A stretch of 64,000 nt of DNA from Bacteroidia bacterium. Its GTDB lineage: Bacteria > Bacteroidota > Bacteroidia > Flavobacteriales_D > Cryomorphaceae. The DNA lies in the NCBI GenBank assembly GCA_030427905.1, contig JAUICL010000008.1, positions 1-64,000 of the forward strand, read 5' to 3'. The position numbers and the translations under genes were made by a program. Below, in pieces: positions 1-64,000 of this stretch. The notes below the pieces were generated by a model that had not been told where the DNA came from, searched no databases, and worked only from the letters and a program-made list of their open reading frames with translations. Each line of letters opens with the position of its first letter. The first letter of the stretch is position 1.

Positions 1-231
<231 letters not shown>

Positions 232-304
232 TAGAGAAATACCTGGTGAAAACAGGATCTCGGCTCGCTATTACATATACAATTTGATTGACTCAGTCTT
301 ATCT

Positions 305-378
305 AGTCCTGTAGCTCAGTTGGTTAGAGCACTACACTGATAATGTAGGGGTCAGCAGTTCAAGTCTGCTCAGGACTA
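305..378 (+). tRNA. tRNA-Ile (GAT)
   Basis: Cloverleaf in the 16S-23S spacer. The acceptor strands AGTCCTG and CAGGACT pair fully, the discriminator is A378, and the anticodon arm CTACA-CTGATAA-TGTAG presents GAT, which reads isoleucine codons. The T-loop is TTCAAGT. A tRNA-Ile followed by tRNA-Ala is the usual spacer arrangement in Bacteroidota and many other bacteria. The CCA end is not encoded in full (CC then G), so it would be completed after transcription. Confidence 0.97.
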
Positions 379-389
379 CCGCATGAAAT

Positions 390-463
390 GGGGAATTAGC
401 TCAGCTGGCTAGAGCGCCTGCCTTGCACGCAGGAGGTCATCGGTTCGACTCCGATATTCTCCA
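390..463 (+). tRNA. tRNA-Ala (TGC)
   Basis: Second spacer tRNA. The acceptor GGGGAAT pairs with ATTCTCC with one G-T pair, the discriminator is A463, and the anticodon loop CTTGCAC shows TGC for alanine. The T-arm is TCGG-TTCGACT-CCGA. It begins 11 bases after tRNA-Ile and is certainly co-transcribed with the rRNAs. The CCA end is not encoded. Confidence 0.97.
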
Positions 464-478
464 CTTTAGAGAATTTCG

Positions 479-502
479 GTTGCCGCGACTTCTAGCGGCA
501 AC
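479..502 (+). other. Perfect 8-bp hairpin in the rRNA spacer
   Basis: GTTGCCGC (479-486) and GCGGCAAC (495-502) form an uninterrupted 8-bp stem with an 8-base loop, directly downstream of tRNA-Ala. There is no T-run, so it is unlikely to terminate transcription. A structural or processing role in the pre-rRNA is possible but only inferred. Confidence 0.6.
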
Positions 503-559
503 TGGGACTCAAATTGTACAATATGATGTCTGAAAACGTTCAGCATCACAAATAAAATA

Positions 560-632
560 TGATGTATAGCTCAATGGAAGAGCAATCCGAAGCATTTCGG
601 AAGGGTAAACGGTTCGATTCCGTGAACATTAC
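560..632 (+). pseudogene. tRNA-like element (degenerate tRNA) in the 16S-23S spacer
   Basis: A third tRNA-shaped segment follows tRNA-Ile and tRNA-Ala. The D-arm is intact (GCTC 569-572 with GAGC 580-583, loop containing GG). The T-loop TTCGATT sits on a four-pair stem plus one A-G mismatch, and the acceptor TGATGTA/AACATTA pairs at six of seven positions. The anticodon arm TCCGA-AGCATT-TCGGA has only a six-base loop, and CCA is not encoded. If read as a tRNA, the triplet GCA would be the nearest anticodon. It is flanked by imperfect 16-base direct repeats (528-543 and 634-649). Most likely a decayed or duplicated tRNA, although a structured processing element is possible. Confidence 0.5.
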
Positions 633-683
633 TGTCTGAATTCGTTCAGAAAACGTTCTTTGACGTATTGGTTTAGTAATATT

Positions 684-3505
<2,822 letters not shown>

Positions 3506-3542
3506 ATTAGCTTAACCAATACGTCATACCTTATTTACAACT

Positions 3543-3651
<109 letters not shown>

Positions 3652-3654
3652 TTT

Positions 3655-3687
3655 AAAACCCCAATTCATTAGAGTTGGGGTTTTTTT
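3655..3687 (+). terminator. Intrinsic terminator of the rRNA operon
   Basis: AAAACCCCAA (3655-3664) pairs with TTGGGGTTTT, leaving a short AT loop, and the stem is followed by seven T residues. It lies immediately after 5S, as expected for the end of an rrn operon. Confidence 0.9.
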
Positions 3688-3811
3688 GTGGCCATGTTTT
3701 TTGTCTTGGCGTTTCCGAAGCCTGTTGATATTATTTGAGATGGTTGTGTATGCTGTATTCCGCATTTCTGAAAGTCATGATTCAATTTTATTTATCATTT
3801 GTGAGATCATA

Positions 3812-3893
3812 AGAGAAGTTAATCCGCCTTAGGCGGAGCAGATGGTACTTCCCGATAGCTATCGGGAGTGAGAGTATGTCGTCGCTAATTTTT
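3812..3893 (+). pseudogene. Truncated second copy of the 5S 3' half
   Basis: From AGAGAAGTTAA at 3812 the sequence follows the 3' half of the 5S gene (GCAGATGGTACT, GAGAGTATGTCGTCGC) and continues into the same downstream flank and terminator. The 5' half is missing. Two segments differ sharply from the intact gene. Both are perfect palindromes: CCGCCTTAGGCGG (3824-3836) and CCCGATAGCTATCGGG (3851-3866), the latter occupying the helix-IV hairpin. It cannot make a complete 5S RNA. It looks like the scar of a duplicated operon end. Confidence 0.8.
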
Positions 3894-3894
3894 T

Positions 3895-3927
3895 AAAACC
3901 CCAATTCTTTTGAGTTGGGGATTTTTG
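3895..3927 (+). terminator. Duplicated intrinsic terminator
   Basis: AAAACCCCAATTC...GAGTTGGGGATTTTTG is a near copy of the terminator at 3655-3687, carried along with the truncated 5S segment. The stem is intact, and the T-run is interrupted by one A. Confidence 0.75.
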
Positions 3928-4143
3928 TGGCTATTTTTTCGGAAGATACTAGGTCTGAGCGCTCCTTATTATAGACCTTTAGTCTGTGACTAAGGCTCTT
4001 GATGAAATGTCACGCATTTATATTCTCACAGTTTAGAGCTTATTTTTCATAGTTCTACTTCAACCAGATTGTCTATTGGAGCAATTGTCGTTAGCTTAGT
4101 TATTAGAGTGCTGAGTTGACGTTCGATATGTTCCTTACTGCGA
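3928..4143. other. AT-rich intergenic stretch, no gene seen
   Basis: Together with 3688-3811 this makes about 450 bases between the rRNA operon and the first protein gene, containing only the 5S remnant and its terminator. I see no long open frame, tRNA or clear promoter here. The frame leading into the next gene is closed by TGA at 4117-4119. Confidence 0.6.
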
Positions 4144-4194
4144 TTGGATTTTTACTATATTCATTACATTGTAAGAAATGATGTAGGAGTGAGA

Positions 4195-4440
4195 ATGAAT
4201 ATACAATTGTACGATTCAACTGAATTTGATGAGAATGTCGCCGCAAATGTGTTGACAGGCAAAGGTTCGGGTAGTCCACTGGTGCTATGCGTGGACAGTC
4301 TCTATGGAAAAGTAGTACATTCAGAACAACCCATGTCAATGTATATGGAAATTGACGTTAGCCAATTTGCAAGCGGGGAATATTTTATTCAATTTGAAAC
4401 TGAATCTGGTGTCTCTGCCCAAAAGTTTATCAAACAATGA
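4195..4440 (+). CDS. Sorting-domain-only ORF (T9SS C-terminal domain remnant?)
   Basis: An 81-residue frame from ATG 4195 (an upstream TTG at 4144 would add 17 residues). The second half, from LVLCVDSLYGKVVHSE through MEIDVSQFASGEYFIQFETE to the final KFIKQ, matches the pattern of a type-A T9SS C-terminal sorting domain: a beta-strand with a GK turn, an SGxYFI strand and a KKF/KFIKQ end. There is no signal peptide and no cargo domain, so by itself it could not reach the periplasm. The stop overlaps the start of the next gene (ATGA), so the two may be translationally coupled. Probably the 3' remnant of a lost secreted-protein gene; a real small protein cannot be excluded. Confidence 0.45.
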   Translation: MNIQLYDSTEFDENVAANVLTGKGSGSPLVLCVDSLYGKVVHSEQPMSMYMEIDVSQFASGEYFIQFETESGVSAQKFIKQ

Positions 4441-5732
4441 TAAGAGTTGGTTTAAATCTATTATTGGTTTTAATTCCAATATCTATGCATGCCCAGTGGT
4501 CTGCTGTTCATTCTGGTGCTGAAGGCTCAAGTACTAAGGACTTATTTTTTCTAGACAATGATTATGGCTATGTGATCGGTTATTTCGATGAGGGTTCATA
4601 CATATTACGAACCCATGATGGAGGTGTAAATTGGGATTCACTGAGGTATGATGATCATTATTTTGAAAGCATTTTTATGACCTCAAATGATACAGGGTAT
4701 GTATCTTCTTTTTATGAAGGACAAATGGCTGTTTTGCGTACCATAGATGCAGGTGATTCTTGGCAAATGGTGGCTTCAGAGTTATATTTTGCCAATGCAA
4801 TCCCTTATGCAATATCTTTTTTTGACAACGATACTGGAATTATATCTGTTCAAGGGTTTGGGGCAATAACAACAAATGCTGGTGTTGATTGGGAAGAAAT
4901 TGACCCAGACCAATATCAGGGCTTTAGAGATAATGACGTTGGGGTTGATGAGTTCGTTAGCTTTGAAGGGGCGCTAATCACATGGTCAATTGATAGGTGT
5001 GTGACTTTTCATGCCGACACTTTGGAATACCAAGGCTCTCACAATAGTTTAGATGTTTTAGACCATAGGTTTATTTCTTCGGCGATTGGTACTGATGGAC
5101 AAGTTTTTGATTTTCCATATTATAGTTTTGGGATTGTAACAATAGGAGATGTTGAAACAGAAGAGTTTAACATAAGCTACTTTCCTGATTTAAACAGGGT
5201 GTTAGGTGTGAGCCGGCCTTTACCAAATGTGTTATACGCCATATGTAGATACTACTATTCAGACCCGAATGATCCCAAACTCTTCATGAAATCAGTTGAC
5301 GGCGGTCAATCATGGTTTTTCCAAGATGTAGAAGGCCCAGAATATTTTGAAACAAGGGAGTTGTTTTGCGTTAACGATACGGTTTGTTACGCCTATAAAG
5401 GGTTTGGAAGTAAGATCTACAAAACCACCAACGGTGGTGGGCCACTTGGTGACCTGGTCACTCAAATCCCATTAAGCCTAGAAGACATCTCTAAACCACA
5501 AATTGCCTTCGAACTTTTCCCCAACCCTTCAACAGGTGTCATCACCATACAATGCGATGAGCCCATAGACCGTGTAGAAGTGCTGGATATCTCTGGGCGG
5601 CTCTTGTATTCAAATGTGGCCATACCAGCCAATGGTGAGCTTGATGTTTATGCATTACCTTCAGGTGTCTACCTGGTGAAGGTGGAAGTGATTGATGGAG
5701 GACACGGGGTGAGGAAATTGGTGGTGGAGTGA
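4437..5732 (+). CDS. T9SS-secreted YCF48/BNR-repeat beta-propeller protein
   Basis: 431 residues. A signal peptide (about 1-20, ending MHAQ) is followed by a run of repeats of the form TGYV...ILRTHDGGVNW, AVLRTIDAGDSW, ITTNAGVDW, KSVDGGQSW and IYKTTNGGG, the hallmark of YCF48/BNR-type propellers. The last 75 residues form a type-A T9SS sorting domain (FELFPNPSTGVITI, VLDISGRLL, SGVYLVKV, RKLVVE end). The protein is predicted to cross the outer membrane through the type IX system and be surface-anchored or released. Its ligand is unknown. The body is AT-rich (about 33% GC in one counted line), whereas the sorting domain is near 50% GC, suggesting domain exchange. Confidence 0.85.
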   Translation: MIRVGLNLLLVLIPISMHAQWSAVHSGAEGSSTKDLFFLDNDYGYVIGYFDEGSYILRTHDGGVNWDSLRYDDHYFESIFMTSNDTGYVSSFYEGQMAVLRTIDAGDSWQMVASELYFANAIPYAISFFDNDTGIISVQGFGAITTNAGVDWEEIDPDQYQGFRDNDVGVDEFVSFEGALITWSIDRCVTFHADTLEYQGSHNSLDVLDHRFISSAIGTDGQVFDFPYYSFGIVTIGDVETEEFNISYFPDLNRVLGVSRPLPNVLYAICRYYYSDPNDPKLFMKSVDGGQSWFFQDVEGPEYFETRELFCVNDTVCYAYKGFGSKIYKTTNGGGPLGDLVTQIPLSLEDISKPQIAFELFPNPSTGVITIQCDEPIDRVEVLDISGRLLYSNVAIPANGELDVYALPSGVYLVKVEVIDGGHGVRKLVVE

Positions 5733-5846
5733 TACCAGTAGGCATGATTCTATGACATATCTATTATGCTAGGATTCTTATTATGAATACTTTCCCATCA
5801 AGGCAAGAAAATCGAGAATTCTTATCTTTCAGAAAATGAGTGACGG

Positions 5847-6473
5847 ATGAAGCCGACCAGACTTGTATTTATATTGCTCGCGATAAGCTGTATTTCCTAT
5901 TCGAGTTACGGGCAGCTCTACTTGGATAATGGCATTCTTTTTAATGAACATCGTACTAATTCTGATTTAGGACTGGATGTAAAAGCTAAGACCAGTTGGC
6001 AACCACGTATCGGATGGATGTTTCGGATTGCAAAGAGCAATTCGAATATAAAGTTGGGAATAGAGCTTGAGTATTTTACTCGCTCTTTTGAAAGAGAGTT
6101 TGAGAGTGTTTCTAATGATATTTATTTCACCGGCCTTAGTACCAATTTGATTGGTGCATATACCGTTGCAGATCGTTTTCATGTTAACACGGGAGTAAAG
6201 TTCGCTTTTTACTCCTCAAGGTTTGACCTTGATGGGGAAAGTAAGAAGGTGGCTGATGTATTTAACTCATTCGATTGGGGAATACTGATAGGTGGTGGAT
6301 ATTCCCCGCTAAAGTTTATGACTATTGGAGCCAGAGTTAATTTTTGGTTCCTTCCGATGATTGAGTATCGTACGGTCGGGGATTATGGAGAATTTTCTGA
6401 CTTGAAGAAGGATGTCTACACGACAAGCTTTGAATGCTTTTTGCGCTTTTCAATATTAAATGATAAAGAATGA
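5847..6473 (+). CDS. Outer-membrane beta-barrel protein, small porin-like
   Basis: 208 residues with an N-terminal signal peptide (hydrophobic 7-20, cleavage near SYGQ). The rest is alternating beta-strands with glycine-rich turns, for example KLGIELEYFTRSF, LIGAYTVADRFHVNTGVKFAFYS, WGILIGGGYSPLKFMTIGARVNFWF, ending in an aromatic strand (FECFLRFSIL). This is the pattern of the small outer-membrane beta-barrel families common in Bacteroidota. Substrate or partner is not evident. It overlaps the following lipoprotein gene by four bases (ATGA), so the two probably form an operon and may act together at the outer membrane. Confidence 0.75.
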   Translation: MKPTRLVFILLAISCISYSSYGQLYLDNGILFNEHRTNSDLGLDVKAKTSWQPRIGWMFRIAKSNSNIKLGIELEYFTRSFEREFESVSNDIYFTGLSTNLIGAYTVADRFHVNTGVKFAFYSSRFDLDGESKKVADVFNSFDWGILIGGGYSPLKFMTIGARVNFWFLPMIEYRTVGDYGEFSDLKKDVYTTSFECFLRFSILNDKE

Positions 6474-7081
6474 GAGACTTTATTTTATTCATATCCATGC
6501 TCTTTTTGATATCATGTGGTAAATCCTTTGATTCTGATATTGCTGATCCGCTTTTGCCAGGCTACACGGAAAGTGGTAACAATGATGCAGGGGCTCGGAT
6601 CAACAACAGGCCTTGGATGGCACAGCGAACTGGCGATTTCTACGGGGTTAATTATTCAGGTGACATCTTTATCAGCTTTTTTCCAGATGAAAACTACACA
6701 ACCATAAAGTTTTATAGTGGCCGATTCGTTGATGATCAAGAATACCAGGATAGGGTTTCTGTAATATTCCAGATTGAAGGAGCCCTGACTGACTTATCAG
6801 ATATTCGGAGTTTGGAAGGCAGAGAGTATAAACTTGATGGATCAGAGACTGTGGCTGGTTTGAAATTCTACGATACTCTATTTTCGGACAGTCTAGATGC
6901 AAGAAGTATTAAGGGGTCCTTATTCATCCGTAAATGCAAGTTCTCAAGTGAAGAACGAATGGTTTTTGCAGGAACCTTCGGTTTTGACGCCTATACTGAA
7001 GATTCAATATTGTACCAAGTTCACTCTGGTCGTTTTGACTATTCTATTAGTGATGACAACCTGAGAACGGTGGTTGAATGA
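6470..7081 (+). CDS. Hypothetical lipoprotein
   Basis: 203 residues. The N-terminus MRDFILFISMLFLISCGKS is a lipoprotein signal with a lipobox (LISC, Cys16). The mature part resembles small Bacteroidota surface lipoproteins of unknown function (beta-rich, a segment INNRPWMAQ, then DIFISFFPDENYTTIKFYSGRF). No enzymatic motif is recognised. Its start overlaps the stop of the upstream beta-barrel gene, which suggests coupled expression. It ends immediately before the convergent gene at 7082, with no visible terminator. Confidence 0.7.
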   Translation: MRDFILFISMLFLISCGKSFDSDIADPLLPGYTESGNNDAGARINNRPWMAQRTGDFYGVNYSGDIFISFFPDENYTTIKFYSGRFVDDQEYQDRVSVIFQIEGALTDLSDIRSLEGREYKLDGSETVAGLKFYDTLFSDSLDARSIKGSLFIRKCKFSSEERMVFAGTFGFDAYTEDSILYQVHSGRFDYSISDDNLRTVVE

Positions 7082-8368
7082 TCAAGTCTTCTGATGCTTC
7101 TTCTTAGCCGCAGGGAAGAGAATATTATTCAAAATCAGCCTATACCCCGGGCTATTTGGATGAAGATTCAAATCTGTGGGTGGATCTCCAACACGGTGCT
7201 GGTAGTCTTCTGGGTCGTGACCACCATAAAATGTCCACTGGCCATTTCCAAAATTACCGTGAATGTATTTGACGGTGCCTTGCGTTTTACTCTCACCCAT
7301 TATGATGACGTTCTTCTTGACATACTGCTTCTTGAAAGCCGTGGTTTGTCCCATAAAGCCTTTCACTACAGACTGGTGATTTTGGACGAGCATGGTCGGA
7401 ACGATATCCCACTTAGCTGAAAAATCAAAAAGGGTAAAGAAGTCTTGAAGCTGTGGTGTCTTGTTGTGAATATCAGTGGCGTCTATACTCGAAAACTCAT
7501 ACACCAAGGGATCTTTTTCTAAAATGAAATTCTCGAAGGCAAAGGTGTGATGAAAATGGAGCTTCGATTGTGCAGCTGGGTCTGCGGGGTCCCCATCGTA
7601 CATGCTCTCACAAATATCGGTTTCCTGGGCTGCTAGGGCAATGTCGTAGGAATCTGTTCCCGAGCACATCGTAAACAAAAAGCCGCCACCGGCTGTGTAT
7701 TCTTGTATTCTTTGAGCTACGGCAAATTTGAGTCGGCTCACCTTTGCGAAGCCCATGTCGGCAGCTTCAGCTTCGGCATCTCGCACTTGCTGCTGGTACC
7801 AGGCAGCATTTTTATAGCTCCTGTAGAATTTTCCGTACTGCCCCGTAAAGTCTTCGTGGTGGAGATGAAGCCAGTCGTACTTGTGAAGCTCCAGATTGAT
7901 GATTTCCCGATCATAAATCACATCATAAGGAATCTCCGCATAGGTCATAACCAAGGTCACGGCATCGTCCCAAGGCATTTTTGACGAGGGAGAGTAAACC
8001 GCAATTTTAGGTGCTTGCTCTAGTTTTACGGTTTCCATATTGACTTCAGGGTCGGCTATTTCAGCCAAAATACCCTGAGCTTGTACATCGGCAATTATTT
8101 GGTACGAAACGCCTCGAATCACGCACTCTTCTTCGATGGCCTTGTACTGATCTATCATAAAGCTACCCCCACGGTAGTTAAGTAGCCAGCGCACTTCAAT
8201 ATTATTGTCCAATACCCAATAGGCAATTCCATACGCTTTCAGGTGATTTTCTTGCCGATCGTCCATCGGGATAAGGATCTTCGCTCCAAATGAAGAAAAT
8301 CCGATCAGGAAAAAAGCTACGAAAAAAGTCGCTCTGAGTAATATGCTCTTAAAAAGGTGCGTCATCAT
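7082..8368 (-). CDS. Exported GATase1-like protein of unknown function (dnaB neighbour)
   Basis: About 428 residues from the chosen start at 8368 (a longer frame begins at 8398). The start lies inside the last codons of dnaB, so translation is probably coupled. A signal peptide (FFVAFFLIGFSSFGA) precedes a conserved-looking block KILIPMDD...HLKAYGIAYWVL...WLLNYRGGSF. Later GGGFLFTMCSGTDSYDIAL has the look of a class-I glutamine-amidotransferase-like nucleophile elbow (Cys245 counted from the 8398 start), and the end GNGQWTFYGGHDPE recalls the closing strands of that fold. I recall relatives in Flavobacteriia labelled 'asparagine synthetase B', but the sequence shows no AMP/PPi-loop domain, so that label is not supported. 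Function unknown. Confidence 0.7.
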   Translation of the reverse strand: MMTHLFKSILLRATFFVAFFLIGFSSFGAKILIPMDDRQENHLKAYGIAYWVLDNNIEVRWLLNYRGGSFMIDQYKAIEEECVIRGVSYQIIADVQAQGILAEIADPEVNMETVKLEQAPKIAVYSPSSKMPWDDAVTLVMTYAEIPYDVIYDREIINLELHKYDWLHLHHEDFTGQYGKFYRSYKNAAWYQQQVRDAEAEAADMGFAKVSRLKFAVAQRIQEYTAGGGFLFTMCSGTDSYDIALAAQETDICESMYDGDPADPAAQSKLHFHHTFAFENFILEKDPLVYEFSSIDATDIHNKTPQLQDFFTLFDFSAKWDIVPTMLVQNHQSVVKGFMGQTTAFKKQYVKKNVIIMGESKTQGTVKYIHGNFGNGQWTFYGGHDPEDYQHRVGDPPTDLNLHPNSPGYRLILNNILFPAAKKKHQKT

Positions 8369-9890
8369 CTGTGTCATTCGAGAAATGGTCACCGCCATCT
8401 TCGTTCATTCTCGATTGCATCGTGATGGTATTAAATTGATCGTAATCGCCACCAGCACTTGGGAAATCATTTGATTCACCGAATGCTACATCGAGGTTAT
8501 CAAATTTCGCGAATTCTTTGATAAACTTCAAAGAAACCGTCTCGAGACCTCCATTTCGGTGCTTGGCAATAATTACCTGCCCAACTCCCATCATCGAATT
8601 TCCATCTTCGTCTTGCGTAATGTCGTAGTACTCCGGACGATAGATAAACGAAACGATATCCGCATCCTGCTCAATCGCACCAGATTCACGAAGGTCAGAA
8701 AGCATAGGCTTTTTGTCACCTCCACGTGTTTCTACGGCACGACTCAACTGTGATAGGGCAAGAATAGGCACGTTCAATTCTTTTGCAATCGTTTTGATAG
8801 AACGCGAAATAGTAGAGATTTCTTGTTCACGGTTACCTTTATCGTTTCCCGCGGTCATCAGCTGAAGGTAGTCGATGATGATACACTGAATATTGTGCTT
8901 GGATTTCAATCGTCGAGCCTTGGCTCTCAATTCAAAAACAGAAAGGGAAGGCGTGTCATCGATGTAAATCGGGGCTTTAGCCAATTTCTTAATTCGAGTG
9001 TGCAATTGGGTAAACTCGTGATCTTCCAAGGTTCCTTTTCTCAGCTTTTCTCCCTTGATACCCGTTTCACCAGAAATCAAACGATTGACGAGCTGCACGG
9101 ATGCCATCTCGAGTGAGAATACGGCAACCGGCACGTTGAAGTCAACAGCCATGTTTCGCGCCATAGACAGTACAAATGCCGTTTTACCCATACCTGGACG
9201 AGCGGCAATAATAATCATGTCGGATTTTTGCCAACCCGAAGTAACGCGGTCTAGCGCAGTAAACCCGGTAGGTACTCCACTAACACCGTCACTGTTTTTC
9301 TTAGCAGCTTCAATGCTCTCGATCGCTAGTTTGAGCACGTCACCCATGGTATCGTAATCCTTTCGAATATTTCCTTGAGCTACCGTAAACAGGTCGCGCT
9401 CTGCTTTGTCAAGCAGCTCGAAAACATCGGTGCTCTCTTCGTACGCATCGCGGATGGTGTCAGAAGAAATGCGAATCAATTCTCTCAGAATGTGTTTTTG
9501 AGAAATAATTCGAGCATGATATTGGATGTTTGCAGAGCTGGCTACGCGGTTTGTCAAGAAGCTGATGTAGTAGGCACCACCTACCAGTTCCAGTTCTCCA
9601 CGCTTCCTGAGTTCCGCAGTTACGGTCAGAATGTCAATGGGTTCAGACCGTTGAAAGAGCTCCTGAATGGCTGCATAAATCTTCTGATGCGTTTCTTTGT
9701 AGAATGAAACCGGCTTTAAAATGTCGATAACGTCATTTACTGCTTCTTTTTCTAACATTAGCGCTCCCAATACAGCTTCTTCTAAATCAACTGCTTGAGG
9801 GGGGATTTTCCCGAGATCATTGTTTTGATTAGGAAAAGCTCCACGTTTGGCCCTTCGGCCTTCGCCTAATTTTTGCGAAATTTCATCCAT
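8349..9890 (-). CDS. dnaB: Replicative DNA helicase DnaB
   Basis: 513 residues, slightly longer than the E. coli protein. The N-terminal collar domain occupies about 30-130 (PPQAVDLEEAVLGALM). The RecA-like motor follows, with Walker A ARPGMGKTA at 230-238, Walker B IIIDYLQLM and the DLRESGAIEQDAD block near the end. It is the hexameric helicase that unwinds DNA ahead of the polymerase. No intein interrupts the P-loop. The acidic tail DDDAPF resembles the C-termini of other replication proteins. A -7 box (TATCTTTG, 9895-9902) lies exactly four bases before the ATG, which predicts a leaderless transcript. Confidence 0.97.
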   Translation of the reverse strand: MDEISQKLGEGRRAKRGAFPNQNNDLGKIPPQAVDLEEAVLGALMLEKEAVNDVIDILKPVSFYKETHQKIYAAIQELFQRSEPIDILTVTAELRKRGELELVGGAYYISFLTNRVASSANIQYHARIISQKHILRELIRISSDTIRDAYEESTDVFELLDKAERDLFTVAQGNIRKDYDTMGDVLKLAIESIEAAKKNSDGVSGVPTGFTALDRVTSGWQKSDMIIIAARPGMGKTAFVLSMARNMAVDFNVPVAVFSLEMASVQLVNRLISGETGIKGEKLRKGTLEDHEFTQLHTRIKKLAKAPIYIDDTPSLSVFELRAKARRLKSKHNIQCIIIDYLQLMTAGNDKGNREQEISTISRSIKTIAKELNVPILALSQLSRAVETRGGDKKPMLSDLRESGAIEQDADIVSFIYRPEYYDITQDEDGNSMMGVGQVIIAKHRNGGLETVSLKFIKEFAKFDNLDVAFGESNDFPSAGGDYDQFNTITMQSRMNEDGGDHFSNDTDDDAPF

Positions 9891-9894
9891 GCTT

Positions 9895-9902
9895 CAAAGA
9901 TA
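9895..9902 (-). promoter_or_regulatory. -7 promoter element of dnaB
   Basis: TATCTTTG on the minus strand matches the Bacteroidota TAnnTTTG -7 box perfectly. Only four bases separate it from the dnaB ATG, so transcription should begin at or next to the start codon. No convincing -33 TTTG was found at the usual spacing. Confidence 0.6.
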
Positions 9903-9942
9903 GTATTGAAAAAGGGGGGGCGAAGGTAATTACTTAGCGGAT

Positions 9943-11253
9943 ATGAAAAGTTTTCAAAGTGCGTTTTTAACACTTGTGTATATGTTCGGATTAGTCCTGC
10001 TTACTCTTGCGCTAGGAGGGTGTCAGGACGATGAAGATACGGAGTCGCCACGGGTGCGAATGAGCGAACCGATGGAGTTCGACATATTCTCATCTATCGA
10101 TACCTTCGAAGTATCGGGTACCATCACTGACAATAATCAAGTGGTATTCGTGGAGCTTTCCATCGAAACATTGGACTATGAAGTTGCGGTAAAGCCTCAG
10201 CGATTCTTTATTTCTGGCTCTACGGTGAATTTTGGAACGACCTACATTATTGATGAGCCTTTGCTTGATGGTGGGCAGTACTATTTTGTGATGCGAGCCA
10301 GTGATGGTGAAAATGTGGGCTCAGATTATCAGCAAATACAGATCAACCCAATCCCGAGAGGAATCGAGCGATTCTTTGTAGTAACGAAAGAAACTAATCT
10401 CGCAACCTTGTATCAAAGCGAAGATTTAAGTGCTTGGGAAACAGTCGAACAATTTAACTTGGATGTGACCGGAGCTGCCTTGAACTATCGGCAGAATATT
10501 TTTGGGATTTGCGGTGGTACGCTTGGCGATGCTACGTTTTACGAAACCGAAGAATTTGACGTTTTGAGCTCTTATACCAACATGGGGACCATTTCTTCGC
10601 CTTACTTTCTAGGCTTGCAATACGATAGGCCGCGAGAAGAGTTTTACTTGTTGCAGGAAGAGCCTTCATTCAGAGTATTGGATAAAAACGCTTTTGGGGT
10701 CAACGTTCCAAACCTTCAGTTTGGATTCGAGCCCCATGCGGTTTTTCCCGATGAAAGCAATTACTTCGTTCCTGAAGGTGAAATCACATCCAATATTGAA
10801 GTGCTTTCATACTATACGCAAGCAGGATTGCTAGCATCTTCAGTAAACCTTGCTGGTGAAGCCAAGCTCGTGACACGCAAATCGTTTAACGAGGTCTTCG
10901 TTTGGCAAAGTGGCTCTGCGACGGTTTTGTCGATCTTCAATAAAACATCTGAACTTCTCTCACACGTTTTTACTCGACCCAATGAGTCGCTGAGATCAGT
11001 GATCGAGATCGAACAAGGTCTTTTTATCTTTAGTACCGATGATGGAATGTACCGATACAACTATGGCAACGGGGGCACCGTGGTCTTACCACTAGATCGG
11101 AGTCCCGAGAAAATGCTCTACGACGATCTCAATGGCATAATTTACGGATGGGAAGAACAAGAGCTTTATGCATTTGCTCCAAATGGTCAGATCCTGAATT
11201 CCTGGAAATTCTCAGCCCCAATCGTTGAGTTTATGATCGACTACAACCGCTAA
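9943..11253 (+). CDS. Lipoprotein with beta-sandwich and propeller-like domain
   Basis: 436 residues. The signal ends in a lipobox (LALGGC, Cys27), followed by an acidic stretch QDDEDTESP that may favour surface export of lipoproteins in Bacteroidota. Residues about 35-140 look like an Ig-like sandwich (DTFEVSGTITDNNQVVFVELSIE...YYFVMRASDGENVGSDY). The rest has repeated short blades (RGIERFFVVTKE, YDRPREEFYLLQEE, NEVFVWQSGSA, GLFIFSTDDGMYRYN, GIIYGWEEQELYAF) consistent with a beta-propeller. No catalytic motif is seen and the function is unknown. It ends one base before the convergent accA stop. Confidence 0.75.
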   Translation: MKSFQSAFLTLVYMFGLVLLTLALGGCQDDEDTESPRVRMSEPMEFDIFSSIDTFEVSGTITDNNQVVFVELSIETLDYEVAVKPQRFFISGSTVNFGTTYIIDEPLLDGGQYYFVMRASDGENVGSDYQQIQINPIPRGIERFFVVTKETNLATLYQSEDLSAWETVEQFNLDVTGAALNYRQNIFGICGGTLGDATFYETEEFDVLSSYTNMGTISSPYFLGLQYDRPREEFYLLQEEPSFRVLDKNAFGVNVPNLQFGFEPHAVFPDESNYFVPEGEITSNIEVLSYYTQAGLLASSVNLAGEAKLVTRKSFNEVFVWQSGSATVLSIFNKTSELLSHVFTRPNESLRSVIEIEQGLFIFSTDDGMYRYNYGNGGTVVLPLDRSPEKMLYDDLNGIIYGWEEQELYAFAPNGQILNSWKFSAPIVEFMIDYNR

Positions 11254-12207
11254 TTAGTGCGTTTCGCCCATCGAAGCGAATTTCTTAATTCGCTTTTCCA
11301 CTCTTTTTTCTGGTGTAAGTTTATTCAGAATTTCGAGATTCTTGAGGATCGCAACTTTCACGTTCTCGAAAGTTGTTTCCGGATCGATATGCGCTCCGCC
11401 AACTGGTTCTCTGACTACACCGTCAATAAGTTTATTCTTGTGCATGTCTTTCGAAGTTAGCTTGAGTGCTTCAGCCGCTTCAATTTTATGATCCCAGTTT
11501 CTCCAAAGAATGGTTGAGCAGTTTTCTGGTGAAATTACTGAATACCACGAGTTTTCGAGCATGAGAACTTTATCACCGACTCCGATTCCCAAAGCTCCAC
11601 CAGAAGCACCTTCGCCAATGATAATACAGATGATCGGCACTTTGAGCTTAGCCATCTCGTACAAGTTGCGAGCAATGGCTTCTCCCTGACCACGCTCTTC
11701 GGCTTCCAGTCCAGGAAATGCACCAGGCGTGTCAATAAAGGTCACAACGGGCTTTTCAAACTTTTCGGCTAGCTTCATCAGGCGCAAAGCCTTTCGATAT
11801 CCTTCGGGATTCGGCATTCCGAAGTTTCTAAATTGGCGCATTTTGGTGTTTACACCTTTCTGCTGACCAATAAACATGAAGGTCTGACCGTCGATATCGC
11901 CAAAACCTCCCACCATGGCTTTATCGTCTTTAACTGTGCGGTCACCATGCAGTTCGATGAATCGCCCTTTGGTCAGGTACTCGATATAGCTTAGGGTATA
12001 AGGTCTTTCTGGATGTCTTGAAACCTGGACGCGCTGCCAAGGTGTGAGACTCTTGTAAATTTCAGCTCGCTTTTCAGCGATCTTTTTCTCCAAATCCTTA
12101 ACGGGTTTGGTGACATCAACTTCACTTTTCTCAGCAATTTCTTTAGCCTTTTCAAGTTGTTCCATCAACTCTCCAATCGGCTCTTCAAACTCTAATAGTA
12201 CTGGCAT
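11254..12207 (-). CDS. accA: Acetyl-CoA carboxylase carboxyltransferase subunit alpha
   Basis: 317 residues, close to the E. coli length of 319. With AccD it transfers the carboxyl group from carboxybiotin to acetyl-CoA, making malonyl-CoA for fatty-acid synthesis. Recognisable blocks are [16 protein letters not shown] (86-101), [25 protein letters not shown] (157-181) and [23 protein letters not shown] (195-217), which build the crotonase-fold active site and oxyanion hole. The N-terminal helical region is coiled-coil-like, as usual. A -7 box TATTTTTG lies about 20 bases upstream on the minus strand. Confidence 0.96.
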
Positions 12208-12227
12208 AATACCGCAGGTTTAAGCGC

Positions 12228-12235
12228 CAAAAATA
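12228..12235 (-). promoter_or_regulatory. -7 promoter element of accA
   Basis: TATTTTTG on the minus strand is a perfect TAnnTTTG box, 20 bases before the accA start. A minus-strand TTG at 12259-12261 is a weak -33 candidate with 23-base spacing. The region is shared with the divergent ispE promoter. Confidence 0.5.
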
Positions 12236-12277
12236 AGATTTATTTCAGAATGGCTTTTCAATCTTTGCCCGAGATAC

Positions 12278-12285
12278 CATCTTTG
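12278..12285 (+). promoter_or_regulatory. -7 promoter element of ispE
   Basis: CATCTTTG (one mismatch to TAnnTTTG) is followed by four bases and the ispE ATG. The 14 bases ATCTTTGCACCATG are identical to those at the purK start. This predicts a leaderless or nearly leaderless mRNA. Confidence 0.5.
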
Positions 12286-12289
12286 CACC

Positions 12290-13108
12290 ATGCTGGTTTT
12301 TCCAAATAGCAAAATCAACCTAGGGCTTAGGGTGTTAGATAAGCGAGAAGATGGGTATCATAATATCGAGAGTATTTTTTACCCTTTTCCATATTGCGAT
12401 GCACTCGAAGTGGTAGAGAATGATCTGAGCAATGATCGGTTTTTCTATTCGGGTAGGCCTATTCCTGGAGATTCAAAAGACAATCTCATATCGAAAGCGA
12501 TAGCCGCCTTGCGACAAGATTACGAGATACCATTTCTCGATGTGCATCTCCATAAAAACGTAGCTATGGGAGCTGGCTTAGGTGGTGGCTCTGCAGACGG
12601 AACTTATATGCTGAAGTTGATTTCTGAAAAATTCAATCTCGCATTGAGTCATGACAGTCTAGAATCACTGGCTTTATCGCTGGGAAGTGACTGTCCGTTT
12701 TTTGTTGCCAATAGACCTGTGTTGGTGACGGGCCGGGGTGAGATTATGAAACCTATTGATCTGAATCTTTCTGGAAAATGGCTTGTTCTTGTCACTTCAG
12801 AAATTCATATTTCAACTGGTGCTGCGTATTCAAATATTGTTCGAAATCCATTTAAACGCGATTTGGAAGGGATTATTGAAGCTCCATTGGACGAATGGAA
12901 ACAGGATATGAAAAACGATTTTGAAGGCTACGCATTTCAGCAGTTTCCTGCACTTGGTTCGATCAAACAGGCCCTGTATGATGCTGGTGCTTCGTACGCT
13001 TCTATGACTGGAAGTGGATCGGCGATGTTTGGAATTTTTGAGCAAGAGCCAGATTCTGCTCAAATCGAAATTCCGCAAAAAGGTGAGCTCCAAATTTTCA
13101 AGCTCTAG
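12290..13108 (+). CDS. ispE: 4-diphosphocytidyl-2-C-methyl-D-erythritol kinase
   Basis: 272 residues, GHMP-kinase family. It phosphorylates CDP-ME in the MEP pathway to isoprenoid precursors. The three family motifs are visible: PNSKINLGLRVLDKREDGYH at the N-terminus (Lys8), the ATP-binding GAGLGGGSAD (94-103) and the C-terminal SMTGSGSAMFGIF. The start is set by the ATG directly after PNSK-type upstream spacing and by the -7 box four bases before it. It is convergent with the downstream LptF/G gene, one base apart. Confidence 0.95.
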   Translation: MLVFPNSKINLGLRVLDKREDGYHNIESIFYPFPYCDALEVVENDLSNDRFFYSGRPIPGDSKDNLISKAIAALRQDYEIPFLDVHLHKNVAMGAGLGGGSADGTYMLKLISEKFNLALSHDSLESLALSLGSDCPFFVANRPVLVTGRGEIMKPIDLNLSGKWLVLVTSEIHISTGAAYSNIVRNPFKRDLEGIIEAPLDEWKQDMKNDFEGYAFQQFPALGSIKQALYDAGASYASMTGSGSAMFGIFEQEPDSAQIEIPQKGELQIFKL

Positions 13109-13109
13109 C

Positions 13110-14189
13110 TTATTTCTGCGCTTTGGTGTAGAGGTAAATTCCTAAAATGGCGTAGGCCGCATTTGGCAACCACACAGCCAGGAGTGGGTCTAGCCCAGCG
13201 TTCGTCGCTGCCACAGTGGTGACTTTCATCGCGAAAATATAGGATACTGCGATAAGCACACCGAAAGCGAGATGAGCACCAATTCCACCCCTACTTTTTC
13301 TACTGGCGATCGATACACCGATGATTGTCAGGATATATGTGGCAATCGGGTATGAAGTGCGCTGGTGCTTTTCGATCTCAAAATGAATCGTTTTGTCAGA
13401 TCCTTTCTTACGCTCTTCTTCAATAAACTTGTTGAGTTCACCAGTAGGCATGGAAGACGCTACATTCAAACGCTGACCAAAGTCGGTGGGCTTTAACGGA
13501 AGTATCGTGTCAAACTTGGAGCCTCGAGTGAGATTCTCTTTTTCCCCATCGATTTCGCGGATGTAGTAGTTGATAATTTCCCAATGTCCGGTAATGGAGT
13601 CATATCGGGCTCTCTCTGCCAGGAGTTTGTACGTCAGCTCACCTTCCTCGCTCCACTTTTCCAAAGAGAATTTGGAACCGTAGTAGCTGTCAGCACTGAA
13701 TGATTGGAAGTAGGCTATGGTTCCATCGCCGATCTGCCGATGAAGATTCTTGTCCTTAATCCGATAGCGTTTTTTGATGAACTCATTCTCAAATTCAAGC
13801 CTATTCTTGTTGGCAAGGGGTAGCTGGTAATGTGTGAAAAAGAGCGATATAGCGACGAGTATACTCGATGCGATAAAGTAGGGGTAGAGAAAACGCTTGA
13901 ACGAGACACCACCAGCCAGGATAGCTACGATTTCCGTGCGCTGCGCCATTTGACTGGTGAAGAGTAGAACGGCTAGAAAAATGAGCAAAGAGCTAAACAG
14001 ATTGCCGTAGTACAACACGAAATTAAAGTAGTACTTAAAAATAATCTGATCGAATGGAGCTTCGTTCTTAAGGAGTTTCTCCAGCTTTTCTGATACATCA
14101 AATACGATGGCAATCGACATGATCACCGCCAGTATGAAGAAAAAAGTTCCGAGAAACTTCTTGATGATGTACAGATCGAGTTTTTTCAT
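13110..14189 (-). CDS. LptF/LptG (YjgP/YjgQ) family LPS export permease
   Basis: About 359 residues from ATG 14189, which shares a base with the tgt stop (TAATG). A longer frame from 14231 would run into tgt and is less likely. There are three N-terminal membrane segments (about 12-32, 50-72, 90-112), a long periplasmic beta-rich domain (about 120-255, with a jellyroll-like segment around EKWSEEGELTYKLLAERARYD), then three C-terminal membrane segments. This is the architecture of the LptF/LptG permeases, which together with LptB extract lipopolysaccharide from the inner membrane. I cannot decide between F and G. Co-transcribed with tgt, a pairing often seen in Flavobacteriia. Confidence 0.88.
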   Translation of the reverse strand: MKKLDLYIIKKFLGTFFFILAVIMSIAIVFDVSEKLEKLLKNEAPFDQIIFKYYFNFVLYYGNLFSSLLIFLAVLLFTSQMAQRTEIVAILAGGVSFKRFLYPYFIASSILVAISLFFTHYQLPLANKNRLEFENEFIKKRYRIKDKNLHRQIGDGTIAYFQSFSADSYYGSKFSLEKWSEEGELTYKLLAERARYDSITGHWEIINYYIREIDGEKENLTRGSKFDTILPLKPTDFGQRLNVASSMPTGELNKFIEEERKKGSDKTIHFEIEKHQRTSYPIATYILTIIGVSIASRKSRGGIGAHLAFGVLIAVSYIFAMKVTTVAATNAGLDPLLAVWLPNAAYAILGIYLYTKAQK

Positions 14190-15319
14190 TACAACCGCTG
14201 ATCGAGCTTGGCGACCATTTGATTTTTCCAAGATGCAAAATCGCCGGCAATTATGTGCCTACGCGCTTCTCCCATTAACCACAAATAGAAGGCTAAATTG
14301 TGAATGCTAGCTATTTGCGATCCTAAAATTTCTTTGCTTGAAATCAAATGTCTTAAGTATGCTTTAGAATACACCCGGTCTACAAAACTTGTACCATTCG
14401 GATCAATTGGTGAGAAATCGTCTTTCCACTTTTTATTCTTGATATTGATGATTCCTTCGCTAGTAAATAACATCCCATTTCGGGCGTTTCGCGTTGGCAT
14501 CACACAATCAAACATGTCTATACCCAGGGCGATATTCTCCAGAAGATTCATTGGAGTACCAACGCCCATCAAGTAGCGCGGTTTGTCCTTTGGTAAGATT
14601 TCGCATACCACATCGGTCATCGCGTACATTTCTTCGGCGGGCTCACCAACCGATAATCCGCCAATCGCATTTCCTTCACGGTTAGTAGAAGCAATAAACT
14701 CAGCCGACTTCTTCCTGAGATCGGGATAGACACTTCCTTGCACAATCGGGAAGAAGGTTTGCTGATAACCGTACAAATCAGGAGTGCTATCAAATCGGTC
14801 GCAGCACCGCTTAAGCCAGCGATGTGTTCGGTGCATACTATTCTCGGCATAGTCGTAGTCGCATGGGTAGGGCGTACACTCGTCAAAAGCCATGATGATA
14901 TCGGCGCCAATCGTCCGCTGAATATCAATGGCGCGCTCAGGCGTAAAGAAGTGTTTTGCCCCATCGATATGCGATTTGAAACTCACTCCACTTTCTGAGA
15001 TTTTACGACTGTCGGCGAGGCTGTACACCTGGTATCCACCGCTGTCGGTGAGCATAGGTTTGTCCCAACCATTAAACTTGTGAAGCCCTCCCGCTGCGTG
15101 AATGGTCTCCACATCGGGCCTCAGATATAGGTGGTAGGTATTTCCCAAAATGATTTGCGCTTTGATGTCATCGCGCAATTCATGCATATGCACCCCTTTC
15201 ACAGCAGCAGCTGTCCCTACGGGCATAAAAATAGGCGTCTCAATCTGGCCGTGGTCTGTCGAAATTACCCCCGCACGGGCATTTGATTTCGGGTCTGTTG
15301 CTTCTAGTGAAAAGTCCAA
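14189..15319 (-). CDS. tgt: tRNA-guanine transglycosylase (queuine tRNA-ribosyltransferase)
   Basis: 376 residues. It exchanges guanine 34 for preQ1 in tRNAs with GUN anticodons. Substrate-binding and catalytic blocks are present: MLTDSGGYQVYSL (89-101, Asp92), MAFDECTPYP (143-152, Asp146), GGLSVGEP (220-227) and the nucleophile Asp271 in FDCVMPTRNARNG. The usual zinc-site cysteines (CxCxxC) are replaced by Gly309, Ser311 and Asp314, while the histidine (His340) is kept. Flavobacterial homologues may share this. The -7 box at 15358-15365 probably drives tgt and the downstream permease. Confidence 0.94.
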   Translation of the reverse strand: MDFSLEATDPKSNARAGVISTDHGQIETPIFMPVGTAAAVKGVHMHELRDDIKAQIILGNTYHLYLRPDVETIHAAGGLHKFNGWDKPMLTDSGGYQVYSLADSRKISESGVSFKSHIDGAKHFFTPERAIDIQRTIGADIIMAFDECTPYPCDYDYAENSMHRTHRWLKRCCDRFDSTPDLYGYQQTFFPIVQGSVYPDLRKKSAEFIASTNREGNAIGGLSVGEPAEEMYAMTDVVCEILPKDKPRYLMGVGTPMNLLENIALGIDMFDCVMPTRNARNGMLFTSEGIINIKNKKWKDDFSPIDPNGTSFVDRVYSKAYLRHLISSKEILGSQIASIHNLAFYLWLMGEARRHIIAGDFASWKNQMVAKLDQRL

Positions 15320-15357
15320 TACTTGTTGCTAACTATGTTGAAAAAATAAAGGGCTGG

Positions 15358-15365
15358 CAAAGATA
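15358..15365 (-). promoter_or_regulatory. -7 promoter element of tgt
   Basis: TATCTTTG on the minus strand, a perfect TAnnTTTG match, 38 bases upstream of the tgt ATG. No clear -33 partner. Confidence 0.5.
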
Positions 15366-15411
15366 AGGGTAATAATAATAGCGCCGGCATGTGGTACTTT
15401 AGCGCCTGATT

Positions 15412-16542
15412 ATGGAGGTAAATCTATCCATCGAAGAAGTCCTGCCAATTTTGCTGGCAATTGTTGTAATCACGGGCTTGTTTCAGCTCGTTTTTCAATT
15501 GGGTATTTTATCGCGCTTGGCTTTTTATAAACCTCAGGCTCAAAAAAAGGAACCGGAACCAGTGAGTATTATCATTGCTGCGCGCAATGAGTTTGAAAAC
15601 CTTTCTACGCTGATCCCCATCCTGCTCGAGCAGGATTACGACTCCTTCGAAATGGTAGTGGTAGACGATTGTTCTTGGGATGAAACGCCCGAACTGCTAA
15701 AGTCATATGCGGAGCAACTACCAAACTTCAAATGGACGCGAAGCCCGGAGATTGATCATTTTCACGGAAGCAAAAAAATGGCCATTACGCTGGGGGTGAA
15801 GGCTGCTTCGTATGAACGGTTGGTCTTTATTGATGCCGATTGCAGGCCCAATTCAAAATCTTGGCTCAAAACGGTTGTCGGCAACGCATCAAAAAACGGA
15901 TTGGTACTAGGCTACAGCCCATACAAGAGGGAAAAAGGATTCTTGAATGCTGTGATCAGATTCGAGACTTTCCATATTGCACTTCAATACATGGGTTTTG
16001 CTTTAGCTGGAATGCCCTATATGGGGGTTGGGAGAAACCTCTCTTATACCAAGTCCATATTTTTTTCGGTCGGTGGGTTTCGCAGTCACTACAGTATCCG
16101 CTCTGGCGACGATGACCTTTTTGTCAATCAAGTAGGGACCAAAGCCAATACCGATATCTCTGTCGAACCCGAATCCTGGGTGTACTCCATCCCTAAATCT
16201 ACCTGGAAGGAATATTTTACTCAGAAGCGTAGGCATCTGACAACCAGTGGTTACTACCGGCTTATTCACAAGTTTCTCCTGGCAGCCTACCCAGTCAGTT
16301 TACTGTTGTTTTATTTTTCATCCATCACCTTATTGGTTTTCCACAGTTCGTTGCTGATTGTCGGTATACTTTTAGGGTTAAGGGTTTTGATACAATTGAC
16401 TATTTTTATCCGAGCTTCGAAGTGGCTTGGGGAGAAAAAACTGATTCCCCTCATGCTTTTCTTGGAAGTAGTAGGAATAGCGATTAATGGATGCTTATTT
16501 ATAGCGAACGCATTTAGAAAACAGACTTCATGGAAGAATTAG
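15412..16542 (+). CDS. Membrane-anchored family 2 glycosyltransferase
   Basis: 376 residues. An N-terminal membrane segment (about 10-32) is followed by a GT2 catalytic domain: VSIIIAARNEFENL (51-64), VVVDDCSWDETPE (83-95) with the nucleotide-binding aspartates, the metal-binding FIDADCRP (139-146), a GRN/GGFRSH region and QKRRHLTTSG near 270, which resembles the (Q/R)xxRW motif of processive enzymes. Two or three membrane helices close the protein. The donor and acceptor sugars cannot be told. It overlaps the sigma-factor gene by 13 bases and probably leads an operon with that gene and rsmG. Confidence 0.85.
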   Translation: MEVNLSIEEVLPILLAIVVITGLFQLVFQLGILSRLAFYKPQAQKKEPEPVSIIIAARNEFENLSTLIPILLEQDYDSFEMVVVDDCSWDETPELLKSYAEQLPNFKWTRSPEIDHFHGSKKMAITLGVKAASYERLVFIDADCRPNSKSWLKTVVGNASKNGLVLGYSPYKREKGFLNAVIRFETFHIALQYMGFALAGMPYMGVGRNLSYTKSIFFSVGGFRSHYSIRSGDDDLFVNQVGTKANTDISVEPESWVYSIPKSTWKEYFTQKRRHLTTSGYYRLIHKFLLAAYPVSLLLFYFSSITLLVFHSSLLIVGILLGLRVLIQLTIFIRASKWLGEKKLIPLMLFLEVVGIAINGCLFIANAFRKQTSWKN

Positions 16543-17144
16543 TCTCAAAATTATCAGCTAAGGCCCAGTATGACTACAAGCTGGTAAGGAGAGCCGTAGA
16601 TGAAAGTGATCAGAGCGCTTACGCCGAATTAATGGAACGCTACCGAGAGAGCATTTACTATCTGCTTTTGAAGATGGTCAACAACTCGGATGATGCCGAA
16701 GACTTGACTATTGAAGCCTTTGGAAAAGCGTTTAATCGATTGAAGCAGTATTCGCCAAACTACGCATTCAGTACATGGATGTTTAAAATCGCTTCGAATA
16801 ACTGTATCGATTTTATCCGAAAGGAGAAGAAAAAGCGCACCATGTCGATTGACACGGGCATGAAAAATGAAGAAGGCGAGTCCATGACCTTCGACATTGA
16901 GTCGGATGGAAGAGATCCGGAAGAAGAGCTCATCAGACTTCAGAAGGTGAAAGCCATGCGCGAAGTAGTCGATAAACTAAAGCCTCGCTACAAGGAGCTT
17001 GTCATCCTCCGATACTTTAAGGAATATTCTTACGAAGAGATTGCACAAGAACTCGACCTTCCTTTGGGTACGGTAAAAGCTCAGCTTTTCAGAGCTAGAG
17101 ATTTCCTCGCAAATTTGATGAAACACACGAAAGAGACCATCTAG
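16530..17144 (+). CDS. ECF-type RNA polymerase sigma factor
   Basis: 204 residues. Region 2 spans about 22-95 (YAELMERYRESIYYLLLKMVNNSDDAEDLTIEAF and FSTWMFKIASNNCIDFIRKEKKK), followed by a linker and region 4 at about 150-200 (YKELVILRYFKEYSYEEIAQELDLPLGTVKAQLFRARDFL). It directs RNA polymerase to a specific promoter set. No anti-sigma gene lies next to it, so it may be controlled otherwise. In Porphyromonas gingivalis an ECF factor (SigP) works with PorX. A similar role here, given porX in the same window, is only a hypothesis. The gene is embedded between a GT2 gene and rsmG with overlaps on both sides. Confidence 0.92.
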   Translation: MEELVSKLSAKAQYDYKLVRRAVDESDQSAYAELMERYRESIYYLLLKMVNNSDDAEDLTIEAFGKAFNRLKQYSPNYAFSTWMFKIASNNCIDFIRKEKKKRTMSIDTGMKNEEGESMTFDIESDGRDPEEELIRLQKVKAMREVVDKLKPRYKELVILRYFKEYSYEEIAQELDLPLGTVKAQLFRARDFLANLMKHTKETI

Positions 17145-17764
17145 TGGTTGAAGGTGCCGAAACCATCAAAAAGTACTTCCCCGACATTTCAGAGTCGAAG
17201 CTTGAAACGCTCTCAGCGCTTAAGCCTCTGTATGAAGAGTGGAACGCTAAGATCAATGTGATTAGCCGCAAAGACATGGATGGATTTTTTGCGCGGCATG
17301 TTCTGCACTCACTTGCCATTTCTTTCTACTGGAAGCCGAAGAAAGATATTCCTGTCATCGATATCGGTACAGGTGGTGGATTTCCTGGTATTCCCTTGGC
17401 CATCATGTTTCCCGATACACCCTTTCTACTTGTCGACTCAATAGGCAAAAAAATAAAGGTGGTCGAAGAAGTAGCTGCGGCTCTCGATCTTAAAAATGTG
17501 ACCGCGCGCAAGGCTAGAGCAGAAGAAGTATCTGGTCAGTTTCAAATGGCCGTGACTCGGGCTGTAGCTAAGCTCGAAGTGCTCACCGATTGGTGTGTAC
17601 GAGGGAAGTTCAAAACCCCTGGCATTTACTGTTTGAAAGGCGGTGACTTAACTGAAGAGATCGACGCTATTTCAAAGTACCCCGTTGTAGAGTTTGGTCT
17701 GCAGTCTAAATTCGATGATCCATTCTTTGAGACCAAGAAGGTGGTTTTTGCCCAGTACGCCTAA
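17144..17764 (+). CDS. rsmG: 16S rRNA (guanine527-N7)-methyltransferase RsmG
   Basis: 206 residues, usual family length. The SAM-binding motif VIDIGTGGGFPGIPLAIMFP (71-90) and the following LLVDSIGKKIKVVEEVA are characteristic of RsmG/GidB, which methylates G527 of 16S rRNA. The N-terminal LYEEWNAKINVISRKDMDGFFARHVLHSL is also typical. The start is GTG at 17144, sharing its G with the TAG stop of the sigma-factor gene, so translation is coupled. The 3' end overlaps the convergent ABC transporter by four bases. Confidence 0.95.
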   Translation: MVEGAETIKKYFPDISESKLETLSALKPLYEEWNAKINVISRKDMDGFFARHVLHSLAISFYWKPKKDIPVIDIGTGGGFPGIPLAIMFPDTPFLLVDSIGKKIKVVEEVAAALDLKNVTARKARAEEVSGQFQMAVTRAVAKLEVLTDWCVRGKFKTPGIYCLKGGDLTEEIDAISKYPVVEFGLQSKFDDPFFETKKVVFAQYA

Positions 17765-19554
17765 GCGCTGAGATCCTGCATTGTCAGGAGCTTCTTATAG
17801 ATTCCTTCACCGTTGAGCGCCAAATCTTCATGAAGTCCTTCTTCCGCAATCTTCCCATTCTCCAAAACGATAATCTTGTCTGCCTTTCGGATGGTGCTCA
17901 ATCTGTGGGCGATTACCACACTTGTTCTATTGGCCATCAACTTTTGAAGGGCCGATTGCACCAATTGCTCTGATTCTGAGTCAAGAGAAGAAGTGGCTTC
18001 ATCGAGAATGAGAATGGCCGGGTCTTTAAGAACTGCTCGAGCTATGGCAATTCGCTGGCGCTGACCACCGCTCAATTGCACACCACGTTCCCCCACAAGC
18101 GTTTCGAAGCCTTCTGGAAAGGACTCGATAAAATCCAGTGCGTTTGCTTTAGCAGCTGCATCTCTAATCGCTTCTTTCGGAGCACCCGGATTTCCGTAGG
18201 CGATGTTTTCTTCGATGGTTCCATTAAAGAGAATGACCTCTTGCGGCACTATGGCAAATTGGCTCCGGTAGGCATTCAGATCAAATTCGGCGGCGGGCTG
18301 ATCATCGAGGAGAATCGTTCCGTTTGTCGGATTATAGAATCGAAGTAGGAGAGAAGCGATAGTCGACTTTCCCGCTCCGGAAGAACCTACAATCGCGAGT
18401 TGATTTCCTGGAGCCACGTCAAAGTCAACTCCATCCAACACCTTCATGTCGGGTCGCGATGGATAGTGGAAGCTCACATTTTTGAAGGCAATTCTGCCTG
18501 CTGATCTCTTCGGTGCCGATGATGGATCTTGTATATCTTCTACTTCCTGATCGATAATCTCCATCAGATTCTCGGTCGCTCCAATAGCCTTCTGAATGCC
18601 TGAGTACAAATCTGGAAGACTCCCGATACTCGCACCCAAAAAGATGGTGTACATAATAAAGGAGATAAACGAAGCCTGACTCAAGCCGCCATCTTGGGTA
18701 AGTATGACTCCACGCCAAATCACGAAAACAATAGAGCCAAATAGGCAGAGAATGATGAATGAAACAAAGACTCCCCGCCATATCGAGCCTTTAATGGCCA
18801 GTCTTTTTATTTCGCTAATCGATTTTCCGTAACGCGCTATTTCGAAGGTCTCGTTGGTAAATGCCTTGACACTTTGAATTCCTTGTAGAGCTTCTTCCAA
18901 AATGCTGTTGGAACTGGCCGCGGCATCTTGCGTTTTCTTTGAGATCTTACGAATAAAACGTCCAAAGAATACGGCGAAAATCGCTACAGCAGGTATTACG
19001 CTGAGCATAACCAAAGCCAATTTTGGAGACAACCAAACTAGGGCAGCGATCCCTACAATGATGGTAATAATCTGACGGACAAACTCAGCAAGTGTGGTAT
19101 TGAACGTGGTTTGAAGTTGATTGACATCGGTGGCAATACGGCTCGTAAGCTCACCAATTTTTTGCTCGTTAAAGAACTGCAGTGGCGACATAACGAGCTT
19201 TCCGAATGCTTTTGTTCTGATGTCGTAGAGCGTAGATTCGGTGACACGCGTAAACAAGACGATGCGAAAGAAAGAGAAAAGCGCCTGTGTTCCGAAGACA
19301 ACGAAGAGTGCAGTAATAATCTGATTCAGCGATTCGAAAACGATACCCAAGTCTGCATCTGGATTGGTCGGGTCGTGACCAATTAGCTGTCCCAGAAAGT
19401 ACGGGAACAGTAATCCCGTTAGGCTACTCAAGATGAGAAAAACAAAACCAATGGAGAACGTGCCTGAATAAGGTTTGATGTAGGCAAAAATGCGCATCGC
19501 TTTCTTGAAAGATGCTTTGCTTATTCGCTTCGACTTCTGATTTTTGTCAGCCAT
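17761..19554 (-). CDS. ABC exporter, fused permease and ATPase (MsbA-like)
   Basis: 597 residues. A six-helix type-1 exporter domain occupies about 20-320 (LTSRIATDVNQLQTTFNTTL is the usual coupling region). The nucleotide-binding domain has Walker A GSSGAGKST (390-398), signature LSGGQRQRIAIARAV, Walker B ILILDEATSSLD and the H-loop VIAHRLSTI. It forms a homodimeric or heterodimeric pump for lipids, peptides or drugs. The substrate cannot be assigned from sequence. A lipid A flippase role is possible. A -7 box TACATTTG lies at 19569-19576. Confidence 0.92.
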   Translation of the reverse strand: MADKNQKSKRISKASFKKAMRIFAYIKPYSGTFSIGFVFLILSSLTGLLFPYFLGQLIGHDPTNPDADLGIVFESLNQIITALFVVFGTQALFSFFRIVLFTRVTESTLYDIRTKAFGKLVMSPLQFFNEQKIGELTSRIATDVNQLQTTFNTTLAEFVRQIITIIVGIAALVWLSPKLALVMLSVIPAVAIFAVFFGRFIRKISKKTQDAAASSNSILEEALQGIQSVKAFTNETFEIARYGKSISEIKRLAIKGSIWRGVFVSFIILCLFGSIVFVIWRGVILTQDGGLSQASFISFIMYTIFLGASIGSLPDLYSGIQKAIGATENLMEIIDQEVEDIQDPSSAPKRSAGRIAFKNVSFHYPSRPDMKVLDGVDFDVAPGNQLAIVGSSGAGKSTIASLLLRFYNPTNGTILLDDQPAAEFDLNAYRSQFAIVPQEVILFNGTIEENIAYGNPGAPKEAIRDAAAKANALDFIESFPEGFETLVGERGVQLSGGQRQRIAIARAVLKDPAILILDEATSSLDSESEQLVQSALQKLMANRTSVVIAHRLSTIRKADKIIVLENGKIAEEGLHEDLALNGEGIYKKLLTMQDLSA

Positions 19555-19568
19555 TTGAGTAATTTGTG

Positions 19569-19576
19569 CAAATGTA
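19569..19576 (-). promoter_or_regulatory. -7 promoter element of the ABC exporter gene
   Basis: TACATTTG on the minus strand matches TAnnTTTG and lies 14 bases before the ATG. No -33 partner at proper spacing. Confidence 0.45.
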
Positions 19577-19630
19577 ATCAGACCAAATAAAGGGTTTGGT
19601 CACAGAATTGTCTGAAAAGTGAAATAATTT

Positions 19631-19660
19631 TTTGGATAACGACAAAAAAGCATACTTTTG
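19631..19660 (+). promoter_or_regulatory. Promoter of rpmH (TTTG -33, TACTTTTG -7)
   Basis: TTTG (19631-19634) and TACTTTTG (19653-19660) are separated by 18 bases, matching the Bacteroidota housekeeping consensus on both elements. Transcription is expected to start about 5-7 bases later, giving a leader of roughly 38 bases before rpmH. This is the clearest complete promoter in the window. Confidence 0.8.
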
Positions 19661-19703
19661 CAGTCCGTTTTTAGGGAACTGAAAGCGAATAATACCTACA
19701 GAA

Positions 19704-19862
19704 ATGAAAAGAACATTCCAGCCTTCAAACAGAAAGCGTAGAAATAAGCACGGATTCCGTGAGCGCATGTCTTCAGCAAACGGACGTAAAGTTTTAAGTG
19801 CTCGTCGTAAAAAAGGACGTAAGCGCGTATCAGTTTCTGATGTGAAATTGCACAAGAGATAA
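19704..19862 (+). CDS. rpmH: 50S ribosomal protein L34
   Basis: A 52-residue, extremely basic protein beginning [20 protein letters not shown], continuing [26 protein letters not shown] and ending KLHKR. The first 45 residues match the universal L34 sequence (KRTFQPS, HGFRxRM, GRxVLxxRRxKGRxxLS). It is slightly longer than the 44-46 residues common in other bacteria because of a short C-terminal extension, as is usual in Bacteroidota. It stands alone with its own promoter and terminator. The common neighbours rnpA and dnaA are absent here. Confidence 0.97.
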
Positions 19863-19888
19863 TTTCGCTTTACGTATTAAAAGCATTT

Positions 19889-19919
19889 GCCGCCTCGATT
19901 TTTTCGGGGCGGCTTTTTT
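19889..19919 (+). terminator. Intrinsic terminator of rpmH
   Basis: GCCGCCTCGA pairs with TCGGGGCGGC (one T-G pair) around a short T-rich loop, followed by a run of six T. It lies 26 bases after the rpmH stop. Confidence 0.9.
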
Positions 19920-19929
19920 GTTTAAGCCT

Positions 19930-20877
19930 TTACATCCACCCCTTCTCCCGTATGACTCTTGCACTTTCTTTGGTGAGTAGCACGTGGCCTGATTCCAAAA
20001 TGTGAATTTTCGCATGCGGGCAATCTCTCTTCAACTTGTCTCCGTTCTTTACGGGAATCACCCGGTCTCTTTCGCCCAGAAATAAATCGATTGGTATTCG
20101 ATTTTCATTGATGGTCCGTACAAATTCTTTCCAGCGTGGATCCAGAAGTCGTAAGAACGCCCATACATTATATACCTGCCACTGAAGTTCGGTGGTCTCG
20201 GTGTTGGCTTTTACAAACTGCACTGTTTTGTGGTTAACAATCCGCGCCCGATGCATTGCGCCTAACAGGTATTCGAAATGCCGGTTGTTCTTGATGAAAT
20301 ATCGAAAGGCCGATCTTCCGGTTTTCTTGTGACTCAGCATCACGTACCAACGGTTCTTTGTGAGTCCATCTGGTGCAAAAAGGTAGATGTGTTCTACTCG
20401 CTCTGGAAGCACTTCACCGATCTTCATGGCAATTCTTCCACCCAGACTATACCCGAGTACAGCAACTTTTTCAACACCAATAGACTGGATGAACGCTTCA
20501 AAATACGATGTAAATTCTTCCTGTGTTAAAGGGTTTCGGTCTACATCTTCGCTGGGTAATTGGCTTGCTCCATGAAAAGGTAGGTCGAAGGAATAGGTTG
20601 TAAATAAGTCGTCTGGCCAGTTTTTCAAGAAGTTCAAAGGCACTCTGTGATCCAGCGAAAAGCCGTGGAAGGCCAGTACAATCCTATTTCCATGGCCCCA
20701 AACCGCATATGCAAGGTCGAGTCGGCCATGTTGAAATCTTTGAAGTTGACTTGTGTCGGAATTCTCGCTGGTCAATGAAAAAAAACAATTACTTTTGCAC
20801 TTTAAATGAAGCGAATTTCCAGCACATTTAAATCTCTTTTGATCCGGAATCTGGGTCTTCGCAATTTCCCCCATCAT
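19930..20877 (-). CDS. Alpha/beta-hydrolase family protein
   Basis: Up to 315 residues. The alpha/beta-hydrolase core is clear: LAFHGFSLDHR (oxyanion HGF), nucleophile elbow VLGYSLGGR, acid in FLGERDRVIP and the catalytic histidine in ESGHVLL near the C-terminus. The substrate is unknown. The start is uncertain: the first 40 residues do not look like a conserved domain and overlap the probable carB promoter, and no other ATG lies before the core. A TTG giving a start at TSENSDTSQLQ is plausible. Two other possibilities are an esterase or a carbon-carbon hydrolase of the MhpC type. Confidence 0.8.
   Translation of the reverse strand: MMGEIAKTQIPDQKRFKCAGNSLHLKCKSNCFFSLTSENSDTSQLQRFQHGRLDLAYAVWGHGNRIVLAFHGFSLDHRVPLNFLKNWPDDLFTTYSFDLPFHGASQLPSEDVDRNPLTQEEFTSYFEAFIQSIGVEKVAVLGYSLGGRIAMKIGEVLPERVEHIYLFAPDGLTKNRWYVMLSHKKTGRSAFRYFIKNNRHFEYLLGAMHRARIVNHKTVQFVKANTETTELQWQVYNVWAFLRLLDPRWKEFVRTINENRIPIDLFLGERDRVIPVKNGDKLKRDCPHAKIHILESGHVLLTKESARVIREKGWM
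20790..20797 (+). promoter_or_regulatory. Probable -7 promoter element of carB
   Basis: TACTTTTG is identical to the rpmH -7 box and sits 97 bases before the carB ATG. A good -33 TTTG is not visible. If real, it lies inside the annotated 5' end of the divergent hydrolase gene. Confidence 0.5.
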
Positions 20878-20894
20878 TATTTAAATAAACTCTT

Positions 20895-23714
20895 ATGCCA
20901 AGAGATAATAGTATCAAGTCCGTACTGATTATAGGAAGCGGGCCAATCGTTATTGGTCAAGCATGTGAATTTGACTACTCTGGATCGCAAGCGTCCAGAT
21001 CTTTACGCGAAGAAGGTATCGAAGTAACCTTAATCAATTCGAACCCCGCAACCATTATGACCGATAAGGTGGTTGCAGACAACGTATATCTCAAACCACT
21101 AGAGCCAGAATCGATCGTTGAGATTCTAAAAGAACATCCAAATATTGACGCTGTGCTGCCAACGATGGGGGGACAAACGGCTTTGAATCTCGCTATCAAG
21201 TGTGAAGAACTTGGCATCTGGAAAGACCACAATGTTCGGATGATTGGTGTAGATATCGCCGCTATTGATATCACTGAAAACCGCGAGCAGTTTAGAAAAC
21301 TCATGCTCGAGTTGGGTATCGGTATGGCACCCCAAGCTACGGCCAATTCGTTTCTGGAAGGAAAGGAAGTAGCTCAGGAGTTTGGTTTCCCGCTCTGTAT
21401 CCGCCCGAGTTACACACTCGGTGGTTCAGGAGCAGCAATCGTTCACAACCAAGAAGATTTTGATAAGCTCCTGACTCGAGGGCTTCACGCCTCACCGATC
21501 CACGAAGTAATGATCGATAAAGCATTGCTCGGATGGAAGGAGTTTGAGCTTGAATTGCTGCGTGACGACAATGACAATGTTGTCATCATTTGTTCGGTAG
21601 AAAACATGGACCCAATGGGGATCCACACGGGCGACAGTATTACTGTGGCACCAGCCATGACATTGAGCGACCGCACTTATCAGCGTATGCGCGACATGGC
21701 CTTTAAAATGATGCGTTCGATCGGAAACTTTGCGGGTGGATGTAACGTCCAGTTTGCTGTGAGTCCAGACGAAAACGAAGATATTATTGCTATTGAGATC
21801 AACCCACGTGTGTCGCGCTCTTCAGCGTTGGCATCAAAAGCTACGGGTTATCCAATCGCTAAGATTGCAGCTAAGCTCGCCATTGGGTACAACCTCGATG
21901 AGCTGAAAAACCAGATTACCAAGACGACATCGGCTCTATTCGAACCTACGCTCGACTACGTAATCGTTAAGATTCCGCGTTGGAACTTCGATAAATTCAA
22001 AGGTTCAGACCGCGAGCTAGGACTTCAAATGAAGTCGGTAGGAGAAGTAATGGGAATCGGTCGCTCCTTCCAAGAAGCTCTTCAAAAGGCTTGTCAATCG
22101 CTAGAAATCAAGCGAAACGGGCTAGGTGCTGACGGTAAGGAAGTAACTGATCAAGCAAAATTGTTGGATAGCCTCGAGCACCCGAGCTGGAACAGACTAT
22201 TCCACGTTTACGACGCCATTAAGCTTGGTATCTCGTTCAAGACCATCCACGAGAAGACAAAAATCGATTACTGGTTCTTGAAGCAGATCGAAGATTTGAT
22301 TCACCTTGAAGGAAGAATCGAAGATTTCACCGTAGACAATATTCCACGAGAATTGCTTTTCGAAGCCAAGCAAAAGGGATATGCTGACAGGCAGATCGCT
22401 CACCTGCTTCGTTGTTTGGAAAGTGCGGTTTTTGCGAAGCGGCAGGAAATGGGAGTCAACCGAGTCTTTAAACTGGTTGATACATGTGCGGCTGAGTTCG
22501 AAGCACAAACACCTTACTACTACAGTACCTTCGACGAAGAAAATGAATCGGTAGTAACCGATAAGAAGAAGGTCGTTGTTTTAGGATCTGGTCCCAACCG
22601 AATTGGTCAGGGTATCGAGTTTGACTACTGTTGTGTGCACGGTGTAATAGCTGCGAAAGAAGCGGGTTACGAAACCGTGATGATCAACTGTAATCCGGAA
22701 ACCGTTTCAACCGACTTCGATACGGCTGACAAACTATACTTCGAGCCCGTTTTCTGGGAGCATATTTACGATATCATTCTCCACGAAAAACCAGTAGGAG
22801 TTATCGTGCAACTCGGAGGACAAACTGCATTGAAACTCGCCGAGAAATTGAGTCGCTACGGTATCCCAATCATGGGTACAAGCTTCGAAGCGCTTGATCT
22901 CGCCGAAGATCGTGGAAGCTTCTCGACACTTTTGAAGAAGAACAATATTCCTTATCCAAAATTCGGAGTCGTTGACAATGCCGAGCAGTCATTGGATCTG
23001 GCAGATGAGCTAGGCTTCCCACTCCTTGTGCGTCCAAGTTATGTACTTGGTGGGCAAGCGATGAAAATTGTCATCAATAAGGAAGAACTCGAAACGCACG
23101 TGGTGAACATTCACCGTCAGATGCCAGAGAATAAGATTCTTCTTGACCACTTCCTAAGTGGCGCCATTGAAGCAGAAGCTGATGCGATTTGCGATGGCGA
23201 AGATGTGTACATTATCGGTATCATGCAGCACATTGAGCCGGCTGGTATTCACTCTGGCGACTCTTACGCTGTGCTTCCACCTTACAATTTGGGAGACCTA
23301 ATAGTTGAGCAAATCGAAGATATTACGAAGCGTATAGCAGTCGCTCTGAAAACCAAGGGGTTGATCAATATTCAGTTTGCTATTAAGGATGATGTTGTAT
23401 ACGTGATCGAAGCCAATCCAAGAGCTTCTCGGACAGTGCCGTTCATTGCCAAAGCATACGACGAGCCGTACGTAAAATACGCTACTAAAGTGATGTTGGG
23501 AGAAGCAAAAGTGAAAGACTTCGACTTCAAACCAAACAAGCAAGGATACGCCATCAAGATTCCGGTTTTCTCTTTTGAGAAATTCCCGAACGTGAATAAA
23601 GAGTTAGGACCTGAGATGAAATCGACTGGTGAAGCCATTCGGTTTATCGATAACCTGATGGACCCGTTTTTCAGAAAGGTTCACAGCGAAAGGAACCTCT
23701 ACTTGAGTAGATAA
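20895..23714 (+). CDS. carB: Carbamoyl-phosphate synthase large subunit, without the regulatory domain
   Basis: 939 residues, against about 1,073 in E. coli. The internal duplication is plain: VLIIGSGPIVIGQACEFDYSG and VVVLGSGPNRIGQGIEFDYCC open the two halves, PTMGGQTALNL and VQLGGQTALKL follow, and each half carries an ATP-grasp domain (RPSYTLGGSG, RPSYVLGGQA; EINPRVSRSSALASKATGYP, EANPRASRTVPFIAKA). It makes carbamoyl phosphate for pyrimidines and arginine. The protein stops right after the second synthetase domain, so the MGS-like allosteric domain is missing. carA is not adjacent. I believe flavobacterial CarB proteins are often this short. Confidence 0.96.
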   Translation: MPRDNSIKSVLIIGSGPIVIGQACEFDYSGSQASRSLREEGIEVTLINSNPATIMTDKVVADNVYLKPLEPESIVEILKEHPNIDAVLPTMGGQTALNLAIKCEELGIWKDHNVRMIGVDIAAIDITENREQFRKLMLELGIGMAPQATANSFLEGKEVAQEFGFPLCIRPSYTLGGSGAAIVHNQEDFDKLLTRGLHASPIHEVMIDKALLGWKEFELELLRDDNDNVVIICSVENMDPMGIHTGDSITVAPAMTLSDRTYQRMRDMAFKMMRSIGNFAGGCNVQFAVSPDENEDIIAIEINPRVSRSSALASKATGYPIAKIAAKLAIGYNLDELKNQITKTTSALFEPTLDYVIVKIPRWNFDKFKGSDRELGLQMKSVGEVMGIGRSFQEALQKACQSLEIKRNGLGADGKEVTDQAKLLDSLEHPSWNRLFHVYDAIKLGISFKTIHEKTKIDYWFLKQIEDLIHLEGRIEDFTVDNIPRELLFEAKQKGYADRQIAHLLRCLESAVFAKRQEMGVNRVFKLVDTCAAEFEAQTPYYYSTFDEENESVVTDKKKVVVLGSGPNRIGQGIEFDYCCVHGVIAAKEAGYETVMINCNPETVSTDFDTADKLYFEPVFWEHIYDIILHEKPVGVIVQLGGQTALKLAEKLSRYGIPIMGTSFEALDLAEDRGSFSTLLKKNNIPYPKFGVVDNAEQSLDLADELGFPLLVRPSYVLGGQAMKIVINKEELETHVVNIHRQMPENKILLDHFLSGAIEAEADAICDGEDVYIIGIMQHIEPAGIHSGDSYAVLPPYNLGDLIVEQIEDITKRIAVALKTKGLINIQFAIKDDVVYVIEANPRASRTVPFIAKAYDEPYVKYATKVMLGEAKVKDFDFKPNKQGYAIKIPVFSFEKFPNVNKELGPEMKSTGEAIRFIDNLMDPFFRKVHSERNLYLSR

Positions 23715-23715
23715 T

Positions 23716-23755
23716 TTAAAAAGGATTCTGGAGAAATTTCAGAATCCTTTTTTTC
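23716..23755 (+). terminator. Intrinsic terminator of carB
   Basis: AAAAAGGATTCTG and CAGAATCCTTTTT form a long stem with the loop GAGAAATTT, followed by a T-run. It begins three bases after the carB stop. Confidence 0.92.
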
Positions 23756-23816
23756 TTTTTCAGATTCCGAGATATATGTAGAACTTTAACGTTCGAAACA
23801 AACTTATGCAGTAGGA

Positions 23817-24062
23817 ATGCTCAGAATCATATTCTTCCTTATAATTTTCTATTTTGTGTTTCGCTATTTGGGGCGTTTGTTTAACCCACAGCGGCAACAT
23901 TCTCGGCGTTCTGGGGCTGGTTCGCGTCAATCTGCTGATGACCGCTCACGAAGCGAAGGGGACGTACGAATTGAATATCCTTCCGATCAGCGAAGCGATA
24001 AGAAGAAATATAAAGAAGATGCACTCGGTGGCGAATATGTCGAGTTTGAAGAAGTCGATTAA
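23817..24062 (+). CDS. DUF4834 family small membrane protein
   Basis: 81 residues. One N-terminal membrane helix (MLRIIFFLIIFYFVFRYLGRLF) is followed by a hydrophilic charged tail ending GGEYVEFEEVD. This layout and the end motif match DUF4834, a family restricted to Bacteroidota with no known function. It lies nine bases before the YfhO-family gene and is presumably co-transcribed with it. Confidence 0.8.
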   Translation: MLRIIFFLIIFYFVFRYLGRLFNPQRQHSRRSGAGSRQSADDRSRSEGDVRIEYPSDQRSDKKKYKEDALGGEYVEFEEVD

Positions 24063-24071
24063 TCCAATTCT

Positions 24072-26759
24072 ATGAAAGAAAAACTAAAACAGTTCTTGCC
24101 GCATATCGCGGTGATCGGAATATTCATTGCACTCTGTGTAGCTTATTTTTACCCAGCATTCACAGGATATAAATTGGCTCAGAGCGATATCACCTTTTAC
24201 CGTGGCATGTCGCAAGAAATAAGTGCCTTTAGGGCGGAGTTTGATCAGGAGCCCCTTTGGACTAATTCCATGTTTGGGGGAATGCCGGCGTATCAGATTT
24301 CTGTGAAATATCCCGGTGATTTTCTAGGTGTGATCGATTCCATCATGACCCTTGGCCTGCCTAAACCGGCGGCTTACGTTTTTCTTTACTTCATCGGCTT
24401 TTACATCTTGCTGGTCACCTTGCGGCTGAAACCCACTTGGGCGGCAGTCGGGGCTATCGGATTTGGGCTTGCCAGTTACTACTTCGCCATCCTTATCGCC
24501 GGTCACAACACCAAAGCACACGCCATTGGGTATCTGGCGCCGATTCTAGCGGGAATCATTCTGACTTATCGAGGAAAATACTTGTTGGGGGGTGCCATTA
24601 CAGCGCTCTTTATGGCCCTAGAAGTGGATAGTAATCACGTGCAGATCACGTATTACTTCGGATTTCTCTTGGTTTTTTACGGTATAGCCAAACTCATTGA
24701 GCTCTCGAGAAAGGGCGAAACTCAGCACTTCCTGAAAGCTTCGGGAGTGATTGTAGGTGCCGTCTTGATCGGTGTACTCGCCAATCTCAATATCCTTTGG
24801 AATACGTACGAGTACGGAAAGCATACCACACGTGGTAAGTCAGAACTTACCATCAAAGCCGACGGGTCTTCCAATATGGACAACCAAACCGAAGGCCTGG
24901 ACAGAGACTATGTCACGCAGTGGAGTTATGGTCTGGGTGAAAGTTTCTCGTACATTATTCCCAATGTGAAGGGTGGAAAGTCGGGCGCACTCATAGATCA
25001 AAATTTGCAGAAAGAAAATCCCGTTTTGTACAACAAAATTGCTTCGGGATATCAAGCTACTCAGATTCTACCAAATTCTTACTGGGGTAATCAGCCGTAT
25101 GTAGCTGGTTCGGTTTACTTCGGAGTTGTGGTGGTTTTGCTCTTTATTTTCGGGTTATTCTTTGTGAATGGACCAGTGAAGTGGGCACTTTTGGCTACGG
25201 TTATTTTGACCATGATGCTCTCTTGGGGGAGCAACTTTATGGGGCTTACAAACTTCTTCCTAGACTACATTCCGGGGTATAACAAGTTCAGGGCGCCGAC
25301 CATTATTCTAGCCATCACCAGTTTTGCCGTTTGTGTGCTTGCTTTCTTATTTCTCAAAGAATTGCTGGAGAACCGTGAGCGCTTTGTGGCTGAGCAAAAG
25401 AAGTTTTTGATGATCGGTGGTGGGGCAGCTCTTTTGCTCCTGCTTTTTCTAGTTACACCCAGCACATTTTTCGATTTCTTCAGTGATATCGAAAAACTCA
25501 ATTTCGAAGCACTCCTGGCATCTGGCAACAGCGTGCAAGTACTCGACTACATGGATAAGATCAAAGAAATTCGACTTGAAGTATTTCGTGCCGATACGCT
25601 CCGCGCCTTGATTTTTGTACTTGTAGCCATCGCGCTTTTATGGTTGTACTTGAAGGAAAAGCTCACTTCCAAAGTCATGGTGATCATACTTGGTGTAGCC
25701 ATAATTGGTGATATGTGGCCTATCGATAAGAGATACTTACACAACGAAAAAGAGCGTGGTAAGTACGTGCAGTGGCAGCCAAAAGAAGAAGCGGTGTCAG
25801 GCTATTCGGCATCACAAGCCGATGAGTTTATCCTCGATATGGAATCTAGTCAGAATCCACGGGTTGCTGATGCCATCAGTGCTGCTGAAGAAGCTTACAA
25901 GGCAGAACAGAAAGGCAAGAAGCGGAGAGGGGGGAAGGATGACCAGCTCAATGACGCCCGATTTGCAGCTTTGCGCTTCAATACCAATTACCGTGTGCTC
26001 CCACTACAGGGTGCATGGCAGGATTCTCGTGTAGCCTACTTTCACAAATCGGTAGGTGGTTACCACGGTGCCAAGCTTCAGCGTATTCAGGAGTTTTACG
26101 ATTTTCAGCTTACGCAGGATATTTCTGCGCTGATCCAGGCACTTCAGAATAACCCAACCATGGAGAGTATTCAAGGAGCTTTGAGTACGGCAAATGGATT
26201 GAATCTTTTGAATACGAAATACATCATTTACAACCCCGATGCCCCGGCCATTCAGAATACGAATGCCATTGGGAGCGCTTGGTTTGTCTCAGATTTGCTT
26301 CAGGTAGAAAATGCTGACGAAGAGATTCAGATGATAAATAGTCTGGATATACGCGGCGAAGCTGTGGTCGATAAGCGCTTTGCCGATCAGATTTCTGGAT
26401 TCAGCTACCAGGAAAGCGCTGACGCGGGAATTGCCGTTGTAGAGCACTTGCCGAATTACATCAAGTATACCTATGAGTCATCGGTTCCGCAAGCGGCTAT
26501 TTTCTCAGAGATTTATTACGAAGATGGTTGGCAGGCGTACTTGGATGGTCAACCAGTAGACCATTTCAGAGCGAACTATGTGCTACGCGGTATGATCATT
26601 CCGGAGGGCACCCATGAGATTGAGTTTAAGTTTGAGCCGGTGACATATGTGAGGGCAAATGTCATAAGTCATATTGCCGGAGTAATTGTACTTCTACTGG
26701 TAGCCTTTTCTCTTTTTAGAGAATATAAAAGTCTAGCGAGTCCGCGTAAAAATGACTGA
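24072..26759 (+). CDS. YfhO-family polytopic membrane protein
   Basis: 895 residues. It opens with a membrane helix, a periplasmic loop with QSDITFYRGMSQEISAFR and PLWTNSMFGGMPAYQ, then about eleven further membrane segments. A large soluble C-terminal domain (about 560-860) is followed by a final helix (VISHIAGVIVLLLVAFSLF). This matches the YfhO family, related to GT-C glycosyltransferases. Relatives act on lipoteichoic acid or polyprenyl-linked sugars in Gram-positives, but the role in Bacteroidota is not settled. The acidic residues in the first loop are where GT-C enzymes carry their catalytic group. It overlaps the next glycosyltransferase by eight bases. Confidence 0.85.
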   Translation: MKEKLKQFLPHIAVIGIFIALCVAYFYPAFTGYKLAQSDITFYRGMSQEISAFRAEFDQEPLWTNSMFGGMPAYQISVKYPGDFLGVIDSIMTLGLPKPAAYVFLYFIGFYILLVTLRLKPTWAAVGAIGFGLASYYFAILIAGHNTKAHAIGYLAPILAGIILTYRGKYLLGGAITALFMALEVDSNHVQITYYFGFLLVFYGIAKLIELSRKGETQHFLKASGVIVGAVLIGVLANLNILWNTYEYGKHTTRGKSELTIKADGSSNMDNQTEGLDRDYVTQWSYGLGESFSYIIPNVKGGKSGALIDQNLQKENPVLYNKIASGYQATQILPNSYWGNQPYVAGSVYFGVVVVLLFIFGLFFVNGPVKWALLATVILTMMLSWGSNFMGLTNFFLDYIPGYNKFRAPTIILAITSFAVCVLAFLFLKELLENRERFVAEQKKFLMIGGGAALLLLLFLVTPSTFFDFFSDIEKLNFEALLASGNSVQVLDYMDKIKEIRLEVFRADTLRALIFVLVAIALLWLYLKEKLTSKVMVIILGVAIIGDMWPIDKRYLHNEKERGKYVQWQPKEEAVSGYSASQADEFILDMESSQNPRVADAISAAEEAYKAEQKGKKRRGGKDDQLNDARFAALRFNTNYRVLPLQGAWQDSRVAYFHKSVGGYHGAKLQRIQEFYDFQLTQDISALIQALQNNPTMESIQGALSTANGLNLLNTKYIIYNPDAPAIQNTNAIGSAWFVSDLLQVENADEEIQMINSLDIRGEAVVDKRFADQISGFSYQESADAGIAVVEHLPNYIKYTYESSVPQAAIFSEIYYEDGWQAYLDGQPVDHFRANYVLRGMIIPEGTHEIEFKFEPVTYVRANVISHIAGVIVLLLVAFSLFREYKSLASPRKND

Positions 26760-28032
26760 CGTCCCAGAAGAAAGAAAGCGGGTATTGATTATCACATACT
26801 ACTGGCCACCATCTGGCGGTGCCGGGGTTCAGCGCTGGTTGAAGTTTTGTAAATACCTTCCGCAGTTTGGAGTTGACCCAGTTGTAATAACAGTTGCTCC
26901 AGAATGTGCGAGCTACCCTGTCCTCGATGATACTATGGCGCTTGAAACACAAATAGAAGTTCATAGAACGAGAAGCTTTGAGCCACTCAGATTCTTTTCC
27001 GCCCTGTTTGGTAGGAAGAAAACGCCATACAGTGGATTCTCAAATGTCGATACGCATTCGACTTTTTCGAAGGTAAGCAGGTGGCTAAGAGGAAATTTAT
27101 TCATTCCAGATCCCCGGAAGTATTGGGTGGGATATGCCTTCAAAAAAGCATTGTCTCTGATAGATAAAGGCGCAAATTTTGATGCAATAATTACGACAGG
27201 CCCACCCCACAGTACTCATTTTGTTGGTGAGAAAATAAAACGCGCAACTGGAATGAAGTGGATTGCAGATTTCCGTGACCCGTGGACTGATATCTACTAT
27301 TATGATCAATTGTTACACAGCAAGATTGTCAAGAAAAAAGATGCGGCCATTGAAAAGAGAATCTTAAATGGTGCTGATCTTGTTCTTGCAGTATGTCCAT
27401 CTAATGAGATGTTGTTGAAAGAAAAGCTCCTGAATCCGAATAAATTAAAGGTGATTACCAATGGATTCGATCCATCAGATTTTAATTCTGTTTCCCCGAC
27501 GGTTGGGGTGTTTAGGATTGGTTACACAGGTACTTTGGCATCAACGTATAAGGTAGAGCCCATTTTGAGCATTTTAACAGCTTGTGAATTTGAGTGGAGG
27601 TTAGACATTGCAGGTGTTGTTGCCCCTGAGATAGTAAGTGAAATCTCACGGCTGGGTGTTTCAAATCGTGTAAATATTCTCGGTTATCTTCCCCATAAAA
27701 AGGCTTTAGCAATAGCTCAGAACTCTGATTTATTGCTTCATGTGGTTCCAGATATTGCAGGAGCGAGAAGCGGCACCACAGGAAAACTATTTGAATACAT
27801 TGGCTGTCAAATTCCAATCTTAAACTTTGGAGATAAGGAAGGGGACTCCGCCTTGTTCATAGATGAAGCTCAGGCCGGTAAGTCATTTGATCGTAATGAA
27901 CAGAGTGCCGTTATCGAATATATCGAATCCGTTCGTGATGGAGCCTTTAAAGTGGGGAGTCAGAAAGTTCAAAGATTTTCAAGGAAGGCTATTACGAAAG
28001 ATTTGGCCGAACTAATCATAAACGGTGGGTAA
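26752..28032 (+). CDS. Family 4 glycosyltransferase
   Basis: 426 residues. The N-terminus VLIITYYWPPSGGAGVQRWLKFCKYL and the later ITTGPPHSTHF, WIADFRDPWTDIYYYD, FRIGYTGTLASTYKVEPIL and SGTTGKLFEYIGCQIPIL form the two Rossmann-type halves of a GT-B enzyme of the GT4 type. The WIADFRDPW segment is common in flavobacterial surface-glycan glycosyltransferases. The sugar transferred is unknown. The 5' end is of ordinary base composition, but the rest becomes AT-rich, as in the genes that follow. Confidence 0.87.
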   Translation: MTDVPEERKRVLIITYYWPPSGGAGVQRWLKFCKYLPQFGVDPVVITVAPECASYPVLDDTMALETQIEVHRTRSFEPLRFFSALFGRKKTPYSGFSNVDTHSTFSKVSRWLRGNLFIPDPRKYWVGYAFKKALSLIDKGANFDAIITTGPPHSTHFVGEKIKRATGMKWIADFRDPWTDIYYYDQLLHSKIVKKKDAAIEKRILNGADLVLAVCPSNEMLLKEKLLNPNKLKVITNGFDPSDFNSVSPTVGVFRIGYTGTLASTYKVEPILSILTACEFEWRLDIAGVVAPEIVSEISRLGVSNRVNILGYLPHKKALAIAQNSDLLLHVVPDIAGARSGTTGKLFEYIGCQIPILNFGDKEGDSALFIDEAQAGKSFDRNEQSAVIEYIESVRDGAFKVGSQKVQRFSRKAITKDLAELIINGG

Positions 28033-29227
28033 AGTGAAATCTGTTTTAATGATTTTAGATGCAGGATACCCAAGAGATATCCGCTTAGAAAAGGAAATTC
28101 CTGAATTGATTGGGGAAGGTAACAGGGTTTCTTTGTTGTGTTATCGGAGGAAAGGAGAGTCACGATTTGAAGAACTTGACGGTTTGAATATCATTCGATC
28201 TAAACGGTTCGTGAGCAAAAGACTAAAAGGACTTATAGATATCTATAACGCGTTGTTCTTTATAAATCCTGTATTAAACGCCGAATTAAGAAGAATAGGA
28301 GGGACGTTTGATATTGTTCATGTCCATGATCTACCTGCTGCAAATACGGGACTAAAGTTTGCCAAAAGATGGGGGAGCGTTTCGATTCTCGATCTCCACG
28401 AAAATTATCCTGAAGCAATCAAAATTTGGTTCAAATGGAGAAAAGGTATTCTTATTAAACTAAAAAATAGCCTGTTTTTTTCTTTTACGCGATGGCACAA
28501 GAGGGAAGAGCGAATGGTTAGGTCATATGATCGAATTGTAGCCGTAGTTGATGAGATGAAGGATAGGCTGATTGCGGCTCATAATCTTGATGAAAATAAA
28601 ATCACGGTAGTATCAAATACAGAAAAGGTTGGGGATTTTCGGCGTGACACCAGATTTATCGAAAGAGCAAATGTAATTACGTACGTTGGAGGAATTGGGC
28701 CACATCGCGGGCTTCAGACTGCGATTCTGGCTATGCCAGAAATACTCAAAAAATACCCCGATGCGCGTCTTCAAATTGTAGGAGGCGGGAGTAGCGATAA
28801 TATCAATTTTTTACAAGAGCTTGCTAGGGAAAACTTAGTGGAAGCGTCAATTGATTTTACAGGGCCATTACCCTTTGAACGTGCAAAGGAGTATATGGCA
28901 AACTCTTCGTTGAACATAATTCCACACCTTAAGAATGACCACACAGACAACACAATACCTCACAAACTCTTCCAGATTATGAGCTTCGGGTATCCGCTTA
29001 TGGTTTCAAATAGCTCCCCATTAATGCGTGTTGTAAATGAACTTAATGCGGGAATAGTTTTCGAAGCAGGCAGTCCTAAGTCGTTTTCTTCCAGGGCTAT
29101 ATGGGCTTTTGAAAACAATGAGTCGCTTTGTAAAATGGCAATAAACGCTAGTGTTCAAATGGAGAGCGGAAAGTATAGCTGGGAGTATGATGCTGCCAGA
29201 TTATTGCAGCTCTATGCCTCTTTATAA
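28025..29227 (+). CDS. Family 4 glycosyltransferase
   Basis: About 400 residues, GT-B fold. MILDAGYPRDIRLEKEIPELIGEG opens the acceptor domain. HVHDLPAANTG and SILDLHENYPEAIK lie in the middle. The donor domain has ITYVGGIGPHRGLQTAI, RLQIVGGG and NTIPHKLFQIMSFGYPLMVS, the usual place of the E(x7)E-type donor motif, here degenerate. The start is a GTG, at 28025 (overlapping the previous gene) or 28034 (just after its stop); the second reads MKSVLMILDAG and seems natural. Part of the surface-polysaccharide cluster. Confidence 0.86.
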   Translation: MGKVKSVLMILDAGYPRDIRLEKEIPELIGEGNRVSLLCYRRKGESRFEELDGLNIIRSKRFVSKRLKGLIDIYNALFFINPVLNAELRRIGGTFDIVHVHDLPAANTGLKFAKRWGSVSILDLHENYPEAIKIWFKWRKGILIKLKNSLFFSFTRWHKREERMVRSYDRIVAVVDEMKDRLIAAHNLDENKITVVSNTEKVGDFRRDTRFIERANVITYVGGIGPHRGLQTAILAMPEILKKYPDARLQIVGGGSSDNINFLQELARENLVEASIDFTGPLPFERAKEYMANSSLNIIPHLKNDHTDNTIPHKLFQIMSFGYPLMVSNSSPLMRVVNELNAGIVFEAGSPKSFSSRAIWAFENNESLCKMAINASVQMESGKYSWEYDAARLLQLYASL

Positions 29228-29232
29228 TCTTA

Positions 29233-30702
29233 TTAAGAATTCTTTTTCTTTGCGAATGTTTTAAGCATCACCTTAAATTCTCGTTTCATTCTATCATTCA
29301 CAACTAATTTGTACAGGAGTGCAGCGAAAATAGCGAGTAACCCTAGTTTTATTGAAAGGCTTGTTATAATGCCGAAACTCGTAGTTGTCATTCCTATGAC
29401 AATGAGAATCCCGGTGGCAAATAGGATTGTCCAAATTGTTTTGAAGTTGTAAGTAATTTGAAGTTGTTTTTGAGCAATACGGTATGAGTAGATTGACATG
29501 AAAATGTAGCTCATTCCTGTTGCTGCAATGGCGCCATATATATCAAAGAATGGAATTAGCATGAAGTTCAAAGCGATATTCAGGAAAACGCCTATAATCG
29601 TAATCCTCGCCTGATACTTTGTTTTCTTGGTGAGCAAATATGTGAAACCAAAATAGGCCTGAAACCCTTTAAAGACAAAGCTGAAAGCAATGACGGGGAC
29701 TAACAGAATAGCGAGCCAATAATCTGGTTGATTCCTACTTATTATATGAATAAACTCTCTGCTAAACAAAGACACTAAAAGAGTGAGAATGGAGATAAGC
29801 CCAATGAACAGTGTAAATATTTGGCTAAAAAATCTCTTGAAATCAGCATCATGAAACTTATTAAATGCAATTGGGAGAAACCCAAGCGAAAAAGTTCCGA
29901 TCACGAGCAAATTAGATATGCTGCCAAGTTTGTAGGCAAGGCCATATACCCCTACTTCTGAGTATTCACCAAATAGTTTGATAATTATTCGGTCACTTAG
30001 TGTTAGTAGTAATCCTGCAACTGTTGTGAATACCAGCGGGGCTCCAAATTTATATAGCTGTTGCCATACTTCACGGTCGAAGTGAGCTCGGAAGAATCGA
30101 ATTTCAGAAAGAAATGAGCACACGCCTACAATTCCGTTAGCAATTAAAGATGCTTGTAGCACACCAATGATTCCTAACTCATGTAAAACGACAAAATACC
30201 ACGTAAAACCAACCAAAGAAGCCAATTTTAAAGAAAAGAAAAACACGTATTTAAACGGTTTTCGTTGGAGCCTGATTAAACTAAGCGGTGCCAAACTAAA
30301 AATCTCTACTACTACGGAAAGGCCAATTACTACGAAATAATTAGCGTGTTCAGATGTGTTAAAAAACAGACCACTGAAGGTCGATGAAAACGGAAGAAAC
30401 ACAGCAAGAAATAATGCGCAGATGATTACAATTGCATTTACCCCTGTTGAATAAACACGACGATACTGCTCCAAGCCTTTCGTATCTGAACCAATTCTTA
30501 ATATGGCTTGAGGTAAATTGAGGGAAACCACTCCTACCAAAAATTGCGCTACGATCTCCAAAATCACCACAATCCCAAACTCATCGGTTGTGAATTGAGT
30601 GGTATAGATCGGAAGTAAAATTAAACCCGCAAGCTTCACCAAAAGATTGCTCAGCCCGTAAATTGCCGTGTGCTTGAAGGTGTATGCTACATCTTTTTTC
30701 AC
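29233..30702 (-). CDS. Polysaccharide flippase (Wzx-like, MOP superfamily)
   Basis: 489 residues with about 12-14 predicted membrane helices and the N-terminal pattern of O-unit flippases (HTAIYGLSNLLVKLAGLILLPIYTTQFTTDEFGIVVIL). It is expected to move lipid-linked oligosaccharide across the inner membrane for assembly of a surface glycan. It is transcribed against the flanking glycosyltransferases and has AT-rich composition like its neighbours. No polymerase (Wzy) is visible in the window, so either it lies elsewhere or the glycan is not polymerised. Confidence 0.88.
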   Translation of the reverse strand: MKKDVAYTFKHTAIYGLSNLLVKLAGLILLPIYTTQFTTDEFGIVVILEIVAQFLVGVVSLNLPQAILRIGSDTKGLEQYRRVYSTGVNAIVIICALFLAVFLPFSSTFSGLFFNTSEHANYFVVIGLSVVVEIFSLAPLSLIRLQRKPFKYVFFFSLKLASLVGFTWYFVVLHELGIIGVLQASLIANGIVGVCSFLSEIRFFRAHFDREVWQQLYKFGAPLVFTTVAGLLLTLSDRIIIKLFGEYSEVGVYGLAYKLGSISNLLVIGTFSLGFLPIAFNKFHDADFKRFFSQIFTLFIGLISILTLLVSLFSREFIHIISRNQPDYWLAILLVPVIAFSFVFKGFQAYFGFTYLLTKKTKYQARITIIGVFLNIALNFMLIPFFDIYGAIAATGMSYIFMSIYSYRIAQKQLQITYNFKTIWTILFATGILIVIGMTTTSFGIITSLSIKLGLLAIFAALLYKLVVNDRMKREFKVMLKTFAKKKNS

Positions 30703-30779
30703 TTATCGTAGATTGCTGGTGGCCTTTTACATTACTCCTAATAGTGGAATTTCTTCGCTAATCTATTATTTTTAGGCTT

Positions 30780-33722
30780 ATGACTTTGGGGCGATATTCA
30801 TTCATCTTAATTCTTGGGTTGTTGATTTCATCCTGGACGTTCGGTCAATGTGTTGGTGAATCTGGATTAATCACTTTCAGCAGCTCAACGGAAGCTGAGA
30901 CCCATTCAGTTTGTTATACGAGCTCGGATGAGCTTTTAATTGCTGGTGTCTTAGAAGTTGGATCAAGTATGGATTGGGTTCTTGTTAAAGAAGATCCTGA
31001 TGGGATGCCTGTATTCGCAAAGTCAATTGGCTTCCAAAATACAGATGAGAATGGAGGGAACTTGATTGCGGAAGAGATGAGTGATGGAAGCATTGTAATG
31101 GCGGGCTATAGAGATCAGGGCACGAGAATAGCACTTATTGTCAAAGTAGATATGCAGGGAGATCTTGAATGGGCTCGCACATTCCCGTCAAATTACAATA
31201 CCCCCAGAGATGTTTTAGAAGCCCAAGATGGTGGCATACTAGTTTCTGGCTCGGTCAATTTACCCAACGGAACATCTGAAGATGCCTATTTAGTTAAGTT
31301 TTCGCAGACAGGCGACATCGTGTGGGGCAAAAGAATTGACGGCGGATCGGGAAATGATCATTTATATGGAATTGCCGAAAACGATCTTGGCGAAATCGTC
31401 GCTGTTGGAAATTCAGGTGGCTTTACATCGAGCTTTAGACCGTATGTCGTTAAGTGTTCAGCAGACGGTACAATACTGGATCAAGTATTTTATGATTGTA
31501 TTTACCCAGGGACATTCCTTGACGTTTTCATAGATCAGAACGAAAGAATCGTGGCATCCGGATACGAAGACAGACCTTCCGGAAGAGCTTCCATATTCGT
31601 AAGTTTTGAGCAAGACTTCGAAGTCATTTGGGACTTAGGGTTTCAGGTCGGTTCACTCGATATCGGAACAAGTATAAGGTCTACAGGGAATGGGGAGTTA
31701 ACATTATTCAGTATTAAAGATTGGAATTCATCTTCAAATTCTATCTACATAATTAAGGTTGACGCGCTGTCAGGAACCTTTCTGTCAGCCGAGATTTTGG
31801 ACGGAGACCTATCATTTAGCTCTTTCTTTGTTTCTAATTGTGGTGACTTAGAAAGTGCTGGTAACATGGCTATACCAGATCGGGCTAGTCTAGGTTACTT
31901 TGGAATTAACAGTTGTAATCAAGGGGCGTGTAAGGATATTTTTGAAGTCGTACCAATAATCTTAAATTATGAAGCAGTAGATTTTTCAATGCCCTCATTT
32001 GATTTTGACGGATTTGTTGAAATTTCTCCAGATGTTAATGATATTGTTCTCGATCGATCTACATCTTGTAACATCAATGTCATGGAATTCGAACTGTTTG
32101 TTGATGATTTTTGCGAAGGTGAAGAATTGACCTTTGAACTTCAGGATGTTTCAGGAACAATTGTCGAAGTGAACTGGGAAATCACGGGACACGGTCAACA
32201 AACAGGATCGGTAGTAGAGTTTTCTCCGCTTCCAGAAGGTACCTACGAATTAATAGTTACCGTACAGGATGTGTATGGCGCCGATTCAGTTGAAACAGTT
32301 TACTTTTCTGTGCACCCACAATTAGAAATCGAAGATATTTTGTTGGCCAGTGAATTTGAAATTTGCCAAGGAGAATCTATTTCTGAAAGCCTACAAAGCG
32401 ATCTTCTGATTTGGGAAGAAGTCTTAGACGAGAACGGCGTGGCAATTGAATCTTTTGAAGTTAATGGGGCTGGCGAGTACGAACTTTTGTTTATCAGCGA
32501 ATGTAGTGAAGTTGTTTATCCAATTACGGTTTCGCTAGTTGGAGAGCTCCAAATGGAACTGGAAAATGTAAGTTGTGTATTTCAAGATTTAGGTGTCGAA
32601 TTTCTACCAAATGACTATCAATTTATAGATGTTGATTGGGGAGATGGAAATACAGAGACGATTAATCCCGAAGGCTCAGTTTGGCATGAGTATTCTGAAG
32701 TAGGAGTGTACGATGTGACGATAACAGGAGATGTCCCTTGCAATTTCAATGAAACGTTCACTATTCAAATCCAAGAGCCCCCAATGTTCGAAAGCCCGAT
32801 CAGCGAAGTTTTCATTTGTAATGGCGATGAATTCACATATGAGTTTGGTGAAGTAGGCGCTGAAATATTTGACATGAATGGGCAAGAAGTAACAACGGTT
32901 ACTTTTAACGAAGGTGGAACATTTCATTTCATTGCTGAAAATAATTGCGGAGTTGACAATTTATTGATTAATGTTTTTGAGGAAGAAGTGTCTTATACAC
33001 CATTAGATTACCCAAGGTCTATTTGTCCTGAAAATGATGGCGTGACAATAGGTGTTGTCCCTCTGCAGGACGATGGTTTAGTTTATCAGTGGAGTGATGG
33101 GTATACAGAGAGTGAACGCGTTGTAAACGACCCAGGTCAATATCATCTTCAGATTTATAGTGAAACTGGCCAGTGCTCAGAGTCCGAGAGTTTTGTGATA
33201 AACCAACTCCCTAAATTGAGCTTTACACCGCTTGATATTGATACGGTATTTCTATGTCTTGAGGGTCAACGAACAATAAATTTTAAAAACTTCGGCTACC
33301 CGTATAGTTTTCAGAATGGTGAAGTAGGTTTTAGCTACTCTCCACTTAACTCTGGTGAGATCATTCTTCAGTTTAATGATGGGTGTTATGATTACGAATA
33401 CGCTTATTTTGCAAGTATAGATGAGTGTGCATGCGAAGTGTACATTCCAAATGCGTTTACACCTGACGAAGATGGTCTAAATGACCTGTGGAAGATTGAA
33501 AAGGTATGTAGACTCTATAACTTTCGAGTGGATCTATTTAATCGATTTGGACAGAGAATTTACACATCAAAAGATCCTGATTTTACTTGGAATGGAGCAA
33601 TGCATGATGGTGACTATTACTCCGAAAATGAGATATATCAATATATTATTCAATACTCCCATAAAATTGATGGTGTAGAACAACCGAAAGTTGTCAGAGG
33701 TCATGTCACGCTATTACGATAG
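30780..33722 (+). CDS. Large T9SS type-B secreted protein (gliding-motility-associated C-terminal domain)
   Basis: 980 residues. A signal peptide (SFILILGLLISSWTFGQ) is followed by an N-terminal beta-propeller-like region (about 25-400) with repeated WVLVKEDPDG, ALIVKVDMQGDLEWART, YLVKFSQTGDIVWGKRI and YVVKCSADGTI units, then several PKD/Ig-like segments (for example YQFIDVDWGDGNTETINPEG). It ends in a type-B sorting domain: YIPNAFTPDEDGLNDLW, VDLFNRFGQRIYTS, FTWNGAMHDG and GHVTLL. Type-B cargo is exported by T9SS and is typical of adhesins and gliding-related proteins (SprB-like class) in Flavobacteriia. The function is inferred from architecture only. Confidence 0.88.
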   Translation: MTLGRYSFILILGLLISSWTFGQCVGESGLITFSSSTEAETHSVCYTSSDELLIAGVLEVGSSMDWVLVKEDPDGMPVFAKSIGFQNTDENGGNLIAEEMSDGSIVMAGYRDQGTRIALIVKVDMQGDLEWARTFPSNYNTPRDVLEAQDGGILVSGSVNLPNGTSEDAYLVKFSQTGDIVWGKRIDGGSGNDHLYGIAENDLGEIVAVGNSGGFTSSFRPYVVKCSADGTILDQVFYDCIYPGTFLDVFIDQNERIVASGYEDRPSGRASIFVSFEQDFEVIWDLGFQVGSLDIGTSIRSTGNGELTLFSIKDWNSSSNSIYIIKVDALSGTFLSAEILDGDLSFSSFFVSNCGDLESAGNMAIPDRASLGYFGINSCNQGACKDIFEVVPIILNYEAVDFSMPSFDFDGFVEISPDVNDIVLDRSTSCNINVMEFELFVDDFCEGEELTFELQDVSGTIVEVNWEITGHGQQTGSVVEFSPLPEGTYELIVTVQDVYGADSVETVYFSVHPQLEIEDILLASEFEICQGESISESLQSDLLIWEEVLDENGVAIESFEVNGAGEYELLFISECSEVVYPITVSLVGELQMELENVSCVFQDLGVEFLPNDYQFIDVDWGDGNTETINPEGSVWHEYSEVGVYDVTITGDVPCNFNETFTIQIQEPPMFESPISEVFICNGDEFTYEFGEVGAEIFDMNGQEVTTVTFNEGGTFHFIAENNCGVDNLLINVFEEEVSYTPLDYPRSICPENDGVTIGVVPLQDDGLVYQWSDGYTESERVVNDPGQYHLQIYSETGQCSESESFVINQLPKLSFTPLDIDTVFLCLEGQRTINFKNFGYPYSFQNGEVGFSYSPLNSGEIILQFNDGCYDYEYAYFASIDECACEVYIPNAFTPDEDGLNDLWKIEKVCRLYNFRVDLFNRFGQRIYTSKDPDFTWNGAMHDGDYYSENEIYQYIIQYSHKIDGVEQPKVVRGHVTLLR

Positions 33723-35127
33723 AATTCTTCAAAATCGGAGTGAGTTTTACTTTTGCTGGGGTGATTCGGATGAATCAAATTCTCAACCATTTTTTAAGTC
33801 AATAAGTAATCAACTTGAGTACTTTGAGTCAAAAATTTCGGTTGTCGGTGTGCTGATAGATGGCACAAATCCCACTAAAACGAACGAACAACTTATAGTT
33901 GAGCTGAATCTTTGTGATACTTGGGATCAACTCTTTAATTCCCTGACACCACTCTCCGGCCGCTACATCATCATCGCTCAGCTCGAAGGTCAAACCAAGG
34001 TAGTCGGCGATGCATGCGGATCTTTTGAAGTGTTCTACCATCCTGCATCCAAGACTATTGCTTCAAATGCATCCCTAATTGCCGCTGAAAATGACCTAGA
34101 ACCATGGACTGGAGAAGCAGAAGCAACGTATCGAAAAATTCAAAACTCCCACCGTGTGCCGGTCGGTACCACCACGAGATACAAAGGGGTTTATCATCTC
34201 TTGCCCAACCACGCCCTGAACTTGAATTCGTTCAAGCCGGAAAGAGTTTACCCGCGGCTTGACGATCCCATCAAGACAGTAGATGTAGGTGTCGCGGTAG
34301 ATCGTTGTTCCGAGATTCTGGAAGGCACCATGCAAGCCCTAGCCAACAGGTTTAACTTGGTTTCGGCTGTAACGGCAGGCTACGACAGCCGGCTTCTTCT
34401 GGCGGCTTCCAAGAATATCGATGTGGAAACTTTCATTTTCAAGCATAAAAATCTCGATCTCAAACACCCCGATATCCGGCTTGGGCAGAAAGTGGCTAAA
34501 GCAGCAGGAAAGCCCTTGCGTATTCTTGAATACGACGATGGACGAGATTTAACACCTGAAATCGAGTCGATTTACACCGAGACTCCACGCAAAAACCGAT
34601 ACCAGATGCTCATCAATGGGTTTCAAAAGAACTTTGATGGAAAGTGTTTGATTGCTGGAAATATCGGTGAGATTGGAAGATCGTACTACGGAAATATCAA
34701 AAGTGTTAATGCTCAGCTCTTGGCAAAACTCCTTGGGTATAAGGGAAGTCAATTTGTAGAAGGGGAGATGCAAAAGTGGCTAGATGGTCTAGACGTTAAA
34801 GCACTTGGTGAACAAAATTTGCTCGATCTCTTCTACTGGGAACACCGCATGGGGTGTTGGGGTGCTATGGCTATGACAGATACCGCAGGGGTGATGGAAG
34901 TAGTCGCACCGATGAATAATCGGGTTTTACTGAATACCTTCCTTAGTGTTCCTAAAAAGTACCGAACGTATTACTACAGCAAGCTCTTTGATGGGATGAT
35001 TGAAAAGTTGGACAAGAGACTGTCGCAATTTCCCGTCAACCCAGGAAAGAAGTCATTCGCGATCAAGTCGCTAGTTAAGCTCGGACTCTATGACTGGTAT
35101 AAAAACATGCAGGCTCGGCTCTTCTGA
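33703..35127 (+). CDS. Asparagine-synthase-like protein, amidotransferase half degenerate
   Basis: About 474 residues from ATG 33703 (a TTG at 33691 is possible). The first 150 residues follow the shape of a class-II glutaminase domain (LSGRYIIIAQLEGQTKVVGDACGSFEVFYH) but lack the N-terminal catalytic cysteine. The C-terminal half has the ATP-pyrophosphatase loop in altered form, SAVTAGYDSRLLLAA (SGGxDS in true AsnB), then IFKHKNLDLKHPDIRLGQKVA and AMTDTAGVMEVVAPMNNR. It may amidate or adenylate a glycan or peptide precursor rather than make asparagine. It overlaps the T9SS gene upstream. Base composition changes from AT-rich to about 55% GC near 33,940, inside the gene. Confidence 0.72.
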   Translation: MSRYYDRILQNRSEFYFCWGDSDESNSQPFFKSISNQLEYFESKISVVGVLIDGTNPTKTNEQLIVELNLCDTWDQLFNSLTPLSGRYIIIAQLEGQTKVVGDACGSFEVFYHPASKTIASNASLIAAENDLEPWTGEAEATYRKIQNSHRVPVGTTTRYKGVYHLLPNHALNLNSFKPERVYPRLDDPIKTVDVGVAVDRCSEILEGTMQALANRFNLVSAVTAGYDSRLLLAASKNIDVETFIFKHKNLDLKHPDIRLGQKVAKAAGKPLRILEYDDGRDLTPEIESIYTETPRKNRYQMLINGFQKNFDGKCLIAGNIGEIGRSYYGNIKSVNAQLLAKLLGYKGSQFVEGEMQKWLDGLDVKALGEQNLLDLFYWEHRMGCWGAMAMTDTAGVMEVVAPMNNRVLLNTFLSVPKKYRTYYYSKLFDGMIEKLDKRLSQFPVNPGKKSFAIKSLVKLGLYDWYKNMQARLF

Positions 35128-35128
35128 G

Positions 35129-35602
35129 CTACCTGTTGTGGTAAGGCTCATTCTTGAGAATGGTCATTGCTCGGTATAGTTGCTCTAAAACAAAACATCG
35201 GATCATCTGATGCGAAAAGGTCATTTCTGAAAGCGATAGTTTTCCTTGAGCCGCAGCGTATACTTCCTGACTAAACCCAAAAGCTCCACCAACCACCAGT
35301 ACCAGCCGTTTTACACCGGCATTCATATCCTGCTGCAGTGAGTCCGCGAATTTCTCACTCGTGTATTGCTTCCCTTTCTCATCGAGCAACACCAATTTAT
35401 CTCCTGACTTTATCTGACTAAGAATCGCTTTCCCTTCAGCTATTTTGCGATCATTCGCTGACATCTTCTTCCAAGCTTTATTCTCGGGAATGATAGCCAA
35501 ATCCACAGAAATGTAATGCTTCAACCGCTTCAAATAGATGTCATTTGCGGTTTCTACAAAACCGACATCAGTTTTACCGACACAGAGCAATGAGATTTTC
35601 AT
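35129..35602 (-). CDS. rlmH: 23S rRNA (pseudouridine1915-N3)-methyltransferase RlmH
   Basis: 157 residues from ATG 35602 (MKISLLCVGKT), the usual family length. A longer frame from 35617 is unnecessary. SPOUT-fold features are visible: LVLLDEKGKQYTSEKFA, the knot region LVLVVGGAFGFSQEV, and the C-terminal LSEMTFSHQMIRCFVLEQLYRAMTILKNEPYH, diagnostic of RlmH. It methylates pseudouridine 1915 in helix 69 of 23S rRNA. Tail-to-tail with the asparagine-synthase-like gene, one base apart. Confidence 0.96.
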   Translation of the reverse strand: MKISLLCVGKTDVGFVETANDIYLKRLKHYISVDLAIIPENKAWKKMSANDRKIAEGKAILSQIKSGDKLVLLDEKGKQYTSEKFADSLQQDMNAGVKRLVLVVGGAFGFSQEVYAAAQGKLSLSEMTFSHQMIRCFVLEQLYRAMTILKNEPYHNR

Positions 35603-35677
35603 GCGCACAATATACAATCATTGACAGGCAGATTCCTTGGTGAACTGGCTTGATATTTGCAAATTAGACGTGTAAGT

Positions 35678-36061
35678 ATGAAAAGAGCAATTGCGATAGT
35701 ATTACTGGCTGTACCGGTATGGCTTTTCGGGCAAACCGCCGAGAAAGATGGAATTACCAAGGCCATAGGGCAAGGATCATCTACTCAGGTGGCTAAGTAC
35801 TTTGCCCCAACAGTAGATTTGATGATGCTGGAAAACGAAGATGTATACAGCAGTAAACAAGCTGAAGTCATTCTCACCAATTTCTTTTCTGAAAACAAGC
35901 CAACAAGTTTCGAGCTGAAGCATGAAGGTAAGTCCAAGGTAGACGACTACTACTATATCGGGGTATTGACTTCGGGATCAAAGACTTACCGAATCACTTT
36001 TTTCTTGAAGAAAGGCGGAGATAACTTTCAAATAAAACAGCTCCGAATCGAGAACGGCTAG
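35678..36061 (+). CDS. DUF4783 family exported protein
   Basis: 127 residues from ATG 35678. A signal peptide (MKRAIAIVLLAVPVWLFGQ) is followed by a small alpha+beta domain (ITKAIGQGSSTQVAKYFAPTVDLMMLENEDVYSSKQAEVILTNFF, then KVDDYYYIGVLTSGSKTYRITFFLKKGGDNFQIKQLRIE). This is the NTF2-like DUF4783 family of Bacteroidota, usually found beside rlmH as here. The function is unknown; probably periplasmic. Its last four bases overlap the convergent glycosyltransferase. Confidence 0.85.
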   Translation: MKRAIAIVLLAVPVWLFGQTAEKDGITKAIGQGSSTQVAKYFAPTVDLMMLENEDVYSSKQAEVILTNFFSENKPTSFELKHEGKSKVDDYYYIGVLTSGSKTYRITFFLKKGGDNFQIKQLRIENG

Positions 36062-37209
36062 ACTGGTTTTCCCACTAGTCTCTCAAAGATCTTAAACTGT
36101 TCCTTCACAAAGTGTTTTCTGTCAAACCTGCTCCGACCTGCAAGGGCATTCTTTCTTAAGACTTCCATCTTTGTTGGGTCATCTTGAAGTTTGCACATAG
36201 CTGTAGAAATAGCTTCAATGCCTGTGTCGTTTATCACTACGCCATCTACATCATGTCGCACCACGTCCCGGCATCCGCGGCTGTTAACCGTTAAAACAGG
36301 GACTCCCATTGCAAGCGACTCCATTAAATTAACGGGTAGACCTTCGCGCTCCGAAGGAAATACATTCAGATCTGAGATAGCCAGATAATCTTGTACATTT
36401 TCTCGCCACCCCACCTTGATGATGGAGTCGTTAGCCTTGAGCGCCTTTTCCCATTTCGAACCCAGTGATGTAGGGTGAATACGGTCCTTCTCGCCTACCA
36501 ATATGAGCTTTGAGTTGGGGTGGGTTTCCTGCGCTTTGAAGAAAGCCTTCACCACTTTATCAAAGCCTTTAAAATTAGTTTGACGTCCGATAAATATGTA
36601 CACAAAGTCGTCTTCGCTAATCCCGAGCTCTTTGCGGAGTGAAGCCACAGTTTCGGGCTTCGTTTTATCGGGGTCAAATCGCTCCAGATCGCATCCCATA
36701 CCAAAGCTCTCCAGCACGTGAACGGTTGCGTTGTCCACCATCTTGTTGAGGTAGTCGCGATCGTCTAGCGTCAGCACAAAAACTTCATCCACTCTTTTTG
36801 TACTCCACTTTTCAGCTTTCGAAATCATAAACTTGCGCCACCCACTGATCAGAGGCGACCCAAGTCCGTGGATAGTACCCGTGCTTACCGGCCATGAATT
36901 TCCCTTTCTCAGAGTAGAAGTGAAAAGTGCTGCTGAGAAGTGGATGTTCACGATGTCGGGCTTGATATCCTGCACCAACTGGTTTACCTTATTCGATGCC
37001 GCGAGGTGTTTAAATGGATCAATCGCACGTGGAAAATCGATGTCGTGGACCACACAATCAATTGTCCGACGGTACTCACTAATTCTTGCAATGTGTTTTC
37101 TGGATGTAGCCAAGTGTACTTCGTGCCCACGGTCTTTAAGGGCATCGATCAAATCTTCCAAAAAAGTAAAGTAATTGGTAATGGAAGGTATAACGAAGAG
37201 TAGCTTCAT
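36058..37209 (-). CDS. Family 4 glycosyltransferase
   Basis: 383 residues, GT-B fold. The N-terminal domain has MKLLFVIPSITNYFTFLEDLIDALKDRGHEVHLATS and PDIVNIHFSAAL. The donor domain has VYIFIGRQTNFKGFDKVVKAF, SKLILVGEKDR and the E(x7)E-type motif in PSEREGLPVNLMESLAMGVPVL. It probably adds a sugar to the same surface glycan as the genes at 26.7-29.2 kb, although it lies outside the AT-rich block. A perfect -7 box (37246-37253) lies 36 bases before the ATG. Confidence 0.9.
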   Translation of the reverse strand: MKLLFVIPSITNYFTFLEDLIDALKDRGHEVHLATSRKHIARISEYRRTIDCVVHDIDFPRAIDPFKHLAASNKVNQLVQDIKPDIVNIHFSAALFTSTLRKGNSWPVSTGTIHGLGSPLISGWRKFMISKAEKWSTKRVDEVFVLTLDDRDYLNKMVDNATVHVLESFGMGCDLERFDPDKTKPETVASLRKELGISEDDFVYIFIGRQTNFKGFDKVVKAFFKAQETHPNSKLILVGEKDRIHPTSLGSKWEKALKANDSIIKVGWRENVQDYLAISDLNVFPSEREGLPVNLMESLAMGVPVLTVNSRGCRDVVRHDVDGVVINDTGIEAISTAMCKLQDDPTKMEVLRKNALAGRSRFDRKHFVKEQFKIFERLVGKPV

Positions 37210-37245
37210 GGAAGCGATAATGGTCCAGTTTCAAATAGCAGCTCA

Positions 37246-37253
37246 CAAAGATA
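37246..37253 (-). promoter_or_regulatory. -7 promoter element of the GT4 gene
   Basis: TATCTTTG on the minus strand, a perfect TAnnTTTG match, 36 bases upstream of the glycosyltransferase start. No clear -33 element. Confidence 0.5.
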
Positions 37254-37272
37254 AAATTAAATCAATGCGGAC

Positions 37273-38232
37273 TCATTTCCTGAGCTTTATGATATCGCCA
37301 GGCATGATTCTCGACTGCTCACTTAGGCCATTGTACTTGCAAAGTTTCTTGATTTTCACACCATACATTTGAGAAATGCTTCGCAATGTTTCTCCCGTGG
37401 CTACAGTATGCGTTTGGTGCGTTTTCGACTTTCCTTTCTTGGGTTGGATGTAGATCCGATCGCCTTTGTCAATTCGTTCGCCCTTGCTCAGGTCATTGTA
37501 TTTTAAAACCTGCCATTCACCAAGTTGGAGCGTTTCCGCCAGTTCGCGAGTCGAAATATCTCGATCGGCTAGCACGTATTTGATGCCATTGTCACTTACG
37601 AATACTTGCGAACTTTGACCTCCCAATACAATTTCAATTTCCCCCGACTGATTACCAGGTTTTGGGGTGGAAGTCGAGCGAGAAGGTTCTGACTTCAGGC
37701 GCCCTTTTTTCAATCCTTCACGATCGTATTGCGTCAGGTTATTTTCTTCGATTATTCTTATGAGCAGGGCTGGGTACTTCGGATTCGTCGCATAGCCTGC
37801 CTTCTTGAGCCCTTTTGCCCACGATTTGTAATCTGTTATTTTATAGTCAAATAGAAAGGCGTATCGGCTGCGTTTTAGAAAGTGGCTGTGGTCTTCAAAA
37901 CTTTGGTGGGCTGTTTTGTACTTGCGAAAACACTCCTGTTTCTTGTCGTCATCGTGGTATACCTTCTTACCCGTCCACCCGTGACATTTGATCCCGAAAT
38001 GGTTATTTGCTTCTCGGGCTAATTGGCTATTTCCATCCCCGCTTTCCAAAATACCCTGTGCCAAAGTGATGCTCGCTGGAATTCGGTGCTCGCGCATTTG
38101 CCTTATCGCTTCATCTTTCCACTGATCGATGTATTGAGCCCGGGTAATTCGTGTAGGAGAATTACCTTCTGCATGGGCATAAGAGCTCAGGCAGAAACTG
38201 ATTAATACAAAGCAAATTAGGGTTCTCAACAT
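37273..38232 (-). CDS. Glucosaminidase-domain peptidoglycan hydrolase with LysM repeats
   Basis: 319 residues from ATG 38232 (MLRTLICFVLISFCLSSYAHA is a clean signal peptide; a longer frame from 38349 adds 39 residues and is unlikely). The GH73-type glucosaminidase domain is at about 30-175: ASITLAQGILESGDGNSQLAREANNHFGIKCH carries the catalytic glutamate, followed by FRKYKTAHQSFEDHSHFL and AGYATNPKYPALL. Two LysM-like segments occupy the C-terminus (about 218-262 and HTVATGETLRSISQMYGVKIKKLCKYN to the end). It should cleave glycan strands of peptidoglycan in growth or separation. Confidence 0.93.
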   Translation of the reverse strand: MLRTLICFVLISFCLSSYAHAEGNSPTRITRAQYIDQWKDEAIRQMREHRIPASITLAQGILESGDGNSQLAREANNHFGIKCHGWTGKKVYHDDDKKQECFRKYKTAHQSFEDHSHFLKRSRYAFLFDYKITDYKSWAKGLKKAGYATNPKYPALLIRIIEENNLTQYDREGLKKGRLKSEPSRSTSTPKPGNQSGEIEIVLGGQSSQVFVSDNGIKYVLADRDISTRELAETLQLGEWQVLKYNDLSKGERIDKGDRIYIQPKKGKSKTHQTHTVATGETLRSISQMYGVKIKKLCKYNGLSEQSRIMPGDIIKLRK

Positions 38233-38342
38233 GTTATCAACAGGTTTTTTCAAAGGCGGAAATCTGCCAAATACCAAATTTACCAGTGGAAAGCCGAGTC
38301 TACTTCGTAAAAACGCCACATTATTCACAATATTCTGTGAAT

Positions 38343-39287
38343 TTAACAATCGGCGAAAAGTGGTTCACCGATTCGCTCTTCCATTGCCGGTATTCCCTGT
38401 AGCCCTCCGGTGTGGATAAACAGCCATTTTTCACCTTCAATTCCATCCAACGATTTGGCCGTTTCACATAACGCAAAAAATGCCTTTCCCGTGTATACGG
38501 GGTCCAATTTTAGTCCGGTCAGCCCATGTATATTCCTGATGAAGTCAATGAGCTCAGTGGAAACTTTGGCATAACCACCAAAATGGAAGTCTAAAAGGTA
38601 AGTCAACTTTGCCTTCACATCGGCTTCGGTTTCTTCATCCACCAAAAACTCGGATACATAACGGCTTACGTCTTCTTCAATAAATCCACCATTCTTCAAA
38701 ACAGGAATGGAGTACAACGATGCGTTTTGCCTGTTCCCGAGCGCCATTCCGGCGAAGGTGGTGCCCGTACCCGATGCCACAAATACGCGGTGGTAAGACT
38801 CTTCCAGTTCACTCATGATTTCCATGCAGCCATTCACCCCGTAAAAGTTGGCTCCCCCTTGGGGTATCACATAGGCATTGCCATAAACTTCTCGCAGTGA
38901 TTCCAGATAGTCGCGTGTGTCGATTCCGCGGAATTCCGACCTCGAAACACGTTGAATTTCCATGCCCATCTCTGCCGCGAACCACAGGGTTGGGTTGCTC
39001 AAATCAACTTCCTCGCCACGGATGATCCCGATGGTCTTAATTCCGAAAGCCTTTCCGGCAGCCGCTGTGGCCGCAATATGGTTGGAATGCGCCCCACCAA
39101 ATGTGATGATCTGCTGGTTTCTTCTCTTCTGTGCCTGAGCGATATTCCACTTGAGTTTCCGCCATTTGTTTCCAGAAATGTCCGGGTGAATCAAGTCATC
39201 TCGCTTAACGAAAACTTCCACTCCCTTTTCCTTAAAAAGGGGCAGTTCGATGCGCTCAACTGGCGACGGAAGTTGAAATAAATTCAT
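38343..39287 (-). CDS. PLP-dependent ACC deaminase / D-cysteine desulfhydrase family protein
   Basis: 314 residues, fold-type II PLP enzyme. The PLP lysine is in ISGNKWRKLKW (about Lys41), followed by QIITFGGAHSNHIAATAAAGKAFG, FVASGTGTTFAGM (phosphate loop) and LDPVYTGKAFFAL, and near the end LFIHTGGLQGIPA. This is the ACC deaminase/D-cysteine desulfhydrase group. Whether it degrades 1-aminocyclopropane-1-carboxylate or D-cysteine cannot be told; the latter is commoner outside plant-associated bacteria. A TACCTTCG box lies exactly four bases before the ATG. Confidence 0.85.
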   Translation of the reverse strand: MNLFQLPSPVERIELPLFKEKGVEVFVKRDDLIHPDISGNKWRKLKWNIAQAQKRRNQQIITFGGAHSNHIAATAAAGKAFGIKTIGIIRGEEVDLSNPTLWFAAEMGMEIQRVSRSEFRGIDTRDYLESLREVYGNAYVIPQGGANFYGVNGCMEIMSELEESYHRVFVASGTGTTFAGMALGNRQNASLYSIPVLKNGGFIEEDVSRYVSEFLVDEETEADVKAKLTYLLDFHFGGYAKVSTELIDFIRNIHGLTGLKLDPVYTGKAFFALCETAKSLDGIEGEKWLFIHTGGLQGIPAMEERIGEPLFADC

Positions 39288-39291
39288 TTCC

Positions 39292-39299
39292 CGAAGGTA
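39292..39299 (-). promoter_or_regulatory. -7-like element of the ACC deaminase-like gene
   Basis: TACCTTCG on the minus strand (one mismatch to TAnnTTTG) is followed by four bases and the ATG, the same geometry as dnaB, ispE, rnhB and purK. Confidence 0.45.
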
Positions 39300-39815
39300 G
39301 TAATGGTTCGGGAAAGTACGCCAATAGCTAGTCTTGATGTGTTCCGTATTTCCGCCTTAATGCGTGTCGCCGAATCCGCCTAAGACGGAGAAGGAGCAGG
39401 CGGAGCTACGGTCTTTAAAAATCGCCAATCGATGTTACGTGTTCTGAAATCCTCGAAACCCCTTTCGTTGGATCGTGATTGTTAATTATCATTGATTCGT
39501 TGTTCATTCATTTGGTCTCGTCCCTACAGGACTTTATCGCATAGAATCCAGTCGCATCCGGTTTCACCGAATGCTAACGTCTTTCGCCCTTTCAGGGCTG
39601 GATTTAATTTAGGGCGTAAAGAATGAAAATGGAATTGGAATTTTTTCCGCTCCGCAGTAGCTGCGCTGCTGCGGCAATTACTACAAAACCGTTAATCGAT
39701 CTTCTAAACTCTGAGATCACTAAAGCCCTTGAAACCCATTATAGCGGTTATGATCTTAATACATAGTACTTGATACTTTGTACATTTTGAAAACCTATAG
39801 CCTTATCTTCGCGCC
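39300..39815. repeat. Repeat-rich intergenic region, no gene
   Basis: About 500 bases without a supportable gene. It contains a degenerate TCCGCCTAAGACGGA/AGGCGGAGCTACGG element (39374-39411) related to the CCGCCTTAGGCGG palindromes at 2831 and 3824. There is also a TCGTCCCTACAGGA...GCCCTTTCAGGGC block (39518-39598) of a type scattered through Bacteroidota genomes, and a hairpin CCGCAGTAGC-TGC-GCTGCTGCGG (39652-39674). The rnhB -7-like box (TATCTTCG, 39804-39811) closes the region. Probably a landing site for small palindromic repeats. Confidence 0.6.
39804..39811 (+). promoter_or_regulatory. -7-like element of rnhB
   Basis: TATCTTCG (one mismatch to TAnnTTTG) is followed by CGCC and the rnhB ATG, so the predicted transcript is leaderless or nearly so. 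Confidence 0.45.
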
Positions 39816-40409
39816 ATGGCCAAATTATTGAGTTGTCTAGAAAAAGGAAGAGTCGAAGCGGGAGTGGATGAAGCAGGGCGCGGATGCCTGAGTGGGCCAG
39901 TCGTGGCTGGTGCGGTCATACTTCCCGAAGGCTGGAACCATCCTTTGCTCAACGACTCGAAACAATTGACTGAAAAGAAACGCAACGTGCTCCGACCGAT
40001 CATCGAAGCCGAAGCAATGGCCTGGGGCGTTGGATTTGTTTTTCCAGAACGGATAGATGAAATTAACATCTTGCAAGCGAGCTTTGAAGCTATGCATCTA
40101 GCCATTCGTCAGTTGAATGTGAACCCCGATCACATACTCGTAGATGGAAATCGCTTCCGGCCATTCGACCAAATTGGGCACACCTGTGTGATCAAAGGAG
40201 ATGGCAAGATTCGGAGCATCGCAGCGGCTTCTGTTTTAGCCAAGACTCATCGTGATGAGTACATGGAGAAAATTCATCAAGAGTTTCCCATGTTTGAATG
40301 GTGTTCGAACAAGGGCTATCCCACCAAAAAACACCGGGAAATCATAGCATCTTACGGCGCTACACCTTACCACCGAAAGAGTTTTGCCCTGCTGCCGAAG
40401 GAGCCGTGA
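39816..40409 (+). CDS. rnhB: Ribonuclease HII
   Basis: 197 residues, normal size. It cleaves RNA in RNA-DNA hybrids and removes single ribonucleotides. The active-site DExD pattern is visible in AGVDEAGRGCLSGPVVAGAVIL (Asp18, Glu19), with the further aspartate in ILVDGNRF and the C-terminal AAASVLAKTHRDEYM and NKGYPTKKHREIIASYGATPYHRKSF. It is followed 89 bases later by the DUF3352 gene. Confidence 0.96.
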   Translation: MAKLLSCLEKGRVEAGVDEAGRGCLSGPVVAGAVILPEGWNHPLLNDSKQLTEKKRNVLRPIIEAEAMAWGVGFVFPERIDEINILQASFEAMHLAIRQLNVNPDHILVDGNRFRPFDQIGHTCVIKGDGKIRSIAAASVLAKTHRDEYMEKIHQEFPMFEWCSNKGYPTKKHREIIASYGATPYHRKSFALLPKEP

Positions 40410-40471
40410 ATTTGCACATCACCCTGTGCAAAGCGTTGTGGTCTTTACATGCCCACGACCATTGCCTATGT

Positions 40472-40479
40472 TACCTTTG
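40472..40479 (+). promoter_or_regulatory. -7 promoter element of the DUF3352 gene
   Basis: TACCTTTG is a perfect TAnnTTTG match, 19 bases before the GTG start of the DUF3352 gene. No well-spaced -33 element. Confidence 0.5.
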
Positions 40480-40498
40480 ATCTGATAAAAATTGGGTC

Positions 40499-43225
40499 GT
40501 GAAAAAGCTTGTACTTATTCTTCTATTTCTAGGGGGTATCATCGGGATGCTCTTCTTGTTTTATCAAAGTTTCGAGAAGACAGAGCGGTCTGATGTGACG
40601 GCCTTGCAAGCCATACCGCAAAGCGCGGCATTGATTTTCGAAACAGACGAAGTGGGTGAGCTTTGGCGTGATCTCTCCACTGAGAGTCTCGTCTGGAACG
40701 AATTGCTCAAAACCGATCTGTTTTTCAGGTTGAATGAGCTCGGCTCTACGTTGGATAGCATTTACGTGAACTATTCCGATTTGCGCACCATGCTAGCCGA
40801 TCAACCTATGGTGGTTTCTGTGCATGAAGAAGGTGCCAAGCGATTCAATTACCTCGTGGCCGTTCCTACCCGATCTGATGCCGATGAAACCGCGCTGGTG
40901 GAAGGAGTGAAGAAGCTTTTGCGAATCAATGAAACGGCAAAAACCGAAGATTACGACGGTCAAACCATTTACACCTTCCCCTTCAAACTCATCGACGACG
41001 AGATCCACTTTTACATCGAAGATGGGCTTTTGGTGATGGGGCTTTCCGATGTGCTTATCGAAGAGTCGATCAGAGCTGTGCAGCAAGATGCCTCAGTGCT
41101 CCGTGATCGAGAATTTCAGGCTGTGAGAAGCACACGTGGCAAGCAGGCCCGAGCCACCGTTTATGTCAACTACAAAACCGGGAAGAACATTCTAGCCAAC
41201 TTCTTAAAATCCGAAAACCGAGACTTGGATCTATTTCGCGAGCCGTACGCCGAGTGGTCTGCACTCGATTTGGGACTCAAGGCCAGCCATGTTACGCTCA
41301 ACGGTTTTGCCATGGCGAAGGATAGTACAGATGCCTGGTTGAGCGCCTTCCGAAATCTGGAGCCAAACCGCATTCACGTGTTTGACTTTATGCCGTCTCA
41401 AACGGCCTACTTCGCTTATTTCGGCTACGGAGATTTTGAAACATACCAAAAACAGCGCGCTGATATCCGCGAGTCGAGTGGAGGGAAGTACAGCTTCGAG
41501 AAAAAGCTAAAGGCATACGACGACAACTGTTCGTGCAATATGCTAGACAAAGCTACAAGCTGGATTGGTTCTCAGGCTGTAGCGTTTATCACAGAGCCTG
41601 TTAGCGAAGAGTACATACAAAATCACTTTGTCATTTTTGAATCTGAAAAGCCAGAGCAGGCTTGGATCAACTTGAATGAATTGAATCAGATTTTTGAGTC
41701 ATCGAAAGAAGGTGATTCGTACAAAGGATACGAGTTTATTCACGTTCCATTGGGATCGTTCTATGCCGATATTTTAGGCGATGCCTTCTTGGGTATCGAA
41801 GATCCATATGTCACTAGAATCGAAGACATGATCGTGATGGCTAAATCGGTGAATGCACTGAGAAACATCATTGATGCGCGATACAAAGGGGCAACCTTGG
41901 CTGCTGATACCAAGTTTTCGGAAGTCCGGGAACAGTTTTCAAACGAACCCCAAGTGCTAATCTATAGCTCTTTGGCCAGATCGCCATTTATCTATGCCAA
42001 TCTCCTTCAAGACGAATACGCCAAAGCCATCACCGAACGCACCGAAGTCTTGAGAAAGTTTCAGGCTTTTATTTACGAAGCGAGCTTCTTCCGCGATGAG
42101 CTGTTCTATAACAATGTTTATCTCAAGCACAGTCCCGAGTACCAGCAGGAGACTAACGCGCTTTGGGAGATCAAGCTTCCAGAAGAATTGGTCGGAAAGC
42201 CGCAGTTTGTAGAGAATCACTACACGGGTGCCTACGAGATTTTGGTGCAGGACGCTGCCAATAAACTTCACTTGATCAGCAACACCGGAAAGTTGATGTG
42301 GTCGCGGCCGCTCGACGGCCCCATACTCGGCGAAGTAGAACAAGTCGATCTATACAAAAACAACAAATTGCAACTCCTTTTCAATACGGCCGGGAAGATT
42401 TACCTCGTTGATCGAAACGGAAACGATGTCGAGTCATTCCCTGTGGCGCTCAAGCCTAAAGCTACCGGCCCAATTGGAATTGCCGACTACGACAATAGCC
42501 GCGACTACCGCATTTTTGTGGCGCTCGAAGGTGGAAAGACTCAGCTTTACGACGGCACTGGACAGTTGGTGAAGGGTTGGGAATTCGTTGATAATGGTGC
42601 GACCATCGGTTTACCACTTCGACATATCCGTATCAAGTCGAAGGACTACATCCTAGCCATAACCGAAGCCGGAAAAGTCCACCTATTGAACCGAAAAGGT
42701 AAGTCCAGACACAGTGTCTCTAACCTAATCGAAAAGGGGCTTGACCAGGAACCCGTTTTAACGCTTGGCAATAAGATTGGTCGGTCGTCACTCTCGTATG
42801 TAGATGCAGATGGAAATGCCTTCGTATTCGGATTCGACGATCGGTTCGAGAAACTCCAACTCGTTGATGAGAAAGTGGATGCCTACGCCTACCTCGATTT
42901 AGATGGAAATGATGAATCAGATTGGGTGGTGAAAACCGATCGCGGAGTTTCCGCATTTACTGCCACGGGCGATGAGTTGTTTAGCATTGAGACAAAAGGG
43001 CAAGGGATGATGCAGGCCTTCGATTTTACCAAACCACTCTTGGTATTTGTTGACCAATCAAAAGAGCAGGTCTATTTGTTCAACGGCGCCGGTGAACTCA
43101 AATCGGGATTCCCGCTCTACGGTTCGAGCGAAGTCGCTATTGGCGATATGAACAAAGACGGCCATCTTAACTTGATCACTCTTGGCGAAGGAGGATTTGT
43201 GTATGCGTATACGATTGAAGACTAA
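40499..43225 (+). CDS. DUF3352 domain protein, membrane-anchored, with C-terminal propeller
   Basis: 908 residues beginning with GTG. One N-terminal membrane anchor (LVLILLFLGGIIGMLFLFY) is followed by a DUF3352-like region (about 35-520: AIPQSAALIFETDE, AFRNLEPNRIHVFDFMPSQTAYFAYFGYGDF). The C-terminal third (about 560-908) has repeated short blades such as KLHLISNTGKLMWSRPL, KIYLVDRNGNDVESFP, KVHLLNRKGKSRHSV and VAIGDMNKDGHLNLITLGEGG, resembling PQQ/FG-GAP propellers. Probably faces the periplasm. The function is unknown, and partners are not evident from the neighbours. Confidence 0.8.
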   Translation: MKKLVLILLFLGGIIGMLFLFYQSFEKTERSDVTALQAIPQSAALIFETDEVGELWRDLSTESLVWNELLKTDLFFRLNELGSTLDSIYVNYSDLRTMLADQPMVVSVHEEGAKRFNYLVAVPTRSDADETALVEGVKKLLRINETAKTEDYDGQTIYTFPFKLIDDEIHFYIEDGLLVMGLSDVLIEESIRAVQQDASVLRDREFQAVRSTRGKQARATVYVNYKTGKNILANFLKSENRDLDLFREPYAEWSALDLGLKASHVTLNGFAMAKDSTDAWLSAFRNLEPNRIHVFDFMPSQTAYFAYFGYGDFETYQKQRADIRESSGGKYSFEKKLKAYDDNCSCNMLDKATSWIGSQAVAFITEPVSEEYIQNHFVIFESEKPEQAWINLNELNQIFESSKEGDSYKGYEFIHVPLGSFYADILGDAFLGIEDPYVTRIEDMIVMAKSVNALRNIIDARYKGATLAADTKFSEVREQFSNEPQVLIYSSLARSPFIYANLLQDEYAKAITERTEVLRKFQAFIYEASFFRDELFYNNVYLKHSPEYQQETNALWEIKLPEELVGKPQFVENHYTGAYEILVQDAANKLHLISNTGKLMWSRPLDGPILGEVEQVDLYKNNKLQLLFNTAGKIYLVDRNGNDVESFPVALKPKATGPIGIADYDNSRDYRIFVALEGGKTQLYDGTGQLVKGWEFVDNGATIGLPLRHIRIKSKDYILAITEAGKVHLLNRKGKSRHSVSNLIEKGLDQEPVLTLGNKIGRSSLSYVDADGNAFVFGFDDRFEKLQLVDEKVDAYAYLDLDGNDESDWVVKTDRGVSAFTATGDELFSIETKGQGMMQAFDFTKPLLVFVDQSKEQVYLFNGAGELKSGFPLYGSSEVAIGDMNKDGHLNLITLGEGGFVYAYTIED

Positions 43226-43676
43226 GGGTTAATTGACAACAGGTAAGTGATAATGGATAATTTGACCTATTGAACCATTCCTAAGTTATTATTACCAAAA
43301 CTCCTGAAGGTCCATATTGACCCCCTACTCAAAAAGAGCTGGTGGTTTATTTCTGATTTTAGATATGTTGATTATCGCAGCGATGTAAGAAATTTTTACA
43401 TCATACTCCCCAAGAAACCACGCGATACGCCTTCGGCTAATCGCGCGGTAGCGCGAAAATGAATTCAATCAGTTTGCACAAAAGCGCTGCGCTGAATTTG
43501 CAATTCTGCGCTTTACGCAACTTTGAAACCAACGAAAACCAAGAAAATGAACTCATGTTGTACTCCCCAGCATGAACACTTAATGAATTGAGCTTTATTG
43601 AGCTCAGGATTACATCCTAGCGATATCAGGCTCGTTTTCCGGACAGTAGTGGTGTCGAATTCGGAGCTGCGGAGCA
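43226..43676. repeat. Intergenic region with duplicated segment and palindromes
   Basis: About 450 bases without a supportable gene. A 48-base segment at 43273-43320 recurs at 43730-43777 with 45 of 48 identical positions. Small inverted repeats are dense: ATGTAA...TTACAT near 43384, CGCGATACGCCTTCGGCTAATCGCG near 43420, GCGCGGTAGCGCG near 43441 and a GCGCTGAATT...AATTCTGCGC pair near 43485. The frame through the first copy is open for about 60 codons but has no usual start. Looks like a decayed or duplicated segment. Confidence 0.55.
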
Positions 43677-43901
43677 GTGGTGACCGACTGGAAGGAGCGT
43701 CAGTATTCGGAATGTAGATCCGTGAATTCAACCATTCCTAAGTTTTCATCACCAAAACTCCTGAAGGTCCATATTGATCAGGACGTAGCTGAAGTCTTCG
43801 CGCTTTTCGATTTGATCAACCCAGGATTCGACTGTATTATTCGATACAACTCAAAAAAAATTCAAGTAACTCAATACGGCGCGCTGTTCAAACGAGAATA
43901 A
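43677..43901 (+). CDS. Small hypothetical ORF spanning the second repeat copy
   Basis: 74 residues from a GTG. I recognise no family. The part after the repeat (VHIDQDVAEVFALFDLINPGFDCIIRYNSKKIQVTQYGALFKRE) has a plausible alpha+beta composition, whereas the first 20 residues are doubtful. The repeat-encoded TIPK...PKLLKVHID also appears in frame in the first copy at 43273. No promoter is visible. The stop touches the efp terminator. It may be the tail of a larger lost gene. Confidence 0.3.
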   Translation: MVTDWKERQYSECRSVNSTIPKFSSPKLLKVHIDQDVAEVFALFDLINPGFDCIIRYNSKKIQVTQYGALFKRE

Positions 43902-43932
43902 AAAAAGCCTTCTCAATCACTGAGAAGGCTTT
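43898..43932 (-). terminator. Intrinsic terminator of efp
   Basis: On the minus strand AAAGCCTTCTCA pairs perfectly with TGAGAAGGCTTT (12 bp, loop of five), followed by a run of seven T. It starts 23 bases after the efp stop. Confidence 0.92.
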
Positions 43933-43954
43933 GGATATTTTCAGCAGGAATTGC

Positions 43955-44521
43955 TTATTCTTTGATGCGCTCTGCGTATTGTCCGGTTCTCGTATCCACT
44001 TTGATTCGATCATCGGTATTGATGAAGAGTGGAACGCGAATCTCAGCGCCTGTATCAATGGTAGCAGGCTTTAATGTGTTTGTAGCCGTGTCGCCTTTTA
44101 CACCGGGCTCGGTATAGGTCACAGTGGCTTCAATAAAGTGTGGCATTTCTACAACCAGTGGGTTTTCTTCTTCGGCGTGGAAGATGATTGTAACAACCAT
44201 TTCTTCCTTCAGATACTCGGGCTGTTCTATCATGTGGCCATCGATAAACACCTGCTCAAAAGTCTCGGTATTCATAAAGTGGTAGCCATTGTTTTCTGGA
44301 TATAGGTACTGGTACTGGCGGTGCTCGATACGAACGATTTCAATGCTGTGTCCAGCCGAAAAAGTATTATCGATTACTTTGCCCGTTTCAATGTTTTTGA
44401 GCTTCGTTCGAACAAACGCTGGCCCTTTTCCCGGCTTCACGTGTTGAAACTCCGTGATTGTGTAAAGCTTCCCATTGAAGTTGATGCAAAGCCCGTTTTT
44501 AATATCTGATGTATTTGCCAT
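43955..44521 (-). CDS. efp: Translation elongation factor P
   Basis: 188 residues, standard length. Three beta-barrel domains. The tip loop of domain I reads HVKPGKGPAF with Lys32, the residue that would carry any post-translational modification. EF-P rescues ribosomes stalled at polyproline. C-terminal signatures GDTATNTLKPATIDTGAEIRVPLFINTDDRIKVDTRTGQY are intact. A -7 box (TACATTTG) lies in the short gap upstream and a strong terminator follows, so efp can be expressed on its own although it follows the lpx genes. Confidence 0.97.
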   Translation of the reverse strand: MANTSDIKNGLCINFNGKLYTITEFQHVKPGKGPAFVRTKLKNIETGKVIDNTFSAGHSIEIVRIEHRQYQYLYPENNGYHFMNTETFEQVFIDGHMIEQPEYLKEEMVVTIIFHAEEENPLVVEMPHFIEATVTYTEPGVKGDTATNTLKPATIDTGAEIRVPLFINTDDRIKVDTRTGQYAERIKE

Positions 44522-44541
44522 CCTTATTGTATTCTTTGAGC

Positions 44542-44549
44542 CAAATGTA
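44542..44549 (-). promoter_or_regulatory. -7 promoter element of efp
   Basis: TACATTTG on the minus strand, a perfect TAnnTTTG match, 20 bases before the efp ATG in the 33-base gap after the ABC ATPase gene. Confidence 0.5.
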
Positions 44550-44554
44550 GAAAA

Positions 44555-45184
44555 TTATGCCCGCTTGAAGTTTTCGATCCAGATTTTTTCAGAACAGAAG
44601 CCGTACTCTTCTTCCACCTGATTGGAAGCCACGATGTAGATGCGGCCTTGCTTTGTCTTGTCAACCATTTCCTGATACCAGTCTATTCCTCGGTGATCGA
44701 GATTGGAAGTGGGCTCATCAAGGAAAATGAATGGGCAGTCGCTGAGCAGTGCCAGCCCCAGTCTCACCCTTTGTTTCATTCCCGATGAAAAGTACTTGAT
44801 GGGCTTGGTCATGGCGTGCTCGAGTTGGCAAGTCTTGCCAAATTCGTTCAGGTCAAACTGGCTCAAATGCGGTTTTAATGAGAAATGGAACCGAACCATT
44901 TCGCTTAGGTTTAGCTCATCGTATAGGTCGAGGTAGGGGCTACAAAACCCAACGTGGCGATACACATCGGCCTGCTTTAAGTCCTGGCCAGCTACTGCGT
45001 AGATAATCTCTCCTGATGATGGCATCGAAAATCCCGAGACGACTTTCAAAAAGGTGCTTTTCCCGGAGCCATTTCCACCGAGTACAGCATAGGCCTTTTC
45101 TGAGTCAAGATCCATCGAGATTTGGTCGAAAAGCCATTCCCGATTGAAGCGTTTTCCCAGATTTTGAAGGCTGATTTTAGTCAT
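44555..45184 (-). CDS. ABC transporter ATP-binding protein
   Basis: 209 residues, one nucleotide-binding domain: Walker A LGGNGSGKSTFLK (34-46), signature FSSGMKQRVRLGLALL, Walker B PFIFLDEPTSNLD and a switch histidine replaced by Asn (IVASNQVEEE), which may slow ATP hydrolysis or mark a non-exporter role. No permease is adjacent. It overlaps lpxA by eight bases, so it belongs to the lipid A operon and could serve an envelope-related ABC-2 system. It is short of the accessory C-terminal region seen in O-antigen exporters. Confidence 0.85.
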   Translation of the reverse strand: MTKISLQNLGKRFNREWLFDQISMDLDSEKAYAVLGGNGSGKSTFLKVVSGFSMPSSGEIIYAVAGQDLKQADVYRHVGFCSPYLDLYDELNLSEMVRFHFSLKPHLSQFDLNEFGKTCQLEHAMTKPIKYFSSGMKQRVRLGLALLSDCPFIFLDEPTSNLDHRGIDWYQEMVDKTKQGRIYIVASNQVEEEYGFCSEKIWIENFKRA

Positions 45185-45959
45185 GGAGCGGGCCTTTCAT
45201 AATGCCCTTGTCCGAGTTTCGGATGAAGTCTAAAATGTGTTGCTTTTCAGGGCTGTCAGGCACTTCGCTTTCCAAAACTTCGAGTGCCTTGGTCATGTTC
45301 TTGTGTTGGACGTAGATAATGCGGTAAGCATCTTCGATTTGAGAGATGATTTTCGGGTCGAATCCTCTGCGGCGAAGCCCAACGGTGTTGACACCTACGT
45401 AGCTCATCGGCTCTCTGGCGGCTTTGCAAAAAGGTGGAACATTCTTTCGAACCAGTGTTCCTCCGGCTATAAAAGAGTGCGCTCCAATAGTCAGGAACTG
45501 CTGTACGCCGACCATTCCTTCCAGAATGGCAAAGTCTTCGATCTTTACGTGACCGGCTACCGATCCGGCATTCGCAATGATGCAATTGTTTCCAACTTCT
45601 ACATCGTGACCAAGGTGAACGTAGGCCATGAGCAGGCAGTTGTTTCCAACGCTTGTCTTCATCTTATCTACCGTACCCTTGTTGATGGTCACGCATTCGC
45701 GAATGGTGGTGTTGTCACCGATTTCAACCGTCGTTTTTTCCCCTTGATACTTTAAATCTTGCGGGATAGCTGAGATTACAGCTCCCGGAAAAATCTCGCA
45801 ATTCTTTCCAATTCGAGCACCGTCCATGATCACAACGTTCGAGTGGATCACAGTGCCATCTCCAATCTCTACATCCCCATGTATGGTTGAAAAAGGACCG
45901 ATTTTCACATCCTTTCCAATCTTCGCATTGGGGTCAATATGCGCTCCGGCTGTGCTCAT
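45177..45959 (-). CDS. lpxA: UDP-N-acetylglucosamine acyltransferase LpxA
   Basis: 260 residues. Left-handed beta-helix built from hexapeptide repeats (IGKDVKIGPFSTIHGDVEIGDGTVI). The catalytic histidine is probably His118 in LMAYVHLGHDVEVGNN, and GLRRRGFD is the usual LpxA block before the helical C-terminus. It adds the first 3-hydroxyacyl chain to UDP-GlcNAc in lipid A synthesis. It starts three bases after lpxC-fabZ, within one operon. Confidence 0.95.
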   Translation of the reverse strand: MSTAGAHIDPNAKIGKDVKIGPFSTIHGDVEIGDGTVIHSNVVIMDGARIGKNCEIFPGAVISAIPQDLKYQGEKTTVEIGDNTTIRECVTINKGTVDKMKTSVGNNCLLMAYVHLGHDVEVGNNCIIANAGSVAGHVKIEDFAILEGMVGVQQFLTIGAHSFIAGGTLVRKNVPPFCKAAREPMSYVGVNTVGLRRRGFDPKIISQIEDAYRIIYVQHKNMTKALEVLESEVPDSPEKQHILDFIRNSDKGIMKGPLHD

Positions 45960-45962
45960 TAA

Positions 45963-47366
45963 TTATGCTTTATCTCGTATGATTTGTGCCATCAGGTCTC
46001 CCTCAGACACCACTTGTCCATTTACATATCCAGTTCCTTTCATCTGAACAATACCCCTTCTGATAGGAGCTGAAAGTTCGAGCTTGAAAACAACGGTGTC
46101 GCCTGGTATCACTTTTCTCTTGAATTTGACAGCGTCGATCTTCATAAAGTAAGTACTCCAGTTTTCAGGGTCTTCTACATTGTGAAGCGCCAAAACCCCA
46201 CCTACTTGTGCCATGGCTTCAATTTGAAGTACTCCTGGCATCACGGGGTTACCAGGGAAATGCCCTGTGAAGAAAGGCTCGTTGATCGTGACGTTCTTCA
46301 CGCCCACTACGGTATTTTCTGTCAGCTCGATCACTTTGTCGATCATCAAAAACGGGTAGCGGTGCGGAAGGATGTTCATGATTTGATTGACATCATAAAC
46401 AGGGTCTTTTGTCAAGTCGAATGTTGGGGTTTTCTTTCGCTCTTCTTTGATCAGATTTTTGATGATCTTTCCAAAGGCTGTATTCCCTCTATGACCAGGT
46501 CTTGCGGCGAGAATGTGTCCGCGAATCGGTTTCCCGACCAAGGCTAAATCACCAACAATATCGAGTAGTTTGTGCCGAGCCGGTTCATTTTCAAACTGAA
46601 GTTTGATTGTGTTCAACACCCCGATACCTTCTACTTTGATGTCTTCGTAGTTCTTACCAACTAGTTTGGCAATCTCGCGGTACTCTTCTTCCGTCCGCTC
46701 CTGCTCTACCAAAACGATGGCGTTGTCCAAATCACCACCTTTAATAAGGTTGTTCTTAGCCAACATTTCAATTTCCCGAAGGAAAACGAAGGTTCGGCAA
46801 GGAGCAATTTCCTTCTTAAACTCACCTAGATGGTACATCGAAGCGTGCTGTGTACCCAAGATAGGCGAGTTGTAATCGACCATTACGGTAATTCGGAACT
46901 CTTGCCCTGGAGTAGGCACGGCAAGCATCTCTACATAGCCTTCGTCGTCTTCGTAGTATAAGTTTTCTTTGAGCGTAAAATAGTCGCGTTCGGCATCTTG
47001 CTCTTCGTAACCAGCCTTTTCAATCGCATCGACAAAGAGCTTGGCGCTACCATCCATGATGGGTACTTCGGGGCCGTCGAGCTGGATAAGAGCGTTATCA
47101 ACTTCGCAACCGTAAATGGCGGCGAGAACGTGCTCGGTGGTATAAACACGAGCTCCATTTTCTTCAAGGGTGGTTCCACGGTTTGTCGTCACCACATTAT
47201 CAACATCTGCTTTGATCAAGGGCTGGCCTTCCACATCAACTCGTTGGAACACGTAACCGTGATTTTCAGGTGCTGGTAAAATTTTGAGTGTTACTTTCTC
47301 TCCCGAGTGAAGGCCAATTCCCTTCATCTCTATGGGGTTTGCCAGGGTACGTTGATTCGTACTCAT
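45963..47366 (-). CDS. lpxC/fabZ: Bifunctional LpxC deacetylase / FabZ dehydratase
   Basis: 467 residues joining two enzymes. Residues 1-310 are LpxC, the zinc deacetylase of lipid A synthesis, with metal ligands His79 ([10 protein letters not shown]), His265 and Asp269 ([10 protein letters not shown]) and the catalytic GHRGNT at 291-296. Residues about 325-467 are FabZ, with [15 protein letters not shown] and the active-site His369 and Glu383 in [20 protein letters not shown]. FabZ dehydrates 3-hydroxyacyl-ACP, the same acyl donor used by LpxA and LpxD, so the fusion joins competing pathways. This fusion is a known trait of Bacteroidota. It overlaps lpxD by four bases. Confidence 0.97.
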
Positions 47367-48412
47367 AATTCTGATTCTCGTTTAAGGGCTGAGATCGCTT
47401 TTTTTAGATCTCCCAATTCTTTCATGATATTCGGAAGCCTTCTGAATCCAACATAAGACTTCTTATAATCGCCAGCACTGAATGCTGGTGATCCTTGTAC
47501 AATTGACTTTTCGGTGATGGAACTCTGAATTCCACTTTGCGCGGCGATCATGGTGCCATCGGCGATGGTGATGTGCCCAACAATTCCCACTTGCCCACCG
47601 ATCATGCAGTTCTTTCCAATCTTGGTGGAACCAGCGATTCCCGTCTGAGCAGCTATTACCGTATTTTCTCCAATTTCCACATTATGTGCTATCTGGATCA
47701 AGTTGTCGATCTTGACTCCTTTGCGCACAATGGTGTGTCCAAGGGTAGCTCGATCGATAGTGGTATTAGCTCCGATCTCCACGTGATCTTCGATGATCAC
47801 ATTACCGATTTGAGCTACTTTCTGATAATTATTGTCGCTATTGGGTGCGAACCCAAATCCATCTCCACCGATAACAACTCCACTGTGAATGACACAATCA
47901 TCTCCCACTTCACAATCGGCTAGAATCCGGGCGCTCGGGTGAATCAAGGTCTTCGTACCTATTTTGACATTGCTCCCAATATATGCCTGCGGATATATTT
48001 TGGCACCATCGCCTATTACTGCGCCATCTTCTACTACAGCTCCAGCGCCTACATAGACATCGGTACCCAGGGTGGCGGTTTCAGAAACGATAGCGCGCTT
48101 GTCAACACCTTTTCTGTCGTACTTGATTTGGTTGTATAGGTCGAGGAGCTTTGCAAAACAGCTATAAGCATCATCCACCCGAATAAGGGTAAGGGTATCG
48201 GGTATGGATTTCTCCAATTTGAAATCCCGATTGAGGATAACAATTGAAGCCTGAGTAGTATAAATATACTCCGAATAGGCAGGGTTGGCTAAAAAAGATA
48301 GGGTGCCAGATTGGCCTTCTTCAATTTTGCTCAGGTTAGAAACGATTGCTTCTTCATTTCCAACCACTTCACCTTCAAGTAGTTGGGCTATCTGGGATGC
48401 CGAAAATTCCAT
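47363..48412 (-). CDS. lpxD: UDP-3-O-acyl-glucosamine N-acyltransferase LpxD
   Basis: 349 residues. The N-terminal uridine-binding domain (1-100, [17 protein letters not shown]...[26 protein letters not shown]) precedes a hexapeptide beta-helix. The catalytic histidine lies in [29 protein letters not shown]. It adds the second hydroxyacyl chain to the lipid A precursor made by LpxA and LpxC. First gene of the lpxD-lpxC/fabZ-lpxA-ABC series. No convincing promoter was found in the 53 bases separating it from the HD-domain gene. Confidence 0.96.
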
Positions 48413-48465
48413 CGCCTAAATATATAAATTAATCGATTCGGCTTCAGGCCAGAAATAACAATAAT

Positions 48466-49716
48466 TTAAACCACCTTAGGGTAGTATAAAACGTGCTTTG
48501 TTACGGCTTCGGTTTGGGCCGATAGGGCTTGGTTATCCGACGTTTCAGCTAGCTCGGCCACGGTGCCATCTTTCCGCAAAATCAAGATGCCATCATAGTC
48601 GCTGTTGTAGGCGTGATTCTCAATGGATCCGAGTTGAAAGAAGTACTCGAGTTCATCATCGCCAATCCCATAGTGGGCTTTGGTTTTTTCCTGGATGTCG
48701 TAGACGGTAGCTTCAGCAAAGGGTTCGGATGAAAGTCGGACCTTGGGCAGACGGCGGGCGAGCAAGTCGGTGCAAAGGTGTGAAAGGATTTTATCCTCGT
48801 GTTCAGCCCAAACCTTAATCGCTCCCATGATGTCGTAGTCGTCAAGGTTCACAAACATCTCCAAGACATCGGGATTTTTTTCAAAGTCGTCCGGGCCAAA
48901 TTCATTTTTCAAGAAAAACAAAAGCGTTGGTGAGCCGAAGAGTACATCTCCGCGCCGTGAACAATGTTGTGCTCTCCGCAAAATATTGATCAGAAGTCGC
49001 TCAGCCGAAACCACCGTTTTGTGGAGGTACACTTGCCAATACATCAGCCTTCTGGCTACGATAAACTTCTCAATCGAATAGATTCCTTTTTCTTCTACCA
49101 CCAGTTTATCATCGCGAACGTCGAGCATTTTGATGATGCGCTGATTTCCGATGACTCCCTCAGAAACGCCAGTGTAGAAACTGTCTCTCGAGAGATAGTC
49201 CATCCTATCCATATCCAGCTGGCTGCTTACCAACTGGTGGAGAAACTTCTTGTGATAGGTCCCTTTGAAAATGGCCAGGGCTAAATCCAGTTTTCCGTCA
49301 AACTCTTTGTTGAGCGCTTCGATCAAGAGCACCGAAATGCTCTCGTGGCTCACATTTTGAACCAAGGTATACTCAAGGCTGTGGGAGAATGGCCCGTGCC
49401 CGATATCGTGAAGGAGTATCGCAATCAAAGCACCCGTCCACTCTTCCTGATTTATTTCCACGCCCTTTTCACGAAGTGCCGTCAGAGATAGATACATCAA
49501 ATGCATAGCTCCAAGGGCATGATGAAAACGCGTATGATTGGCACCGGGGTACACCAAGTGTGACATGCCCACCTGCTTGATTCGTCTCAAGCGCTGAAAA
49601 CTTGGGTGCGAAATGATATCGAAAATCAAATCGTTGGGCACTGTAATGAACCCATACACAGGGTCATTCAGAATCTTCCTTTTGTTTGACAAGGTCACCG
49701 GCGATGAAAGGTCCAT
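48466..49716 (-). CDS. HD-domain phosphohydrolase (dGTPase/SAMHD1-like)
   Basis: 416 residues. The HD metal site is complete: YPGANHTRFHHALGAMHL supplies the first histidine, LLHDIGHGPFSHSLE the HD pair and SQLDMDRMDYLSRDSFYTG the last aspartate. This SAMHD1-like arrangement is typical of dNTP triphosphohydrolases and related enzymes (YwfO/YdhJ type). The true substrate is unknown. It lies just upstream of lpxD in the same direction and is probably co-transcribed with the lipid A genes. Confidence 0.9.
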   Translation of the reverse strand: MDLSSPVTLSNKRKILNDPVYGFITVPNDLIFDIISHPSFQRLRRIKQVGMSHLVYPGANHTRFHHALGAMHLMYLSLTALREKGVEINQEEWTGALIAILLHDIGHGPFSHSLEYTLVQNVSHESISVLLIEALNKEFDGKLDLALAIFKGTYHKKFLHQLVSSQLDMDRMDYLSRDSFYTGVSEGVIGNQRIIKMLDVRDDKLVVEEKGIYSIEKFIVARRLMYWQVYLHKTVVSAERLLINILRRAQHCSRRGDVLFGSPTLLFFLKNEFGPDDFEKNPDVLEMFVNLDDYDIMGAIKVWAEHEDKILSHLCTDLLARRLPKVRLSSEPFAEATVYDIQEKTKAHYGIGDDELEYFFQLGSIENHAYNSDYDGILILRKDGTVAELAETSDNQALSAQTEAVTKHVLYYPKVV

Positions 49717-49813
49717 TTATTTATCTGACTCGGCATAATAAAGCCGGGCTATTTTTGTTAATTAGATCAAAAGTAAGCGAATAATCAAACCTCTCAAAAA
49801 CCCAGTATCTACT

Positions 49814-51358
49814 ATGCCTTCAAAAATCTTATGGGCCGATGATGAAATCGAATTGCTCAAGCCACATGTTTTGTTTCTCCAAGACAAAGGTTTTGAAGTG
49901 ACTACGGTAAACAATGGTCACGATGCCATAGACTCAGTAGATGAAGTCGACTACGATATCATTTTTCTGGATGAAAACATGCCTGGTCTATCTGGGCTGG
50001 AGACCCTTCAGCAAATTAAAGAGTCGAAGCCCGAAGTACCTGTGGTGATGATCACAAAGAGCGAAGAAGAGTCGATTATGGAAGAAGCGATTGGTTCGAA
50101 AATTGCCGACTACTTGATAAAGCCTGTGAATCCGAATCAGATTTTGCTTTCGATTAAGAAGAATCTCGATAACAGAAAGTTGATCAACGAGCAAACCAAT
50201 TCGAAGTATCAGACGGCGTTTCGCGAAATCGGATTGTCGCTCGGTGATAGATTGGATGCCGAAGAGTGGATGGAAGTGTACAAGAAACTTACGTTTTGGG
50301 AGTTGGAGCTAGATTCTGGTAGCGACGGGGTGATGGAAGAAATTCTCACCATGCAAAAGACAGAAGCCAACAGCAGCTTTTCGAAATACGTAAGCAAGTC
50401 TTACATCGACTGGCTCCACGGCGATGAAGATGCTCCGCTAATGTCTCACCAGGTATTTAAGAAGAAAGTGGCCCCGGAAATCGGAGACAAGCCCCTGTTC
50501 CTGATCATGATCGACAACTTGAGATACGATCAGTGGAAGGTGATTCAACCGAGCATCAACGAGCACTTTAGAACAGATCATGAGGAAATGTACATGAGCA
50601 TTCTCCCAACGGCTACCCAGTATGCGCGTAATGCCTTTTTCGCTGGCCTGATGCCGAGTGAAATTCAAAAGCTCCATCCTAATTACTGGAAAGACGACCA
50701 CGAAGAAGGAGGGAAGAACTTGTTTGAAGAAGAGCTACTCATGGCTCAGCTCAAGCGACTAGGGAAAGACATAAAAGCGAGCTACACCAAAGTGACGCGG
50801 CTGGAACAAGGTCGCAAGCTGGTAGATGGTATTTCAAATATGATGACCAACGAGCTCAACGTGATCGTCTACAATTTTGTAGATATGCTTTCGCATGCGC
50901 GTACCGATATGGAAGTGATCAAAGAACTTGCTGACGACGCATCGGCCTACCGCTCTTTGACAAAGAGTTGGTTTGACCACTCACCGCTCAAATCCATTCT
51001 CGAAAAAGTAGCCGAGTACGGCGGTAAACTCGTGGTGACTACCGATCACGGTACCATTCAAGTGACCGATCCGCTCAAAGTGGTGGGAGATAGAAACACC
51101 AGTACCAACTTGCGTTACAAGCAGGGTCGAAACTTGAATTACAATGCCAAGGAAGTCTTTGCCATAACAAAACCCGAAGAAGCTTTCCTGCCAAAATCGA
51201 ATGTGAGTACGGCCTATATTTTCGCACCGGAAAGCGGATATTTTGTGTATCCGAATAACTACAACCACTTCATGAAGTTCTACAAGGATACTTTCCAGCA
51301 CGGTGGAATTTCATTGGAAGAAATGCTAATCCCCTTTGCTATTCTCAGTCCGAAGTAA
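49814..51358 (+). CDS. porX: T9SS regulator PorX (response regulator with PglZ domain)
   Basis: 514 residues. The receiver domain at 1-125 has the acidic pair (Asp9, Asp10), phospho-acceptor Asp53 (FLDENMPGLSG) and the Lys of LIKPVNP. No DNA-binding domain follows; instead a helical linker leads to a PglZ/alkaline-phosphatase-superfamily domain with FLIMIDNLRYDQW, LPTATQYARNAFF and LVVTTDHGTI metal-binding blocks. This is PorX, required for type IX secretion with the kinase PorY (not in this window). In P. gingivalis it works with the ECF factor SigP, and the PglZ domain has phosphodiesterase activity on oligonucleotides. Its stop shares a base with the tsaE start. Confidence 0.95.
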   Translation: MPSKILWADDEIELLKPHVLFLQDKGFEVTTVNNGHDAIDSVDEVDYDIIFLDENMPGLSGLETLQQIKESKPEVPVVMITKSEEESIMEEAIGSKIADYLIKPVNPNQILLSIKKNLDNRKLINEQTNSKYQTAFREIGLSLGDRLDAEEWMEVYKKLTFWELELDSGSDGVMEEILTMQKTEANSSFSKYVSKSYIDWLHGDEDAPLMSHQVFKKKVAPEIGDKPLFLIMIDNLRYDQWKVIQPSINEHFRTDHEEMYMSILPTATQYARNAFFAGLMPSEIQKLHPNYWKDDHEEGGKNLFEEELLMAQLKRLGKDIKASYTKVTRLEQGRKLVDGISNMMTNELNVIVYNFVDMLSHARTDMEVIKELADDASAYRSLTKSWFDHSPLKSILEKVAEYGGKLVVTTDHGTIQVTDPLKVVGDRNTSTNLRYKQGRNLNYNAKEVFAITKPEEAFLPKSNVSTAYIFAPESGYFVYPNNYNHFMKFYKDTFQHGGISLEEMLIPFAILSPK

Positions 51359-51774
51359 TGGAGTTTCACGTAGATTCTATCGACGAGCTACCAGAGTTGG
51401 CCAAAGAGATCATTCGCGCTTCAGGTGAGCATCGGCTGTTTGCATTTTACGGGGAGATGGGGGCGGGAAAAACGACCTTGATCCTTCAGATATTAAAGGC
51501 TTTGGGAGTAGAAGGGGAGGGGAGTAGCCCTACGTTTAGTATAGTGAACGAATATGCCAGTCAAGTAGGTCCGGTTTATCACTTCGATTTTTACCGCATT
51601 GAGTCCATCGAAGAAGTTTATGACTTTGGATACGAGGAGTACTTGTACTCAGGGACTTATTGCTTTATGGAATGGCCTGAAAAGATCGCCGAATTACTTC
51701 CTGAAAACGTCGTAGAAGTGCATATTTCGGACGAAGATGGGAAGCGCAAAATCACTTTGAATTTCCCTTCTTGA
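51358..51774 (+). CDS. tsaE: tRNA threonylcarbamoyladenosine biosynthesis ATPase TsaE
   Basis: 138 residues. Walker A is FYGEMGAGKTTLI (30-42), followed by the family block GSSPTFSIVNEY and YHFDFYRIES, and the late WPEKIAELLP. TsaE supports the TsaBD complex in making t6A37 in ANN-decoding tRNAs. The start is fixed by the porX stop overlap (TAATG), and the pairing with porX is common in Flavobacteriia. Confidence 0.95.
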   Translation: MEFHVDSIDELPELAKEIIRASGEHRLFAFYGEMGAGKTTLILQILKALGVEGEGSSPTFSIVNEYASQVGPVYHFDFYRIESIEEVYDFGYEEYLYSGTYCFMEWPEKIAELLPENVVEVHISDEDGKRKITLNFPS

Positions 51775-51818
51775 AATGCTTTTAGTATTTTCATTCTCGC
51801 AAGGAAATTAGCAGTCGG

Positions 51819-53039
51819 ATGATAAGCTCAAAAGAAGCGCTGAAAGCATTGGCGCGTCAAGCTTCTCTGCAGCCACAAGAAGAACTCTTGGAGGTGGGCA
51901 GGAAGGGTAAAAATCTTCAACTTGGGATCCCGAAAGAAACGTCGTACCAAGAGAATAGGGTGGCTCTAGTACCCGATGCCGTTTCGGTATTGGTGAGCAA
52001 TGGCCATGAAGTGGTCGTGGAGACAGAAGCGGGAAAAAATGCCGGTTACGATGACCGGCTGTACAGCGAGGCTGGAGCAAAAATAGCCTATGACCGAAAG
52101 GAACCTTTTCAATGCGACATCGTGTTAAAAGTTGCGCCCCCTAGCACCGACGAGATAGCCATGATGGGCCACAAGCAAACCCTTTTCTCAGCCTTGCAAT
52201 TAAGTGTTCAGCCCAGAGATACACTCAAACAGCTGATGCGCAAAAAGATTTCGGCCATTGCATGGGATTACGTGCAAGACGAAGAGAGAAAGTTTCCAGT
52301 GGTACGAGCCATGGGCGAGATCGCCGGAAATGCTTCCATTATCGTCGCAGCCGAATATTTGAGCCGAAACCGGGGTGGCCAAGGGCTTATGCTCGGTGGG
52401 ATTTCTGGAGTAGCTCCATCTGAAGTGGTGATAATAGGCGCCGGAACGGTTGCCGAATACGCCTGTAGAGCGGCACTCGGATTTGGAGCCGTTGTGAAGG
52501 TATTCGACTTTTCAATCTATAAACTTCGTAGGCTACAAAACGATTTGGGGCAAAGGCTTTTCACTTCGGTAATCCAGCCAGAAGAGCTCAAACGTGCCCT
52601 CCGTACCGCCGATGTGGCAATTGGCGCGCTGCGAAGTGTTGATGGCAGAACGCCCACTGTGGTAACCGAAGCCATGGTTGAAGAGATGAAGGAAGGTTCG
52701 GTAATCGTTGATGTTTGCGCCGACCAAGGTGGATGTTTCGAAACATCGGTCGTGACCAACCATACACACCCAACCTTCGTGAAGCACGGAATTGTGCATT
52801 ACTGCGTTCCGAATATTGCCTCGCGGATCTCTAAAACGGCTTCCATGGCCCTGAGCAACATCTTTACTCCCTTGTTGTTGAACATTGGAAAGCACGGTGG
52901 ATGTTCGAGCTTGATTAAGGACGACCCGGGTTTCAGACATGGGGTGTACTTATACAACGGGACCCTAACCAATGAGTCACTCGGAGAAGTGTTCAATTTG
53001 CCATATAAGGATATTGACCTTTTATTTGCTGCATTTTAA
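51819..53039 (+). CDS. ald: Alanine dehydrogenase
   Basis: 406 residues, longer than the 370 of Bacillus Ald because of an N-terminal extension of about 30 residues. The N-terminal domain starts LGIPKETSYQENRVALVPDAVSVLVSNGHEVVVETEAG. The NAD-binding fold has VVIIGAGTVAEYACRAALGFGAVVKVFD, then SVIVDVCADQGGCFETS. It interconverts alanine and pyruvate. The related transhydrogenase alpha subunit is an alternative, but no beta subunit lies nearby. It shares its last base with the downstream DUF4258 gene. Confidence 0.88.
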   Translation: MISSKEALKALARQASLQPQEELLEVGRKGKNLQLGIPKETSYQENRVALVPDAVSVLVSNGHEVVVETEAGKNAGYDDRLYSEAGAKIAYDRKEPFQCDIVLKVAPPSTDEIAMMGHKQTLFSALQLSVQPRDTLKQLMRKKISAIAWDYVQDEERKFPVVRAMGEIAGNASIIVAAEYLSRNRGGQGLMLGGISGVAPSEVVIIGAGTVAEYACRAALGFGAVVKVFDFSIYKLRRLQNDLGQRLFTSVIQPEELKRALRTADVAIGALRSVDGRTPTVVTEAMVEEMKEGSVIVDVCADQGGCFETSVVTNHTHPTFVKHGIVHYCVPNIASRISKTASMALSNIFTPLLLNIGKHGGCSSLIKDDPGFRHGVYLYNGTLTNESLGEVFNLPYKDIDLLFAAF

Positions 53040-53437
53040 TGACGTTCAAAAGAAGATTAACCCTGTACATATTCGGCGTGCTTATCGGAACCGCAATGGT
53101 AGCTGTGTTTTTTAACGGACGCACATCTGTCCTGACCGATTGGATGCCGAACAATCGCGTTTTATCAAACTTGAGCAATTTTCCTGGTACTGTTTCTTCA
53201 AAGGCTCAATGCCAACTGGATTGTCTTGAAATTTCCGATGAAGAGCTCGCGCTGTTGAAATCAGAAGGAGATGTCGATTTTTCGAAAAGCCGTACCAAGT
53301 CAACTCCACGCATGTATGTAGTATCTCATGATCTGAATGCTGGTCTGGCTACGATGAAATTTGAAGTGGCTGATTCAGCCACGGTCCTGATTGATGTGGC
53401 GATGGAAAATATCGGCGACATCTGTTCTTGCGAGTAA
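53039..53437 (+). CDS. DUF4258 family membrane-anchored protein
   Basis: 132 residues. One N-terminal membrane helix (LTLYIFGVLIGTAMVAVFF) then a soluble domain with LLKSEGDVDFSKSRTKSTPRMYVVSH, the pattern of flavobacterial DUF4258 proteins found next to alanine dehydrogenase. The CxxxC-like cysteines (Cys58, Cys62, and a CSC at the end) could hold a disulphide or a metal. Function unknown; it is translationally coupled to ald. Confidence 0.75.
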   Translation: MTFKRRLTLYIFGVLIGTAMVAVFFNGRTSVLTDWMPNNRVLSNLSNFPGTVSSKAQCQLDCLEISDEELALLKSEGDVDFSKSRTKSTPRMYVVSHDLNAGLATMKFEVADSATVLIDVAMENIGDICSCE

Positions 53438-53539
53438 GCCCACGCTTTCTCTGCCTTTACCAGCTCACAACACGTTAGATCATAACTGTCATGAAATGGT
53501 CAGTTCCACCAAATTCCTGACTGAAATCTTCAAGGGACT

Positions 53540-54775
53540 CTACTCGAGCTTACGTCGCTTCAACTCCGATATGATTAAGTTGAGCTCCCTTCCCGTTTGC
53601 CCTGCTACCGATGTGTTTTCTTCAGCTCTTCTGATGAGGTAAGGCATCACTTCCTTGATAGGGCCGTAGGGCACATACTTGGCTACGTTATACCCGGCAT
53701 GACTTAGGTTAAAGCTGATATGATCGCTCATTCCGTAAAGCTGAGCGAAATAGATGTGTGGATGAGAAATCGGTATACCGCGCTTAACCATTTCTTGGGC
53801 CAAGGCCATTGAACTATTCTCGTTGTGCGTACCGCAGCATAGCCCTATAGTCTCTATATGGTCAAGGGCGTATGAAATCGCCAGATCGAAGTCGCGATCC
53901 GTACTCACTTTGTCTGGTTGGATTGGCGAAGGATAGCCTCGCTCATTCGCGCGTTCACGCTCTTTTTCCATATAAGCACCACGAACCACTTTGATGGCGT
54001 AGATCACTCCTTTTTGCTTGCAGATCTCGTGGGCCTCCTTCAGGTGAGCTAGCCTGTCGTGTCGATACATCTGCAGTGTGTTGTACACGATGGGTTTCTC
54101 GCCGTTGTACTTAGCGATCATTTCCATCGCCAAATCGTCTATCGCTGGTTGTATCCATGACTCTTCTGCATCAATCAGAATAGGCGTATTTGCTTCATGG
54201 GCCAGTTTGCAAAGGTGGTTTACCCTTTCCTTTAGTTTTTCAAATGATGCCTTCTCATTGGGCGAAAGCTCTTTTTTAAGACTGGCTTTTTCCAGGAGAC
54301 TGTTGCTTTCTAGACCAGAGATTTTAAAAACGCAAAAGGGGATGTGTTCATTTCCGCTGGCCGTTTGCACCGTGCGAATGAGCTCTTCGAAAGCAGCTTT
54401 AAAATCGGCTTCTGAGTCTTTGCCCTCAACGCTGTAGTCGAGTATGGTACCTATGCCGTATTGATCTAGCACCTTTGTGGTGTCGGCACATTCTGGAATC
54501 GACTCACCACCGCAAAACTGGTTGAAGATGGTAGCTTTGATCAGGCCTTTTACCGGAAGGTGCAAGGCTAAAACAGCATTTGTAGCGTACTTTCCAAGCA
54601 CCATCATGGGCTTGTTGGCCAACATTTTAAAAAGGAACTTGGCCTTCTTTAAATCACTGTCAGACTTACTCGAGAATGCAACTTCTGTATTCTTAAAAGA
54701 TAAAGATGATGCGTCTTTACTGAGTTTCTGATCTGTACTTTCAGTCATCATTTTCTTTCTCAAAAAAGCAATCAT
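53540..54775 (-). CDS. Proline dehydrogenase
   Basis: 411 residues. TIM-barrel FAD enzyme of proline catabolism, converting proline to pyrroline-5-carboxylate. Markers are TILDYSVEGKDSEADF, PILIDAEESWIQPAIDDLAMEM, VRGAYMEKERERA, CGTHNENSSMALA and the C-terminal substrate motif YLIRRAEEN. No P5C dehydrogenase is fused or adjacent, so it is the monofunctional type. It is convergent with the ald-DUF4258 pair and about 30 bases from aroB on the opposite side. Confidence 0.93.
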   Translation of the reverse strand: MIAFLRKKMMTESTDQKLSKDASSLSFKNTEVAFSSKSDSDLKKAKFLFKMLANKPMMVLGKYATNAVLALHLPVKGLIKATIFNQFCGGESIPECADTTKVLDQYGIGTILDYSVEGKDSEADFKAAFEELIRTVQTASGNEHIPFCVFKISGLESNSLLEKASLKKELSPNEKASFEKLKERVNHLCKLAHEANTPILIDAEESWIQPAIDDLAMEMIAKYNGEKPIVYNTLQMYRHDRLAHLKEAHEICKQKGVIYAIKVVRGAYMEKERERANERGYPSPIQPDKVSTDRDFDLAISYALDHIETIGLCCGTHNENSSMALAQEMVKRGIPISHPHIYFAQLYGMSDHISFNLSHAGYNVAKYVPYGPIKEVMPYLIRRAEENTSVAGQTGRELNLIISELKRRKLE

Positions 54776-54806
54776 ATCTTAGCCAACCACATCTTCACAA
54801 TCCTAC

Positions 54807-55901
54807 ATGGCAGAAATAGACCTAGAAATAGTAAAGACTGATGGCTACGAAGTAGTGGTCGGTCGTCATAGTCTGGCAAACCTTGCCGAGCTGCTTTCTT
54901 CCGAATTATACTCGGGCGTGAAGATATTCATTTTAGCCGATGAAAATACACTCCAGGCCTGTATGCCAGTGCTCATGGGCAAAGTGCCACAGCTCAGCGA
55001 AGCTGAAGTGGTGGAAATATCGGCAGGTGAAGAATCTAAGGATCTGGAAGTTTGTGCCCAAATCTGGTCAGCTCTCGGTGAATTGGGCGGAGATCGCTCT
55101 TCGCTCATGATCAATCTAGGTGGTGGTGTGGTCAGCGATTTGGGTGGCTTTATTGCCGGTGCGTTCAAACGCGGAATCAGATTTATTAATGTCCCGACAT
55201 CCCTACTCGCTCAAGTAGATGCGTCTATTGGTGGAAAAGTCGGGGTGAATCTTGGTGGATTGAAGAATGAAGTGGGCCTTTTCCGAAATCCAGAATCAGT
55301 TTTTGTAGATCCCGAATTCTTGAAATCGCTCCCGCGAAACCAATTGCTATCTGGCTTTGCTGAAATGATAAAACACGCTTTGATCAGCGATCCGCAGTAT
55401 TGGGAAGATTTAAAGCAGGTCTCGTTCTACGACCTGGCATCGCTCGATGCTTCTATTTTACACAGTATTCGGATCAAGAACCAGATCGTTACGAGCGATC
55501 CTTTTGAATCGGGTAGGCGAAAACTGCTCAACTTTGGGCACACCATAGGTCATGCGGTGGAGTCTAACTCTTTCGAAGGCGATTCGAGGGCGCTACTTCA
55601 CGGCGAAGCGGTGGCTTTGGGGATGGTCTGCGAATCTTTTATTTCTCACAAATTGGGCTTGCTTTCAAAAGAAGAGTTGAACGATATAGCCAGTTTCATC
55701 TTCAGTCACTACCCTAAGATTAAAATAGACGAGCTGAAAATCCATCGCATTTTAGAACTCATCAAGCACGACAAGAAAAACGTAGATGGCGAGATCCGAA
55801 TGACCTTGATCAACGAGATTGGCGATGGAGTTTACGATCAAAAGATTGGTGTGGATTTAATTGTTGAATCGCTCTACTACTACGAGAGATGGGCCAATTA
55901 A
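54807..55901 (+). CDS. aroB: 3-dehydroquinate synthase
   Basis: 364 residues. It makes 3-dehydroquinate from DAHP, the second step of the shikimate pathway, using NAD and a divalent metal. NAD-binding MINLGGGVVSDLGGFIAGAFKRGIRFINVPTSLLAQVDASIGGKVGVN and metal-binding GFAEMIKHALI, LNFGHTIGHAVE and LLHGEAVALGM are intact. It overlaps aroA by 13 bases, giving a two-gene shikimate operon. Confidence 0.96.
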   Translation: MAEIDLEIVKTDGYEVVVGRHSLANLAELLSSELYSGVKIFILADENTLQACMPVLMGKVPQLSEAEVVEISAGEESKDLEVCAQIWSALGELGGDRSSLMINLGGGVVSDLGGFIAGAFKRGIRFINVPTSLLAQVDASIGGKVGVNLGGLKNEVGLFRNPESVFVDPEFLKSLPRNQLLSGFAEMIKHALISDPQYWEDLKQVSFYDLASLDASILHSIRIKNQIVTSDPFESGRRKLLNFGHTIGHAVESNSFEGDSRALLHGEAVALGMVCESFISHKLGLLSKEELNDIASFIFSHYPKIKIDELKIHRILELIKHDKKNVDGEIRMTLINEIGDGVYDQKIGVDLIVESLYYYERWAN

Positions 55902-57112
55902 GCCTTACAGCACCTGCACATTTTTCTGATTGCCCCGATGTTGAAATTCCCGCATCGAAAAGTATAAGCAATCGCTTGCTGATTATCAGCGCTCTCGCAC
56001 AAGAACCGATCCTGATACAGAATCTGAGTAAAGCCAACGATACGGTTTTGCTCCAAGCCTTTTTGAATGCCGAAGGTGAAGAGAGATGGGTGGGCGATGC
56101 TGGAACGGTCATGCGATTTGGAACGGCTTGGGCTGCTACCACACCGGGAGTACACGTGCTCAACGGTACCGAAAGAATGACGCAGCGACCCATCGCCCCC
56201 CTTGTAGAAGCCTTGAGAGCCATGGGGGCGGAAATCGAGTATCTTCAAGAAGAAGGATATCCTCCACTGCGCGTAATAGGCCAAACTTTGAAGGGTGGTT
56301 CCATTCGCTTGACCCAAAACCTGAGTAGTCAGTTTATCACAGCTCTCTTACTCATTGCGCCTAGGTGCGAGACTGAGCTAGAGCTTATCCTTCCCCAGAA
56401 CCAAGTGTCGCGACCATACATCGATATGACCATAGAGCTGATGCAAAAGGCTGGAATCGATGTAGTTGAAGAAAACAGCGCCATTCGGATTCAGCCAAAA
56501 GATTATTCGAAAGCTACAATTTCCGTAGAAGGCGATTGGAGCGGGGCATCTTATTTCTACGCTATTTTTGCGCTAGGATCGTGGCCGCGAATGCGGATTC
56601 GGAGTTTGACCGAAGAGAGCTTACAAGGCGATTCGATCCTGGCACCCATGATGGAAGCATTTGGAGTACGTACCACTTTTGATGAAGAAGGTGCTTTACT
56701 TGAAAAGGGAACAGTTTCGAGCCAGGTGAAAATAGATTTTACTTCCTGTCCCGATTTAGCCCAAACCGTCATTGTCCTTGCCGCCGAATTAGGGGTTCGC
56801 GGTCATTTTACGGGTTTAGAAACGCTTCGAATTAAAGAAACCGATCGCATAGAAGCGATTGAAATAGAGCTGAAGAAATTCGGAGTCGAGCTAACTTCAG
56901 GTTCTGCTGAGATTCACTTGAAATCTGGAATTCAAGACCGGAGTCGCAAGCGTATTTCTACCTACCACGATCACCGCATGGCTATGGCATTTGCGCCACT
57001 GGCTCTGCACTGCGATGGTTTGGTGTTTGATGACGCCGATGTGGTGTCAAAATCCTTCCCCGATTTTTGGGTCCAATTGGAAAACATCGGGTTCCCAGTA
57101 ACTAGAACTTAA
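55889..57112 (+). CDS. aroA: 3-phosphoshikimate 1-carboxyvinyltransferase (EPSP synthase)
   Basis: 407 residues, somewhat shorter than the E. coli enzyme (427). It joins PEP to shikimate-3-phosphate. The N-terminal substrate motif is EIPASKSISNRLL (19-31), followed by VGDAGTVMRFGTAWAA, MTQRPIAPLVEALRAMGAEI, LRIKETDRIEAIEIEL and TYHDHRMAMAFAPLAL near the end. The GNAGT motif common elsewhere reads GDAGT here, within known variation. The stop overlaps the convergent gene at 57102 by 11 bases. Confidence 0.95.
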   Translation: MGQLSLTAPAHFSDCPDVEIPASKSISNRLLIISALAQEPILIQNLSKANDTVLLQAFLNAEGEERWVGDAGTVMRFGTAWAATTPGVHVLNGTERMTQRPIAPLVEALRAMGAEIEYLQEEGYPPLRVIGQTLKGGSIRLTQNLSSQFITALLLIAPRCETELELILPQNQVSRPYIDMTIELMQKAGIDVVEENSAIRIQPKDYSKATISVEGDWSGASYFYAIFALGSWPRMRIRSLTEESLQGDSILAPMMEAFGVRTTFDEEGALLEKGTVSSQVKIDFTSCPDLAQTVIVLAAELGVRGHFTGLETLRIKETDRIEAIEIELKKFGVELTSGSAEIHLKSGIQDRSRKRISTYHDHRMAMAFAPLALHCDGLVFDDADVVSKSFPDFWVQLENIGFPVTRT

Positions 57113-59189
57113 GCCGCATCTGTGCTTTAAACTCCGTTTTTGTGTTCCCTTTTATCGCGTCTTTTCCACTCCCTATCTCATTTCGGTCGGTATAGTAGAA
57201 TTGGCCCCAGCGCAACCAAATGTCTATGTTTTTCCCGACGTCGAATTGCAGCAAGGCGTACACCCTGGAGCCGCGACCTGAGTAAGCAGGAATGGTGAAA
57301 TAATAGAGCACGTCGTTTTCAAAAGCGTAAACCCGCGAATCGTAAGTGTCGGTCTCAAATAAGGCATAGCGTAGGGAGATCCGCGCTGGGATAAACTTGA
57401 AATCGTACACCACGTCTTGATACACCATAAACCCATTGGAAGTGGGCTCGAATCCCCGTTTGTAGTTCGAGAATTCAACACGCGACCGAAATCGCCACCG
57501 TGTTGATGTGCGATATGAAAGATTAAATCGAAGATTCTGGCGCTCTTCATTCACTAATTTGGCAATGCCGCTTTCCGCGTTTCGACTGTTGATCTCTTTT
57601 GTTTTCTTTCGGAACCTGATGTAGAAATCAATTCTACCTGAAGGATTGTACTCCAGCTGCCCAAGGAAGTCCTGCCCATGCGATGGCGCATCAACCTGGT
57701 ATCTCAACCAAGGAAATTTGAACTGATCGAAATAGGCGTTGAGCTTCCACCGTTTGAATGGTCTTAGCTCTAGGCCCAGATAGATACCCGATTCGTTTTC
57801 AACCCGCGATCCCTCGCCAAAGCCGATTGAGGCGACCCCTTGAAAATCTCGGTCGTAGTGGCGTTGGGTAATATTGAGAATAAGCCGCGGGTCTAAGTTG
57901 ATGTTCAGTCCGTTCAATGTTGCCAGCGCCCCATTTCCACTTCGGGTAGTTTCTCCATACACCAGGAGATTCCTGTACTTCCATCTGTAATTCACTCCTG
58001 TAGCCCAATTGTCCGATCCACTAAATCTGTACTGGCTATAGAGATCTGTGTTGAGATTTATGGCGCCGTCCAATCTCATATAAACTCCCGTCAAACCTAG
58101 GTGTAGTCTGCCTTTTTTAAGGCTGATGTTTCCACCAAAATGTTCCTGAAAAATAGCATCCTTGTCTTCCAATTCCGCTGGTGTTCGGTGGTATCCGCTT
58201 TCCTGAAAACTCGAAACCACCACTGCATTTTCATTGAGTAAACCGTCCGCCGCAAGGTTGCCATCAATCTTCTTTCCAGAGTAGAAGGCCGAAAAACTCC
58301 AATTTTCGACACCGATAGTTGTAGCCCCACCGCGAAGGAATAAATTCTCATTGACCGAAGTGTATGGTCCAATTCCGGGAGCTGCCTGCCCAGTGCTCAC
58401 CGTGAAAGAGCTTTTGCGGGCGAAGCTTAGTCCAGACCAGAAGGTGAGTCCTTGACCAAACTGTGCCTGATAGTCGCCAACAGCAAGTTTCTTGACCTTC
58501 CCGAAATCCTTGAGAAAGAAATGAGCGGAGTAAAAGTCAAACCCCGCCTTTTGCGAGCCTTTAAAAAACTCTTCTCCACTGTCTTTTTCAGCGGTGACAC
58601 CAAAACTGATGCGATCACCGTACCTGTAGCGGTACCGAGCATAGAGTCGGTCCTTCGATCCCAGGTATCGGGCATTTGGGTTGTCAATCAATTCTTCATC
58701 GCTGATGGGCTGGTATCCGGCAGGGGTTTCAGCGAGGGAAGACCATCGCAAGACCAGTTCATTTTTGCCGTATTTCTCCAAGTTCGAAAAGGTGATTTTT
58801 TCGTATTTCTGACTCGTTTTGAATTGGACGAATGGTTGGATTAACTCAGCAGTGGCTCGATCCCAACCGTCTATTTGGGGCAATTCATAAATCGAGAAAA
58901 GCGCCCCGTACGCTTCGCGATAAATCAAAAACTGCTCGATTTGATAATTCGACAAGAACGCCAGACCATAAAGCTCTTCGGCCTGAGCTTGGTTCAAGTT
59001 GAGCGGAAAGTCGAGGTATACGGTGAGTTGCTCAAATAGGGTGGTGTAGTCAATATTGTCCGACTCAATAGCTTCGGCGATTTGTTCGATTCTCTGCTCA
59101 ATGATTTGCGAGCGATCAGCATCATCGGTGTTTTGCGAAAAGGCCAAAATGGGCAGGCAGGCACAAGCTATGATCGCTAGCCTTTTCAC
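57102..59189 (-). CDS. Outer-membrane beta-barrel protein with N-terminal helix-hairpin-helix domain
   Basis: 695 residues. Signal peptide (LAIIACACLPILAFSQ), then about 20-120 with two helix-hairpin-helix-like units (FPLNLNQAQAEELYGLAFLSNYQIEQFLIYREAYGALFSIYELPQIDGWD, typical of ComEA-like modules). The rest is a long series of beta-strands with a barrel pattern (GVTAEKDSGEEFF, GLTGVYMRLDGAINLN, YFTIPAYSGRGSRVYALLQF) ending in a phenylalanine (MRLKF). No TonB box or plug was recognised. It may bind or import DNA or another polymer at the outer membrane, but this is conjecture. It overlaps the upstream PorV-like gene by four bases. Confidence 0.78.
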   Translation of the reverse strand: MKRLAIIACACLPILAFSQNTDDADRSQIIEQRIEQIAEAIESDNIDYTTLFEQLTVYLDFPLNLNQAQAEELYGLAFLSNYQIEQFLIYREAYGALFSIYELPQIDGWDRATAELIQPFVQFKTSQKYEKITFSNLEKYGKNELVLRWSSLAETPAGYQPISDEELIDNPNARYLGSKDRLYARYRYRYGDRISFGVTAEKDSGEEFFKGSQKAGFDFYSAHFFLKDFGKVKKLAVGDYQAQFGQGLTFWSGLSFARKSSFTVSTGQAAPGIGPYTSVNENLFLRGGATTIGVENWSFSAFYSGKKIDGNLAADGLLNENAVVVSSFQESGYHRTPAELEDKDAIFQEHFGGNISLKKGRLHLGLTGVYMRLDGAINLNTDLYSQYRFSGSDNWATGVNYRWKYRNLLVYGETTRSGNGALATLNGLNINLDPRLILNITQRHYDRDFQGVASIGFGEGSRVENESGIYLGLELRPFKRWKLNAYFDQFKFPWLRYQVDAPSHGQDFLGQLEYNPSGRIDFYIRFRKKTKEINSRNAESGIAKLVNEERQNLRFNLSYRTSTRWRFRSRVEFSNYKRGFEPTSNGFMVYQDVVYDFKFIPARISLRYALFETDTYDSRVYAFENDVLYYFTIPAYSGRGSRVYALLQFDVGKNIDIWLRWGQFYYTDRNEIGSGKDAIKGNTKTEFKAQMRLKF

Positions 59190-60007
59190 TTGCGCGTGGA
59201 TACAAAAGTGAGAGATGCCTGCGGCGAATACCCGAGTACGGTGTGGTATGTGCTGGCCAGATCAAATTGGAATGCTCCCCAGTTTATTCCCAAACCAAAG
59301 GCGAATATCCCGGGGTTATTTGACGCACCGACGCGGATAAAAACGGATTCGACAGGTTGATACTCGATTCCCATTTTAAAGATTTCATCAAAGTCGATAT
59401 CCTTCTCCACTTCACCTGAAATGCGCAATTCTTTGTTTATCGAGTAGTTCAATCCAAAGCGGATTAGAGTCGGTAGCCTTTCATCGAAATCTTCATTGAG
59501 TTCAGACCGTGTTAGGTTAAACACATGGGCAGCAACACTCACTTTTTCGGATAGGTCGAGCATAAGCCCCAGCTCAGCTGTAACCGTTCCCGTTTCGCCG
59601 TAATCTTCGGCGTTGATGCGGGTATGGTGATAATTGATCTGAGTCCCAATGGAGAGATTTTCAGTCAGCCGCATTCCGTAAGCCAGCCCCATTTTACTTT
59701 CGCGATAGGCAGCATATCCAAAACTGGTATAGCTCAACCCAATATTTCCTTGTCCCAGGGGGTGGCTTGCGGCAAACCCTCCACGGCCCAGTTCTTTGAC
59801 GAAGAATTTATTCTCGAAGAACGCTCCCGCACTGGGGCCTTCTAACCTTGCCAGACCCGCTTGGTTGTAATAAATGCTCCAGATGTCAGAATAGTTTAGT
59901 CGCGCGTAGGCCATACCCGCACCTCTCGCGCCAGCAGGCTCGTCACCGTTTCCACAAGTACCAGCGAGATAGGAAAGAATCAGAAGGATGGTTAGCGCAA
60001 TTCTCAA
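59186..60007 (-). CDS. PorV/PorQ-like outer-membrane protein
   Basis: 273 residues. A signal peptide ends near LAGTCGNGDEP. The mature start GARGAGMAYARLNYSDIWSIYYNQAGLARL is the N-terminal plug-like motif shared by PorV, PorQ and FadL-type barrels (GARxxGMxxA...YYNPAGLA). The remainder is amphipathic strands (IGLSYTSFGYAAYRESKMGLAYGMRLTENLSIGTQINYHH...). It is shorter than PorV or PorQ, so I do not assign either name. It overlaps the HHH/barrel gene by four bases, which suggests that the two barrels work together. Confidence 0.7.
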   Translation of the reverse strand: MRIALTILLILSYLAGTCGNGDEPAGARGAGMAYARLNYSDIWSIYYNQAGLARLEGPSAGAFFENKFFVKELGRGGFAASHPLGQGNIGLSYTSFGYAAYRESKMGLAYGMRLTENLSIGTQINYHHTRINAEDYGETGTVTAELGLMLDLSEKVSVAAHVFNLTRSELNEDFDERLPTLIRFGLNYSINKELRISGEVEKDIDFDEIFKMGIEYQPVESVFIRVGASNNPGIFAFGLGINWGAFQFDLASTYHTVLGYSPQASLTFVSTRK

Positions 60008-60059
60008 CCCAACTTAGTTTGTCACAAAATACAAAGTTGAGTTGATTGTGGGCAAATGC

Positions 60060-60320
60060 TCAGGCTTTATTTGAGCCGCGAAACTGGCTTGCTATGAATT
60101 GGTAACCGAAGTAGATAAGTGCCAAGAAGGGTGCTGTGTGAAGGAAGAAATCGAACCAATCCATAGGCCGCATACCAACTGCCCCGCCTAAAACCCATTT
60201 CCACTTCCCGATCACATGTGGATCGTTGAAAGGAGCCAATCCCAGGGTGAGAGACGCCACCAGAGATATCAGCAAGGGCTTTTTAAAGCGATTATTTCTT
60301 TTGTTTTGGTTTGAGTCCAT
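60060..60320 (-). CDS. Small hypothetical membrane protein
   Basis: 86 residues from ATG 60320, overlapping the last 29 bases of the sterol desaturase gene (a longer frame from 60374 is unlikely). Two hydrophobic helices (LLISLVASLTLGLAPF and WFDFFLHTAPFLALIYFGYQFIAS) with HVIGKWKWVLGGAVGMRPMDW between them, a basic N-terminus and a basic C-terminus. I recognise only that such proteins often follow sterol desaturase genes in Flavobacteriia. Role unknown. Confidence 0.6.
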   Translation of the reverse strand: MDSNQNKRNNRFKKPLLISLVASLTLGLAPFNDPHVIGKWKWVLGGAVGMRPMDWFDFFLHTAPFLALIYFGYQFIASQFRGSNKA

Positions 60321-61179
60321 GAACCACTTGATGCATAAAGTCTTTCGGGAAGCTCTGATCGCCTTCAAACCCAAGTTTGATATCGCGCCCTGAATGGGGA
60401 ATGCTCGCCGTACCGAATATGTAGTCCCAAATACTAAGCGAAAGCCCGAAGTTCACGCCGTACTTGTGGCCTTCAGGAATGTGATATGCATGATGCCACA
60501 TGTGCATATTCGGGTTGTTAAAGATGTATTTAAATGGTCCTAAATTCAAATTGAAATTGGCGTGATTCCAGTGACCAATTGTAATGGCAATCATGTGGGC
60601 GATGAAAAAGTCATCAATCCCAAAGCCAATCATCGCCAAGGGCAGGTAGGTGATGGATTTATAGACTACGCTTTCCATCCAATGGAACCGCAAGTGTGCG
60701 GCAAACCCCATCTCCTTCACCGAGTGGTGTACCTTGTGAAATTCCCAGAGCCACGGCACGGTGTGCAAAAGGCGGTGTACCCACCATTCTACAAAGTCTT
60801 TTACTACGAAAAGCACCGCTATTTGCACCCAAGTGGGCCATTGAGAAACTTCGATGGCAACGACATTCTCAATTCCTATCGATGCCAAAGCCTTGGTGAA
60901 AAAAGTCACGGCTACTTCACTCAATCCAGCAAAGATGATAAGCGAGAAGATGAAGAAGTTGAAGAACATGTAGAAGGCGTCAAGCCAGAAGTCTCTTCTG
61001 AATTTGGCCTGTCCTGCCCGCCACGGTTTCACCCATTCCAGGACAAGAAAGACCAGCGAAATGGCAATTAGAAAATAAAAGTAGTTTCCCCAGAGCCCAT
61101 CCTTCAGGGTGATTTGACTCCAAAGCCAGTTTCCGTATCCCGTGGTGGCCTGGGCAAATATTTCCAGGTATTCTTTCAC
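60292..61179 (-). CDS. Sterol desaturase / fatty acid hydroxylase family protein
   Basis: 295 residues, integral membrane di-iron enzyme. The histidine clusters are clear: HRLLHTVPWLWEFHKVHHS (about 135-153), a later HWNHANFN and NPNMHMWHHAYHIPEGHKYGVNFG. Four or so membrane helices surround them. It oxidises or hydroxylates a lipid; the substrate (a fatty acid, carotenoid or ether lipid) cannot be deduced. It starts three bases after purE and may share its transcript. Confidence 0.87.
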   Translation of the reverse strand: MKEYLEIFAQATTGYGNWLWSQITLKDGLWGNYFYFLIAISLVFLVLEWVKPWRAGQAKFRRDFWLDAFYMFFNFFIFSLIIFAGLSEVAVTFFTKALASIGIENVVAIEVSQWPTWVQIAVLFVVKDFVEWWVHRLLHTVPWLWEFHKVHHSVKEMGFAAHLRFHWMESVVYKSITYLPLAMIGFGIDDFFIAHMIAITIGHWNHANFNLNLGPFKYIFNNPNMHMWHHAYHIPEGHKYGVNFGLSLSIWDYIFGTASIPHSGRDIKLGFEGDQSFPKDFMHQVVHGLKPKQKK

Positions 61180-61182
61180 CGT

Positions 61183-61659
61183 TTAGTGAATGTTCTTCGC
61201 GTCTTTTAGGACTTTTTCTTTCAATGACTCTTTATAGGCCGCGATTCTGCCACGCACCGTATCATCTGATGCTCCAATTATCTGAGCGGCGAGAATTCCG
61301 GCATTTTTCGCACCGTCGAGTGCTACAGTAGCTACGGGCACGCCTCCAGGCATCTGTAGAATACTCAAAACACTGTCCCAGCCGTCAATGCTGTTGCGGC
61401 TTTTAACCGGTACCCCAATTACGGGAAGTGGTGTGATAGATGCCGTCATACCAGGAAGATGCGCTGCTCCACCAGCTCCGGCGATAATCACCTTGATTCC
61501 GCGTTTATCAGCTTCCTTTGCATACTCATACATGCGCTCTGGCGTTCTATGAGCCGATACGATTTCTACTTCGTTCTCGATTCCCAATTCATTCAATATA
61601 TCGATCGCTTCTTGCATTACGGGAAGGTCGCTTTTGCTACCCATTATAATTCCTACCAT
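61183..61659 (-). CDS. purE: 5-(carboxyamino)imidazole ribonucleotide mutase
   Basis: 158 residues, class I PurE. It rearranges N5-CAIR, made by PurK, to CAIR in purine synthesis. The substrate loop [13 protein letters not shown] (6-18), [13 protein letters not shown] with the catalytic histidine, [13 protein letters not shown] and PVIGVPVKS are intact. It follows purK by two bases, so the two make a single operon. Confidence 0.96.
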
Positions 61660-61661
61660 AA

Positions 61662-62810
61662 TTACTGTGTTTTTACGACTACTGTCGATTTAACTTCGTT
61701 TGCCAGGCGCTTTACTTCACCAACCGTGTCGGCAGTGATGGTGACATGGCCCATCTTGCGAAAGGGTTTTGTTGTTGATTTTCCATACAGGTGCGGATAC
61801 ACACCCGGCAGCCCAAGAACTTTTTCCAAGCCTTCGTAATACGCTTCGCCAGTATAGTCCGGAGCACCCAGAAGGTTTACCATTCCCGCCGGTCTTACTT
61901 GATCTGTGCTTCCAAGCGGTAGGCCTAAAATGGCTCTCAAATGTTGGGCGTACTGCGATGTGACGTTACCTTCTATGGTTTGGTGACCAGAGTTATGAGG
62001 GCGCGGTGCCACTTCGTTTACTAGGATGTCACCATCCTTCGTCAAGAAAAGCTCTACGGCAAGTAGACCAACAAATCCGAAAGCTTCAATCGTTTTCATG
62101 GCTACGCTTCGCGCCTTTTCATCGATGCTATCAGAAATCTCTGCTGGAGCAAAAAGCAGCTCAACCAGGTTTGCCTCTGGGTTGAATTCGAGCTCCACCG
62201 TAGGAAATGCTTTTACTTCTCCATTGGCACTTCGAGCTACAATAACTGCGAGCTCTTTCTCGAAGTCCACAAACTGCTCTAGGACAGATGGGGCATCAAA
62301 AGCCTTCTCAAAATCTTGTTCTGAACGTATGATCGACACTCCTTTCCCGTCATAGCCACCTTTGCGTAGTTTCTGAGCAAAGGGTAGTAGATCTCTTCGC
62401 TCCATGGCTTCTGCCTTATCGTTGACTAGGGCGTATGGAGCTGTCGGGATATTGTTTTTTGAATAGAATTCTTTTTGAAGCCCTTTATCCTGAACGATCG
62501 CGAGTAGATCGGGCTGCGGGTAAACTGGAATTCCAGAATCTTCCAGTTCCTTCAGCGCTTCAATATTGACATGCTCTATTTCAACAGTGATCAAATCCTT
62601 GTCTTTTCCAAAATCCAAGACTGTCTGCTTGTCTTTAAAACTGCCGTGAACAAACTCGTGTACGATTTGGTGACACGGTGCATTTTCATCTGGATCAAGA
62701 GCCGCAATCTTCACGTCGAGATCAATGGCTTCCTGAAGGAGCATTCTACCCAGTTGACCACCGCCTAGAACGCCTAATTTGAAATCTTTCTGATAGGGTT
62801 TTCGAATCAT
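61662..62810 (-). CDS. purK: 5-(carboxyamino)imidazole ribonucleotide synthase
   Basis: 382 residues from ATG 62810 ([24 protein letters not shown]); a longer frame from 62858 would cross the promoter. The N-terminal Rossmann-like domain, ATP-grasp domain ([41 protein letters not shown]) and metal-binding [17 protein letters not shown] are as expected. It carboxylates AIR with ATP and bicarbonate. A perfect -7 box (TATCTTTG, 62815-62822) lies exactly four bases before the ATG. Confidence 0.95.
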
Positions 62811-62814
62811 GGTG

Positions 62815-62822
62815 CAAAGATA
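62815..62822 (-). promoter_or_regulatory. -7 promoter element of purK
   Basis: TATCTTTG on the minus strand, a perfect TAnnTTTG box, followed by CACC and the ATG. The segment ATCTTTGCACCATG is identical to the ispE start. It predicts a leaderless transcript. The hairpin at 62868-62902 lies just upstream. Confidence 0.6.
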
Positions 62823-62867
62823 ACCGACCGGAGATATTTTCCGTGTGATCAAAATCACAAACAGCGA

Positions 62868-62902
62868 TTGCCATTTCGAGGTGATATCTCATGAAATGGC
62901 AA
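62868..62902. promoter_or_regulatory. Long inverted repeat upstream of purK
   Basis: TTGCCATTTC (62868-62877) and GAAATGGCAA (62893-62902) are perfect 10-base inverted repeats, with GAG/CTC extending the stem inward, around a short AT loop. It lies about 45 bases upstream of the purK -7 box. No T-run follows on either strand, so an operator or a chance repeat is likelier than a terminator. Confidence 0.5.
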
Positions 62903-63298
62903 ACCTGGTCATTGCCATTAAGGTGTAGTCAATAATTCTGTTCTGGATATAGCACGACTTGGCTCACAGCTTGCAGAGTTTAAATTAAAAAAGCCTTAAA
63001 CGATGTCGTGAGCCAACTTTCGGCCTTAATTTTATTTATCAGAAACTCTGAAATAAGCGGAAGTCCGCCGCACCCATGTTTGAGCTCAGGTATCGGGAGC
63101 TCTGCTTCCGTTAATACCGTTCGCGAGTTTGGGTAAGGCGCTGAAGTGTTTTCGCGAGTTTCAAGAAATAAAATTACAGCCCTGATCTTTTGTTCCTTTT
63201 GTATCCATCGGCCGCCATAGGCTTGCCGACGGCACGGCAAGACAAAAGGAAGATGAAAAGGACAAACATATACCATTAAACAAGATCTTGGCCGTTAA
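62903..63298. repeat. Intergenic repeat-like region between purK and hpt
   Basis: About 400 bases with no convincing gene. An inverted repeat TTGGCTCAC (62959-62967) / GTGAGCCAA (63008-63016) brackets an AT-rich core. The second half (about 63060-63280) has the sequence character of a common Bacteroidota intergenic repeat, including CTTTTGTTCCTTTTGTATCC and later ACAAAAGGAAGATGAAAAGG around a GC-rich core. The minus-strand open frame here (62980-63276) is best read as a by-product of this repeat. Confidence 0.5.
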
Positions 63299-63379
63299 AT
63301 GAGTCATCATCCAATTCAAGGGACTTCTAATCAGATAAGACCTTATTATCATTACCTTCGCCTATCTATTTTTAATCGA

Positions 63380-63916
63380 ATGGAAGCAATTCAGGTTCTA
63401 GACAAATCGTTCGTCCCATACCTCTCACACAAAGAGATTTTATCTCGAATTGGAGAAATCGCCAAAGAGATTGACCAAAATTATCCCAACTCAGCCCCTT
63501 TACTTTTGGGCGTGCTCAATGGTAGCTACCGTTTTCTGGCTGATTTATCCGCTGCGCTTCAATCTGATTGTGAAGTTCAGTTTATCAAGGTGAAAAGTTA
63601 TTCGGGCACGGAATCGACTGGTAAAATGCGCGAAGTAATGGGCCTTGATGTCGATGTGGCGGGTCGAGATGTGATCGTTGTCGAAGATATTGTAGATACC
63701 GGCCACACCATGGAATACCTGATCGGCGAGCTCAAACGCGCCAACCCGAAATCGATAGAAATAGCGACTTTACTTTACAAGCCCGACGCGTATAAGGGCA
63801 ATCACAAAATGACTTACTGTGGGTTTGAGATCCCCAACCTTTTTGTAGTGGGCTACGGCCTCGATTACAATGAGAATGGCAGGAATCTCAACGACATATA
63901 CCAAATCAAATCTTAA
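63380..63916 (+). CDS. hpt: Hypoxanthine phosphoribosyltransferase
   Basis: 178 residues from ATG 63380 (MEAIQVLDKSFVPYLS; a longer frame from 63299 adds unrelated residues). The PRPP-binding motif VIVVEDIVDTGHTMEYL and the flanking LLGVLNGSYRFLADL, KVKSYSGTESTGK and VGYGLDYNENGRNL are characteristic of HPRT. It salvages hypoxanthine (and guanine) to nucleotides. adk starts three bases after its stop, so the two purine genes form an operon. A weak -7-like TACCTTCG lies at 63352-63359. Confidence 0.94.
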   Translation: MEAIQVLDKSFVPYLSHKEILSRIGEIAKEIDQNYPNSAPLLLGVLNGSYRFLADLSAALQSDCEVQFIKVKSYSGTESTGKMREVMGLDVDVAGRDVIVVEDIVDTGHTMEYLIGELKRANPKSIEIATLLYKPDAYKGNHKMTYCGFEIPNLFVVGYGLDYNENGRNLNDIYQIKS

Positions 63917-63919
63917 GAA

Positions 63920-64000
63920 ATGATCAATATTGTACTCTTCGGCCCTCCAGGTGCTGGGAAAGGAACACAAGCAGAACGACTCGTTGAAAAATACAATCTC
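63920..64000 (+). CDS. adk: Adenylate kinase, 5' part (cut by the window edge)
   Basis: The first 27 residues are visible, beginning MINIVLFGPPGAGKGTQAERL. The P-loop GPPGAGKGTQ is the adenylate kinase signature. The enzyme balances ATP, ADP and AMP. Reading frame open to the last base of the window; the rest lies beyond it. Cotranscribed with hpt. Confidence 0.92.
   Translation, partial: MINIVLFGPPGAGKGTQAERLVEKYNL

Follow-up and report, generated by a model that had tools for sequence, protein, structure and literature searches.

Leaderless or very-short-leader mRNAs are already known in Bacteroidota, where published reports put them at about 4–13%. In flavobacteria with mapped start sites, 5.5% of the mRNAs of F. 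psychrophilum are leaderless (PMC9723704), and 87% of the predicted leaders of F. johnsoniae are longer than 10 nt, with about 13% at 10 nt or below (PMC6847099). The same studies place the promoter box of F. psychrophilum at −12 to −5 (PMC9723704) and many start sites of F. johnsoniae 4 or 5 nt past the −7 element (PMC6847099). The genome considered here shares with these two species the phylum, a TAnnTTTG box located 4–5 nt from the start site, and a minority class of leaderless or very-short-leader genes, whereas their start sites come from RNA data and ours are predicted. Conserved leaderless status at particular genes is not discussed in the accessible parts of either report, and dnaB and purK are unnamed in those of the F. 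johnsoniae paper (PMC6847099).

In Bacteroides thetaiotaomicron, about 3.7% of 5′ UTRs are shorter than 10 nt by dRNA-seq (PMC7366714). This is likewise a minority class in a member of the Bacteroidota, but its named examples are transposases, sensor kinases, and transporters and not dnaB or purK (PMC7366714). The TA-led genes of Zheng et al. (2011) follow the same logic, in that a leaderless mRNA is implied when a box lies ~12 bp ahead of the start codon; unlike the present analysis, that study searched with the sigma-70 box TANNNT. Of 37 Bacteroidetes/Chlorobi genomes, 1 showed the class, and the authors cautioned about undercounting in this group (PMC3160421). The Bacteroidota's own box reveals a leaderless class that the sigma-70 box scan nearly missed. 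What is added here is a spacing peak of near single-base width obtained with the phylum's own box and, at the level of sequence, the class-wide recurrence of the corresponding layout at dnaB and purK. No paper describing conservation of this layout at dnaB or purK was found in a literature search of partial coverage.

Experimental Procedures

The window, that is, the whole stretch of 64,000 nucleotides under analysis, was combined with 60 further stretches of 20 kb from the same genome, giving a sample of 1.264 Mb (33% of 3.81 Mb). Gene starts were taken from a home-made codon-periodicity caller that is blind to upstream signals (866 genes, 78% of bases), so that absolute percentages of genes with the layout are rough. 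Spacing was defined as the number of bases between the end of the −7 box and the ATG, N4 denoting four bases, and the start-anchored pattern was TAnnTTyG. The controls comprised 300 dinucleotide shuffles, reversed and complement patterns, adjacent spacings, and the background at spacings 50–100. For the wider sets of dnaB and purK orthologues, start codons were picked blind to the box.

Results and Discussion

Five genes in the window with a box four bases before the ATG

The sites and the genes that they precede are as follows.

62815..62822, minus strand: purK −7 box TATCTTTG, by direct reading
62811..62814, minus strand: purK spacer CACC, box to ATG, by direct reading
61662..62810, minus strand: purK coding sequence, ATG at 62810-62808, start set by orthologue alignment from residues 1–3
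9895..9902, minus strand: dnaB −7 box TATCTTTG, spacer AAGC at 9891-9894
8349..9890, minus strand: dnaB coding sequence, NCBIfam equivalog
12278..12285, plus strand: ispE imperfect −7 box CATCTTTG, spacer CACC at 12286-12289
12290..13108, plus strand: ispE coding sequence, NCBIfam equivalog
39292..39299, minus strand: −7 box TACCTTCG of the ACC-deaminase-like gene, spacer GGAA at 39288-39291
38343..39287, minus strand: coding sequence of the ACC-deaminase-like / D-cysteine desulfhydrase-like PLP enzyme, PF00291
39804..39811, plus strand: rnhB −7 box TATCTTCG, spacer CGCC at 39812-39815
39816..40409, plus strand: rnhB (RNase HII) coding sequence, NCBIfam equivalog

PurK, DnaB, IspE, and RNase HII all scored above their NCBIfam equivalog cut-offs. 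The remaining protein is a PF00291 PLP enzyme whose best model is the ACC-deaminase-related/D-cysteine desulfhydrase group, with a score under that model's cut-off.

An earlier note on this DNA had described five genes carrying TAnCTTyG-N4-ATG. The four-base spacing held in all five and the pattern itself in four, the exception being ispE, in which the first base is C instead of T (CATCTTTG). The other boxes conform to the −7 element TAnnTTTG, exactly so in dnaB and purK, which are the only perfect matches, as had been stated, and with TTCG in place of TTTG in rnhB and the ACC-deaminase-like gene. The 14-mer reported as common to ispE and purK, ATCTTTGCACCATG, is real; C follows the box in 49% of leadered promoters, so the identity is largely promoter consensus plus ATG. 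A common regulator of ispE and purK was rejected, the spacer being unconserved and a C after the box being frequent in all promoters of the sampled genome.

The window contains five matches to TANNTTYGNNNNATG against a shuffled mean of 1.41, and 2 of 100 shuffles reach five. Four of the matches are those at dnaB (9888-9902, minus strand), the ACC-deaminase-like gene (39285-39299, minus strand), rnhB (39804-39818, plus strand), and purK (62808-62822, minus strand), and the fifth, at 37364-37378 (plus strand), starts no called gene. Five sightings of a short degenerate pattern in 64 kb could be a product of chance, and the window count is in fact only mildly unusual. Likewise, the unanchored count over the whole genome showed no excess (98 vs 108 for the reversed control); such counting is without power because most pattern matches precede no gene.

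The box peaks at a single spacing before start codons

When matches were anchored on gene starts in the 1.26 Mb sample, the picture was different. TAnnTTyG stood at spacing 4 before 19 of 861 predicted starts, with 3, 5, 6, and 6 cases at the neighboring spacings 3, 5, 6, and 7. Spacings 8–13 formed a trough (0–4 each), followed by a broad hump at 14–38. The background at spacings 50–100 was 1.33 per position, giving a Poisson P of ~5e-16 for the peak. Reversed and complement patterns gave 2 and 0 cases at spacing 4, and dinucleotide shuffles gave 0.7–0.8, the highest value among the 300 being 4. The excess over shuffled sequence that the earlier note had prescribed for a genome scan was thus present in start-anchored form in one third of the genome. 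The peak stayed when the 5′-most ATG was taken as the start (21/860), and it recurred in two further families of the order, at 10/244 and 7/279 genes, where the background was 0.49 and 0.31 per position, respectively.

Box distances in this genome are bimodal, promoters either abutting the start codon or lying at a distance that leaves room for an ordinary leader, and the trough at 8–13 together with the hump at 14–38 is the mark of ordinary leadered genes. The four-base layout is not due to chance in the sampled genome. With the window excluded, the box still stood at spacing 4 before 15 of 817 starts, compared with 0.72 in shuffles, and this result together with the orthologue conservation described below makes a chance origin of the five sites extremely improbable; it is already refuted for dnaB, purK, and rnhB, while a single weak member may yet be a chance match. 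By strict consensus, the layout covers about 2% of called genes, and with one-mismatch boxes it perhaps occurs in 3–4%.

TAnnTTCG was enriched at leadered distances in this genome, with 25 cases at spacings 14–25 over a background of 0.35 per position, indicating that TTCG is a tolerated variant and backing the rnhB and ACC-deaminase-like boxes. At exactly spacing 4, TTCG occurred only twice in the sample, both times inside the window. The ispE box is of the type CATnTTTG (12278-12285), and its C at the first position is kept in relatives (loci L157–L160 and L233). Boxes with C at the first position showed no general peak at spacing 4 in the genome sample, suggesting that the ispE promoter may be weak or specialised.

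Promoter or translation signal

A fixed distance from the ATG could also arise if TTTG-N4-ATG were an element of the mRNA that guides translation initiation, as a Kozak-like or ribosome-protein site, and no promoter at all. Bacteroidota do tune initiation through near-start bases, namely, A-3, A-6, and A-12/13, according to the F. johnsoniae study (PMC6847099). However, the motif exactly matches the known promoter box, including its avoidance of G in the center; the identical box is enriched at spacings 14–38, where its distance to the ATG varies; and the box forbids an A at −6, contrary to the known translation preference. On these grounds, we regard a translation element as barely credible.

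Base composition around the start was consistent with the promoter reading. C occupied position −1 in 52% of N4 genes compared with 22% of leadered genes, and a pyrimidine was found there in 74% of N4 genes; this bias is what an initiator would be expected to show if the A of the ATG is the first transcribed base. The frequency of A-3 did not separate N4 from leadered genes. No −33 element (TTTG/TTG) stood out when base composition was compared ahead of leadered and N4 boxes, a point against the promoter reading; in F. johnsoniae this element is also weak (PMC6847099).

The layout is conserved in orthologues

Homology at the protein level fixes the start codons, orthologues having an ATG at the same aligned place. 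In PurK, the next Met is residue 23, within the conserved GGGQLGRM stretch.

For dnaB, box-N4-ATG was found in seven of eight family genomes, the eighth having N5. It was also present in 9 of 25 genomes in other families of the order, where three more had N5 and four had N7. In the rest of the class, 7 of 24 genomes had N4. Several dnaB orthologues carry the box 7 bases before the ATG (L193, L194, L198, L204, L266, and L276), and some of these spacers are all-pyrimidine, e.g., TCCCCTT, which could move +1 onto the A of the ATG or leave a 3-base leader.

For purK, among the seven family genomes with a usable start, four had N4 and two had N5. More widely (Flavobacteriales, Cytophagales, and other Bacteroidota), 25 of 66 loci had N4 and a further 6 had N5, counts that include many related genomes and are not independent events; neighboring genes in the same loci showed N4 in only 2 of 169 cases. 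The sequence of the purK spacer was not conserved.

For the other three genes, conservation of the layout is mainly within the family. At rnhB, all five family genomes in which the ATG aligned had N4, four of them with TTCG. The ACC-deaminase-like gene had N4 in four of five aligned family genomes and N5 in the fifth, and CATnTTTG-N4 preceded ispE in four of five family genomes with a readable start. Outside the family, the rnhB and ispE layouts were lost, with scattered exceptions.

In ungapped comparisons of dnaB and rnhB, identity was 0.80–0.81 in the box, 0.27–0.30 in the 36 bases upstream, and 0.35–0.42 in the four-base spacer. Such a pattern is the footprint left by a promoter under constraint, at a distance that is constrained as well.

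Predicted leaderless transcription

The published box-to-start distance of 4–5 nt in F. johnsoniae and F. psychrophilum places +1 on the A of the ATG when the spacing is N4. The proposal of the earlier note that transcription begins at or beside this A is supported by the spacing peak, the published box distances, the orthologue footprints, and the pyrimidine-rich −1 position. Under this model, the five sites would be promoters of the Bacteroidota housekeeping sigma factor (sigma-ABfr), with exactly four bases separating the −7 element from the start codon. RNA polymerase would start at the A of the ATG, giving an mRNA with no 5′ leader or one of about one base at most, and the ribosome would initiate on the 5′-terminal AUG, with Shine–Dalgarno pairing unneeded. 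SD-like motifs preceded only 23 of 862 genes, though the 16S end keeps CCTCC, indicating that translation in the sampled genome does not by default go through SD pairing. The boxes, the sharp preference for N4, the conservation in orthologues, and the −1 bias are observed, whereas we infer both the start site and initiation at a 5′-terminal AUG. The five genes are very probably leaderless through a −7 box at N4.

An alternative is that the main promoters lie further upstream, or that readthrough supplies these genes, so that the N4 box provides a minor or secondary start and most of the mRNA is leadered. Most promoters in this genome are of the leadered class, and dnaB carries an additional box (TACCTTCG), 30 bases before its ATG. 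This additional box, however, is missing from family relatives in which the N4 box is kept, and dnaB, ispE, and purK have divergent neighbors upstream, which limits readthrough. We consider upstream initiation as the main source improbable. Second promoters could nevertheless be a source of leadered mRNA.

The spacing peak defines a discrete predicted leaderless class in a Bacteroidota genome, with near single-base precision and from sequence alone. It also yields a short gene list for 5′-terminal AUG initiation in bacteria that hardly use Shine–Dalgarno pairing, and TAnnTTyG-N4-ATG may serve as a cue for start-codon annotation. More tentatively, leaderless expression of particular core genes, above all dnaB and purK, might be of ancient origin in the class Bacteroidia and have been maintained by selection; output of the replication helicase and of purine synthesis would then depend on a distinct initiation route. 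We think this rather unlikely. If true, the 5′-terminal AUG route could come under control separate from that of leadered mRNAs, e.g., during stress or starvation.

Other box-N4 genes and side observations

Other genes with box-N4-ATG in the sample encode a purine nucleoside phosphorylase, CinA, a RarA/MgsA-like AAA+ recombination factor, a sigma-54 response regulator, and a histidine kinase. The first four are located as follows.

L016:1962-2780: purine nucleoside phosphorylase
L017:7509-8768: CinA
L050:6877-8151: RarA/MgsA-like
L023:1730-3103: sigma-54 response regulator

It is possible that box-N4 genes lean towards repair and purine functions.

The half-kilobase at 39300-39803, which separates rnhB from the divergent ACC-deaminase-like gene, contained no ORF of at least 90 aa lying wholly inside it and gave no Rfam match. 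Elsewhere in the window, ARAGORN made a third tRNA-like call in the 16S-23S spacer, at 560-632 (plus strand), after tRNA-Ile and tRNA-Ala. The call has a two-base anticodon and is without Rfam support, and it is probably spurious.

Upstream of purK, a perfect CRP-like palindrome TGTGA-N6-TCACA, TGTGATCAAAATCACA, lies at 62844-62859. It was rejected as a regulatory site: it is the sole copy in the 1.26 Mb sample, which is about the chance expectation, and family relatives do not show it upstream of purK, so that it is probably a chance occurrence. A hypoxanthine phosphoribosyltransferase gene (63299-63916, plus strand) is divergent from purK, and purine salvage and synthesis genes thus share one intergenic region.
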